Shown: one piece after another, positions 1 to 40,717 of the stretch | How positions within the stretch are numbered: position 1 is the first letter of the stretch | How the letters are laid out: each line of letters starts with the position of its first letter | Virus record (IMG/VR): IMGVR_UViG_3300005563_000021 | Location: 1 to 40,717 of that record | Length of the DNA stretch: 40,717 nucleotides | Strand: one strand, 5' to 3' | DNA from: a virus | Position numbers and translations under genes: made by a program | The notes under the pieces: model-generated | What the model was told of the DNA's origin: nothing | Seen by the model: the letters and a program-made list of their open reading frames with translations, nothing else | The model's database searches: none

Positions 1-40
1 GGAGAAAAGCTCTCTGAAATAGCCAGCGTGCTGGGGGCCT
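1..40. repeat. Terminal direct repeat, left copy (circular overlap)
   Basis: These 40 bases are identical to the last 40 bases of the window (40678-40717). A glycosyltransferase reading frame runs across the join without a break. This is what an assembler leaves at the ends of a circular or circularly permuted genome, so the unique genome is 40,677 bp and position 1 is arbitrary. Confidence 0.95.
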
Positions 41-294
41 CCGACTACTCCGCCAACATCATGCTAGGTGAGGATTACTATTTTTGTGCTCTCGCTCGGG
101 AGTCGGGTGTAAAGCTGTTCATCGACAATAACCTGATCGTCCCTCACGACACGGGAGTGCGCCTCCCCGTCAGAAATCAGGACATCCTGACGGAACTCAC
201 CCAACCTTGGCGTCTGTCCAATGACGGCGACCTGGACAAGGTTGGCCCCATCCTCGAACAGCTCCGCCCGCTTCTTTCCAACGACCTGCCATGA
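1..294 (+). CDS. Glycosyltransferase, C-terminal part (continues from 40039)
   Basis: This is the end of a 310-residue glycosyltransferase whose start lies at 40039 and which is split by the arbitrary contig join. The 97 residues here contain GEDYYFC followed by a VPHDTG segment. In GT-A fold, family-2-like phage glycosyltransferases these hold the catalytic acid loop and the metal-binding His. The stop TGA (292-294) overlaps the ATG of the next gene by 4 bp, so the two are translationally coupled. The likely role is sugar transfer to phage DNA, a virion protein or the host surface; the acceptor cannot be told from sequence. Confidence 0.85.
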   Translation, partial: GEKLSEIASVLGASDYSANIMLGEDYYFCALARESGVKLFIDNNLIVPHDTGVRLPVRNQDILTELTQPWRLSNDGDLDKVGPILEQLRPLLSNDLP

Positions 295-482
295 TTCAAA
301 ACGAGGTTTACGAGGCCAGCACCCGAGACGGAAAGTTTAAGGGCGTTTTCAGGGACGGGTTCCTGATGGGATGGTTTCAGTCAAATACTGGGTGCGCCTA
401 CTGGTTCGGGGATGCCCGACTTATTTCCAATGCGATCCCCGCGGGATATTCCATGATCCCCGGCTTCATCCCTCATCGCTAA
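291..482 (+). CDS. Hypothetical 63-aa protein between glycosyltransferase and methyltransferase
   Basis: I do not recognise this small protein. It is rich in aromatic residues and Gly (FRDGFLMGWFQSNTG, CAYWFGD) and looks globular and beta-rich, with no membrane segment. The start overlaps the glycosyltransferase stop (ATGA, 291-294) and the stop lies 5 bp before the methyltransferase ATG, so the three genes form one operon. A helper or substrate-related role in the same modification pathway is inference from position only. Confidence 0.7.
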   Translation: MIQNEVYEASTRDGKFKGVFRDGFLMGWFQSNTGCAYWFGDARLISNAIPAGYSMIPGFIPHR

Positions 483-487
483 TTCCC

Positions 488-1117
488 ATGATTCGCCCGC
501 TCCCTACCTCTGAAATCTACTCCGGTATTGAAAAGCTGGGGCTTCCCACGGATATCCAGGGATGGCACTCCACCGACCCACTCTTTGAGCAGTTAATCAA
601 GGAGACCGAGGCCAAGACGATTATTGAGTGTGGGTCTTGGAAGGGGGCCTCCCTGATTCATATGGCGAAACTGGCCCCGGAGGCTAAACTTTACGCTGTT
701 GACTCATGGCTGGGGGGAATCGATCACGACTTAAACCAGTCGGACGAAACCAGCGTGCTAACGAGGGAGCACGGATACCCGAGGCTCTACTTCCAATTCC
801 TGACGAACGTAAAGCGGGCGGGCGTTCACGAGAGGGTTTGCCCGATCCCGCAGACTTCCGTTAATGGGGCGCGGCTGCTACAGGCGCACGGGATTCAGGC
901 TGATTTGGTCTATGTGGATGCGTCCCACGAAAGTTGGGACCCCTACCATGACATGAACGCTTACTGGCCACTAGTGAGGCCGGGCGGCATCATGTTCGGG
1001 GATGACATCGCTTGGCCGGGAGTCGCCGTTTCCTACTACCGTTTCCTTTTGGAGAATCAGAAGGACTTTGCTCCTGAAATCGTGGGAAAGAATTTTTGGA
1101 TTTGCCGGAAAGCCTGA
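488..1117 (+). CDS. Class I SAM-dependent methyltransferase
   Basis: This 209-residue protein has a Rossmann-type SAM fold. Motif I is IIECGSWKGAS (about residues 45-55, E-x-G-x-x-x-G). An acidic residue follows strand 2 (YAVDSW, D72), and a LVYVDASHES strand 4 precedes VRPGGIMFGDDI. This resembles the Methyltransf_24 or sugar O-methyltransferase type often found beside glycosyltransferases. I chose the ATG at 488 because an upstream in-frame start at 371 would run through the preceding gene. It is the last gene of the rightward cassette and meets leftward genes head-on. Methylation of a transferred sugar is plausible but not shown. Confidence 0.85.
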   Translation: MIRPLPTSEIYSGIEKLGLPTDIQGWHSTDPLFEQLIKETEAKTIIECGSWKGASLIHMAKLAPEAKLYAVDSWLGGIDHDLNQSDETSVLTREHGYPRLYFQFLTNVKRAGVHERVCPIPQTSVNGARLLQAHGIQADLVYVDASHESWDPYHDMNAYWPLVRPGGIMFGDDIAWPGVAVSYYRFLLENQKDFAPEIVGKNFWICRKA

Positions 1118-1190
1118 AGATGCGGTCGAAGTTCTCCGCGTACTTCTCCCGGTTGTAACCCTTCTCCGGTCCCCTACCCTTTCCGTTCAC
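990..1190 (-). CDS. Possible small leftward ORF overrunning the methyltransferase 3' end
   Basis: The first 25 or so residues (1190 to about 1118) include YNREKYAENFDRIF, which resembles the C-terminal tail seen in many small phage proteins (YxxxKYxxNxDRIFG). The rest of the frame lies antisense to the methyltransferase and reads like shadow sequence. The start overlaps the end of the HNH gene by 17 bp. It may be a small gene whose proper end was lost when the glycosyltransferase/methyltransferase cassette arrived. Low confidence. Confidence 0.3.
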   Translation of the reverse strand: MNGKGRGPEKGYNREKYAENFDRIFRLSGKSKNSFPRFQEQSPSDSPKGNGSRKRRLPAKRCHPRT

Positions 1191-1704
1191 GGCGGTCCTT
1201 TCTGAAGCTGAGGATGTGGTGGCGGTACTCCAAGCCGGAGAGAATCTTCATGTTATCCAGAGAGAAGTCTCGGTGATTGGATGTTTTGAAAACAAGGAAA
1301 CTTCCCTTGGGTATTGGGCCGTGCGCTTCTTCCCAGATGACGCGATGCAGGAATTTAGGGGGGAGGCCGCGCTTCTGATAGATGAAATATCTCCGCTGGT
1401 CCCATGAGTAGGGGAGGCCGTTGTGGATTATCTTCTCCCGTGTGTTCCGGGGCTTGTTTAGGCCCCGCTTGAGGAGGATTCGCCCGATGTTGGAGTGGTC
1501 GCACCCAAATACATCGGCGGTCTTTCGCAGGCTCTTGGTGCGCTCGTATTCCTCTTTGATGGTGTTGACGACGTAGGAGGGGACGGCCTTTCGGGTTCCT
1601 ATTTGGGAGCGGGCGACCGTCAACTTGATTTCCCTAGGATCGAAGCGTGGCCGTTTCGGGGCGTGCTTCTCCAAGAGGTAAATGATCCCAGAGGCATCAA
1701 TCAT
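1174..1704 (-). CDS. HNH endonuclease (HNH_3-like) with helix-turn-helix
   Basis: This 176-residue protein has an internal helix-turn-helix-like stretch (about residues 46-82, including TADVFGCDHSNIGRIL). It ends in an HNH_3-type nuclease core (about 118-157: LHRVIWEEAHGPIPKG, then SNHRDFSLDNMKIL). H120 and N151 match the expected catalytic pattern, although the usual His after the GPIPKG turn is replaced (FLVFK), so the core may be weakened. Such proteins in phages are usually free-standing homing or packaging-associated nucleases. The start overlaps the stop of the preceding gene (1697), so it is in the leftward operon. Confidence 0.75.
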   Translation of the reverse strand: MIDASGIIYLLEKHAPKRPRFDPREIKLTVARSQIGTRKAVPSYVVNTIKEEYERTKSLRKTADVFGCDHSNIGRILLKRGLNKPRNTREKIIHNGLPYSWDQRRYFIYQKRGLPPKFLHRVIWEEAHGPIPKGSFLVFKTSNHRDFSLDNMKILSGLEYRHHILSFRKDRRERKG

Positions 1705-1900
1705 TTTGGAGAAGTGGGATTAACTCGTAACGCTGGTGTTCCTCGGAGAAGCGGAAGCAAAGGTGGGGAGCGGAGGAAATCTTCAGCCGCTCATGTTCGA
1801 CGCAATGGGAGGCGTAGTCCTGATGCCAGCGGGTTTGCCCTCCCTTTAGGTGGAGGATGAAGTAAGGGACGGGGTGCTGGCGGGGGATTTCTTCTCTCAT
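1697..1900 (-). CDS. Hypothetical 67-aa protein
   Basis: I do not recognise this protein. It is polar and His/Arg-rich (HLKGGQTRWHQDY, CVEHERLK), with a few cysteines but no clear zinc pattern. It overlaps the HNH gene downstream (1697-1704) and its own start overlaps the upstream gene stop by 4 bp (ATGA at 1897-1900). That coupling is the main reason to accept it. Confidence 0.6.
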   Translation of the reverse strand: MREEIPRQHPVPYFILHLKGGQTRWHQDYASHCVEHERLKISSAPHLCFRFSEEHQRYELIPLLQND

Positions 1901-2091
1901 GGCTCGTCAGCCTTAACCGTGGCGGGGACACGCACGAAGCCCAGTTTGGCGTATTTTGCGTCCGCCTCCAAAAGAAGCCGGGTTCGCTCCCACGCAAGGG
2001 CTGCGAACCAGGTGTCCCTGTTACTCCAGACTACGTTCTTGTTAGCTTTGGAGGCGGCCTTAAAGGCTTCTTCGTCTTGGTCGGGGGTCAT
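1897..2091 (-). CDS. Hypothetical 64-aa protein
   Basis: This small, probably helical protein (DEEAFKAASKANKN, then WFAALAWERTRLLLEADAKY) has no recognised family. It has 4-bp ATGA overlaps at both ends with its neighbours (1897-1900 and 2088-2091), the arrangement used throughout this leftward operon. Confidence 0.65.
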   Translation of the reverse strand: MTPDQDEEAFKAASKANKNVVWSNRDTWFAALAWERTRLLLEADAKYAKLGFVRVPATVKADEP

Positions 2092-2282
2092 GGCTTGATT
2101 CCCTCAATCGCGCGCTTGGTTTCTTCGCCGCAGAACAATCGTCCGCGTCCCGTAGTGTCCACGGCCACCCACATGCCCATTCGCTTTTCCCAGTGAGAAA
2201 ACTCCCATTCCTTGGGTATCGTGGCGTAAATGCTCTCAAAAATGTCGTTAAACTCAGACTCCTTTATGGGCTGTGTGCTCAT
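2088..2282 (-). CDS. Hypothetical 64-aa protein
   Basis: The start was placed at the internal ATG at 2282, not the upstream one at 2303, because 2279-2282 forms the ATGA overlap with the preceding gene. The protein (MSTQPIKESEFNDIFESIYA..) is acidic at the N terminus, with a Trp/Gly-rich middle (SHWEKRMGMWVAVD). No family is recognised. Confidence 0.65.
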   Translation of the reverse strand: MSTQPIKESEFNDIFESIYATIPKEWEFSHWEKRMGMWVAVDTTGRGRLFCGEETKRAIEGIKP

Positions 2283-2791
2283 TTGATAATTCGTTTCGCC
2301 CAAAGCCTCTCCAATTCGCCCTCCCCTAAATACCGAACAAAGGACATGCTCTCCACATGAAAGAGGGCGAGTCTCTTTCCTTGGGTGGTCACTCTTAGGT
2401 CTCCATCCTCTCCGGGGATGTCGAAGGGGGCGCGGGGAACGTCCCGGAGGGATTGCTCCGGGGCCCTCTGGCCGGCAATCAGGGCTTTCAGGTCATCTTT
2501 GGAAAGCGATCCCTTGGGGGCGACCCGAGTATCCACATGTGAAAAATCGGGATTATCGCGCTTGAAGGCCCTTTCAAATCCGGGGTCAATTTCACTGCGC
2601 GGGTCCTCATTCACCCATTTCACCGGGGATAATTCTGCTCCCGTAATAGCCTTGGCGTTGGCAAAAAGTTTTTTCAGCTTCTCCCCATTACGCTTCCAAG
2701 CGGCTTCCTTCTTGGGGGTGCGAATTGAACCCAGCATCTTGGCTGGGTTAACTTCGTCCTCATGGCCGCACTTTGAACACTTGTGTTTCAT
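2279..2791 (-). CDS. 170-aa protein with N-terminal zinc ribbon half-site
   Basis: The protein starts MKHKCSKCGHEDEV. It has one CxxCG knuckle at residues 5-9, a Lys-rich stretch, and a C-terminal part (about 115-165) with GEDGDLRVTTQGKRLALFHVESM that looks beta-rich. I chose the ATG at 2791, 2 bp after the preceding stop, where GGTGAG immediately upstream suggests coupled translation. Another in-frame ATG exists at 2812. A nucleic-acid-binding role is possible, but a second CxxC is not visible. Confidence 0.65.
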   Translation of the reverse strand: MKHKCSKCGHEDEVNPAKMLGSIRTPKKEAAWKRNGEKLKKLFANAKAITGAELSPVKWVNEDPRSEIDPGFERAFKRDNPDFSHVDTRVAPKGSLSKDDLKALIAGQRAPEQSLRDVPRAPFDIPGEDGDLRVTTQGKRLALFHVESMSFVRYLGEGELERLWAKRIIK

Positions 2792-2793
2792 AC

Positions 2794-2925
2794 TCACCAA
2801 AACCAAGTCCACATCGGAGCGTTCGGGAATCGTTCTTTATTAACCTGATATTTGGCTAAAACTAAAAACGCCATGAGCAACACGAACGCGGCCATAAGCA
2901 GGATGGTCTCAATCTTTTTCCTCAT
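2794..2925 (-). CDS. 43-aa single-pass membrane micro-protein
   Basis: The frame from the ATG at 2925 to the TGA at 2794 encodes a basic MRKKIE start and then one strong hydrophobic segment (about residues 7-25, LLMAAFVLLMAFLVLA), followed by a short polar tail ending MWTWFW. The positive-inside arrangement predicts N-terminus-in. The stop lies 2 bp from the next gene start. Superinfection exclusion or membrane interference would fit such a protein, but that is a guess. Confidence 0.65.
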   Translation of the reverse strand: MRKKIETILLMAAFVLLMAFLVLAKYQVNKERFPNAPMWTWFW

Positions 2926-2928
2926 ACC

Positions 2929-2974
2929 GCATCAGTGACCGTTACCTAATCGGTAGTCAATACGGTACTGATGC
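2929..2974. promoter_or_regulatory. Imperfect inverted repeat upstream of the 43-aa gene
   Basis: GCATCAGTGACCGT (2929-2942) faces ACGGTACTGATGC (2962-2974), an inverted repeat with a single missing base and a 19-bp spacer. It lies in the 55-bp gap before the gene starting at 2925. On the leftward strand TTGACT falls in the spacer, but no convincing -10 box follows. It could be an operator or a weak stem-loop. Confidence 0.4.
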
Positions 2975-2980
2975 CGTTAG

Positions 2981-3523
2981 TCATGCACAGATTCGGTATA
3001 GAGGGGCGATGCCGGCACGGATCAACTTCATGGGATAAACCCGATTCGCCCAGCCCGGTTTCCTCTCAACCGAAACGAACTTCTCCCCCAAAACCCCCTT
3101 CAGCATCCTCCGATTCGGGGCGAGCCCGATAACCTTAATCTCCGCCCGCATCGGCCAGCCATCCACCATTTCCACGGGGGGAATATCCCGCTCCGCAGGC
3201 TCCAAATCCCCCTCCATGATCCCCGGACCCGCTTCCCCCTCATCCACAAAGGCCATTCCTTTTGATTCTACGGGGTAGTTCGGTGGGAGGATGCCTCCGG
3301 TGGGATCATGGGAAACAGAGGCCCCCACGGGCATTTCTGAGGCATCCACCGTCAACGTGACAGTGGGACCTGAGTTAGCTGTACCGGGCACCCCCACCAC
3401 CGAGGAAAACAAATCCTGAATCCCCTCCCTCGCCTTCCTTTTCGCCTCCACCCCCTTGATCTTCTCATAGGCCGAAGCCCAGTCTTTAAGTGCTTTCTGA
3501 CAGGTCAATACGTGGTTAGCCAT
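2981..3523 (-). CDS. Hypothetical 180-aa protein
   Basis: This is an N-terminal helical part (QKALKDWASAYEKIKGVEAKRKAREGIQD split over residues 9-37), an acidic, Pro/Gly-rich middle (about 50-115), and a C-terminal basic beta-like segment (about 128-170, with KVIGLAPNRRMLKG). Not recognised. The C-terminal part has the feel of a small nucleic-acid-binding beta barrel, but I cannot name one. It starts 5 bp after the upstream gene's stop. Confidence 0.6.
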   Translation of the reverse strand: MANHVLTCQKALKDWASAYEKIKGVEAKRKAREGIQDLFSSVVGVPGTANSGPTVTLTVDASEMPVGASVSHDPTGGILPPNYPVESKGMAFVDEGEAGPGIMEGDLEPAERDIPPVEMVDGWPMRAEIKVIGLAPNRRMLKGVLGEKFVSVERKPGWANRVYPMKLIRAGIAPLYRICA

Positions 3524-3527
3524 AAAT

Positions 3528-3752
3528 TTAGTGGAGGGTCATTTTGCAGCCTTGGGCGCATCGCCCACAGGTACACGCCGGGAGCGCAATTCCCCAAGTC
3601 ATGCACTTGGACCCCGACTCCATGGTTTTCTGAATGACCCAGTTCATCGTATTGGCGTACCCGCATTCTCCCGTCCTTGATGAGAAATCCCAATCTCGGC
3701 CCTCGGCTAAATCAGCTGGGCGAGAGTAATATGCGCCGTCCACATTTTCCAT
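3528..3752 (-). CDS. Hypothetical 74-aa Cys-rich protein
   Basis: The start is placed at the ATG at 3752 (MENVDGAYYSRPAD); GAGG lies 12 bp upstream. Six cysteines cluster in the C-terminal half (GECG, KCMTW, CTCGRCAQGC), suggesting a metal-binding or disulfide-bonded module. It is the first gene after the 560-bp non-coding region, so its promoter should lie there. No family is recognised. Confidence 0.55.
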   Translation of the reverse strand: MENVDGAYYSRPADLAEGRDWDFSSRTGECGYANTMNWVIQKTMESGSKCMTWGIALPACTCGRCAQGCKMTLH

Positions 3753-4055
3753 TAACCTCACCCTTTTACCCCATCCCCAAAACCTCAAGCGCAAAACCTA
3801 CTACGGATTTCAATTTTAAACCACCCCACCACTTCCCAAGCCCTTCCCCTCCTAAACACCACAGAGCCCCGTATAGCCCAAATAAACCCACTCCACGCCA
3901 ATCCTACAGAGGAGACCAGTTCAGAACTAGTTCACTTCGGATTTCTACTTTAGACCCGTAATCAATTCACATTACCAGCAGTTGCCCCAGCTCGTACCCC
4001 CTCCCCCGGTGCGTCCAGGGTCCAGCCGGAGGGCTGATATACGTTGCAAGCTTGT

Positions 4056-4092
4056 GGTATTCAGGTGTTTCCTAGGAATAACCAGCAATACC
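4056..4092. promoter_or_regulatory. 37-bp imperfect palindrome centred on CCTAGG
   Basis: The outer arms are GGTATT (4056-4061) and AATACC (4087-4092). An inner nested pair GGT-NN-TTCCTAGGAA-NN-ACC is centred on CCTAGG (4071-4076). The arms differ by one base in length between the outer and inner parts. Twofold symmetry of this size suggests a dimeric DNA-binding protein site or a recombination/resolution site. Confidence 0.45.
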
Positions 4093-4181
4093 AGACATAA
4101 TCATTCTTGTGCGAACGGTGTTGCAGTGGCAACTAGTTACGCAGATTCCGATCCGGTTCTGGCCCAGTCTCAACTGGTTAG

Positions 4182-4202
4182 TTCAGTTTGATTTGAACTG
4201 AA
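4182..4202. promoter_or_regulatory. Perfect 7-bp inverted repeat TTCAGTT/AACTGAA
   Basis: TTCAGTT (4182-4188), loop TGATTTG, AACTGAA (4196-4202). On the plus strand it is followed by AAAAACGGGC and on the minus strand by CTAACCAGTT, with no U-tract, so it is more likely an operator than a terminator. It lies downstream of the 209-aa leftward gene. Confidence 0.4.
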
Positions 4203-4313
4203 AAACGGGCTGCTGGGGATCGAAGGTATTTAAACCAATATTAAACCAGTCCGTGTCGTGTTCTCTCGAAATGGCGTAATAGCAGCAAGGAAACGGTGCT
4301 ATCCGGGCATTTG

Positions 4314-4943
4314 TTAAGCTGGGAGGGGTTCTACCTGCTTTGGGGGAGATTTGCCTTCTAGGGCGTCTAGTAGGGATTCTTTGGAGGGGGAGCCGAAGAA
4401 GTTGATTGTTTGGTTGATGGAGGCGTTTTGGAGTGAGGAGCGGCCCGAGATGGCGTTTCCCTTGTCGAGGGCGACGGAGAGGGCGAATGACTTTTCGCCG
4501 GGCTTGAAGTTGCCGTGGTCAACGTCTTGTTGGATGGAGTCGATGAGGGAGTCTGCGAGGGATTGGAGTTTGGAGGTGACGCGGGCGTTGAAGACTTCGA
4601 CTGTTTCCCCGGTGATGCGTTGGAGGACGCGCCGATCTTCTTCTGTGACGGGACCGAGGCGGGGGGAGGAGCGCAGGCCGATGCCTTTGCCTTCGACGAG
4701 GGCGGTTGCGACGGATTCAGCGAGTGAGGCAGGCTCGTAAGTCTTCTTGTGGGCCATTTGGTAGCCCTTGGGGAGGCCGGAACCCGCTACCCACTTCCCG
4801 ACTCCTGGCTTTCTTCCGCGTTTCTTGGGAATGGCCCGAGCCTGGTTCTCTGCTGGGAGGCTCGCGGGGGTGGTTTCCTTGGCCGTGGGGTGAGTTTCGG
4901 GGGTGGGATGGGCGTTCTGCCCTGTCTGTTCAGTCTCGCTCAT
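4314..4943 (-). CDS. 209-aa protein with KRGRKPG motif (possible DNA-binding or small-terminase-like)
   Basis: The start ATG at 4943 overlaps the upstream stop (4940-4943); the longer frame to 5087 would run through that gene. The N terminus is low-complexity (Thr/Pro/Glu-rich). It is followed by KKRGRKPGVGKW (about residues 41-52), an AT-hook-like basic patch. A helical region (about 100-165) ends with FALSVALDKGNAISGR and a NQTINFFG segment. That C-terminal layout (a helix with an alDK.xxxxGR turn) recalls some phage small-terminase or DNA-binding proteins, but this is from memory of the pattern only. It lies far from the large terminase. Confidence 0.55.
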   Translation of the reverse strand: MSETEQTGQNAHPTPETHPTAKETTPASLPAENQARAIPKKRGRKPGVGKWVAGSGLPKGYQMAHKKTYEPASLAESVATALVEGKGIGLRSSPRLGPVTEEDRRVLQRITGETVEVFNARVTSKLQSLADSLIDSIQQDVDHGNFKPGEKSFALSVALDKGNAISGRSSLQNASINQTINFFGSPSKESLLDALEGKSPPKQVEPLPA

Positions 4944-5143
4944 GGGAGGTCCGATTTGCTGATCTTGACGTATTTCGGTAGGACGGGCGAATGGGGCTGA
5001 TGACGCACAAATCCACCGTCGATGGTCGGAACGTAATCCACCATCAGCGAATTGAGCGCCATTTGGCGGGCGCGGGGCATTTCCCATTCATTGCGGGCAG
5101 CCCATTCCCGAACTGATTCCCATTCTTGGGTCGGCATCCTCAT
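4940..5143 (-). CDS. Hypothetical 67-aa protein
   Basis: This helical, Trp-rich N terminus (TQEWESVREWAARNEWEMPRA broken at residues 5-25) reads like a small DNA-binding or repressor-type helix bundle, but no family is certain. It is the first gene of its leftward run, after the structured element at 5197-5264. It overlaps the next gene by 4 bp. ATG 5143 has only AGG as a possible SD; ATG 5137 is an alternative. Confidence 0.6.
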   Translation of the reverse strand: MRMPTQEWESVREWAARNEWEMPRARQMALNSLMVDYVPTIDGGFVRHQPHSPVLPKYVKISKSDLP

Positions 5144-5196
5144 GGCCTATCTCGATAATCGGGCCGCCCACCGACTCAACCCTAAACAAAGAGAAA

Positions 5197-5264
5197 CCCC
5201 CAACAGCAGCTAACGGGCTAAGGTTCCGTGCACACTACGGAAGGGACCCGGCTACTGTTGGGGG
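5197..5264 (-). terminator. 68-nt nested stem-loop; leftward terminator or leader RNA
   Basis: Perfect 10-bp outer stem CCCCCAACAG/CTGTTGGGGG (5197-5206 with 5255-5264), then AGC/GCT, CGGG/CCCG (5214-5217 with 5247-5250) and an inner perfect 6-bp hairpin TTCCGT/ACGGAA (5224-5229 with 5237-5242). On the minus strand the outer stem is followed at once by TTTCTCTTTGTTT, so leftward transcription from the 78-aa gene could end here. The layered internal loops are more elaborate than a simple terminator needs and could be a leader regulating the gene at 5143. Confidence 0.55.
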
Positions 5265-5291
5265 AAATTATTGGTTCTGGGCTACAATGAG

Positions 5292-5320
5292 GACAACTCT
5301 GAGCATCCGCGGCGAGCGGG
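5292..5320 (+). repeat. 29-bp exact direct repeat, copy 1
   Basis: Identical over 29 bp to 8997-9025. There it codes for DNSEHPRRAG inside a small protein. Here the same frame would read NEDNSEHPRRAGG, but it runs antisense into the 78-aa leftward gene, so this copy looks non-coding or a gene remnant. A weaker third copy (21 of 28 bases) lies at 11888-11915. Confidence 0.8.
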
Positions 5321-5347
5321 AGGCCCGGTTTATCTGCTGGGTGCGGG

Positions 5348-5584
5348 TCACAGCAGGTTTCCGTTGGGCTTTGCCATGATCCCTTTGAATTTCTTGACGA
5401 AGAACTCTTGCTTGAGCGGGGCTGTTTCTTTTGCCGCAGGAGGGGGATTCTTTCGAGGACGACTCTCCCATCCCTTCAGGGCGTTTAGTTTGTTCTGGGC
5501 GGCTTTGCGGGGGGTTTTCGCTGCCCCTCCTTTCTGTCCCAGCATGCGCATTACCGCACTTTTCATTTCCTCGGTCACTTGCAT
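5348..5584 (-). CDS. Hypothetical basic 78-aa protein
   Basis: A short helical N terminus (QVTEEMKSAVMRMLG) is followed by GQKGGAAKTPRKAAQNKLNALKGW and then a Lys/Pro-rich tail. The GG-x-AKT...KxxALKGW...RPRK pattern is common in short phage/plasmid DNA-binding proteins. It is the only leftward gene in the divergent control region and ends before the stem-loop at 5197-5264. A regulatory role is inferred from charge and position. No SD is seen before the ATG. Confidence 0.55.
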   Translation of the reverse strand: MQVTEEMKSAVMRMLGQKGGAAKTPRKAAQNKLNALKGWESRPRKNPPPAAKETAPLKQEFFVKKFKGIMAKPNGNLL

Positions 5585-5625
5585 GGGGAGGAGCGAAGCG
5601 GCTTCCCATTACAAACGCAAGCTTC

Positions 5626-5661
5626 AAATAGGGATTGCCAAACGGCTTCGCATCCCTATTT
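5626..5661. promoter_or_regulatory. Perfect 10-bp inverted repeat between divergent genes
   Basis: AAATAGGGAT (5626-5635) and ATCCCTATTT (5652-5661) flank a 16-nt loop that itself can form GCC/GGC. It lies between the leftward 78-aa gene and the rightward 76-aa gene, where an operator for divergent control would sit. It could also act as a bidirectional terminator, although the T-tracts are short. Confidence 0.5.
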
Positions 5662-5692
5662 CTTGTCCCCAGTCGAGCACCAAGTAACCCAA

Positions 5693-5710
5693 CCCCCCCC
5701 CAAAAAAAAA
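5693..5710. repeat. C9A9 homopolymer tract
   Basis: Nine C (5693-5701) are followed directly by nine A (5702-5710), about 85 bp before the first gene of the rightward block. Such tracts are prone to slippage and can also bend DNA; the exact length may be a sequencing uncertainty. Confidence 0.7.
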
Positions 5711-5795
5711 CAGACCGATCCTCTGGGTAACTTTCACGACAGCCCGCAGCTCGCACCCGATTCGCCACTCTCACCCGCTCGATTCCCAAACCACC

Positions 5796-6026
5796 ATGAA
5801 CGCCAATCGCCGCTCCCGCCTCGTCAAGATCGTATCCCGCTTGCATGTCGAGCTTCAGGAAATCCAGTCGCTCGCCCAAGAGGAACAAGACGCTTTCGAC
5901 AACATGCCCGAATCCCTTCAGGGAGGCGAAAGCGGACAGAAGATCGAGGATGCCGCAAACTCGCTTCAGCAAATGGCGGACGACCTTGAGAACCTGATTT
6001 CTGATTCGGAATCCATCGACGCCTAA
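5796..6026 (+). CDS. 76-aa coiled-coil protein, first gene of rightward block
   Basis: RSRLVKIVSRLHVELQEIQ, then EEQDAFDNMPESLQGGE and a second helix (KIEDAANSLQQMADDLENL). This 'EEQxAFDNMPESLQ..E' pattern recurs in many phage and ICE proteins of unknown function. It is acidic, two-helix and probably a dimer. There is no SD (ACCACC directly before the ATG). It heads the rightward block after the divergent control region. Confidence 0.75.
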   Translation: MNANRRSRLVKIVSRLHVELQEIQSLAQEEQDAFDNMPESLQGGESGQKIEDAANSLQQMADDLENLISDSESIDA

Positions 6027-6040
6027 CCCCCCTTCCCAAC

Positions 6041-6235
6041 ATGAACACCGCAACGACCACGCTTTCCCAATCAGTTGAAACGACTGCGCACACGCCTCAC
6101 TGTGAATGCCAAGGCACTGGCCTGATCGAGAAACGCGGACTGCGTGGCCACGCGTTTCACATCTGCGAAAATCCTTTCTGTGTGGCTGGCAAAGAAAGCC
6201 GTGTTGCCGCCCTCGAAGCCGCTAACCGCACATAA
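6041..6235 (+). CDS. 64-aa Cys-containing protein
   Basis: A Thr/Ser-rich N terminus is followed by HCECQGTGLIEKRG and HICENPFC, a possible C4 or C3H zinc knuckle (residues about 20-47). No family is recognised. It lies 14 bp after the previous gene with no SD. Confidence 0.6.
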   Translation: MNTATTTLSQSVETTAHTPHCECQGTGLIEKRGLRGHAFHICENPFCVAGKESRVAALEAANRT

Positions 6236-6238
6236 CCA

Positions 6239-6445
6239 GTGAACCAGCTACGAATCTACTCTATCGCGCCCCACTATCGGTCCTGCACCGTTTGGGAAGG
6301 CTCGCGCATGACGCACGCCCGCATGATTACGAACGTCCTCAAGCCGCACAAGAAACTGACCAAGCAGGAGCGCCACGCCGAAATTGCGCGTTGGCTCTGG
6401 AAGAAATTCAGCATCCCCGGTCCCGTTTTTAACTCCACTCACTGA
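6239..6445 (+). CDS. Hypothetical 68-aa protein (GTG start)
   Basis: The GTG start is 3 bp after the previous stop. It is basic and aromatic: MNQLRIYSIAPHY, then a KPHKKLTKQERHAEIARWLWKK helix split over residues 36-56. It may bind nucleic acid but is not recognised. The stop TGA overlaps the next ATG by 1 bp (TGATG). Confidence 0.6.
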   Translation: MNQLRIYSIAPHYRSCTVWEGSRMTHARMITNVLKPHKKLTKQERHAEIARWLWKKFSIPGPVFNSTH

Positions 6446-6648
6446 TGAATATTTTGCCGTGCCCTTTCTGCGGAAGCCATGAGGTTTCCATTTCTCATTC
6501 CGTTGATTTGGATGACGTACCTGCCTCGCTCTATGTCGAGTGCCACAAGTGCGGCGCCATGGGTCCAGAAACAAACCCGCACCACGGAAAAGCAGTAGAG
6601 AAATGGAATGCCCGCTCCGCGCTGGCACACAAGGGGGAGGGGCTGTGA
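6445..6648 (+). CDS. Lar-like restriction-alleviation zinc-ribbon protein
   Basis: LPCPFCGSHEV (C6/C9) and VECHKCGAMGP (C33/C36) form a four-Cys zinc ribbon, followed by AVEKWNAR (W54). This is the Lar family pattern (CPFCG ... C.xCGa.gp ... A...WN.R). Lar of the Rac prophage eases type I restriction by stimulating modification, but many phage homologues are uncharacterised. Length 67 aa is typical. The stop overlaps the next GTG start. Confidence 0.75.
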   Translation: MNILPCPFCGSHEVSISHSVDLDDVPASLYVECHKCGAMGPETNPHHGKAVEKWNARSALAHKGEGL

Positions 6649-6851
6649 GCACGAATGACAAAACCAAGGCGGCGCTGATCCAGGACATTAAAAACTTGGA
6701 GCGGGCCAAGCGATCCCTTTTGGCCGAGAACGCGGCGATGCGCACGGCGCTACACAATCTTTGGGAGTGCATGCATCGGTGCGGCTTGAGCGAACACTCC
6801 CGCATAGGGAAAGCGATGAGAGAGGCCGAACGCCTCGCACCACTGCCATAA
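6645..6851 (+). CDS. 68-aa coiled-coil protein (GTG start)
   Basis: GTG at 6645 overlaps the preceding TGA (GTGA), which decides the start. The longer frame upstream is out-of-frame Lar sequence. The protein is helical: KTKAALIQDIKNLERAKRSL, then LLAENAAMRTALHNLWECM. The function is unknown. Short coiled-coil proteins like this recur through the block (6873, 7429, 17530). Confidence 0.65.
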   Translation: MSTNDKTKAALIQDIKNLERAKRSLLAENAAMRTALHNLWECMHRCGLSEHSRIGKAMREAERLAPLP

Positions 6852-6872
6852 ACAAAACCGGAAACCAATCTT

Positions 6873-7097
6873 ATGGAGTACTCAACCAAACCAGCAAAAC
6901 ACATGGATCGCCGAGAAATGATGTTCGGCAATTCAGGAAAGGAAATGATCGAGGTGCCTCACGACCGCTATCAGTGGCTCCTTGAGGAAGTGGACCGGCT
7001 CGAAGCCGCGCTGCATGACTGCGCCGAAGAATCGGACAGGCGCAACGTGCGCGGCTTGGTTCAACGTGTCATGAAGGACCGTGCTCCACGCCCATGA
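6873..7097 (+). CDS. Hypothetical 74-aa protein
   Basis: MEYSTKPAKHMDRREMMF, then VPHDRYQWLLEEVDRLEAALHDC, a helix-rich C terminus. Not recognised. The stop overlaps the next start (ATGA 7094-7097). Start ATG 6873 follows a 21-bp gap without a clear SD. Confidence 0.6.
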   Translation: MEYSTKPAKHMDRREMMFGNSGKEMIEVPHDRYQWLLEEVDRLEAALHDCAEESDRRNVRGLVQRVMKDRAPRP

Positions 7098-7432
7098 AAC
7101 CCGACCACATGAATTGGGAGCAGTACGCCAAGTGGTATGAGACCTATCACAGGGAGTCGCGTGAGCGAGCGAGGATCGATCTGCAACGCGAACGCGAGTA
7201 CATCAGGAGCCTTAAATACGACATCGAAAAGCTTCTGGAAATCCTCGCGCTATCCAGACTATTCGCGCTTGGAGAGGCGTTGCCAACAAAGGACGAACTT
7301 ATGCACCGGATAGACCAAGCGCTCCTTTTCGGCGTCTATTCACACCCCGGGGAAGCAAGGTGCCTTAAATGCGGCAAGCAAATGTGCGACCACAGTGAAA
7401 CTCAGGTGTGGGAGTGCGCGATGAACCGATGA
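7094..7432 (+). CDS. 112-aa helical protein with C-terminal CxxC
   Basis: A charged N-terminal helix (WEQYAKWYETYHRESRERA) leads to a coiled-coil middle and a C-terminal CLKCGKQMCDH (about residues 94-104) that could bind zinc together with a later Cys. No family is known to me. It is coupled at both ends (7094 and 7429). Confidence 0.65.
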   Translation: MKPDHMNWEQYAKWYETYHRESRERARIDLQREREYIRSLKYDIEKLLEILALSRLFALGEALPTKDELMHRIDQALLFGVYSHPGEARCLKCGKQMCDHSETQVWECAMNR

Positions 7433-7746
7433 AAAAGAAAAATCCATTACCGCTATACGATGCTGAGGATCGCGCTCAATTCCTCTTCCAAAACGGCGCT
7501 CCTAAGGACTGGCTTATTCTGACGCAGGATGAACTAAGCGTTCTTGCGAACGATTTGGGAAACCACCGCCATCGACTCCGCGAGGCGCTAAGCCAAATCG
7601 CGCGTCTGGATTCCGAAAAAGGGGACCTCGTCGACGGCCTTATCAACGCGAAGCGGTCAATCGAGTTCCTTGGAGGCAAGTGGACCACCGGGTGGATTCA
7701 AGCGACTGCCCTGACGCTCAATCACGATAAGGCGGACGGGACATGA
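7429..7746 (+). CDS. Hypothetical 105-aa protein
   Basis: ATG 7429 (MKKKNPLPLYDAED) overlaps the previous stop and is preferred to the frame extension to 7408. It contains a helical middle (LSVLANDLGNHRHRLREALSQ) and a C-terminal amphipathic part. Not recognised. It overlaps the next gene by 4 bp. Confidence 0.65.
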   Translation: MKKKNPLPLYDAEDRAQFLFQNGAPKDWLILTQDELSVLANDLGNHRHRLREALSQIARLDSEKGDLVDGLINAKRSIEFLGGKWTTGWIQATALTLNHDKADGT

Positions 7747-8390
7747 GCGCGACCACCGTTGCCGCCCTGTTCGTGGACGCCAAGGGCCCTTACTCGAAGG
7801 TTCCCGATGTGGACGTTTGGGGCGTGGAACGTGACGCCCGGCTTTATCCTGGCCCCTTCCCGGTTGTGGCCCATCCTCCCTGCCAACGCTGGGGGAAAAT
7901 GTGGTTCGGCCAGCCGCTCACCGTAAAGCTTACGGGCGTTCGCAAGAAGAAGGGCGACGACGGCGGTTGCTTCGCTGCTGCCTTGGCTGCCGTCCGCAAA
8001 TTCGGCGGTGTCCTTGAGCATCCTTGGGGCTCCCATGCTTGGAAGCACTTTGGCCTGAACAAGCCGGCCCGCGCTGGTGGTTGGATCAAGGCCGATGACT
8101 ACGGATGGACCTGCTGCGTGGAACAAGGCCAGTACGGCCACTACGCCCGCAAGCCGACGCTGCTTTATGCCGTTGGGAGCGACCTGCCGGAACTCCGCTG
8201 GGGGCACACCGAGGCCAAGCTAGATCCCGAAGTAGTGGCACGCATGGGATTGCAACGCGCCAAGCGCCTTGGCGAAGTCGGAGCCCGCGGAGGTGGCCGA
8301 AACAGCCCCGCCAGGATTCACACCCCGCCCGAGTTCCGAGACCTGCTGCTTTCAATGGCCCGCTCCGTTTCACCTGTCGGTGTGTTTTAA
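7743..8390 (+). CDS. 215-aa phage protein with HPPCQRWG motif (methylase-like?)
   Basis: Residues about 15-57 read DVWGVERDARLYPGPFPVVAHPPCQRWG split in two parts. Further on come AAVRKFGGVLEHPWGSHAWKHF and a GxYGHxARKPTLLYAVG segment. This conserved pattern is found in phage proteins of unknown activity. The HPPC resembles the PPCQ/DPPY catalytic loops of DNA methyltransferases, but I see no SAM-binding GxG motif, so it may be a partial or diverged enzyme. Coupled to the previous gene by ATGA. Confidence 0.65.
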   Translation: MSATTVAALFVDAKGPYSKVPDVDVWGVERDARLYPGPFPVVAHPPCQRWGKMWFGQPLTVKLTGVRKKKGDDGGCFAAALAAVRKFGGVLEHPWGSHAWKHFGLNKPARAGGWIKADDYGWTCCVEQGQYGHYARKPTLLYAVGSDLPELRWGHTEAKLDPEVVARMGLQRAKRLGEVGARGGGRNSPARIHTPPEFRDLLLSMARSVSPVGVF

Positions 8391-8392
8391 CC

Positions 8393-8602
8393 ATGAGCAA
8401 ACGCACAATCATACTGCCTCCCGGGACCCTGAAAAAGATCAGGGCCATGGCCGACGGATTTAGGACCAAGCGCCAAATCTCTGACGCGTTGGAGAAAAAA
8501 ATCGGCCTCACCTACCAACTGCTATTCGAGATGACCGAGGGAATCTATCCTTACGAGGAACGCGGCAACATCCGCAAATGCAGGTACGAGGACACAAAAT
8601 GA
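8393..8602 (+). CDS. 69-aa basic protein
   Basis: The start ATG at 8393, 2 bp after the previous stop, is preceded by AACC and no SD. The sequence (SKRTIILPPGTLKKIRAMADG, then KRQISDALEKKIGL) suggests a small helix-turn-helix or ribbon-helix DNA-binding fold. The family is not certain. It overlaps the next ATG by 4 bp. Confidence 0.6.
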   Translation: MSKRTIILPPGTLKKIRAMADGFRTKRQISDALEKKIGLTYQLLFEMTEGIYPYEERGNIRKCRYEDTK

Positions 8603-8745
8603 AAACAGAGAAACAGATCACCCAGGAAATTAAGCGTATCCAGAAAGAACTTAAGGCCATGACCAAGCGCCCAGCTGTGGACTTTGAACGCTATTCAGCA
8701 CGCACCGGAATCCTAAGCGCCCTTCAATGGGTGCTCCGCAAGTAA
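8599..8745 (+). CDS. 48-aa helical micro-protein
   Basis: The frame from the ATG at 8599 (ATGA overlap) to the TAA at 8745 encodes a short charged helix (KQITQEIKRIQKELKAMTK) followed by DFERYSARTGILSALQWVL. Its coupling to the upstream gene supports it. Function unknown. Confidence 0.6.
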   Translation: MKTEKQITQEIKRIQKELKAMTKRPAVDFERYSARTGILSALQWVLRK

Positions 8746-8763
8746 TCGCCCCAACTTGGATCA

Positions 8764-8952
8764 ATGAAACCCATCACACTAATTCTCGGCAACCAGAGCC
8801 AAGGCCATGGAGCCTTCTCGCAAGAGCTTCTCGACGTTTATAACGACTTCATCTGCGTCGCCAAGACATACGGTAAGACACGCGAGGAGGCCAAAGCGCT
8901 GGCCGTCAAAATACGAGAAGCCCTCGCCGCCGCCAACCGCCCCACCCAATGA
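8764..8952 (+). CDS. Hypothetical 62-aa protein
   Basis: MKPITLILGNQSQGHG, then an amphipathic helix LLDVYNDFICVAKTYGKTRE and a second helix. Not recognised. The start follows an 18-bp gap without SD. Its stop overlaps the next gene by 4 bp. Confidence 0.6.
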   Translation: MKPITLILGNQSQGHGAFSQELLDVYNDFICVAKTYGKTREEAKALAVKIREALAAANRPTQ

Positions 8953-9107
8953 CCACCAACGAAGAACAGAAATCCGATCTTCCTGTGAACAGTGACGACA
9001 ACTCTGAGCATCCGCGGCGAGCGGGGCGGAATTGGCGGGGTGGGCGAAAAGCAAAGGTCACGAATAATTGGCCGCATGGCACGCGAAGTCCCGGGTCGTC
9101 CTCGTGA
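8949..9107 (+). CDS. 52-aa protein carrying the DNSEHPRRA module
   Basis: The frame from the ATG at 8949 (4-bp overlap) to the TGA at 9107 gives MTTNEEQKSD..., with DNSEHPRRAG at residues 17-26 and GGRKAKVTNN at 31-40. The 155-aa protein at 11864 starts the same way (MTT..., DNSPHPRGAQ, KKAKVIRK) with nearly the same spacing, which supports this frame. The 29-bp exact repeat 8997-9025 lies inside it. The C terminus (PHGTRSPGSSS) is low-complexity. Function unknown. Confidence 0.5.
   Translation: MTTNEEQKSDLPVNSDDNSEHPRRAGRNWRGGRKAKVTNNWPHGTRSPGSSS
8997..9025 (+). repeat. 29-bp exact direct repeat, copy 2
   Basis: Exact copy of 5292-5320, including the third codon positions, so the similarity is at DNA level and not only protein level. 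The flanking bases differ on both sides apart from two bases upstream. Confidence 0.8.
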
Positions 9108-9256
9108 TGCCCTTTGCAAATTGGTCGGATGGGAAGGATTCGATACCTGCAAGCTGGTGGTCGGCTGTTCGTCGCCAGCAACGCTACGGTCATGACCCGC
9201 TGTCTGCGTCTATCTTTCGCCACCCTCCGATAAATTTATGGCTCTCGGGATTCTGA
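9107..9256 (+). CDS. Possible 49-aa protein
   Basis: The frame from the ATG at 9107 (overlapping the preceding TGA as TGATG) gives MPFANWSDGKDS, then Trp/Arg-rich sequence (ASWWSAVRRQQRYGHDP). It is supported only by coupling and composition. It is the last rightward gene before the leftward island. Confidence 0.4.
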   Translation: MPFANWSDGKDSIPASWWSAVRRQQRYGHDPLSASIFRHPPINLWLSGF

Positions 9257-9294
9257 GGGTTGATCGGGCATAAATTCATGCGTAGGGGTCAGGT

Positions 9295-9792
9295 TCATGT
9301 TTTTGGGTTGATGGAGGTATGGTCCGGTGAATTTACCACCGCGGTAGCGGGGCTGGATTTCCCGTGGGCATCACCACCAGCTTGGCCGACATTGCTGGCG
9401 GCTCCTGGACCAAATTGGGTGGCGGCACATTTCTCGCATGACTTGCCGTTAACCACGGCGGAGCGGCATTTGTCGCAGAGGTGAAATCCGCCGATCTTCA
9501 GCGCAGGTTCTGGCTTTGCTGGCGTGAATGGTTCCGGCATCGGCATCCATGCGAGCATACAGCCAGGCGCGATGCGCTGGCCGGTGATTGAGCGCCAGTC
9601 TCGGCCAGTGTGATACGGCTGGTAGAAGACGACGCGAACAGCGACTCCGTTGACCTCTTGGATAGTGGCGAGGATGTCGCGGTCCTTCGGCGCATCCTTC
9701 ATTTCGCGCCAAGCAGATGGGGCGGGTTTACGCCACCAATGGATCTGATCCTCCAGTGCTTTGAGGCGGGCTTCTACGATTGGGTCGCTCAT
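9295..9792 (-). CDS. 165-aa DUF551-like protein with C-terminal zinc ribbon
   Basis: ATG 9792 (MSDPIVEARLKALEDQ) is chosen over the longer frame to 10005, whose extra part is antisense to a transposase remnant. Residues about 29-80 (WREMKDAPKDRDILA ... MLAWMPMPEP) match the DUF551-type 'W..m..aP.dr.ILa ... c..WmPlPeP' pattern of phage proteins. Then HLCDKCRSAVVNGKSCEKC (about 111-129) is a four-Cys zinc ribbon. The tail is low-complexity. It runs against the surrounding rightward operon. Confidence 0.65.
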   Translation of the reverse strand: MSDPIVEARLKALEDQIHWWRKPAPSAWREMKDAPKDRDILATIQEVNGVAVRVVFYQPYHTGRDWRSITGQRIAPGCMLAWMPMPEPFTPAKPEPALKIGGFHLCDKCRSAVVNGKSCEKCAATQFGPGAASNVGQAGGDAHGKSSPATAVVNSPDHTSINPKT

Positions 9793-9812
9793 GGTGTTAT
9801 AGATTTGAGTCG

Positions 9813-9828
9813 GAGGAGGTATCTCCTC
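9813..9828. promoter_or_regulatory. GAGGAG-GTAT-CTCCTC palindrome before the transposase remnant
   Basis: Perfect 6-bp arms with a 4-nt loop lie between the divergent starts at 9792 and 9842. AGGAG at 9829-9833, 8 bp before the GTG at 9842, is a textbook SD and contrasts with most phage genes here, which lack one. Confidence 0.45.
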
Positions 9829-9841
9829 AGGAGTTGTTGCT

Positions 9842-10390
9842 GTGCTGAATCTTACCGGCCTCATCGTTGAAGGGATGAAGGAGACTGAGGACGAATACGT
9901 CATCAGCGTGACCGTGAAGGAGGAGCCGCCCGACGTGGACTGCTGTCTCCTCCAAAAGCTGGTGTCGAATGGCCGCAAAGAGGCGTTCTTCACCGATACG
10001 CCCATGCACGGGCGCCCGGGTGACCCTCCGGATGCTGCGGCAGCGCTACAAGTGCCAGGCGTGCGGGAAGACGGCCTACGGCACCATTCCCCACATGCAC
10101 GAGGAGCACCGGGTCACCAAGCGGTGCCACGACTACATCTGCAAGACGGGCGGCAAGCGCACGTGGAGCACCCTGGCGAGCGAGCTGGGCCTCGACCCGC
10201 AGACCATCTCTGGCATCTGGAATCGCTGGGCCGACCGGGAACTGGCGAAGGTTAAGATGGCCACGCCCCGTTGGCTCGGCCTGGACGAGATCCACATCAA
10301 GGGCCGGGCGCGGGCCGTGATTACCAACATCGAGCACACTTTCGTTGGGGCACCAAACATGCTGCCCACCCTTCTCCGCGCTCACCCCAC
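9842..10390 (+). pseudogene. ISL3-family transposase remnant, frameshifted and truncated
   Basis: From GTG 9842 the frame encodes an ISL3-type N terminus (LNLTGLIVEGMKETED..., then FFTDTPMHGR). It continues one frame over as VTLRMLRQRYKCQACGKT (zinc finger), a helix-turn-helix (ASELGLDPQTISGIWNRW) and LGLDEIHIKGRARAVITNIE, the beginning of the DDE domain. Deleting one C from the CCC at 10015-10017 restores a single frame reading HGRRVTLRML. The match is lost near 10345, so the DDE domain is missing. I cannot fix the exact end or see IS inverted repeats. It is a decayed insertion element in a phage genome. Confidence 0.75.
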
Positions 10391-10530
10391 CCCAACCATT
10401 AGGAAATCCCGAATAGTTGGGAGTCGCAGACCTAAACTCAAAGAACTCCCCGACTGCACCTAATCCCCTTTCGGGGCGACACCATGAAGATGACTTTCAA
10501 TGCAGCAAGGGCATCCCCACCCTACCACGA
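10391..10530. other. Non-coding gap after transposase remnant
   Basis: No supported gene. It holds a short CCCC-TTTC-GGGG hairpin (about 10467-10478) without a T-tract and a 16-codon frame from the ATG at about 10483 that I do not accept. It is probably debris of the insertion. Confidence 0.4.
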
Positions 10531-11070
10531 CTAGGGGGAGCGATTCAATGGGGTGTTTACTTCATGTTGGGCGGGCAACCTGATATTCAAGTTCTCAAGT
10601 AGGCGACCCATCTTTCTTTCCTTTCGCTCTCTGCGGCGTTGGGCGCGGGCCTTTTGGGTTTCCCGCTGGCGACCCTCCTTTTCGATAAGCAGTCGGCGGG
10701 TCTCCGCATGTCCCATCTGCCGTAACACCTCCGCCCGGATTCCCAACTTGACCGCCGAACGACGAAAAAATCGGTTCTCCCGGCGAGTCGCCAAATCCAT
10801 CCTCGGCTTTCGGGGGAGGCGCGTCGATCTACTCCGATGTGTTGTCGATTCATGGTAAAGGCCATGACAACGCCGACAAAGGCAAACGAGGTCGCCCAAA
10901 AACTCCATCTCCTGCCTCAAATGCTCATAGGTCCGATGGTGCGCCTCAAGTTGCTTTGAACTATTACAGACTTGGCAGCGAAAACCGGCCTTCTCTTTCA
11001 CCCTTTCGGATACCTGTTTCCAGTAATCGGTAGTCAGGTACTGTTGGTATTCTATTTGTCTCTCAGTCAT
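10531..11070 (-). CDS. HNH endonuclease
   Basis: The 179-aa protein begins with a classic HNH core: YWKQVSERVKEKAGFRCQVC (residues 17-35), EAHHRTYEH (42-50) and LCRRCHGLYHE (64-74). Two CxxC pairs hold a structural zinc, and H44/H45 and the final His match the beta-beta-alpha-metal fold. The C-terminal two thirds is Arg-rich (SRSTRLPRKPRMD, ARAQRRRERKERK) and probably binds DNA. A free-standing homing-type nuclease is most likely. It follows the 72-aa gene by 2 bp and reads against the rightward block. Confidence 0.85.
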   Translation of the reverse strand: MTERQIEYQQYLTTDYWKQVSERVKEKAGFRCQVCNSSKQLEAHHRTYEHLRQEMEFLGDLVCLCRRCHGLYHESTTHRSRSTRLPRKPRMDLATRRENRFFRRSAVKLGIRAEVLRQMGHAETRRLLIEKEGRQRETQKARAQRRRERKERKMGRLLENLNIRLPAQHEVNTPLNRSP

Positions 11071-11072
11071 CT

Positions 11073-11291
11073 TTAATTCTTCTCCTGTTCGGTTCCAAAG
11101 GAGGCTTTTTGGGGCTCCAGTGAAGCCCTACCCCTTTCGGTTGCTCCTCGCATTTCGCCTTCTCCTGTTTCGGACGCAAAGGCGGGCCTCTTGGCCTTGG
11201 GGAGTGAAAACCTCCAGAACACCGCCCCCAAGGTCTTTTGCGAAATACGAATCACAACCGGCATCCCTTTTTTGTGGGCTATGCACCCCAC
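11073..11291 (-). CDS. Hypothetical 72-aa basic protein upstream of HNH nuclease
   Basis: The stop is 2 bp before the HNH start, so the two are probably co-transcribed. It starts at GTG 11291 or ATG 11264 (MPVVIRISQK), which cannot be decided. It contains a hydrophobic-basic middle (LGAVFWRFSLPKAKRP) and a polar tail. No family is recognised. Confidence 0.45.
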   Translation of the reverse strand: MGCIAHKKGMPVVIRISQKTLGAVFWRFSLPKAKRPAFASETGEGEMRGATERGRASLEPQKASFGTEQEKN

Positions 11292-11324
11292 GATTTTCCG
11301 ATGTAATACGAGGACGGAAAATAA

Positions 11325-11357
11325 GAAACCCCAGCAGGTAGAAGCTGCTGAGGTTTC
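11325..11357 (-). terminator. Hairpin H1 (12 of 13 paired); leftward terminator/attenuator
   Basis: Arms 11325-11337 (GAAACCCCAGCAG) and 11345-11357 (CTGCTGAGGTTTC) pair with one C/A mismatch around the 7-nt loop GTAGAAG. On the minus strand the stem is followed by TTATTTTCC, which fits an intrinsic terminator or attenuator in the leader of the HNH operon. Its loop is the exact complement of the loop of H3 (11394-11412). Confidence 0.6.
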
Positions 11358-11365
11358 CTGAAAAT

Positions 11366-11380
11366 GGCCCGTGTGAGGCC
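11366..11380. other. Hairpin H2, GGCC arms with 7-nt loop
   Basis: GGCC (11366-11369), loop CGTGTGA, GGCC (11377-11380). Only four base pairs, so it is weak alone, but it is the second of four stems in a row and shares the 7-nt loop size of H1 and H3. Confidence 0.35.
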
Positions 11381-11393
11381 CCTAAAGTCGTCT

Positions 11394-11412
11394 CATCGGC
11401 TTCTACCCGATG
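11394..11412. other. Hairpin H3 with loop complementary to H1
   Basis: CATCGG (11394-11399), loop CTTCTAC (11400-11406), CCGATG (11407-11412). Read on the other strand it is CATCGG-GTAGAAG-CCGATG. It therefore shows the same loop as H1 with a different but still complementary stem, which suggests two copies of one structured element in inverted orientation. Confidence 0.55.
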
Positions 11413-11424
11413 CCCCCAGAGAAA

Positions 11425-11464
11425 CCCCGATACCCCATCTATGTCAATACCTGATGGGGCGGGG
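11425..11464 (-). terminator. Hairpin H4, 12-bp stem with 3-nt bulge
   Basis: CCCCG-ATA-CCCCATC (11425-11439) pairs with GATGGGG-CGGGG (11453-11464) around a 13-nt loop. On the minus strand the stem is followed by TTTCTCT, the same GGGGTTTCT junction as in the hairpins at 5197 and 11325. It is very GC-rich and stable. Confidence 0.5.
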
Positions 11465-11564
11465 AGGGCGAAAATCTTTTGGTGGGCGGCCCGAACCTAA
11501 CTATAGGTAATAACCCCCAGACAGATTGAGCGATTTCTCTAGCTAGGCGGGATGCCCTGAGTGG

Positions 11565-11570
11565 TGTATT
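11565..11570 (+). promoter_or_regulatory. Possible -10 box TGTATT just before ATG 11579
   Basis: TGTATTCT starts at 11565, leaving 8 bp between the hexamer and the ATG. It resembles the TATATTCT boxes at 12915 and 17198 but lacks the GATTTA element, and a GGGGAC sequence that could act as an SD lies between. Weak call. Confidence 0.35.
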
Positions 11571-11578
11571 CTGGGGAC

Positions 11579-11854
11579 ATGAAAAACGAACTCTACTCCG
11601 TCAAGCGCGTTGATAGTGGCGTCTATGAAGTCATCTGTCGGGGCGTTTCGCTCGGCACGATTCGTAACAATGCGGGCGATGATTCGTTCTGGTCAAGCGC
11701 CCGCTGGACTGTGGATGGCGTTCCTGCCTCTAAGCACGGTTACGCTGGCCGCAACACGGGCATGAAGTTCTCTGGTTTCCGCTACCTCGAATCCGCCGCC
11801 AACCATATCGCCATCATGGCCTCCATGCAAATTATCCGACTCGTGAACGCCTAA
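11579..11854 (+). CDS. Hypothetical 91-aa protein
   Basis: ATG 11579 (MKNELYSVKRVDSG) is preferred to the GTG at 11561, which would lie inside the putative -10 box. The sequence looks like a compact alpha/beta protein: YEVICRGVSLGTIRN, SARWTVDGVPAS, then a helix AANHIAIMASMQII. No family is recognised. It is the first gene of the rightward block after the leftward island. Confidence 0.7.
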   Translation: MKNELYSVKRVDSGVYEVICRGVSLGTIRNNAGDDSFWSSARWTVDGVPASKHGYAGRNTGMKFSGFRYLESAANHIAIMASMQIIRLVNA

Positions 11855-11863
11855 CCATCCATT

Positions 11864-12331
11864 ATGACCACCCGACCCACCCAACCCGACAATTCTCCGC
11901 ATCCGAGGGGAGCCCAGCATACGCCGACGGGCGAACCGAAAAAGGCCAAAGTAATCCGTAAGCGCGGCGGTGCCTTCGATGTGGTCGCTGTGGGCGATGG
12001 CAGCTTAATCACTGGCGGGTACGGTTCTGAAAATGATGCCATGAGAGCCGCAATACGGATTGGGCGCGATGTTGAGGGCGCTCCCGCTTGGATGCTGTGG
12101 GCGTATCGCCATGGATTCGCCGGCACCGATTCTTCCACGCAAGCCGCATATGAGGATGCCGCTTTATCCGCCTACGAGGCCAACCAAGCACGGATTGCCG
12201 AATTACTGGGCGTTCTGGAAAAGACGCTTCATCCTCTGGCTATGGCCGCTCGACTCAACGAAGGGGAGTGCGGGGACAAGTGTCTTGCAGCCTATAACGA
12301 GGCCCGCGCCGCCCTCCAGCCCTCCCCATGA
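11864..12331 (+). CDS. 155-aa protein with DNSPHPRGA N-terminal module
   Basis: The N terminus MTTRPTQPDNSPHPRGAQ and KKAKVIRKRGGAFD match the module in the 52-aa protein at 8949, at DNA and protein level. Residues about 35-70 (FDVVAVGDGSLITGGYGSEN) look like a small beta fold. The C-terminal half is helical (ARIAELLGVLEKTLHPLAMA). Function unknown. It overlaps the next ATG by 4 bp. Confidence 0.65.
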   Translation: MTTRPTQPDNSPHPRGAQHTPTGEPKKAKVIRKRGGAFDVVAVGDGSLITGGYGSENDAMRAAIRIGRDVEGAPAWMLWAYRHGFAGTDSSTQAAYEDAALSAYEANQARIAELLGVLEKTLHPLAMAARLNEGECGDKCLAAYNEARAALQPSP

Positions 12332-12483
12332 CCAGCCTAAAAGACAAAGCCTCCCGCATCCGAGAACTGGCCGACGAGCTAGAAAGGGCCTACTCGATGC
12401 CCCACCCCCCCAGTGAAATACTCAGGATAACCACCGCCATGTGGATGCTTTTGAAGGAGATTAATAAGGAGGGCGGGAAGTGA
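12328..12483 (+). CDS. 51-aa helical micro-protein
   Basis: ATG 12328 (4-bp overlap) to TGA 12483. Two helices are visible: KDKASRIRELADELERAYS and EILRITTAMWMLLKEINKE. Coupled at both ends, which is the main support. Unknown function. Confidence 0.6.
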   Translation: MTSLKDKASRIRELADELERAYSMPHPPSEILRITTAMWMLLKEINKEGGK

Positions 12484-12698
12484 ACGTTTACATTTGGGAG
12501 CGCGTGGAGTTCGCAACGTCCAATTACCATACGGAGGGCGGCGTGGTCATTTTTGCCGATTCCTTGGATGAGGCGAGGACTCTCGCTAACGCCGTGGAGG
12601 GGTGCGAAATCAAAGAGACCGAACAGCCTAACGAGGTTCGCCCCTGCGCAACGGGCGAAAAGAAAGTGTTCATCATGCCGGACGCCGGCTGCTGCTAG
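12480..12698 (+). CDS. Hypothetical 72-aa protein (GTG start)
   Basis: GTG 12480 overlaps the previous TGA (GTGA). The protein has a beta-alpha pattern (NVYIWERVEFATSNY, GGVVIFADSLDEARTLANAV) like small phage proteins that fold around one helix, and ends KKVFIMPDAGCC. No family is recognised. Confidence 0.6.
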   Translation: MNVYIWERVEFATSNYHTEGGVVIFADSLDEARTLANAVEGCEIKETEQPNEVRPCATGEKKVFIMPDAGCC

Positions 12699-12735
12699 GC
12701 CAACACCCACACCATCCCCAGCAGGATAACGCAAA

Positions 12736-12852
12736 ATGAACCTGGCTTTATTTGTTTGGACCATCGGGGATGCCATCGGGCTGGCCGTTTGGTCACTGGT
12801 CATCTTCTGTTTGTTTCTGTTTAAGGCCTTGGAGTGGCTCGACAGAAAATAG
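12736..12852 (+). CDS. 38-aa membrane micro-protein
   Basis: ATG 12736 to TAG 12852. Almost the whole protein is one hydrophobic segment (ALFVWTIGDAIGLAVWSLVI, continuing FCLFLF) followed by KALEWLDRK. It predicts a single membrane helix with a charged cytoplasmic tail. There is no SD. Confidence 0.55.
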   Translation: MNLALFVWTIGDAIGLAVWSLVIFCLFLFKALEWLDRK

Positions 12853-12892
12853 GTGTTTCACCTCACCCTATAATCCCACGTTAGACCTCATG

Positions 12893-12920
12893 GATTTAAA
12901 TTAGGTCCCCGTGGTATATT
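12893..12920 (+). promoter_or_regulatory. Promoter GATTTA-N16-TATATT, 7 bp before ATG 12928 (leaderless)
   Basis: GATTTA (12893-12898) and TATATT (12915-12920) are separated by 16 bp. The same two boxes with the same spacing occur at 17176-17203. Only 7 bases (CTCACTA) separate the -10 box from the ATG, so transcription would start at or next to the start codon and no SD is possible. It follows a 75-bp gap between genes. Confidence 0.6.
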
Positions 12921-12927
12921 CTCACTA

Positions 12928-13119
12928 ATGAAAATCTGCAAAACGATGGACTACACGGGCGAATCACGAGCCCAAGATGCAGCGGAGGGGGATTTCACCC
13001 TTTGCCATGGATGCCAGGAAATGTTTCCGGGGGGGCTGATGTGCCTCTGGGAGGGGCGGAATCTTTGCCCGGATTGCATGGATGGGCTTTCGGCTGAGGA
13101 CTTGGAGGGCGGAAAATGA
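12928..13119 (+). CDS. 63-aa zinc-binding-type protein
   Basis: TLCHGCQEMFPGGLMCL and RNLCPDCMDGL contain CxxC (about residues 25-28) and CxxC (about 48-51) pairs, giving a likely C4 zinc ribbon. Length and layout resemble many unnamed phage zinc proteins. It is the first gene after the promoter at 12893-12920 and overlaps the next gene by 4 bp. Confidence 0.7.
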   Translation: MKICKTMDYTGESRAQDAAEGDFTLCHGCQEMFPGGLMCLWEGRNLCPDCMDGLSAEDLEGGK

Positions 13120-13514
13120 ACCCCCGCGAACAGATCGCCCGACACGTTATGGGACTGGGTTTCCCCTCCACGGGACACGCCATGCTGAAGATTGCAAGGG
13201 AGGCCCCGTTTGGGCCGTCCTATGCCTTTAGCGGGCTTTCCCAAGTGGTCAGGCCGGAATCCCCGCGCCCCGCGTATCGCCCCGCCAATGCCCGCAATGA
13301 CCTCGTGGTAGCCTTCCCGCCCGACAAGGGATACTTGGGGGCCTGCACCACAGTTGCGGACCTCTCCCGCCACGGAATCTACCCCGGCCACCTCGGGACC
13401 ACCCCGAACAAGCAAGCAGCGGTCAAACTTATCCATCAGGCCAACATGGAGGCCATGGAGGGAAGCGGGAATGGGAATGAGGCCAATCGGCGTTTACGGG
13501 AGGCCCAGAAATGA
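13116..13514 (+). CDS. Hypothetical 132-aa protein
   Basis: A short helix (REQIARHVMGLGFPSTGH) is followed by a Pro-rich middle and YLGACTTVADLSRHGIYPGH. The C-terminal helix carries KQAAVKLIHQANMEAM. Not recognised. It sits just upstream of the recombination genes and is coupled at both ends by ATGA. Confidence 0.6.
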   Translation: MNPREQIARHVMGLGFPSTGHAMLKIAREAPFGPSYAFSGLSQVVRPESPRPAYRPANARNDLVVAFPPDKGYLGACTTVADLSRHGIYPGHLGTTPNKQAAVKLIHQANMEAMEGSGNGNEANRRLREAQK

Positions 13515-13597
13515 ACTTCACCCTATTCTGTATATCGGTGTGGGCGGTTTGGGTGGTGGGGCTCATTGCCTTGCTGGCTTGGGAGGACTCCAAATAA
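13511..13597 (+). CDS. 28-aa membrane micro-protein
   Basis: ATG 13511 (4-bp overlap) to TAA 13597. It is a single hydrophobic segment (FTLFCISVWAVWVVGLIALL) with the tail AWEDSK. Only coupling and hydrophobicity support it. It lies directly before the ERF gene. Confidence 0.45.
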   Translation: MNFTLFCISVWAVWVVGLIALLAWEDSK

Positions 13598-13603
13598 TTT
13601 ACC

Positions 13604-14362
13604 ATGAAAAACGCCACACAAACCGAACTGATTACATCGGACCCGAGGCAGCCCATTGCCACGGTTGAACCGACCATTGGCCAGCTCTTGCAGGCCGTCA
13701 TCGAGAAGGGAGACCCGGAAAAGAACATAGGGGTTCTCGAACGCCTGATTGCCCTGAAGGAGCGGGCGGAGGAAAAGCAGGCCGAACGCGAGTTCGCCGC
13801 CGCCTTCCTCGAATTGCAGAAGGAAATGAAGGGCGTGCAAGCCTTGGACGAGGTTCCCGACAAACATGGCGGGGTGCGCTACACCTTCGCCAGCTATGAG
13901 CGGATCATGCGGCAGGTCCGCGACCCTATCCAGCAGCACGGATTCAGCGTGAGCTTTGATTCCGAGTTCAAGGACAATCGGGTTATCGCCCGCTGCATCC
14001 TTACCCACGTTGGGGGGCACAAGCGAATCACCACCCAGTTCATGCGGGTATCCGCTCCTTATGGCGCGAATGACTCCCAAGCGGACGGGGCAACCATGAC
14101 CATGGCGAAGCGTTACGCCCTTTGCTCCGCCCTCAACATCGTCATTGAGCGAGATTCGGACGGGATCGACAACGACATGCGAAACGAGGGTCAGCCCATT
14201 TCCTTTGAGATGGCGGAAACGCTCAAGGAGTTGGTGAAGGAAACCCGCAGCAACGAGGCCGCCTTCCTGAAGTACGCGGGCGCTTCCAACTACGAAGAAA
14301 TCGGCATGAACCGATACCAGGAGCTTTTCCGCTCCCTCCAAAACAAACTCCGCCAGCAATGA
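13604..14362 (+). CDS. erf: ERF-family single-strand annealing protein
   Basis: The 252-aa protein carries the ERF core: a leading helical region (LIALKERAEEKQAEREFAAA), YTFASYERIMRQVRDPIQQH (about residues 92-111) and GANDSQADGATMTMAKRYAL (about 150-169). The latter is the G..xxxxG.x.T.AkRYaL signature shared with Sak/Erf proteins. ERF anneals complementary single strands during phage recombination and genome circularisation. It is coupled by ATGA to the YqaJ exonuclease, the usual partner arrangement. There is no SD; TTACC precedes the ATG. Confidence 0.9.
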   Translation: MKNATQTELITSDPRQPIATVEPTIGQLLQAVIEKGDPEKNIGVLERLIALKERAEEKQAEREFAAAFLELQKEMKGVQALDEVPDKHGGVRYTFASYERIMRQVRDPIQQHGFSVSFDSEFKDNRVIARCILTHVGGHKRITTQFMRVSAPYGANDSQADGATMTMAKRYALCSALNIVIERDSDGIDNDMRNEGQPISFEMAETLKELVKETRSNEAAFLKYAGASNYEEIGMNRYQELFRSLQNKLRQQ

Positions 14363-15012
14363 AAATCCTCGACATGCAGCAGGGTGGAACTGAGTGGCAC
14401 ATGGCCCGAGCCGGGAAGGTGACGGCCAGCGAGATTGACTCACTTGTCTCCCCGACCCTCGAAATACGAAAGGGGCAAGGCCCACAAACCTACCTCTACA
14501 AAAAGACGGCGGAGCTTATCATGGGGTATCAGGATGAAAGCGGCGGGACGATGGCAATGGATGCCGGTCGCACCCTCGAAACCATCGCCCTTCCGTGGTA
14601 CGAATTCCAGTTTGGGGTAACGGTCAATCGGGTGGGCTTCGTGCAATCCGATGATGGGAAGATCGGATGCTCTCCTGACGGCATGATCGAAGGCAAACAA
14701 TGCGGACTCGAAATCAAGTGCCCGCAGGCCGAGCGCCATTTGAAGTACCTGCTGGGCGGGGGCGTCCCGACCGAATACTTCACCCAAGTACAATTCTCCA
14801 TGTTCATCACCGGATACCCTGAATGGGTGTTCGTGAGCTACCACCCCCACCTGCCCCCCTTCGTGGTCCACGCCATCCGCAGCCCCGAGGCCATGAACGT
14901 CTTTCAGTCAGCCCTGAATGATTTCCTGCCAAAGCTGGAGGATGCAGAGGCCCGCGTTCGTGCAATGATGGAGGCGAAAGCCCGCCGCGCCCAAAGGGAG
15001 GGAGCTGCCTGA
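14359..15012 (+). CDS. YqaJ-type viral recombinase (exonuclease)
   Basis: The 217-aa protein matches the lambda-exonuclease-like YqaJ fold: GTEWHMARAGKVTASEID (about residues 10-27), GRTLETIALPWYE, then GCSPDGMI (catalytic Asp) and GLEIKCP (E-x-K). QVQFSMFITGYPEWVFVSY completes the core. A 5'-3' exonuclease that supplies single strands for ERF is the expected role. It overlaps the ERF stop by 4 bp and the next start by 1 bp. Confidence 0.9.
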   Translation: MKILDMQQGGTEWHMARAGKVTASEIDSLVSPTLEIRKGQGPQTYLYKKTAELIMGYQDESGGTMAMDAGRTLETIALPWYEFQFGVTVNRVGFVQSDDGKIGCSPDGMIEGKQCGLEIKCPQAERHLKYLLGGGVPTEYFTQVQFSMFITGYPEWVFVSYHPHLPPFVVHAIRSPEAMNVFQSALNDFLPKLEDAEARVRAMMEAKARRAQREGAA

Positions 15013-15578
15013 TGACAACTTGGGGACAACGCTTGCTGACCGCCTTTCAGTCCGAAAAGGAGGCCAAGGGGGCGAACCTGTCAGCCGATGAGATAGCGGC
15101 GACCGGGGAGCGCATGGTTGCCCTTTTCATCAAGGAGGCGTTGGCGGCATCGAAACCAAAGAAGCCCAAGCAGGCGCAAATGTCGGATGTGGAATGGATG
15201 CAGTCCTTACGGGAAGACCCCGCCTTTACGGGTTTGGATGTTGGGCGGGAGTGGGACCGCTGCTGTGCATGGTACAAGCAGAACGTTTCCAAGGTAGGGC
15301 TTCCCACTCGAAAGAGGTTCACGAATTGGCTCCTGAAGGCAGAGCGCGTTGTGACCCTGAAACAATCGGGAGCCCAATTCGCCACGGGACTAAAACCGCC
15401 CGCCCCCCAAGGACCGGAAGGATGGAGGGAATGGCTCCAAGTCGAGCTATCCACCCTCTCAGAAGATCACCCCGCCCACGGCCAATTAACCGCCGCCTAC
15501 AACTGCCGTAAATTCGATATGATGCCTGCCTCATGGAGAGAGCGGGCCACCCAATCACTTCACCAGAAATCAGCATGA
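15012..15578 (+). CDS. 188-aa protein following recombination genes (replication-associated?)
   Basis: A helical N terminus (MVALFIKEALAASKPKKPKQ) leads to DVEWMQSLREDPAFTGLDVG and then WYKQNVSKVGLPTRKRFTNW with LLKAERV. The TRxRFxNWLxKAE motif recurs at the ends of phage replication-region proteins. Placed right after ERF/YqaJ, it may be a replication adapter or helicase-loader-like protein, but no fold is certain. The C terminus is polar. Translation is coupled (stop/start TGATG at 15010-15014). Confidence 0.55.
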   Translation: MTTWGQRLLTAFQSEKEAKGANLSADEIAATGERMVALFIKEALAASKPKKPKQAQMSDVEWMQSLREDPAFTGLDVGREWDRCCAWYKQNVSKVGLPTRKRFTNWLLKAERVVTLKQSGAQFATGLKPPAPQGPEGWREWLQVELSTLSEDHPAHGQLTAAYNCRKFDMMPASWRERATQSLHQKSA

Positions 15579-15814
15579 ACACAAGCGACAGCAGGCTTTT
15601 GGAATGGATGGAATTTGTTCAGGGGACTTGGAATCTTCACGGCGATACCGGGACCCATGGACGCTTTTCTCCCAGAAATGGGATGGCGCGGGATGCTTGG
15701 TCTCTTCGGGAGGCCCTTACCCTGGACATGAAAGATTCCATGGAAGGGGATAAACGCTGCTACACCGACTTTCTATTGACCAGAAAATCACATGACTACT
15801 TCGACCAGCCTTGA
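15575..15814 (+). CDS. Hypothetical 79-aa protein
   Basis: ATG 15575 (MNTSDSRLLEWMEF) overlaps the previous stop and is preferred to the frame start at 15533. Trp-rich with a C-terminal RKSHDYFDQP. Not recognised. It overlaps the next gene by 23 bp, more than the usual 4 bp. Confidence 0.6.
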   Translation: MNTSDSRLLEWMEFVQGTWNLHGDTGTHGRFSPRNGMARDAWSLREALTLDMKDSMEGDKRCYTDFLLTRKSHDYFDQP

Positions 15815-16178
15815 GCCTTCCTTTATGCAGGCGGCACTTTTGGTGTCGGCCTTTAAGCCCAAGAGAATGAGGGCGTGTCAGGCTTTCCTTCTGGGGGAGG
15901 CTTTGAAAGGGAACGACGTTCACGGGGCTATGCTCCCGGAGGAACTGACGGGAGGCTCGCCCCACCTAAGCGGCTGCGTGTTCGGGTCCCTGATTTCCAT
16001 GGGGCTCTTGGTATGCATCGGGCGGATAAAGTCTCCCAAAGAGAACGCAAAGGGCCGCAAATTGGACCTCTGCCGCCTCCCGAACGAGAAACGCCCCGCC
16101 GCCAAAGCATTTCTGGTCGCCAACGGATTCCCCGTTTCGCCCTCCACCGAACCCCATCAAATGAGCCTAGCTGTATGA
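15792..16178 (+). CDS. 128-aa protein, possible winged-helix
   Basis: FMQAALLVSAFKPKRMRACQ is followed by HLSGCVFGSLISMGLLVCIG and GRKLDLCRLPNEKRPAAKAF. The layout (helices, then a strand with LDLCRL) is like winged-helix DNA-binding domains in phage replication regions. This is inference from pattern only. Coupled to the next gene by ATGA. Confidence 0.55.
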   Translation: MTTSTSLEPSFMQAALLVSAFKPKRMRACQAFLLGEALKGNDVHGAMLPEELTGGSPHLSGCVFGSLISMGLLVCIGRIKSPKENAKGRKLDLCRLPNEKRPAAKAFLVANGFPVSPSTEPHQMSLAV

Positions 16179-16411
16179 ACACTGAACCCGAAATGGAAAC
16201 CATGCGTGAAATTTGGCCTGCCGGTGGAGATGCCGCCCATTATCACTGGGAGGTCGGCCCGGACCGCGATGGTATGGGGTGCGTTGAAATCCGCTATATC
16301 GAGGAAGACGAAAAGGGGCGGAAAATCAGAGACCGCCTTACCTTCAATCCAGCGGTCGCCGCCCTGATCGCCCAAGCCATCCAGAAATCCGCCCAAGAAC
16401 TCACGCCGTGA
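16175..16411 (+). CDS. Hypothetical 78-aa acidic protein
   Basis: ATG 16175 is set by the 4-bp overlap. Beta-rich first half (HYHWEVGPDRDGMGCVEIRY) and a C-terminal helix (AVAALIAQAIQKSAQ). No family is recognised. The stop overlaps the GTG of the HNH gene. Confidence 0.6.
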   Translation: MNTEPEMETMREIWPAGGDAAHYHWEVGPDRDGMGCVEIRYIEEDEKGRKIRDRLTFNPAVAALIAQAIQKSAQELTP

Positions 16412-16743
16412 AGACATTCGCCCAATGGCTCAACAGAAAGCCCTCCTCCCCCAAGCCCAAGAAGCCCCTAAAGAGGTCCGGGAGGTTGCGGGGGGCGAGT
16501 CGAAAAAGAGCCTCCCAACTGAAAGAGTACTACAAGATCAGGAAGGCGTTCCTCTTTGAATTCCCGCTGTGTGAGGTGGGTTGGGATGGTTGCACCACCA
16601 AGGCCACGGAATGTCACCACAGGGCATCTAGAGTGGGCGAAAAGCTCAACGACATCGACAATCTAATTCCAGTGTGCCGGAGCTGTCATGTGGCACTTCA
16701 TGCCCAGCCCTCCCGAGCACGCGAACAAGGATTACTGAAATGA
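16408..16743 (+). CDS. Small HNH nuclease (GTG start)
   Basis: The 111-aa protein begins with a very basic tail (SSPKPKKPLKRSGRLRGASR). The HNH core then follows: FPLCEVGWDGC (C55/C62), ATECHHRASRVGEK (H70/H71), NDIDNLIPVCRSCHVALH (C90/C93, H94). All catalytic and zinc residues are present. The position near RusA and the basic tail recall NinG/Rap-type or packaging-associated HNH proteins, but the short core is generic. Confidence 0.8.
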   Translation: MKTFAQWLNRKPSSPKPKKPLKRSGRLRGASRKRASQLKEYYKIRKAFLFEFPLCEVGWDGCTTKATECHHRASRVGEKLNDIDNLIPVCRSCHVALHAQPSRAREQGLLK

Positions 16744-16889
16744 AGTATCGCCTCCCGGAAGAGGCGGGGATTGCCGCCATCAAACCCGCCCCCAAGCCAG
16801 AAAGAATCCGCCGAATCGCCCAAAGAAAGCGTTACGTCATCACCCCCAAGCAGGCTTTGGCCCTTGGGTTTAAACTGCCGACAAAATGA
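16740..16889 (+). CDS. 49-aa basic micro-protein
   Basis: ATG 16740 (overlap with the previous stop) encodes KYRLPEEAGIAAIKPAPKPE, then RIRRIAQRKRYVITPKQALA. Highly basic, probably nucleic-acid-associated. No family is recognised. Coupled at both ends. Confidence 0.6.
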   Translation: MKYRLPEEAGIAAIKPAPKPERIRRIAQRKRYVITPKQALALGFKLPTK

Positions 16890-17131
16890 AGATTCGCCGC
16901 GATGGGATGCGCCCATTTTGCTATTGGGTGGAGAGCCGGTCTCGCCCCGGACACGAGCATTACGTAAACTGGCTGGAGGAATCGTGCTCCTGTGAGCAGT
17001 ACGCCTTCAATAACCGAAAGTGGATGATGGCCCACCCCCGCCCCTTCGTCTGTGAACACATGGACGGATGCCGCGAAATGGAATGGAACGAAATCGTTGA
17101 CCACTCCCGCGACCAACTCCTGAAAGAATAG
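16886..17131 (+). CDS. 81-aa SWIM-like zinc-finger protein
   Basis: YWVESRSRPGHEHYVNWLEE is followed by SCSCEQYAF and FVCEHMDGC. The CxC...CxH arrangement (about residues 34-36 and 55-57) is the SWIM zinc-finger pattern, usually found in transposases, helicases and RecA-associated Sws1/Shu2 proteins. A free-standing SWIM domain this small is plausible for phage. It is the last gene of its run before the promoter at 17176. Confidence 0.65.
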   Translation: MKIRRDGMRPFCYWVESRSRPGHEHYVNWLEESCSCEQYAFNNRKWMMAHPRPFVCEHMDGCREMEWNEIVDHSRDQLLKE

Positions 17132-17175
17132 GACTAGGTAGTTATCCCTATACGTAGTCAGGAACCCACTTCATA

Positions 17176-17203
17176 GATTTAGATACCCCAAATACTGTAT
17201 ATT
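17176..17203 (+). promoter_or_regulatory. Promoter GATTTA-N16-TATATT, 7 bp before ATG 17211 (leaderless)
   Basis: GATTTA (17176-17181) and TATATT (17198-17203) repeat the boxes and exact 16-bp spacing of 12893-12920, with CTCCCAC between the -10 box and the ATG. TTCATA/CTCATG just upstream also resemble each other. It lies in the 79-bp gap after the SWIM gene. Confidence 0.6.
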
Positions 17204-17210
17204 CTCCCAC

Positions 17211-17528
17211 ATGAACCCAGAACCGACCCGCAAGGAACACGGGCGCGACAGCGCACCGACGCCCACGCCAAAAACGTTTATCGTTTCTGAATGGGATATA
17301 ACCGCTCACGACGTTCCGGCCGGCCGCTACATATCAGCTGACGATTTCAAGCGCGAACTCGCCCAGCGGGAGCAGCGTATTGATGAACTGGAAATGGCTC
17401 TTGGGGAGATTCGGGCGCGTTTGCCTGCGAAAGAATACGTTCAAGACGGACTGACCGCCCGTGAACTAAAGCACATTATCGCCTTTGTTGACCAAGCCCT
17501 CGCCACCCCCAGCCCAGCAACGAACTGA
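17211..17528 (+). CDS. Hypothetical 105-aa protein
   Basis: A charged N terminus (EPTRKEHGRDSAPTPTPK) is followed by EWDITAHDVPAGRYISADDF and a coiled-coil helix (LAQREQRIDELEMALGEIRA). Unknown. It is the first gene after the second TATATT promoter. Confidence 0.6.
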   Translation: MNPEPTRKEHGRDSAPTPTPKTFIVSEWDITAHDVPAGRYISADDFKRELAQREQRIDELEMALGEIRARLPAKEYVQDGLTARELKHIIAFVDQALATPSPATN

Positions 17529-17529
17529 C

Positions 17530-18303
17530 ATGAAGACCACCACACTGAGTGAATCTGCCGCTTGGTTGCAGAACGAACGCCTTAAAGATGACCTCGCCCG
17601 CCTCACCGAACTTTCCAACAACCAAGCCTCTGCCTGCGCGTGGGCTAAAGAGGAAGTCGCCCGCCTCACCTCGCAGGTACGGGAGTTGACCGAAGACAAA
17701 GAGCACCACCGCATTGGAGCCATCAATGCAGGGGGAGAGGCAGACCGCGTTCACGCTGCAAACGAACTGCTCCGTGCCGACCTCGCCCGCTTGACCGAGG
17801 AGAACGAGCGGTTGACCAAGGTTCGTGATGAATTTGCCAATCGTATCTACAAGGAAGATGGCTTGTTGGCCGAGAACGCCAAGCTCCGCTCAAAACTAAA
17901 TGCGGCTGTCGATACGCTCGCCGGACTCCCGGCTGCCAAGGACAACGAACCTTGCGGCGGGCGCTGTGGTGACCGCGATTGCGACCTGACGACAACGGGG
18001 GAGCGGGTTGGTTTGCCCGAATCCTCGAAGCCTGCGGAGTGGATGCGCAAAGCGGCAGAAGCCATAGAGCCTCGCGTTACCCTGGGTGAAAGCAGCCCGC
18101 TCCGTGTCGCAATGATGGCCGCCATTATTGAGGAGCACGCCCCCGCCGCGCCCGGTTTGGCGTCGGAGACGATGAAGGGGGAGGACTCACTCCGCGCCAT
18201 CGAAGAAATCCTGATTTCCGACTGCGGGTTTCGTCGGGGTCTGTCAGAAACCGCGAGGATGGCCGAAAAGCTGGCCCGCGCCGCACGCAAGGAGGGAGCA
18301 TGA
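17530..18303 (+). CDS. 257-aa coiled-coil protein
   Basis: ATG 17530 (MKTTTLSESAAWLQNERLKD) is preferred to the frame start at 17485. Repeated heptads, including three xDLARLTE/EVARLTSQ segments (about residues 19-27, 44-52, 83-92) and LLAENAKLRSKL, make a long coiled coil. A Cys-rich linker (CGGRCGDRDC) follows, then helical sequence. It is probably a structural or scaffolding-type accessory protein; function unknown. Confidence 0.65.
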   Translation: MKTTTLSESAAWLQNERLKDDLARLTELSNNQASACAWAKEEVARLTSQVRELTEDKEHHRIGAINAGGEADRVHAANELLRADLARLTEENERLTKVRDEFANRIYKEDGLLAENAKLRSKLNAAVDTLAGLPAAKDNEPCGGRCGDRDCDLTTTGERVGLPESSKPAEWMRKAAEAIEPRVTLGESSPLRVAMMAAIIEEHAPAAPGLASETMKGEDSLRAIEEILISDCGFRRGLSETARMAEKLARAARKEGA

Positions 18304-18542
18304 AAGACCGCGATGAAGTTACGTACCAATATGGCGGGTTTCCGGGTGACTGGATGGTGGCCGTCGTAATCAAAGCCGGATTCTTCAATAGCCTTATCTG
18401 GGACGACTTCTTGGACCGACCATCTGAGGTCAAAAACTCCAATCTGATGCCCATCGGGAAGCTCGCCAATGCCCCGGGATATAGGTCGCTACTGGATAGC
18501 ATCCATGCAAAGATCAAACAGCACAAGGAGCCCACCCAATGA
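18300..18542 (+). CDS. Hypothetical 80-aa protein
   Basis: DEVTYQYGGFPGDWMVAVVI and LIWDDFLDRPSEVKNSN give a mixed alpha/beta protein. No family is recognised. 4-bp overlaps at both ends. Confidence 0.6.
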   Translation: MKDRDEVTYQYGGFPGDWMVAVVIKAGFFNSLIWDDFLDRPSEVKNSNLMPIGKLANAPGYRSLLDSIHAKIKQHKEPTQ

Positions 18543-18916
18543 CCACCACCCAACGCACCAGGGAGGCGATTGAACGAGCCATTGAGCACGCCATTCCAAC
18601 CGGACTTGATTCTGTGGACACCGTTGACCACGCAAGAGCCGTGGATGCCATCCTCGCCGCCCTAGAACCGATACTACGGGAGGGGGAGGCCGATACGCGG
18701 AGGCTTAGCTGGCTCCTGAACGAACTTCACCCGGTCAAGCAGCACGCGGGAGGCTGGCCGTACCCCGACCTGCGAGGGACGTATGACGGGCGGTTCGTTG
18801 GCATCACCTATCTTGAGGACTGCGAAGCGCGCCCCGTGCCCGAGTATTTCGCCACCCGAAAAGACATTGATAAGTGCATGGCCGCCACCCAACCCAAAGA
18901 AGGAGGGAGCAAGTGA
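18539..18916 (+). CDS. Hypothetical 125-aa protein
   Basis: An N-terminal helix (REAIERAIEHAIPTG) leads to HARAVDAILAALEPIL. The middle carries DLRGTYDGRFVGITYLED, and the C-terminal tail is charged. Not recognised. Coupled to both neighbours. Confidence 0.6.
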   Translation: MTTTQRTREAIERAIEHAIPTGLDSVDTVDHARAVDAILAALEPILREGEADTRRLSWLLNELHPVKQHAGGWPYPDLRGTYDGRFVGITYLEDCEARPVPEYFATRKDIDKCMAATQPKEGGSK

Positions 18917-19116
18917 GTGTATCCGAACTAATAGAATTTTTGAAGACCCAGCCGCAACACCTGCCGGTTGTCTATAAATGCTGTAGTGAATACGACACGC
19001 TTACGGCGGATCAGATTGAGGTAAAAGACCTGTGCAGGGAACGCCCTGATGGATGGGTACACTGCAACCGCCCGGACATGCCAACTCAGGCTTACCTTGT
19101 CCTCCCCGGAAATTGA
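18913..19116 (+). CDS. 67-aa protein (GTG start)
   Basis: GTG 18913 overlaps the previous TGA; GTG 18917 is out of frame. SVSELIEFLKTQPQHLPVVY, then KCCSEYDTLTADQIEVKD matches a recurring phage pattern in which a short helix precedes 'P..pVvy..cSEyd' and a beta hairpin. Function unknown. Confidence 0.6.
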   Translation: MSVSELIEFLKTQPQHLPVVYKCCSEYDTLTADQIEVKDLCRERPDGWVHCNRPDMPTQAYLVLPGN

Positions 19117-19119
19117 TTT

Positions 19120-19860
19120 ATGAACTCCCAACCCAAGCCCACGTTTGAAGCGATTCAGGCGGCAAACACGATCCTTGGCCGGCATGTCTCTTTTCGGGAT
19201 AGCCGGTTTGATTCAGAAGCCGTCGCCCACCTCCTCGACTCCTTCGCCCAGCAGAGGGAGGGGGAGGCGCGAAAGGAACTGGAGGCCATGGCTGTGGAAC
19301 TGAGGCGCGTTGGATGGTGCGGTGGCGTGGACGGCGCGAAACGGCTTGCTGACTCACATCTGCGACTTCTGCGAGAACTCAATGAGCGCGACCGTCCCGC
19401 TGGCTTCGATTCGTGGGAAGCATATCACGCCCATATAGTGAAACAGGGTAACGAACTAACCGCCCTCCGCTCCCAGCTCGCCAACCACGAACACACGATT
19501 CGTAATGCGGGGTACATCGACGAGTGCGCGGCAGATTTCGAGCGCCTGCTTCCCCCTCTGCATGAGGGCGCAACGGGTAGTTGGATACCCCGGCTTGAGA
19601 AACTAGTCTCCCAGCTCGCCGCCGCCAACAAGGCCAGGGAGGAGGCGGAAGAACGTCTGCGACCGCACGAGGGCGAAGAACGAGAGCCTTTGACTCAGGA
19701 TGTGCGCGATAGACTGTGCGCCGAATCCATAGCGTTCATCGAATGGTGCGAAACCGTTATGCACTCGAAACACCGTCATCCTTTTGCCCGATGCGCCTTT
19801 GAGGCCGGGGCGAAGTGGGCCTCCCATAAATCTCTAGGCAACCAAGGGGGAGGATCGTGA
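19120..19860 (+). CDS. 246-aa coiled-coil accessory protein
   Basis: Helical heptads (EARKELEAMAVELRRVGW, LHEGATGSWIPRLEKLVSQL) alternate with conserved-looking stretches (SFRDSRFDSEAVAHLLDSF, AFEAGAKWASHKSL). It resembles the 257-aa protein at 17530 in style, not in detectable sequence. The C terminus 'FARCAFEAGAKWAS' recalls a phage DUF. Function unknown. Confidence 0.6.
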   Translation: MNSQPKPTFEAIQAANTILGRHVSFRDSRFDSEAVAHLLDSFAQQREGEARKELEAMAVELRRVGWCGGVDGAKRLADSHLRLLRELNERDRPAGFDSWEAYHAHIVKQGNELTALRSQLANHEHTIRNAGYIDECAADFERLLPPLHEGATGSWIPRLEKLVSQLAAANKAREEAEERLRPHEGEEREPLTQDVRDRLCAESIAFIEWCETVMHSKHRHPFARCAFEAGAKWASHKSLGNQGGGS

Positions 19861-20093
19861 ACTATGAACGATGGAGGGAACTGAAAAGAAAGATGGCCGT
19901 TATATCCTGCGCCATGGATATGCAGGAAATGATGGTGCCCAAAGAGGAAGCCATTAGGCGGGCGGAACAGATGCGTGATGCCTCCGACAATGCGGTAGAC
20001 CAAGGAAAGGCAAGCGTACAGCGTTGGCGGGACATTGAGTATAATATGGGGAATGCCCTGATTGCGCTGGAAGAAATGGGGCTTATTAAATAG
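19857..20093 (+). CDS. Hypothetical 78-aa protein (GTG start)
   Basis: GTG 19857 overlaps the preceding TGA; ATG 19863 is an alternative. It is helical with Met-rich stretches (MAVISCAMDMQEMMVPKEEA) and ends IALEEMGLIK. Unknown. Confidence 0.6.
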   Translation: MNYERWRELKRKMAVISCAMDMQEMMVPKEEAIRRAEQMRDASDNAVDQGKASVQRWRDIEYNMGNALIALEEMGLIK

Positions 20094-20122
20094 GGTTTAG
20101 GGCGTGCCAAGATTCTCTCTCC

Positions 20123-20278
20123 ATGACCTCAAAGCGAAATACCAAGAACAAGCCGCTCCCCAAATCTGGAAAAGTCCGCACCATAAAGCACAATCGGTTT
20201 CTGTGGGAGTATCGGTATACAGACGGGACAAAAATCTACTTCAACCCGGAAACGATTGTGAGCGTTCAGGTGTACTGA
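20123..20278 (+). CDS. 51-aa basic protein upstream of rusA
   Basis: ATG 20123 to TGA 20278 encodes a Lys-rich N terminus (SKRNTKNKPLPKSGKVRTIK) and a well-formed beta hairpin-like tail (WEYRYTDGTKIYFN, ETIVSVQVY). Accepting it means that the RusA frame, open back to 20104, must start later. The composition is far more protein-like here than in the overlapping frame. Confidence 0.6.
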   Translation: MTSKRNTKNKPLPKSGKVRTIKHNRFLWEYRYTDGTKIYFNPETIVSVQVY

Positions 20279-20286
20279 AACATGTT

Positions 20287-20628
20287 TTGCCGTGGCCCCC
20301 TTCTGCTAACGCTTATTGGCGGAGTATCGTTATACGTGGGGCGGTTCGGGTGCTCGTTTCGGGGGAGGCCCGAAAATACAAGGAACGGGTCGCCAGCCTG
20401 ATCCCTGCCAACCCCGCCAATGGCCATCTTTCTGTCACCATGGCATTTTATCGCCCCCGGAGGATTGGGGACCTAGACAACTCGATTAAGGTCACCCTAG
20501 ACGCCCTAAAAGGCATCCTATTCCACGACGACAAACAGATAGTGGAAATCCGGGCCACCCGCCACGACGACAAGGACAACCCAAGGGTGGAGATACACCT
20601 CAATTCAGGTATTGACCCATACCAATAG
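20287..20628 (+). CDS. rusA: RusA-family Holliday-junction resolvase (TTG start)
   Basis: PWPPSANAYWRSI near the N terminus, then GDLDNSIKVTLDALKGILFH with DLDN (D62, D64) and HDDKQIVEI (D82), matches RusA's catalytic aspartates D70, D72 and D91. The TTG at 20287 gives 113 aa, close to E. coli RusA (120), and starts 8 bp after the preceding stop. No ATG is available in frame nearby. RusA cuts four-way junctions to resolve recombination intermediates before packaging, fitting the ERF and YqaJ genes upstream. It is the last gene of the rightward block. Confidence 0.85.
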   Translation: MPWPPSANAYWRSIVIRGAVRVLVSGEARKYKERVASLIPANPANGHLSVTMAFYRPRRIGDLDNSIKVTLDALKGILFHDDKQIVEIRATRHDDKDNPRVEIHLNSGIDPYQ

Positions 20629-20709
20629 GGCGTTTACCCCATATATACAGGACCAGAGCACCGGGCGTGAGACCCCGGAAAAGCAACGCGATGCAGCAGT
20701 AACCCTTGA

Positions 20710-20743
20710 AGCCCGGAGGTCGGACGCCAATCCCCTCCGGGCT
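20710..20743 (+). terminator. Intrinsic terminator between convergent blocks
   Basis: Perfect 10-bp stem AGCCCGGAGG (20710-20719) and CCTCCGGGCT (20734-20743) around a 14-nt loop, followed on the plus strand by CTCCTTTTG. It lies after rusA and just before the end of the leftward late block, so it can stop rightward transcription. On the minus strand there is no T-run. Confidence 0.65.
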
Positions 20744-20759
20744 CTCCTTTTGACCAGAG

Positions 20760-21017
20760 CTAATTTTCTTCCCGGTTTCGGGCGTCTATCTTGGCAATCT
20801 CCTGACGGGCGTAGTTCTTGGTGTGGATGCCGATGGAGTCTCTTTCCACCATGTCAACGAGGAGGGCACGGGTCAGTCCGTCTATCCGGTGGGCGAGGCT
20901 CTTGATTTCTCCGGGGAGCTTTGCAAATTGCGTCATAAACCACCCTAGGACGGCTGTAAGGAGTCCCCACGGGGCCAATGGGGCGTAGTCGTTGGCGATT
21001 TGGGCAATCCAGTTCAT
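20760..21017 (-). CDS. 85-aa single-pass membrane protein (holin-like candidate)
   Basis: One hydrophobic segment near the N terminus (APWGLLTAVLGWFMTQFA, about residues 15-32) is followed by a long polar helix (IKSLAHRIDGLTRALLVDMV) and a charged tail (IAKIDARNREEN). It is the last gene of the late operon, in a run of membrane proteins. A holin or holin-associated role is a guess from size and place. Overlaps its upstream neighbour by ATGA. Confidence 0.55.
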   Translation of the reverse strand: MNWIAQIANDYAPLAPWGLLTAVLGWFMTQFAKLPGEIKSLAHRIDGLTRALLVDMVERDSIGIHTKNYARQEIAKIDARNREEN

Positions 21018-21157
21018 GACTTTCGTTTAATCAGATCGTCCACCGATTTCACTACGTCATTGGCCACCCCCTGCCATGGGTGCCTACTTCCAACGATGTA
21101 GCCAAATAAGGCGAATACTAGGTGGGTGACGAGCATGACGAGGCAGAGGGTAATCAT
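21014..21157 (-). CDS. 47-aa membrane micro-protein (lysis candidate)
   Basis: ATG 21157 to TGA 21014. It is a hydrophobic N-terminal segment (ITLCLVMLVTHLVFALFGYI) followed by a short amphipathic tail (WQGVANDVVKSVDDLIKRKS). 4-bp overlaps at both ends. It could be a small holin or antiholin; no family is certain. Confidence 0.55.
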   Translation of the reverse strand: MITLCLVMLVTHLVFALFGYIVGSRHPWQGVANDVVKSVDDLIKRKS

Positions 21158-21858
21158 GGCGTTTTGAGTTTGTGGAGGGTGCGGACGATTTTCTGTTGCA
21201 GGCCGGAGGATACGTTATCGAGGGCGGCTAGGGCCTGATTGGGTTCTGTTTGTCCTGAGCGTATATCCGTAACCAAAGTGGCAATCTGACCGGGGGAGAA
21301 ATGGGTGATTTTCACCCAAAGGTAAAGCGCGGCGATGGCCCCCAGTCCACAGATGGCCCAAAACGCTTGCTGCTCCGCCCCCCGGCTCTCCGCTGCTGCT
21401 TCCTCCAAGGCTAAATCGGCAGCCCGTTTGGCGGCTATGGCTTTGGCTAGTTCCCGCTGGATTTGGTCGGCCCGCTGCATGGCCTGCCCGTAAAGGGCGT
21501 TCGCCTCCACCACCCTCCCCTCTAAGACCGCCGTCTTGCGCCTTTCTGCTGCCAATAGGGCCTCCGAATCGGGTTTGGGGAGACTCGCTAGGGCTACGGG
21601 GACTTCGCGCCCTATAAAGAGTTTCTCGGGGCTTTCCGGGGCGGTCTGGTTCGCCTCCCCGATCTTCACGACGGAGGCCGCCGCTACCGATGCCGCTTTC
21701 TCTTGGGTGGAAACGAGGGCTTCCGTGGTCTTGGTGGACTGATCCGCCCGCTTGGACTCCCCGTGGAAGAACTTCGTCTTGGACAGCCCCCACCCGCCCA
21801 CCCCTAAGAGGGCAATGATTCCTAGGACAAGCAGTGAGATTTCGCCGCGAGTTTTCAT
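21154..21858 (-). CDS. 234-aa protein with two membrane segments and coiled coil
   Basis: ATG 21858 (MKTRGEISLLVLGII) overlaps the preceding stop, so the longer frame to 21906 is rejected. TM1 is about residues 8-25 (LLVLGIIALLGVGGWGL) and TM2 about 170-190 (FWAICGLGAIAALYLWV). Between them lies an Ala/Glu-rich coiled coil (ANALYGQAMQRADQIQRELA). After TM2 comes THFSPGQIATLVTDIRSGQ. The layout, TM, periplasmic coil, TM, is compatible with a spanin- or holin-like lysis protein, but the fold is not a known Rz. Confidence 0.55.
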   Translation of the reverse strand: MKTRGEISLLVLGIIALLGVGGWGLSKTKFFHGESKRADQSTKTTEALVSTQEKAASVAAASVVKIGEANQTAPESPEKLFIGREVPVALASLPKPDSEALLAAERRKTAVLEGRVVEANALYGQAMQRADQIQRELAKAIAAKRAADLALEEAAAESRGAEQQAFWAICGLGAIAALYLWVKITHFSPGQIATLVTDIRSGQTEPNQALAALDNVSSGLQQKIVRTLHKLKTP

Positions 21859-22190
21859 CGAACGACGTAAACGAGAACCCACCGAATCTTGCTCTTGAGC
21901 GTCCATCCATCGGAACGGGAGTTGGCGTCCCCGCTGGTCAAAACCGCCCGCTCATTCTCGGCAACCACCCGGTGTAATACCGTCCCCGTGTCCACGATGT
22001 ACCCATTCAAGGGCTGGCCGTGGTAGGTGTCGAAATACGCCTTCTCCCCTCCCCGAAGTACGGGGCGCATCGAACCACAGCACGCGGGGATTTTATCCAC
22101 CGAAAGCCATTTGGGCGCACCGGATTCAGGACCGAATTGAGTCTTCTCCTTCGGCCACCCCCACCCTAGAAATGCAGCCAGAAATAACAC
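21855..22190 (-). CDS. S26 signal-peptidase-like protein (Ser/His type)
   Basis: GTG 22190 lies 10 bp after GGAGG and 1 bp beyond the preceding stop. It gives 111 aa with a short hydrophobic start (LFLAAFLGWGW). ACCGSMRPVL (Ser40), GYIVDTGTVLHRVV (His73) and TSGDANSRSD (Asp88 or Asp94) fit boxes B, D and E of signal peptidase I, with His in place of Lys as in the archaeal/ER group. Family length is usually larger, but the core is compact. Expected activity is cleavage of a membrane-near peptide; the substrate is unknown. Confidence 0.6.
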   Translation of the reverse strand: MLFLAAFLGWGWPKEKTQFGPESGAPKWLSVDKIPACCGSMRPVLRGGEKAYFDTYHGQPLNGYIVDTGTVLHRVVAENERAVLTSGDANSRSDGWTLKSKIRWVLVYVVR

Positions 22191-22191
22191 C

Positions 22192-23577
22192 TCAACTAAT
22201 CCTCCACTTGGACATGGCGTAGTTGATGAAGGCGTTTTGCTGGGCGGTCGTTGCCGCCACCGAGTAGATGGCGATTTCGTTGGCTCTAATATTGCCATTG
22301 CGTGTGCCGTCCGCCCGGGAGGCCAAGGTGTATCCGTTGGCGGCAGTATTTCCGGGATTTCCGGTGGTGGCTATGGTCCGGTTCACGCGCAATGAAGATG
22401 AAGCCCCGTTAAATATGGCGCTCATGACCGCATTGGTGGCGACGGCGAGACCCGTGTTTGCGGCAGCTGCACCGACCGAAGACCGCAGCGCCAATTGCGG
22501 AGTGGTGCTATTTTGCTCAAGGACCGAAGAATCTGCACCGTTTCCGTCGAAGAAGTTATCCGTCGCCGTCCACGTCACTTGCTGCCCCACAAAGTAAACC
22601 GTTTCGGGCTGGGACAGCGAGAAGGCGGCGGCCTTCATGTAGTCGTTGGTCCCGTCGAACAGCATCCCTGCCCCCAAGGTCCAGACGGGCTGGTTGGCTG
22701 CCGTGAGTTGAACTAGGTCCCTCTCCCCACTGATGCGGGCTCCGAGGTCGCCGGAGGTGTTGACGGTGATCGTTTGCCCCGTGGCGGCCACACCTGAAGA
22801 ATTCAGCTTTGCGAAAAGCGAGAAGGCCGCATTGAGGGTGATTCCAACTTGAAGGTTGCCATTGCTGTCGGCCAACACCGCAGCCGCGCTAAGTGCCGTG
22901 GGATAAACGCGCACGGCCCGATTAACCGAAGCCGAAAACTTGTTTGGCGTACCAGTCGCGGCAGCAGCACCAATGAACCCGACCCCCACGCTATAGTTGT
23001 TGTTGTCGGTTATGGTTGCCCCGACCGCCAATCCGTTGAGATAGTAAGTACCCGTTGTTCCTGAGCGGGTGTAAGTGACTACGGTGCGAGTAAGCACCGA
23101 TAGAACGCCCGTGGACGGCGTATTAAGTCCTACGCCTTCCTTGTTAGTGACCGGATTTCCGCTGGTATTTACCAAGAGTGAAAACCCGTTTGAATCGGAC
23201 CCAAGCAATGACTGTATAGACGCTATCGACGTAACAAACCCGTCCCAAACCACCGTGAAATCGCCGGCACCGAAGGCAGTGAGCGCCGTGAAGCTGGCGT
23301 AATTCCCGCTCGCCCCGTTCAGGCAAAGCCGGTTCACGGCGCTGTTCCCCGACTTGTCCGCAATGAGCGCCACGGAACCGCCCGAGGTCATTGCCCCACC
23401 CCCGCTTTTCAACATGGAGGAAATATCCGTAGTGTCATACCAAGCCTGTAGCTTCTTGAGCTGGCGGGGGGAAAACTTGCGCCTCCCCCTCAGAGGACTG
23501 GACAACCTCGGAAGATTAAGCAGCCGATAGGGAGCGTACTCCTTTCCTAGAATGTTGGAGAAGGCGGGGAGGGACAT
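22192..23577 (-). CDS. 461-aa LamG/concanavalin-like adhesin, probable receptor-binding protein
   Basis: After a basic N-terminal segment the protein enters FSPRQLKKLQAWYDTTD, the usual lead-in to a LamG-like sandwich. Domain 1 covers about residues 90-235 (FTVVWDGFV ... VVTYTRSGTTGTYYLNG ... RVYPTALS). Domain 2 covers about 310-455 (MLFDGTNDYMKAAAFSLSQ ... IAIYSVAATTAQQNAF). Two tandem sugar-binding-type domains at the end of the structural operon suggest a tail-fibre or spike adhesin. There is no catalytic signature. The start overlaps the preceding stop by 1 bp. Confidence 0.7.
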   Translation of the reverse strand: MSLPAFSNILGKEYAPYRLLNLPRLSSPLRGRRKFSPRQLKKLQAWYDTTDISSMLKSGGGAMTSGGSVALIADKSGNSAVNRLCLNGASGNYASFTALTAFGAGDFTVVWDGFVTSIASIQSLLGSDSNGFSLLVNTSGNPVTNKEGVGLNTPSTGVLSVLTRTVVTYTRSGTTGTYYLNGLAVGATITDNNNYSVGVGFIGAAAATGTPNKFSASVNRAVRVYPTALSAAAVLADSNGNLQVGITLNAAFSLFAKLNSSGVAATGQTITVNTSGDLGARISGERDLVQLTAANQPVWTLGAGMLFDGTNDYMKAAAFSLSQPETVYFVGQQVTWTATDNFFDGNGADSSVLEQNSTTPQLALRSSVGAAAANTGLAVATNAVMSAIFNGASSSLRVNRTIATTGNPGNTAANGYTLASRADGTRNGNIRANEIAIYSVAATTAQQNAFINYAMSKWRIS

Positions 23578-25199
23578 TATTGGGAGGGGCGGCCCGCTTG
23601 GGCGGTTCCGAAGCGGGCAATTTGTGCCGGAAGGTCGGGCAACGGATTTCCGTAGGTGGGCTGCCCAAGATATTTGGCGTAACGACTGGAAAGAACCGCA
23701 CCCCGAACCGGACCTTCTCCTAATGGAATCAGGGCGGCGGCAGCGCCAACGGGTCCGAAAGTGGCAGCACCTGCCCCGCCGAAAAGAGCCGGGGCAATCG
23801 TCCGCAGTTTTGAAACGCCCGAAGGGGGAACCCCAGAACCTAAGCGGGAGTAAGTCGGGAACGCCTTGTTGAAGCGGGCAATCGTGTCCAGTTCGTCCGT
23901 CAGTTTACCGATGGAGCGGGCGAGAGTCGGGGCCGACACGTTCGCATCCCCCAAGTTGAGAGCCTTCTCCACTTCGTAGGACTTGGCGATTTGGACGCGG
24001 GCTTTGCGGAGGGCGGAAACGAGACCAGGTTGGCCGGAACGCTTCGCCTGCGCCTCAATGAAGTTTTCGAGCTGGTCCGCTTGGGCGTCCAACTTGACGG
24101 CCATCTTGCGGTCCGAAGGTTGGGCGCTTCGCTCGTAAGACTTCCAGTAGTCCTTCGCATCCCAGCGAACATCCTTGAGCTTTTCCAAGTCCTTGGCGGC
24201 CTGCGGGGAAATCGCGGCAATCTCTTTGTACGGGAGGGAGGCTTCCGCCCGAACGTCCTTTAAAACCTGTTCCGTAAGGGGGGCGTCCACGGGTGCGCCA
24301 ATCGCTTTCTTGGCAAGGGCGTTTGTGATTTCCTGATTGCGGATAGCCGCCTCCTGCCCCGTCGCCGCCTTCCCCGCGAAAGATTCCACGAGGTTGTTAA
24401 TGGCTGACGGGTTGATCTTGGAAGGAGGAACGACATACCCAGCCGCCCGCGCATCGGCCAGCGTTTGATCCCGCACGCTGTTCTGAATCGTCTTCAGTTC
24501 CACGGCTTCATTGTTTGCCCGAACGAAGGGAGAAATAACCTTGTTCAGTTCAAGCGCCCTCCCCATCGGGGCACCCAAAGCAGAGAGACCAGCAGAAGAC
24601 AGGGCTTCCGCTCCTGTCGGTAAACGTTGTTCGTCAATTCCGGTTTGGACCACGTTAGCGCCAAGGCCAGCTAGACCCAGTTTCCCCGCCTCACGGGCAA
24701 TGCCGGAAAAGCCTTCGCTACCGAGGGCACGCAAGGGGGTTGCCCCCAACACCCCAGCAGCAGCAAGACCACCCGGAGTGGATTCCTCGCCGGCAATCTT
24801 ATTGCCAAGATATTCACCCCCGATTGAAGAAAGTCCCCCGATAGCAGCCAAGGACGCCCCACCCGTAAAAGGAGAGAGGGCCACGGCAGCAGCGGGAAGC
24901 CCAACCTTAGCCGTAGCAGATCCTAAAGCCTGTGCGGCCATCCCTGCTTTGGAGGAGAGGCTTTCAGGGTTTTCCGTGGCCTGCCTCTGTTGGGCGGCCT
25001 GAAATTCTGCTGGGGAGGAAAATTGAGCGCCCAGCGTTGGGGGAGCGGGGGTGTTGGGTGCCGCTGAATAGGGGTCAGCCGAACGATCAGGCGGAGCCAT
25101 GCGCGCAAAGATGTCATCCAACTCCTTTTCAGTTGGCGGGGCGTCCCCTTCGATGTGGAGGGTCTGTCCTTGCGGAGAGGTTGCGGTATAGGTCGGCAT
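23577..25199 (-). CDS. 540-aa ejection-type internal virion protein
   Basis: N-terminal short beta motif (ATSPQGQTLHIEGDAPPTEK), then Ala/Gly-rich hydrophobic stretches (VALSPFTGGASLAAIGGL, LAAAGVLGATPLRAL) able to insert in membranes. A region DARAAGYVVPPSKINPSAIN with NNLVESFAGKAATG follows, a pattern seen in internal/ejection proteins of many podophages. Helical sequence and a second hydrophobic C-terminal part (about 465-500) follow. The likely role is forming the DNA-ejection channel. It starts 1 bp inside the stop of the preceding gene. Confidence 0.7.
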   Translation of the reverse strand: MPTYTATSPQGQTLHIEGDAPPTEKELDDIFARMAPPDRSADPYSAAPNTPAPPTLGAQFSSPAEFQAAQQRQATENPESLSSKAGMAAQALGSATAKVGLPAAAVALSPFTGGASLAAIGGLSSIGGEYLGNKIAGEESTPGGLAAAGVLGATPLRALGSEGFSGIAREAGKLGLAGLGANVVQTGIDEQRLPTGAEALSSAGLSALGAPMGRALELNKVISPFVRANNEAVELKTIQNSVRDQTLADARAAGYVVPPSKINPSAINNLVESFAGKAATGQEAAIRNQEITNALAKKAIGAPVDAPLTEQVLKDVRAEASLPYKEIAAISPQAAKDLEKLKDVRWDAKDYWKSYERSAQPSDRKMAVKLDAQADQLENFIEAQAKRSGQPGLVSALRKARVQIAKSYEVEKALNLGDANVSAPTLARSIGKLTDELDTIARFNKAFPTYSRLGSGVPPSGVSKLRTIAPALFGGAGAATFGPVGAAAALIPLGEGPVRGAVLSSRYAKYLGQPTYGNPLPDLPAQIARFGTAQAGRPSQ

Positions 25200-26926
25200 T
25201 AGCGGGCGACCGTCACGGAATACTTTCCTACTTTCTGGGGCTGTGCGGAAGATGAAGACTGGTTATATTTCGAGTCAGCCTCCCCGATTAGCTGCTGGTT
25301 ATAAGCACGCAGTTCCTTGGCGATTTGGACGGAGGGGAGTCCCAAGTTTTCCAGTCGGATACGCTCATTGCCGAGGGCAATGCGACGTTGCGCCACCTGC
25401 CCCATAGCCTGAAGGATTTGGCGATTCGCCTGCGGGCTAAGATTCTTGTTCGCCGTGGCGCTGCTGAAAAGCTCCCGCTCGTAATTGGAAATCGACCCTC
25501 CCCCCTTCGCCAAGTCCTTGGTCATTTCCAACGAAACCTGACCCAGAATCTTTTCCAGTTCTTGCTGGTTGGCGATTTTGGTTTCCTTGCCAGTCCATCG
25601 GGAGATTGCCGAAGCGAGGGCCGTAAAGGAGGTTTGACCGAAGCCCGTCTTGGCCCCCGCATCCAAAAGCTCATTCACTCGCCGGATATTCTGAATCTGG
25701 GACTGGGCTGCGTTCGCTTCCGCCGTCGCGTCGTCTATGGCCTTGTGGGCGGAAATGACCGTTTGCTTGCCCTCCTCCTCCGCTGCCGCCGCCTGCCCCT
25801 TGGCCTGTGCCGCTAGTTGGGGATCAGTGCCGGCGGGGACAAGTCGCCCGTGTGCATCCCGTGAGAAGATAGACCCATCCGGGGCCGTATAGGAGGCTTG
25901 GGAGCGAAGGGCGGCCTGCGCCTGCTCAAAGGGAGTTGCGCCGTTCTGAGGACGCTGCTGGGTCTGTGTTGAGGCTTGGGCGGGGGCGTTCTGAACGGGA
26001 GCCGGAGGCGTATTCAGCGAAGGGGCCGTGGGGATTCCTGGATTTAACGCCGCAAGATTCGACGGGGCTTCACCCGTAGCCAAGAAGCGCATGGCATCCG
26101 GGGAAGGGCCGGAGTTCTGGGCGACCTGTGCCGCCATGGTCGCTTGCGGAGCTGCCCGAGAAACGTAACCGGGAGCACCCGGAACCGTGTTGGGGTCTTG
26201 CGTCAGGGTGAAGCGATTTCCGGGAATCTGGTTCTGCTGGTAAACGGGCAAACGAGAATCAACGGCGGGGGCCGGAGTTGCGGTCACTCGCGCCCCACCA
26301 AATCCGGTAACCGGAGCGCCGTTAGCCGCAAGGGCCTGCTGCCTTAGTCCGGTGGGAGCGTAAGCGTGGATTCCAGATGCAGCGGGCGCACCCGCCCCAC
26401 CCCCGCCAAATGAAGTATTGAAAATCCCGATAGCCGCCTGCCTCTGCTGTTCAAATCCGGGAAGGTTCGGGTCCAAGTTAATCCCCGCATCCCGCAAACG
26501 CTGCTGGTACACGGCAGTCTGCCCCGCCTGCCCCGCCTGAGTCAAAGCCGCCGCCGCCCCCAATGGGGCAATCCCTGCGCTAAACGGATCGAGTCCCACC
26601 GGAGCGGGAGAACCTAAAACGGGGGCGGGAGCGCGAGCAGCAGCCGGAGCCGCCGCTGGGGCCATCCCAAAAGCGTTTCCATTGGAAATCGAGTTTTGGT
26701 CCCCGAATGAACCCGGTGCGTAGATGCCTGCATTGGCTGCCGCGTTCTGAGTAGCGAAGTCGGGGGCCATCGGGGGGCCGTTCCGAAGGTTGGAGAAAGT
26801 CGAACGCATCGCCGCCCCGATATTGGAAGACGGGTTCCCGCTCCGCTGCCCAAATACACCCTGCTGCAAAACCTCCCGAAGCTGGTCCGGGGATTTAAGC
26901 TGATTCTGATAAAATGGGGAGGCCAT
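25199..26926 (-). CDS. 575-aa Ala/Gln/Pro-rich ejection-type internal virion protein
   Basis: The N-terminal 360 residues are low-complexity (Ala, Pro, Gln, Gly). They are followed by a long helical region (KQTVISAHKAIDDATAEANA, GQVSLEMTKDLAKGGGSISN, ANRQILQAMGQVAQRRIALG). 'GsIsNyERelfs' followed by 'np...tpeanr.i' is a pattern of podophage internal proteins. Together with the 540-aa protein it probably leaves the capsid with the DNA. ATG 26926. Confidence 0.65.
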   Translation of the reverse strand: MASPFYQNQLKSPDQLREVLQQGVFGQRSGNPSSNIGAAMRSTFSNLRNGPPMAPDFATQNAAANAGIYAPGSFGDQNSISNGNAFGMAPAAAPAAARAPAPVLGSPAPVGLDPFSAGIAPLGAAAALTQAGQAGQTAVYQQRLRDAGINLDPNLPGFEQQRQAAIGIFNTSFGGGGAGAPAASGIHAYAPTGLRQQALAANGAPVTGFGGARVTATPAPAVDSRLPVYQQNQIPGNRFTLTQDPNTVPGAPGYVSRAAPQATMAAQVAQNSGPSPDAMRFLATGEAPSNLAALNPGIPTAPSLNTPPAPVQNAPAQASTQTQQRPQNGATPFEQAQAALRSQASYTAPDGSIFSRDAHGRLVPAGTDPQLAAQAKGQAAAAEEEGKQTVISAHKAIDDATAEANAAQSQIQNIRRVNELLDAGAKTGFGQTSFTALASAISRWTGKETKIANQQELEKILGQVSLEMTKDLAKGGGSISNYERELFSSATANKNLSPQANRQILQAMGQVAQRRIALGNERIRLENLGLPSVQIAKELRAYNQQLIGEADSKYNQSSSSAQPQKVGKYSVTVAR

Positions 26927-26972
26927 GTTTGCTATAAGTTGCGCTAATGTTGAGTTGGTGGGAGTTCAAACC

Positions 26973-27122
26973 CTAAATGGAGCGAGTTGGAACCACGATA
27001 GGGCGACACGAGGAACACCCCTTCTTTTTCCATCTAACGGAATTGGGAGGAGAAACGGGGATGGGCTGGCCGCTGTTCTTCCGGGCCTCCCGCTGCTCTC
27101 TGGTGATAAGTTTGGGCGTCAT
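26973..27122 (-). CDS. 49-aa basic protein with CxxC
   Basis: ATG 27122 overlaps the preceding TGA (27119-27122) and the stop TAG is at 26973. MTPKLITREQREARKNSGQ, then RWKKKGCSSCRPIVVP. The coupling and composition make it a real small gene between two structural genes. Function unknown. Confidence 0.55.
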   Translation of the reverse strand: MTPKLITREQREARKNSGQPIPVSPPNSVRWKKKGCSSCRPIVVPTRSI

Positions 27123-28279
27123 GGGCAGGAGTCGCCGCAGTTCAAGCGTCCGCTACAGTCCAGACTAAGATCGTACAGGGCTGTAATGGGATTCAAAGTC
27201 CACCCAATCGAAGAAAACGACACGGCAATATGAGCCTCCATGAAGGACGCTCCGGGAGGAGGAACCACACAATAAGTCCTAATGATGTACCTCCCTGTAT
27301 ATGGAAGCGGGGATGATGTCTGCGTGTCACCGCCCCCGCCCGATCCTAGGGATTCTACAAGGGTTCCAGTGTAATCGTAAATGTCAGCGAAAACATCCGG
27401 AGTTCCTCCATCCGTAGATGCGAAAAACGTTACCGTCCCTCCGGATGTAAAGTTGGCAGACGCCCAGCATGTCTCAAATGATGGAACCGGAGACGACCAA
27501 AATCCAGTGAATGTGCTTCCGAAAAAATCGAACGTATCCGGGGGTATTATTGGGTCTTCAAGGAATCCCATGCAATTACTGACCTGAAGCGCATCGGTTA
27601 GAACTGCATCTGCCGTTGCGCAATCCGCGTACCATGTTCCCGTCGCCTCCGTCAGTGGGGGCAGCAGCATCTTCGGGCACGCCTCCAACTGTCGCGTGGT
27701 TCCGCTGTCATCCCATAGGGCGATGACGGGATTAACGGCGTAGGTGTTCGACGAAGTCAGGGTGAACGAGCACGCCGTGAAATCCGTTGTCATCGGCGGG
27801 CTAGAAAGTGATATGGCCAGATAATAAACCCCATCAGCGGGAAGCGCGGAGCTAATGACCGGGGAAGCGGAAGGCCCGAGGAATTCCACCTCCGTTCCAT
27901 TGCAGTCATAAATCCGCATCGCCCCATTCTCGGCATCCGTGAAGGCGAGGGAAAGCGTCGCCCCCGATTTCGCTGAAATGGATACCCACTCATCGCCAAA
28001 AGAGGATGTGGCACTCGGGAACGTGGCGGAAACAACAACGGATGTTCCATCAAAGGATGCCGTCAGGGAATCCGCAAAAGTGTCCTGTGAGTAAACAATG
28101 CAGGACGCCACTTGCAGGGGATCGTCAACCACCGCAGCAGCCGTTGCGTAATCCGCGTAGGGAACATCAAATACAGGGATAAGCAACGCACACGAGCACG
28201 CGCCTGTTGGCGTTGTGCAGCACGGCAAACAAGTATTGTTCTTAACAAACCTACTGGGGTCGAATGGATCGACGCTCAC
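27119..28279 (-). CDS. 386-aa structural protein with two tandem PPC-like domains (GTG start)
   Basis: GTG 28279 overlaps the preceding TGA (GTGA), giving MSVDPFDPSRFVKNN; the frame back to 28360 is antiparallel overlap with the previous gene. Two repeats of about 165 residues are visible. Each starts with YADYATAAAVVDDPLQVASC (41-60) or YADCATADAVLTDALQVSNC (217-236), and each ends with NPVIALWD (183-190) or NPITALYD (363-370). The middle of each looks like the PPC beta-sandwich (RIYDCNGTEVEFLG, YYLAISLS). Cys-rich, so disulfides may matter. Probably a fibre or decoration protein. Confidence 0.65.
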   Translation of the reverse strand: MSVDPFDPSRFVKNNTCLPCCTTPTGACSCALLIPVFDVPYADYATAAAVVDDPLQVASCIVYSQDTFADSLTASFDGTSVVVSATFPSATSSFGDEWVSISAKSGATLSLAFTDAENGAMRIYDCNGTEVEFLGPSASPVISSALPADGVYYLAISLSSPPMTTDFTACSFTLTSSNTYAVNPVIALWDDSGTTRQLEACPKMLLPPLTEATGTWYADCATADAVLTDALQVSNCMGFLEDPIIPPDTFDFFGSTFTGFWSSPVPSFETCWASANFTSGGTVTFFASTDGGTPDVFADIYDYTGTLVESLGSGGGGDTQTSSPLPYTGRYIIRTYCVVPPPGASFMEAHIAVSFSSIGWTLNPITALYDLSLDCSGRLNCGDSCP

Positions 28280-28818
28280 GAGAGTTCCCAAAAAAAGGTT
28301 CCGGGTGTCGTTGTCGGGTCCGCAGGGTCCCGCCCGCAGGTGACAAACTCCTGACTCCACGCCATGCTTGGGTTGACTGTACCGAGAACCCCCGAAGCAA
28401 CTACGGCCGTTCCAATGAGCCGATAGGAATTACTGGAGTCATCAGCAGGGACGGCACTCGTGCTCGACAGCACCTCAACCGCTGAAGGGATGCCCGACGC
28501 CGCCAGCGTACAGTGCATATAAATGTTATAGGTGCCGTCCGCGTACCCGCTGACATCCACGGCAACCCCAACGTCATCCCCGCCCCCAGCCCACCCGCCC
28601 GAAGGAGTAATCCCGTTCACTTGGCCGAACTGCACTTTTAGGTGCGTGGTATCGGTAGCCTGAAGCCAAAGCGGGGGGACCGTCCCTCCTCCCCCACCAC
28701 CTCCACCCAATGCAGGCTGTAAAGCATCCACGGACCTATCAAAGTAGGTCGCTGGCATGGGGCGCTTCGGATTTATAAACCACCGATCCGGCCCCCCTGA
28801 ATTTAGGTTTACGTCCAT
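28276..28818 (-). CDS. 180-aa structural protein with poly-Gly linker
   Basis: DVNLNSGGPDRWFINPKRPM, then a run of eight Gly (about residues 38-45) and a beta-rich domain (PLWLQATDTTHLKVQFGQVN ... ADGTYNIYMHCTLAA). The Gly run is a flexible linker of the kind found in tail and fibre proteins; a similar one occurs in the 526-aa neighbour. It begins in the TAATG overlap. Confidence 0.65.
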   Translation of the reverse strand: MDVNLNSGGPDRWFINPKRPMPATYFDRSVDALQPALGGGGGGGGTVPPLWLQATDTTHLKVQFGQVNGITPSGGWAGGGDDVGVAVDVSGYADGTYNIYMHCTLAASGIPSAVEVLSSTSAVPADDSSNSYRLIGTAVVASGVLGTVNPSMAWSQEFVTCGRDPADPTTTPGTFFWELS

Positions 28819-30398
28819 TAGAAGGAATAGCTAACCACACTCCTCCGGTAAACCTTCACCCCGGAAATATCCGTCAGGTACGGGTCGTTATCCACCTTGA
28901 GCGTCGTGGCCCCCGTGGGGAAAGTGGAGGGGATGGAACTGAGCAAATGCGCCTCGAAGGAATCGCAGGGAACGCCGTTGTAATCGGTGGACGTTCCCGA
29001 GGTGCCGCTGGCCTGCGCTAGATACCCGCCAAGCCCCCGCTGGCTCTGTACCGCTATGCCGGTATCCGTTGGGGTGTAGGTCTCATAGAAGGCCGCGTAG
29101 GCATCAATGGAGAAGGGCGTGGTGGTTGTTTGCGTGGTCGCATACGAAACCTCCACATCGGCCAAAAGCGTCCTCTGCTTCGGAGGATGGAGGACGAACT
29201 GGGGCGGGCTGCCCGTGAACTCCGCAATGCCCGGCTCCTCAAATTCGATCGTTTTCTTGTAGGTGTCGTCGGCGGGGGGCTTGTGCCAGATGGAGAGATT
29301 GCGCCAAAAACCGTTGTCCCTCGTGTGGGTGGTCTTGACGTTGTAGGCCGTTCCCGTTCCCGGATAGGCGGGAACCAGGTTGCCGTTATCATCGTTCTGT
29401 TGGACCGAATAAATCAGCGCCCCGTCAGCCTGCCCGTTCACATCCACCGAAATGGAATTACCCCCGCCAAATCCATATTTGACCGTCCACATGCGGAAGC
29501 CCGTGTCGTCTTCCACATCCACGGCGAACCGCACGAAATCAGTCGGGCCGGTTGTCGGGTCCGTGGTGACGCTGGTAGCCGTCACATATCGAATCGTGCA
29601 AATAACTTCTCCCGTGGCCGCGTTCGGGGTTGCTGGGTTAAACGCCACTTCGCCCCCTTGGGAGTTCGTGTAACTGCGGCCGATTTCTGCGGAGGTGCCG
29701 GGCGTCCCGCCTCCCCCACCTCCATTTACCGCTGCAAATTGATAGGTGTAAACCTGCCTGCCGTCAGGATGGAGCACCCCCGGCCCCACCAAAGTATAAC
29801 CGGAAGGCGTCGGCGGAATCGTCCCAATAGCCGTGATCGTCCGAATGATTAACTTCCCGCCAAACCGAAGCTCCTGAATATCGGAAAGGGTCCGGTCTCC
29901 GTTGTAGATTCTCTTAATCCTGCGGAGGGTGCCGTCATCCGTATCAATTTCTTCCTTGAGGATGGCGCTCGTGTACGGGCTTTGGCAGATCGTAACGCCC
30001 ACCGTTTGAGGTGTGGCCGTGGTGCTGGAGAACTGCACCCAATCAATTTCTACGTTTAGATTCCCGTCCTGATCGTAGGTTACTCCGGGGTCGCCAACCT
30101 GAGTTTCCCCCGTCAGCGCAATCTGCTCATAGATTAACTGAAGGATGGGCCGGGTATCTTTTCCGGGGGCGTTCTCCGAATCCTCAAACTTCTTGTAAGT
30201 GAGATAAAGCCCCGTCCACCCCGATGGGGTTTGATCCTGCGGCCAACTGTCAACCGTCCCCGGAACAAAATCCAATTCCGGCGGAACCTGCCCCGTAGTC
30301 GTGACAAGGAAATACCTCGTCAGCCGCTTGCGTTGGTCCGGGAGGACTTCAGCGAAAGGCTTCTTAACTTGTTGCGGAGGTCCCCCGAAAAAGGACAT
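28818..30398 (-). CDS. 526-aa structural protein
   Basis: Beta-rich protein with an N-terminal part (QRKRLTRYFLVTTTGQVPPE) and a Gly-rich linker (AVNGGGGGGTPG, about residues 225-236). A C-terminal region of many short Thr/Ser strands follows (ISVDVNGQADGALIYSVQQN). No family is recognised. Position between the 114-aa protein and the tail genes suggests a tail, neck or appendage protein. Confidence 0.6.
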   Translation of the reverse strand: MSFFGGPPQQVKKPFAEVLPDQRKRLTRYFLVTTTGQVPPELDFVPGTVDSWPQDQTPSGWTGLYLTYKKFEDSENAPGKDTRPILQLIYEQIALTGETQVGDPGVTYDQDGNLNVEIDWVQFSSTTATPQTVGVTICQSPYTSAILKEEIDTDDGTLRRIKRIYNGDRTLSDIQELRFGGKLIIRTITAIGTIPPTPSGYTLVGPGVLHPDGRQVYTYQFAAVNGGGGGGTPGTSAEIGRSYTNSQGGEVAFNPATPNAATGEVICTIRYVTATSVTTDPTTGPTDFVRFAVDVEDDTGFRMWTVKYGFGGGNSISVDVNGQADGALIYSVQQNDDNGNLVPAYPGTGTAYNVKTTHTRDNGFWRNLSIWHKPPADDTYKKTIEFEEPGIAEFTGSPPQFVLHPPKQRTLLADVEVSYATTQTTTTPFSIDAYAAFYETYTPTDTGIAVQSQRGLGGYLAQASGTSGTSTDYNGVPCDSFEAHLLSSIPSTFPTGATTLKVDNDPYLTDISGVKVYRRSVVSYSF

Positions 30399-30401
30399 TA
30401 C

Positions 30402-30746
30402 TCAACCCCCGTTGAACGGACTGGCGCAAATGGTGGAGGCCGTGGAACCGGAAGACAGGATGAACTTGGAGGCGTTGTATTGGTTCGCGCTCCAAGTGTA
30501 CGCCGTCCCACCGGGGAGGATGTGGCCGCTCGTGCTGGTGGGGGTGCTCCCCTCCCAGAAAACGCGCACATCATCTCCCTGAACGTCGAAGCTCACGAGC
30601 TGCACTTCCGGCTGCTGGGCCGTGTAGCCGGTGACGGTGGTGGCACCCGAGGTGATGCTGGTGACTTGACTGGTGAGCGAGGACGTACCTCCCGTGGCGA
30701 GGGCCGGTTGGGGGTAGAGAGGATGAATGATGGAGCCGTAAGACAT
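30402..30746 (-). CDS. Hypothetical 114-aa structural protein
   Basis: A Thr/Ser-rich beta protein (SLTSQVTSITSGATTVTG) with QLVSFDVQGDDVRVFWEGS and a 'GxILPGGTAYTWSANQYNAS' segment that resembles beta-sandwich head or fibre proteins of other phages. Small, possibly a decoration protein. Not certain. Confidence 0.55.
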   Translation of the reverse strand: MSYGSIIHPLYPQPALATGGTSSLTSQVTSITSGATTVTGYTAQQPEVQLVSFDVQGDDVRVFWEGSTPTSTSGHILPGGTAYTWSANQYNASKFILSSGSTASTICASPFNGG

Positions 30747-30764
30747 AGTTGGTTTGGGTTGAAA

Positions 30765-32105
30765 TTAACGGGTGGGCCAAGCGCGAGCTTGATTCACGAC
30801 ATGGTTGGAAACTCTGAAAGGAGGCTGCACACCCTGCTGACGCTCCTGCTTATCGCTTTGCAAATCCAAGTCTTGTTGCGCGAGCCCATCGAAGTATTGG
30901 GCGCGTTCGATTTGGGCATCCATTCGCAGGTAATCGGCGGCAGATTTGAAAACGACGTTCTGGAAAAGGATTTCGGGGAGTTTCAATTCCTCCCACTTTT
31001 CGGGATTCGTTGCGGGACTCTGGTTCGCCGTGGTCGCAACCGTGCACTTCCAGTAATCCAACCCGTTTGTGGCGTCGTTGAATAAAACCTGCGTGTCCAC
31101 GGTGTAGCTTGTCGTGGTGCTGAAGGCGGTCCCGGTATAACTCGGGCAGCCCTTGCGATAATACAGAAACAGCGGCCAGCCCGCCGTGTACCAGCTAGGG
31201 AACGTCCACAGCCATCCGTTCCACACCCATGAATTTGTCCCGATAACTTGGATTCCATCGGGCATCAGCTCGTAACCCTGCGGAACGGGATAACCGGCCC
31301 CGATGGGACTCATCTGATTAACCTGAAAGACTGCATCAATGAAGGACTCCCCTAATTGATCGTAGGGAATCAGGAGGGCCGTGGGGGCGGCGTAAGTCGT
31401 CTGACACAGCACATTCCCCCACACGTATAGACCTTTCGTTACGTCGCCGGCATAACTCGGGGGGTAAGTTGATCCATCATTGCTGATGGCAGGCCCGTAG
31501 GTGCCGTTTCCTGCCCCGCTGGCGGAGGTAAAGAAGATGGAGCATACCCAGAACCCATTCGCCGTTTGGCAGATCGTGGAAGGGTTGGAAAGCGTGTTGG
31601 AGCCCGTCCCCACCGTCCCCGCCACTACGTCAAAGAAGCAGTAATAGTCGTTAACCCCGTCATTGGCGGAAACCAGAACATAACGCCCCCCAATCGGACG
31701 GGCATAGCAAGTCACCTGATAGGTCGCCCCCGGAATGTAGGTGTACGCCTGCAAGACCTTGTGCTGCCCATTCGTAACCGTCTCTAGGAGTTTGGAGGCC
31801 GTCACCCGTCCGTCTGCGGGGTTCGCAATGGAGTTCGCCGTAACGGTGGTGTTCGTGGCCGTCCAATAGGTCGTTTTGCTCAGGTCGTTCGGGTACTGCC
31901 CGAGATTCCCGACAAAACGCGCCTCCCCATTTGGGCAAAGGGGGAGCCAGTTATTACTGATCCATGCGTTGCTCGCGTTGTTGTCGTAATACTGCGCAAT
32001 TCCCGTCTGCTGTGTGGCGGGGAGCCCGGTAAACGTCGCCCAATTCACCAAACCGCCAAGCGTGTTTAGGTAATCCTGATACGTCTTGTATTTTACGTTA
32101 GCCAA
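30765..32105 (-). CDS. 446-aa structural protein with CBM-like insert (TTG start)
   Basis: Starts at TTG 32105 (ANVKYKTYQDYLNTLGGLVN); the previous stop lies just upstream. A central region (about residues 70-235) reads like a carbohydrate-binding jelly roll (TYWTATNTTVTANSI ... ATYQVTCYARPIGGRYVLVS ... GLYVWGNVLC). The flanking sequences form a second, beta-rich domain with helical C terminus (AADYLRMDAQIERAQYFDGL). Likely a tail or connector appendage. Confidence 0.6.
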   Translation of the reverse strand: MANVKYKTYQDYLNTLGGLVNWATFTGLPATQQTGIAQYYDNNASNAWISNNWLPLCPNGEARFVGNLGQYPNDLSKTTYWTATNTTVTANSIANPADGRVTASKLLETVTNGQHKVLQAYTYIPGATYQVTCYARPIGGRYVLVSANDGVNDYYCFFDVVAGTVGTGSNTLSNPSTICQTANGFWVCSIFFTSASGAGNGTYGPAISNDGSTYPPSYAGDVTKGLYVWGNVLCQTTYAAPTALLIPYDQLGESFIDAVFQVNQMSPIGAGYPVPQGYELMPDGIQVIGTNSWVWNGWLWTFPSWYTAGWPLFLYYRKGCPSYTGTAFSTTTSYTVDTQVLFNDATNGLDYWKCTVATTANQSPATNPEKWEELKLPEILFQNVVFKSAADYLRMDAQIERAQYFDGLAQQDLDLQSDKQERQQGVQPPFRVSNHVVNQARAWPTR

Positions 32106-32108
32106 GAA

Positions 32109-32540
32109 TTAGAGGGACGCCGCGATGGCCTGTGCGACCTTCGCTTTGCGTTCGTGGTAGAGGTCCGCACCGGGGCGACCAATTTTCATGTTCCGGTGCT
32201 TCATGTGGAAAAACAGCCGCTTGGGTCTCGGGGTGTACCCCGGCAGTCGGCATTGCGGATTGTCGAAAAGGAACTCATCGACGAAAGCCTGATCCTGCCA
32301 GCAGCCCGGATATTCGAGGTTCCAGCGGAGCCAGATAATCGGGGGAATCGACGCCGCCGCCTGCCCGCGTCCATCCCCGGAAGTCGGGGACAGCCCCTCT
32401 TTAACTTCCTTTGCCGTCTGGGCCATCTGCTGCGAGGCAATGGCCTTCTCCCTCGGGAGGTTCGCGTTTACGGCATCAGTAAGTTCGGCGGCAAGTTGGG
32501 TCTTCTCAACTCCAACGAGGGGATTGACGGTAGGATTCAT
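32109..32540 (-). CDS. 143-aa structural or assembly protein
   Basis: ATG 32540 (MNPTVNPLVGVEKTQLAAEL) is preferred to the GTG at 32576; no SD favours either. A coiled N-terminal helix is followed by PPIIWLRWNLEYPGCWQDQA and a basic C-terminal part (TPRPKRLFFHMKHRNMKIGR). Unknown; its place after the capsid-region gene suggests a head-completion role. Confidence 0.55.
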   Translation of the reverse strand: MNPTVNPLVGVEKTQLAAELTDAVNANLPREKAIASQQMAQTAKEVKEGLSPTSGDGRGQAAASIPPIIWLRWNLEYPGCWQDQAFVDEFLFDNPQCRLPGYTPRPKRLFFHMKHRNMKIGRPGADLYHERKAKVAQAIAASL

Positions 32541-32595
32541 GGAAAGGGAATGAGGGCGCACGGGGTTAATCCGCACGCCCCCATTGGGTAGCCGT

Positions 32596-33087
32596 TTACT
32601 GGCCCGGCTGGTAGGTGCCCGCCTGCTGGCTGTGGATGTCCAGCAGGATGGTCACAGAGCCCGCCGTAGTGGCGCTCGGGGAACCCGCCGCCGCGTTCGT
32701 GAACGTGGCAACGAGGTTGACGGCCGAGGTGCCGTTGGCGTTGGTCAACTGGGGCAGCGTGGACGCCTGACCAAGAGGAGCGGCAGTCAGCACCGACTGC
32801 GACGTGATGAACGCCGCAACGCTGGAGGTACTGCCGACCTGAAGGGCGAGGGTCTGGGTGCCCGTGGAGGTGAACGCCGTGGTGACGACGGCCAGCGCCC
32901 GCTGGACAAACCATTGATCCGGGGTGGAACCAAGGGTGACGGTAACAACATCCGTCGCGGTAGTGGCCGAAGCCTGCGCAACGAACGTGTACGGAATGAC
33001 GAACTTTTTGTTCCAGCCCGAGATACGTTCAATATCCGTGAGCGGGGAAATGTAAGTCGCCGTGAGGGTGGTAGCGTATGAAGCCAT
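32596..33087 (-). CDS. 163-aa head-region structural protein
   Basis: ATG 33087 has one of the clearest SDs in the window (AAGGAG, 9 bp upstream). Thr/Ala-rich beta protein (FVIPYTFVAQASATTATDVV, VQRALAVVTTAFTSTGTQTL). Directly after the major capsid gene, so probably a capsid decoration or stabilising protein. Family unknown. Confidence 0.6.
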   Translation of the reverse strand: MASYATTLTATYISPLTDIERISGWNKKFVIPYTFVAQASATTATDVVTVTLGSTPDQWFVQRALAVVTTAFTSTGTQTLALQVGSTSSVAAFITSQSVLTAAPLGQASTLPQLTNANGTSAVNLVATFTNAAAGSPSATTAGSVTILLDIHSQQAGTYQPGQ

Positions 33088-33106
33088 GGTAGGTTACTCC
33101 TTTGGG

Positions 33107-34108
33107 TTAGTTGGCACCGGCAAACTTGCCGAGACCCAGCGGGTTCTTGACCATGAGCGTCAGGGCTGCGCGGAGGTAGCCGTTGGGGCCGCCGCCAAAG
33201 TCCGGCAGGTCCACCGGCTCAACACCGTACATGTAGGAGATACCCACAAGGTCCGGGTCGATGACGTAACCCCGGTTCTGCTGGGCCGTGGTGACGACGC
33301 CGGGATTGGCCCCGTCAACCAGACCGTTGAACATGTCCGGGATAATCGTGACGGTGTGGAAGTCGCCCACATAGATGGTCACGTTGAGGTCAATCTGGTG
33401 CTGGGTCGCATCCTGGTTGACCAAGTAAACCTGCGTGGCCGTGGTGCCAGAGCCGTTGCGCTGGAACTTGCTGATCGTCCGCTTGAGGGTGGGGCCGGAA
33501 TACAGCGTATAGCTGCGGCGACCGCCAACCTGCTGGAAGATCGACTGGAACACATCGTTGAAGCCCGACTCCGTGAGCGCACCAGAAGTGGCCGTAGAAA
33601 TCGAAGCTGACGGGGTGGTGTAGGCGGCGGGAACGTCCGAACCCGGAGTCGTGGAAATCCACTTGCCGAGGGCGCGGCACTTCGAGGGAACCAAACCCGT
33701 ACCCACCTGAAGGTCGTTATCGGAGCCGATCATGGCTTCAATATCGCGCTTCATTTCGCGGGCGGCCTTGGTCTTCGAGTTGGCCATTTCGTTCGTCACG
33801 CCAGCCGGATCGCTCGCAAGCTGGTTGCGGGAAACGGCCCAAGTGCGGGAGAAGTCCTGCACTCGGTTGCCGACGCGGGCGCGCTGGGCCACTTGGTCAG
33901 CAAAGGAAGCAACGTCCGCACCTTCAACCACGCCGCCGAACGAGACGGGAAGCAGGGTGTCCATTTGCCATTCCTGAAGCATGTTAAATGCAACGGAGGT
34001 CTTGGAGAACGTCGAAGTTTTCGGGCAGTCCTCCGGGGTAAGAATCGTGAGGGCGTTCGTGAGGTCTTCACGGTCACCCGCCGTATTGTAAGTAGTGGCG
34101 ATAGCCAT
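33107..34108 (-). CDS. Major capsid protein, SU10/DUF5309-like
   Basis: 333 aa, HK97-fold type. The N-terminal LTNALTILTPEDCPKTSTF and EWQMDTLLPVS are followed by FGGVVEGADVASFADQVAQR. NRVQDFSRTWAVSRNQLASD and KTKAAREMKRDIEAMIGS are the conserved 'R.gN..Qif...v.vSrt' and long-helix region of SU10-type capsids. The C-terminal half carries YTLYSGPTLKRTISKFQRNG and DLPDFGGGPNGYL. Order scaffold, then capsid, supports the call. There is no SD. Confidence 0.8.
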   Translation of the reverse strand: MAIATTYNTAGDREDLTNALTILTPEDCPKTSTFSKTSVAFNMLQEWQMDTLLPVSFGGVVEGADVASFADQVAQRARVGNRVQDFSRTWAVSRNQLASDPAGVTNEMANSKTKAAREMKRDIEAMIGSDNDLQVGTGLVPSKCRALGKWISTTPGSDVPAAYTTPSASISTATSGALTESGFNDVFQSIFQQVGGRRSYTLYSGPTLKRTISKFQRNGSGTTATQVYLVNQDATQHQIDLNVTIYVGDFHTVTIIPDMFNGLVDGANPGVVTTAQQNRGYVIDPDLVGISYMYGVEPVDLPDFGGGPNGYLRAALTLMVKNPLGLGKFAGAN

Positions 34109-34110
34109 TT

Positions 34111-35208
34111 TTAGAGAGAGTTACGATGTCGTTGGTTGGCTAGAAGAAGCTGGGCAAAGTCCTTATGCCCGAGGCTCTTTTTTCCACCTGTGACCTTCGC
34201 TCTCTCCTGCTGCAAAGCCTGCTGACTTAGAATCCCCGTAGGGGCGCGGGTAATGCTCGCGTCCGATGTGATTTCGGCCTGCCCCTTGGTCGGGACCGCC
34301 TTCGGCTTAACCGCCTGTTTCGCCTTGGGTTCCTCTTGCTCCGTTGCAACAAGCTGCCCTTGGACAATCAGGCCCACCAAGTATTCCGTGTTTGGGTAGC
34401 TCCGCAGAATCGGGTTTTCCCTAAGTGCGGTTTTCGCCATCTGATAGCCCGGGTGCGAGGGGTCCGCGAGAAATGGGAATTTCTCATGAGCCGCCTGCGT
34501 GGACTGGACACGGGTGTTAAGGAACTTCTCGCGGGCGGGAATCGCCATGCGTTCGTCCTTCTTGGCTTGGGTGAGGGCTGCGATTAACTGCGGCTTGGTC
34601 ATGGTCCCCCACTTGGTTTCCAGCCCGGTAGCGGGGAACTCCGTGTGAAGGAGCATTTCCGCCTCGATAATATCGTTCTGCAATGCGTCCCGATAATCGT
34701 TAAGGGCTGACAAGCTGGTGATATGCGCCAAGGGCACGTTCGCGGAAACCGGAACTTCAACCTCCTTCTCTACCTCCTTTGGTTCTGAAACCATGGATTC
34801 GAGCCGGAGAATTTTGGCCTCCAATTCCTTGCGTTTCGCTACCTCTTTGCCGATACGCCGGTTGATCTTTTCTTTTAGCTTTGAGTCGAGAGTTGGGGTC
34901 TCGGGTGAAAGAACCTCCTCAGTTTCGGTTTCGGCATCCTCGGATTCGGGGGTTTCAACCTCCGTCTCTTTGGGTTCCTCCGCCGTTACTTCGGCAATGG
35001 GGGCTTTCGCCTCCTCCGTTTGTGGCGCGGCTTGAGCCTGTTCCTTCACGGTTTCGACCGCCTTTGCAAAAGCAGCGGGGGGCGTTTGTTTCGCCGCCAA
35101 CTTCCTAGCAAAATCGGACATTCCCGTATTGGATGCGCCGTTCTTCTCAGCCGGGGTTTGCGCTTGCGCGACGGGCTCGGCAGGAGCCGCTTGAACTGTA
35201 TCGGACAT
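34111..35208 (-). CDS. 365-aa scaffold-like protein
   Basis: Acidic low-complexity N-terminal third (TEEAKAPIAEVTAEEPKETE), then a charged coiled coil (KLKEKINRRIGKEVAKRKEL). A helical middle and a basic C terminus (KVTGGKKSLGHKDFAQLL) follow, the usual order in scaffolding proteins, where the basic tail binds coat protein. It sits directly before the capsid gene. ATG 35208 lacks an SD. Confidence 0.7.
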   Translation of the reverse strand: MSDTVQAAPAEPVAQAQTPAEKNGASNTGMSDFARKLAAKQTPPAAFAKAVETVKEQAQAAPQTEEAKAPIAEVTAEEPKETEVETPESEDAETETEEVLSPETPTLDSKLKEKINRRIGKEVAKRKELEAKILRLESMVSEPKEVEKEVEVPVSANVPLAHITSLSALNDYRDALQNDIIEAEMLLHTEFPATGLETKWGTMTKPQLIAALTQAKKDERMAIPAREKFLNTRVQSTQAAHEKFPFLADPSHPGYQMAKTALRENPILRSYPNTEYLVGLIVQGQLVATEQEEPKAKQAVKPKAVPTKGQAEITSDASITRAPTGILSQQALQQERAKVTGGKKSLGHKDFAQLLLANQRHRNSL

Positions 35209-35318
35209 GGTAGTTTTGGATGGTCCCCAAGAGACCGGACAGAGGGGTTGATCCCTCAGTGGTCAATGGGGTGAATCACCAAAACCTAATGGTCAATACC
35301 TAAGTAGAGCGGCTTATA
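35209..35318. promoter_or_regulatory. 110-bp gap with repeats upstream of scaffold gene
   Basis: TGGTCAAT occurs twice exactly 30 bp apart (35260-35267 and 35290-35297), flanking the 11-bp palindrome GGTGAATCACC (35270-35280). On the leftward strand both read ATTGACCA, with TTGACC as possible -35 elements, but I see no good -10. It is one of the two largest gaps in the late block, so it may hold a promoter for the head genes. Confidence 0.5.
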
Positions 35319-35606
35319 CTACGCTTGCTGTGCTTGCTCCGCCATTTGGCGCTGCTGGGCCTCTAAAAGCTCTTTCTGGGCCTTCTGGGTTTCGATTAAC
35401 CAGAGGTAGGCCCGAATCTCCCCCTTGGCCAAAAGGGACTCCCGTTCGCTTTTCACGGTATCGGTATGCACCCAGTATTGAACCGTGTAGTCCTTCATTT
35501 CCCGGACGGTCTCGATGAACTTTTCAAACTCCGGTAGGGCGGCCAACGGAGTGATAGCGGCAACCATGGCGTCCCGCTGTTTGTCAGCGGCGGATTTACG
35601 GGGCAT
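35319..35606 (-). CDS. Hypothetical 95-aa helical protein between portal and scaffold
   Basis: PRKSAADKQRDAMVAAITPL, then EKFIETVREMKDYTVQYWVH and a Gln/Ala-rich C-terminal coil (QKELLEAQQRQMAEQAQQA). Helical throughout. Likely an assembly or scaffold cofactor, inferred only from position 3 bp after the portal gene. Confidence 0.6.
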   Translation of the reverse strand: MPRKSAADKQRDAMVAAITPLAALPEFEKFIETVREMKDYTVQYWVHTDTVKSERESLLAKGEIRAYLWLIETQKAQKELLEAQQRQMAEQAQQA

Positions 35607-35609
35607 AAA

Positions 35610-37775
35610 TTATTGGGCGGAAGGGCCGATAACTGGTGTCGGCATAATAGCGCCAAGCTTCCCGATTTGAATGTTATTTTGCTGGTCTGACAGCATTTGC
35701 ACCTGTTTCTGGTAAACATCCACCCGCTCCTTAAACGCCGGGTCGGCATGATAACGCGCAACCACATCAGGCGACTGTGCCCAGTTCTGAAGCGTCTGTA
35801 GGGCAATCTGCGGGGGAGTCTTGGGCTTCACGTTCACCGGGATTCCCGCCCAAAGTTTCGTCAGGTCATCCTGCACCTCCGCAATGACCGCCTCCGCCCC
35901 AACGTCAGCCGGGCGCAAAATCTTGGCCGCAATGGTCGGATCGTAGGCGTCTAGGCCAACCTGCAAGAACTCCGTCCAATCAACAGCCCCCGTCCGGTCC
36001 ATCTGGGCGGCGAGGTTCATCATGCCTTCAATCTGCTTCTGCTGGAACTCCGGGTCGGAATTGCGGATATCATACCGCATCTCAAAATAGAACTGCTCCT
36101 CATCGGGGCCGCGCTGAAATTCGCTCCCGTCGTCATTCTGAATCCCCACCACGCGGAAGTAAGTCACCTCGTTTCCGTACTTCTTAAAGAGCCTCCACAC
36201 CTGACCAAGAGAAGCAGCGAGTGAGACGAATATCTTGTTAATCTCCGCTTGGTTTTTCGTGGGGTTAATCGGTTCATCGGAATCCGATTTGGCGAATCCA
36301 GCGTAGTCCCTCGCGTCGTTATTGAGGGTGGCAAGGGAGGCTTCCGTGGTCTCGTCAAACGGGATGGGTTGACCGTAGTGGTATTCATTCGGGCGGCGTT
36401 CTGGCACCCGCGCACCAGCTCCCCAAGTCAGCAACGGCCTGCCAATCGGATAAAAGATCGTCGGCATGATGTTGTAGCTTGCCGTGTCAATGCGGGCGTC
36501 CTTGTGGGCCTTGATATTATCCTGGAGGGGCTTTAATGGCTCGGGGAGGCCGCGAGAGTCATGCAGTTTCCGACTAAGATATTCGCGGCGGTAGAGGATG
36601 AATGGATAGCGCCCGTCCGAATCCCCATAGAGGGAGAATTTCGCAAAACCATTGTGCGCCTTCCAAGTCTCCCCGCCCGTGGACGACGGAAGATCAGGGG
36701 AGAAGATCGTAAGATAAATACCGGGCACCCCGTCCTCATCAGAAAGCCGCTGATACGCCCACACGACTCCAATTTTATCCGTGAACCGCTGCTGGGTGTA
36801 GATAAAACTCCGGCTCATCGGCTGCATGTATTCCGATGGCGTCACCGAGAGCATTTTCCCCTTACAAGTAGCAATGGCGTTCTCCACCCAGTTCTTGTCC
36901 CAGCCGTCCGTATTGACGAGGGAGCGCAACTTCTCGGGGGTGTAATACTGGACGCGGTAAATGCCAGTAGCCTGTTCAATGTCCGTCGTGTCGGGCGGGA
37001 TGAAAAGGTCCGTGTCGAGGTTGAACGCCCGCATGACGGGAAATGAACGCTCCCGCCCAACCACCAGAACCGTAGTAATGCCGAACTGGGTCAACTCGCG
37101 GACCATTTTATTGGCCTTCACCCGGCTGACTCCGTACAGCTCCTCAAAAATCGACTTAATGTAGTCGTCAACGTCCCCCGATTGGAGAATCTGAGCAAAA
37201 TCCACATCGGGATAGGCCGATTGGAAGTCCGAAACACGAATCTGGGTTAAAATCTTCTCTTGGGAGGTCTCCCAGAACTGCCCCATGACTGCCGCCCCCT
37301 TCTCTTGGAGGTATTGGGCCATCAACTCCACCTCCCGCTCAAAATCCGGCATCTGGGTCTTAATCATCCACCGCATGAAGGTGGAAACCTGCTTCGCCCG
37401 CTTGATGTCATTCCCCTCTACTGGGGTCGCCACGAGGGAGGCTTTATTGATCGCCTCCAAGATCATCGCAACCTTGTCGTTAATCAGGTTGTCGATCAGG
37501 AACACCCGCATGTCAGATGCCCCATCCCACGGAACCGGCGCAACCTGACCATTAGGCCCCCGCGAGTGCTTCTTACCGTCTGCTGTCTGGCCGCCCCAAA
37601 TCGCATAACGAGCTGCATAGTTCTGCCCGTTTTGTGTGATTACCGGCTGGCAGTCAGAAACGCACTTCTGAAAGGAATACTTCAGTTGGTCGAAGTCCGG
37701 CCCCGACTCCCCCATCGGCGCAAGTTGCAAGTCCGCGTCGGGAAGGGTTGAGGTGGTGCCAGTAAATGAGGACAT
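35610..37775 (-). CDS. Portal protein, P22-type fold
   Basis: 721 aa, the largest protein here, long for portals and typical of P22-like podovirus portals. Helical N terminus (VAMILEAINKASLVATPVEG), FLIDNLINDKVAM, and a clip/stem region (FDQLKYSFQKCVSDCQPVIT at the N terminus; ERSFPVMRAFNLDTDLFIPP in the middle). The C-terminal part ends in a Gln-rich coil (QKQVQMLSDQQNNIQIG). It forms the dodecameric channel at the capsid vertex. It lies directly after the large terminase as in most podophages. Confidence 0.8.
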   Translation of the reverse strand: MSSFTGTTSTLPDADLQLAPMGESGPDFDQLKYSFQKCVSDCQPVITQNGQNYAARYAIWGGQTADGKKHSRGPNGQVAPVPWDGASDMRVFLIDNLINDKVAMILEAINKASLVATPVEGNDIKRAKQVSTFMRWMIKTQMPDFEREVELMAQYLQEKGAAVMGQFWETSQEKILTQIRVSDFQSAYPDVDFAQILQSGDVDDYIKSIFEELYGVSRVKANKMVRELTQFGITTVLVVGRERSFPVMRAFNLDTDLFIPPDTTDIEQATGIYRVQYYTPEKLRSLVNTDGWDKNWVENAIATCKGKMLSVTPSEYMQPMSRSFIYTQQRFTDKIGVVWAYQRLSDEDGVPGIYLTIFSPDLPSSTGGETWKAHNGFAKFSLYGDSDGRYPFILYRREYLSRKLHDSRGLPEPLKPLQDNIKAHKDARIDTASYNIMPTIFYPIGRPLLTWGAGARVPERRPNEYHYGQPIPFDETTEASLATLNNDARDYAGFAKSDSDEPINPTKNQAEINKIFVSLAASLGQVWRLFKKYGNEVTYFRVVGIQNDDGSEFQRGPDEEQFYFEMRYDIRNSDPEFQQKQIEGMMNLAAQMDRTGAVDWTEFLQVGLDAYDPTIAAKILRPADVGAEAVIAEVQDDLTKLWAGIPVNVKPKTPPQIALQTLQNWAQSPDVVARYHADPAFKERVDVYQKQVQMLSDQQNNIQIGKLGAIMPTPVIGPSAQ

Positions 37776-37825
37776 CAGGTAGTATTTTTTCTAATGATGT
37801 TACCGATACCGTAAGTCAAGGACCG
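37776..37825. other. 50-bp gap between terminase and portal
   Basis: On the leftward strand it reads a TTGACT and then a rather AT-rich stretch (ATTAGAAAAAATACTACC) up to the portal ATG. No SD is seen. It might contain a weak promoter, but no defined -10/-35 pair is clear. Confidence 0.35.
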
Positions 37826-39511
37826 TCAATATCCCCCGGTCCTCCCATAAGTTTGGGCATGGGTGTGTTTAGCCATGTCAATGTGTTCAATGTTGGAAAC
37901 AGCCAAATAACGCAAGGGGTCGATCATGTCCTTGGTTGCTTCGTTTGATCCTCCCTTGGCCGTGTATTCTTGGAGGGCGTATATAATGTTCTGGCAGCGG
38001 TCCGAAACGTAGAGGCGGGGGGAGTTTGTGGAATCTCGGGGCTTTGACTCATCCCAAGACAAAAGGGTGTTGAGCATCTGAATCCCGTTTTCCACATCCA
38101 CGCCGGGGGCCGGGAGGAACGTCATGCCCGCGTCGTCTAGGTCGGAAATGATCGTGGTTGCCCCGTCTTGGCTCTGGCGTTCAGCAGCTCCCATTCGGGG
38201 GTCAATGTACCGCTCAAAGATTTCAACGTCTTTCTCAACGTCCTTAAAAAGCGTAACGTAGTCTCGGATTCCCAGTCCCCTGCCCTTCGAGGCGGGGCCA
38301 GGCTTCCCCTCAACTGTGTTTCCGGGGAGCGCCCAGTCGTCGTCATCGGGATACTCATGCCACACCCACCAAGTCCCACCGGCGTCCACCGCAACCCATG
38401 CCGCCGCCCAGTTCTTAGAGCCCGCAGGGTCAACCGCCATGTAATGAGTGACGGCGTATTTAATCAGGTTCCCCTTCTTGTCCCGCTTCTGATCCCGATC
38501 TGCTTTCAGCCAAGGGAGGTCTTCATGCTTGATGACGTTAATCTCTTTATTGAAAGCGGGGAAGGCCCCGGAAATTGACTTGGTTGGGATGCCGTAAGCG
38601 CGAGCTAGAATTTCATCTTTCGGGCGCGTCTTGATTTTCGCAATGAAGTCGGACGTATCAATGAATGCGTTGTTTTCCGTGTGGAGGTAAAATATCGCCG
38701 TACCCGGACGGGAAAGACTTTCCTGCATAACCGGAACCTGTATCCCGCCCAGAAGGGGGGCCGGGGCCGTAAGGAGAGTTTTGGTTTTCCCGAGGATGTC
38801 TTGAACCAGCGGGGACCACCCCGTGAGCGTGGTGAACGTGAGAATGAGCCTGCCGTGGTAGTCGGTGGTACGATAGCCAAGCGTCTCAAACATTTTCTGG
38901 GGGCACTCCTCATCGCACCAGATGACATGGGCCTTGTAGCCTTCGATAATCTGGGGGTCCTGCTGGTACTGTCGGTAGTTGCCGAACTTTATCGCCCCGC
39001 CCTTTCGGTAGCCAGAAATGGGAGGGAGGATGCAAATGTTGTCCGTGAAACCGTTTTTCTGTGAATACTGGAGGGAATGACTTACCCCTTTCTTTGTCGG
39101 AATGTTTTTAATGGATTGAGGGATGGCCTCGTGGATCATGGCCTGCTGATCCTGAATAGAGCGTTCCTCCGAAACGTGATAACAGCGCACCTCTGCCTCT
39201 GGGATGGAGGCGGCGGCATAGACGCAAAGCCGACTGGCGAGCACGCTCTTGCTGGAGCGATTCCCTCCCAGAATAACGAACGTGGAGTAGTTCTTCCAGT
39301 GGGACATAATGAGCTGCCAGCTCGGCAGCACCCACCCAGCCCCCACGGGGTTTTCAATGGTCCTCGCCTCTACTTCCTTTCTGATTCGGACGTACTCCCG
39401 CAAGCGGTCTTCGTCCCAAGTTTCCAAAACGGAGCGGGGCAAAACGGGCCTCCACGGGATGCCAAAATCAGGCTGAATCGAATCGGCATAATGCGTCCCT
39501 AAAATAGGCAT
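37826..39511 (-). CDS. terL: Terminase large subunit
   Basis: 561 aa with an ATPase half: adenine-binding LPSWQ (62-66), Walker A GGNRSSKS (82-89), Walker B VIWCDE (196-201), and the coupling motif LTFTTLTGW (224-232). A nuclease half follows: HYMAVDPAGS (356-365, catalytic D361), YIDPRMG (435-441) and a C-terminal acidic DMIDPLR segment. It packages DNA into the prohead through the portal. ATG 39511 has AAGGA 9 bp upstream. It ends 51 bp before the portal gene. Confidence 0.92.
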   Translation of the reverse strand: MPILGTHYADSIQPDFGIPWRPVLPRSVLETWDEDRLREYVRIRKEVEARTIENPVGAGWVLPSWQLIMSHWKNYSTFVILGGNRSSKSVLASRLCVYAAASIPEAEVRCYHVSEERSIQDQQAMIHEAIPQSIKNIPTKKGVSHSLQYSQKNGFTDNICILPPISGYRKGGAIKFGNYRQYQQDPQIIEGYKAHVIWCDEECPQKMFETLGYRTTDYHGRLILTFTTLTGWSPLVQDILGKTKTLLTAPAPLLGGIQVPVMQESLSRPGTAIFYLHTENNAFIDTSDFIAKIKTRPKDEILARAYGIPTKSISGAFPAFNKEINVIKHEDLPWLKADRDQKRDKKGNLIKYAVTHYMAVDPAGSKNWAAAWVAVDAGGTWWVWHEYPDDDDWALPGNTVEGKPGPASKGRGLGIRDYVTLFKDVEKDVEIFERYIDPRMGAAERQSQDGATTIISDLDDAGMTFLPAPGVDVENGIQMLNTLLSWDESKPRDSTNSPRLYVSDRCQNIIYALQEYTAKGGSNEATKDMIDPLRYLAVSNIEHIDMAKHTHAQTYGRTGGY

Positions 39512-39837
39512 CAGGCTTTGTCCTTAAAAACCAACCGCTGCATGTCCTTCAAATGGCGTTCAGTGGCGGCGAGACTGCCCGCGCTTCCGCTGCCTTCCGT
39601 TGGGCGAATACCGCAATTCCACAGGTCATCCATTAGGGCCTGTGCCTCGTGCTCGAAAATACTAACGAGGGGAGGCGCATCCATCCCTTCGTGTTCGGGC
39701 TTGTGCTTCTCCCACTCCACCGGCTTTGCAAACACCCTTTCGTTGTTTCGCCATCCCCACATGAAAATATGAATGGTTCCCCTCCATGGGGCCGTATAAG
39801 CGCGAACGGTCGTTTCCCTTTCCTTGAACGTATTCAT
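39511..39837 (-). CDS. Conserved 108-aa protein upstream of terL
   Basis: ATG 39837 (MNTFKERETTVRAYT) overlaps the preceding stop by ATGA. The C terminus contains EAQALMDDLWNCGIRPTEGS, then GSAGSLAATERHLKDMQRLV, a motif recurring in short proteins beside terL in many podophages. It could serve as a packaging co-factor; a small terminase is not otherwise found here, but the fold does not show a helix-turn-helix. Confidence 0.65.
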   Translation of the reverse strand: MNTFKERETTVRAYTAPWRGTIHIFMWGWRNNERVFAKPVEWEKHKPEHEGMDAPPLVSIFEHEAQALMDDLWNCGIRPTEGSGSAGSLAATERHLKDMQRLVFKDKA

Positions 39838-39965
39838 AAAGTCTTTTTGGGCTTCTTCTTTTTGGCCGTGGACGGCTTTCTCCATGTGTCTTTTTCGGGA
39901 TCGTCAAACTTGCGCCAGTCCAACGGCGGGGGCTCCCATCGCCCTTCCTTCTTCGGGTGTTTCAC
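39834..39965 (-). CDS. 43-aa basic protein, first gene of late block
   Basis: GTG 39965 (or TTG 39971) to TGA 39834. KHPKKEGRWEPPPLDWRKFD, then a Lys-rich tail (TAKKKKPKKTL). It is coupled to the next gene by 4 bp and highly basic. No family is recognised. It is the first leftward gene after the divergent intergenic gap. Confidence 0.55.
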   Translation of the reverse strand: MKHPKKEGRWEPPPLDWRKFDDPEKDTWRKPSTAKKKKPKKTL

Positions 39966-39979
39966 GGTCAATAGGGTTA

Positions 39980-40001
39980 TTACCTGAGAACATATAGGTA
40001 A
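39980..40001. promoter_or_regulatory. TTACCT-N10-AGGTAA inverted repeat in divergent gap
   Basis: TTACCT (39980-39985) and AGGTAA (39996-40001) with a 10-bp spacer fit a dimeric operator. It lies in the 73-bp gap between the leftward late block and the rightward glycosyltransferase. A TATTAT at about 40007 could be the rightward -10 box. Confidence 0.45.
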
Positions 40002-40038
40002 AGTCTATTATGGGCTTCCTTTTGGGGAGGTCGCCCGT

Positions 40039-40717
40039 ATGGTGCGAGTGATGGAACGAGTCCTTGTCGCATCGCCCGTCCGTGGCGGTGTTTCTCCTGC
40101 TTATGTCCGCGCCCTGATGGGGTTGCTTTTTTCCAAGGCGAACAAGCCTTTTGGGGGTCCGAACGCCCCATTCGACTTCCAGTGGGCGGCGACTTCGGGG
40201 ACTTCCGTAGCCATGGCTCGGGATGAACTGGCTCACTTGGCTATCAGGGATAAATATGACCGGCTGGTTTTCTGGGATATTGATTTGGGGTCCGCGAATC
40301 CAGACGTAACGCTTGCCATGTTCGCCCGCCTCCTGAGCCACAAAGAGGATGTGGTTGCCGGTCAGTATGTGGGGCACAACTTCATTTCATCCTTCCACGG
40401 GGCGCGGGTGGAGAACGCCGAACCCCGACCGGATGGCCTGATGGAAATGGCCCAAATCCCCCTCGGCTTCTCCTATATCAAGACTTCCGCCCTCAAGAAG
40501 ATCATGGAGGCGAAACCGGAGCGGCGTTACATGCAGAAGGAGACGGGCCGGGAGGGTAAGCCGGATATGTTCGAGTTCTTCCCCAATGGGGTGCGCGGCC
40601 CCAATACGGCAGAGGGGAAGATTGAGAAGTTGAAGGAAATCATTCCTCCGGGGAGCGCCATACCCGTGGGGCACATGGGAGAAAAGCTCTCTGAAATAGC
40701 CAGCGTGCTGGGGGCCT
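40039..40717 (+). CDS. Glycosyltransferase (GT-A, family-2-like), N-terminal part
   Basis: ATG 40039 has GGGGAGG 8 bp upstream, a strong SD. The frame stays open to the contig end and continues at 1-294, giving 310 aa. N terminus VLVASPVRGGVSPAYVRAL is the nucleotide-sugar binding start. YDRLVFWDIDLGSANPD (about 73-89) carries the D-I-D metal-binding motif, and VVAGQYVGHNF is next. The C-terminal part holds the EDYYF loop. It heads a three-gene cassette with a methyltransferase, opposite in orientation to its neighbours on both sides. Confidence 0.88.
   Translation, partial: MVRVMERVLVASPVRGGVSPAYVRALMGLLFSKANKPFGGPNAPFDFQWAATSGTSVAMARDELAHLAIRDKYDRLVFWDIDLGSANPDVTLAMFARLLSHKEDVVAGQYVGHNFISSFHGARVENAEPRPDGLMEMAQIPLGFSYIKTSALKKIMEAKPERRYMQKETGREGKPDMFEFFPNGVRGPNTAEGKIEKLKEIIPPGSAIPVGHMGEKLSEIASVLGA
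40678..40717. repeat. Terminal direct repeat, right copy (circular overlap)
   Basis: Identical to 1-40 and in frame with the same glycosyltransferase codons. See the left copy for the meaning. Confidence 0.95.

Follow-up and report, generated by a model that had tools for sequence, protein, structure and literature searches.

The hairpins and their setting

The window, by which we mean the whole stretch of DNA analyzed (40,717 bases), is an IMG/VR virus record whose proteins include a major head protein, a terminase, an Erf-like annealing protein, a YqaJ-type recombinase, and a RusA-like resolvase. Two hairpins, H1 and H3, lie here in a noncoding gap, flanked by an HNH gene that reads leftward and an operon that reads rightward from 11561. 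The features of this gap and its borders, by position in the window, are as follows.

10531-11070, minus strand: HNH endonuclease gene, downstream of H1 on that strand (PHROGs HNH families, best E 8.8e-10)
11293-11322: H0, an 8-bp hairpin, one arm of which overlaps the T tract of H1
11324-11318, minus strand: T tract TTATTTT, directly 3' of H1 (sequence and terminator scan)
11325-11357, minus strand: H1, predicted intrinsic-terminator hairpin with 13 pairs (one G-U) and minus-strand loop CTTCTAC; in plus-strand letters, GAAACC-C-CAGCAG / GTAGAAG / CTGCTG-A-GGTTTC
11332-11352: inverted repeat I1, H1 arm, 21 nt, 81% complementary to 11392-11412, a pairing that is an alternative to the local H1 and H3 hairpins (repeat search)
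11366-11380: H2, a weak hairpin (GGCC-N7-GGCC) between H1 and H3 (sequence; a 5-bp version in the minus-strand fold)
11392-11412: inverted repeat I1, H3 arm (repeat search)
11394-11412: H3, CATCGG / CTTCTAC / CCGATG, with a 6-bp stem and the loop CTTCTAC on the plus strand, GTAGAAG on the minus strand
11433-11459: H4, to the right of H3, with a 7-bp stem and a 13-nt loop, containing TTGACA on the minus strand
11561-11854, plus strand: gene that opens the rightward operon, divergent from the HNH gene (ORF and codon-bias score)

On the minus strand, H0 could form only once the polymerase is past the H1 terminator. The first rightward gene, taken as 11579-11854, was without a family match. Between the divergent genes, a palindrome (ACCTA-ACTA-TAGGT, 11495-11508) overlaps a minus-strand TATAGT and is a candidate operator or promoter. 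At 9969-10463, the window holds an N-terminal fragment of an ISL3-family transposase (PHROG 5749, E 3.5e-25; 63 bits in NCBIfam, under its cut-off), which in a phage is possibly a retained DNA-binding protein or a decaying insertion.

Complementarity of the two loops

A sequence-only reading of this DNA had described H1 and H3 as hairpins with perfectly complementary 7-nt loops. Its coordinates and sequences for both proved correct, GTAGAAG and CTTCTAC being exact reverse complements, and TTATTTT does follow H1 on the minus strand, both in the sequence and in the terminator scan. Equally borne out was its statement that H3, read on the opposite strand, has the loop of H1 on an altered stem that still pairs: two pairs are changed and both are compensated. 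When H1 on the minus strand was set against H3 on the plus strand (CTCAGCAGCTTCTACCTGCTG and CTCATCGGCTTCTACCCGATG), 17/21 positions were identical, and the four differences make up two fully compensatory stem pairs, G-C to T-A and A-T to G-C. When four substitutions were placed by chance in a simulated inverted copy, the loop survived together with all six pairs in 195/500,000 trials. A pair-count shuffle gave 135/500, a test that cannot judge from two sequences.

To place the pair against background, complementary-loop pairs were counted under one strict definition (at least 6 Watson-Crick pairs per stem, 5-10 nt per loop, spacing of at most 150 nt). The window has one such pair, while shuffled windows have none (n = 25); there were none in 1.88 Mb of relatives' loci, some of which overlap, and two in 1.97 Mb of unrelated loci. 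Together these loci span 3.85 Mb, and the expectation is about 0.02 pairs per window. Perfect hairpins with a stem of at least 6 bp and a 7-nt loop number nine in the 40.7 kb, and H1 and H3 are the only two among them with complementary loops. The pair is therefore above noise and unusual for one window, though not astronomically so across the many scanned, and others exist elsewhere. An unrelated viral contig (L289, near 3585-3660) has two hairpins with complementary 5-nt loops on 9-bp stems that differ in sequence, framing another inverted repeat.

The region in relatives and databases

A search with the major head protein recovered 80 IMG/VR loci, with up to 90% identity. These relatives do not share the H1/H3 region, neither hairpin is carried by them, and no complementary-loop pair was found in them by the strict definition; the region is strongly diverged, so this is weak evidence against conservation. 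A relaxed search of other records returned a few scattered pairs with partial loop complementarity.

One relative, G005, has its own HNH gene, and the only DNA common to the two HNH upstream regions is a 33-bp block at 11260-11292 of the window, 88% identical in G005 (L161:16554-16587; G005 35554-35587). The block contains TTTTTTGTGGGC-ATGC-CCCCAC, the ORFs over it are dissimilar between the two phages, and a pattern search modeled on the conserved stretch ahead of HNH matched G005 alone. At the place matching H1, G005 has a terminator-like hairpin that is unrelated to H1 in sequence; it lies on the minus-equivalent strand upstream of the HNH gene and is followed by a T-rich stretch. G005 also has an integrase-like gene there, none being recognized in the window, and the spot therefore looks like a place of gene exchange.

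The integrase-like gene of G005 (PHROG 1, E 6.2e-9) lies with two small genes beside the HNH gene at L161:14380-16105 (G005 33380-35105). Both phages carry an inverted repeat, CCTTGGGG-N23-CCCCAAGG, upstream of HNH (window 11195-11233; L161:16448-16490, G005 35448-35490), with an identical stem and 23-nt spacing, different spacer sequence, and positions on opposite sides of the 33-bp block; a plus-strand TCTTTTG follows the window copy. Another locus (L164:18512-18594; G007 37512-37594, approximate) has a tRNA-like stretch whose ends match and which includes a T-arm-like CGGAG-TTCGAGC-CTCCG; ARAGORN did not call it.

Protein searches with the HNH protein, the first rightward gene product, and ERF found no viral relatives, and DNA searches with the H1/H3 region returned nothing in phages and plasmids. 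No Rfam family reached its gathering score in the window (best weak match E 0.24), and alignment of the major capsid protein against a bacterial genome collection gave no relatives.

A predicted leftward terminator and its rivals

We then considered on which strand the two hairpins might act. H1 folds at -19.8 kcal/mol on the minus strand vs -17.4 on the plus strand, and H3 at -7.5 vs -6.0. On the minus strand, H1 forms 13 contiguous pairs, including one G-U, that run straight into TTATTTT, whereas the plus-strand version is broken by a C-A mismatch and its tail, CTGAAAA, holds no T tract. H1 combines a stable stem-loop with an adjoining T tract on the same strand, as intrinsic terminators do, and at -22.1 kcal/mol it ranked first in stability among 49 terminator-like hairpins from the window and its relatives. 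H3 has a T tract on neither side. Across 11290-11560, none of 200 shuffles folded as well as the minus strand (z -3.6); z for the plus strand was -1.9. The pairing and the T tract of H1 both favor the minus strand, and we read the locus as a minus-strand terminator with an upstream partner hairpin.

We prefer, with a probability of about 0.5, to read H1 as a plain intrinsic terminator of the minus strand and H3 as its inverted partner, either diverged from it or similar by convergence. H1 would stop leftward transcripts just ahead of the HNH gene, and the stopped transcripts may be a short RNA, a leader, or stray antisense RNA from the rightward operon. H3, 36 nt upstream of H1 on the minus strand, may be a diverged inverted copy or a hairpin that came to resemble H1 by convergence, and the complementary loops would then be a consequence of the inverted relationship. 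Leftward transcription of the region in the host, with termination at H1, is what we infer. The nearest gene upstream of H1 on the minus strand is divergent, and a sigma-70 scan found no good minus-strand promoter upstream of H1, with weak candidates only at 11447 and 11529; the TTGACA at 11447, within H4, has a poor -10 partner (TTCTCT). A plain terminator leaves unexplained why H3 keeps its pairing together with the exact loop complement, an outcome seen by chance in 195/500,000 four-change inverted copies.

As in intrinsic (rho-independent) terminators, H1 has a GC-containing 13-bp stem, a 7-nt loop, and six T in seven bases on the minus strand; where such terminators close an operon, this predicted one precedes the HNH gene and has a divergent gene at its back. 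A parallel is offered by the insulator terminators of mobile elements such as Tn916 (PMC11658703), in that H1, too, might keep stray transcription out of a gene unit.

The sequence-only reading had gone further and suggested that loop pairing controls termination. The analysis did not establish that claim: a 7-bp kissing contact leaves the 13-bp stem of H1 intact, and only pairing that spreads into the stems would compete with it, an alternative often matched by shuffles and by other terminator-like hairpins. In an extended version, a leftward leader would attenuate the HNH unit: H3 would either pair with the 5' half and loop of H1, as an antiterminator, or fold on itself and free H1 to terminate, the loops nucleating the switch and a protein, a ribosome, or another RNA tipping the balance. 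We regard this as rather unlikely. The terminator and antiterminator folds are mutually exclusive, and the duplex of H3 with the 5' half of H1 reaches -25.8 kcal/mol. In growing-RNA folding, the H3:H1 pairing was the minimum-energy structure whichever of four 5' ends was assumed, with the 3' end at about 11336-11332, and for three of the four it was preferred over a wider range of 3' ends; the terminator fold takes over by 11325, and the finished RNA favors it by about 6-11 kcal/mol. However, the gain of 9.7 kcal/mol was matched by 16/150 shuffled upstream sequences and equaled or exceeded by nine others of the 49 terminator-like hairpins, and a duplex test gave 8/1000 with one query length and 77/1000 with a shorter query. 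Since shuffles and other hairpins do as well, energetics alone give no argument for a switch; the pair is also present in no relative, has no convincing promoter, and matches no Rfam entry. Kissing control is, as an interpretation, possible but unproven. We give only a slim chance to a self-contained phage attenuator in which the loop of the upstream hairpin pairs with the terminator loop and so nucleates an antiterminator; a single short RNA ahead of the HNH gene would then hold the two parts of a kissing switch.

ColE1 kissing loops are 7 nt. The resemblance to ColE1 that the sequence-only reading had noted stands for loop size and goes no further: the ColE1 loops kiss between two RNAs of opposite strands, so the shared size is mere resemblance. 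In ColE1, the complementarity of RNA I and RNA II arises because both strands of one region are transcribed, and it controls replication priming (PMC8683028); the window shares with that system complementary hairpin loops, but H1 and H3 lie on one strand, and their neighbors are the HNH gene and the rightward operon, with no replication gene adjoining. In the pT181 attenuator, a separate antisense RNA kisses a leader hairpin, the loop-loop contact being part of the mechanism, and a hairpin upstream of the terminator carries sequence able to pair into the terminator region, as H3 does (PMC3753616); in contrast, one strand carries both the H1 and the H3 loop, and there is no known antisense RNA here. 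The putRNA of phage HK022, an early-region RNA of about 70 nt, likewise has two stem-loops and is an antiterminator that acts on RNA polymerase without a linked terminator (PMC9378689); H1/H3 differ from it in having no Rfam or sequence match and, where put has no linked terminator, a predicted one.

Other readings dispense with attenuation of the HNH gene. The locus might encode a stand-alone leftward RNA of about 90-180 nt, with H3 near its 5' side and H1 as its 3' end, in which H3 and H1 kiss internally or a loop acts on another RNA. With divergent genes upstream, a leftward transcript ending at H1 should indeed be short, the minus-strand fold of 11290-11560 surpasses every shuffle, and the TTGACA at 11447 would place a start near H3; we nonetheless think it distinctly unlikely, given the poor -10, a promoter scan that found none, no homologue anywhere searched, and the two other sites with a loop sequence (GTAGAAG/CTTCTAC at 9622 and 9771 only), which bear no sign of being targets. 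It is very unlikely, too, that the element works at the level of DNA, with H1 and H3 as two inverted palindromic sites sharing an identical 7-bp spacer, be they recombinase core sites, paired REP-like palindromes, or operators of divergent promoters. Their inverted order, same spacer, and palindromic arms would suit such an element, G005 has its integrase-like gene at this spot beside its HNH gene, and comparable background pairs were found in inverted palindromes of unrelated DNA. Against it, no recombinase, and with it no linkage to a tyrosine recombinase, was recognized among the window proteins scanned, the arms covary inside each site rather than matching a common half-site, the window has no third copy of the site, and pattern matches elsewhere were true hairpins in 12/238 cases, about the chance rate (~1/16 expected). 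Least probable, in our estimate, is that a terminator and an unrelated hairpin have loops that match by coincidence: some 0.02 pairs are expected per 40-kb window, and many windows and many kinds of feature were scanned, but the similarity reaches beyond the loops (17/21) and the stem changes are compensated.

Further candidates were set aside. The loop CUUCUAC resembles the anticodon loop of tRNA-Arg(UCU), but a tRNA or attP remnant finds no tRNA in the window and no T-arm by eye beside the loop. A link to IscB and omega RNA fails on the score of the HNH protein (22.6 bits vs a cut-off of 175), and no such RNA was matched. Leader-peptide attenuation would rest on an 11-codon minus-strand ORF (MGYRGFSGGIG) that by eye ends within the H3 loop and is without a clear ribosome site or codon bias.

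As things stand, the finding annotates a strong predicted terminator in a metagenomic phage that is unclassified. Should the pairing of the loops prove functional, H1 and H3 would be a compact natural case of a terminator that a second hairpin of the same RNA switches, of use to studies of how phages control their early genes and to the design of RNA switches.
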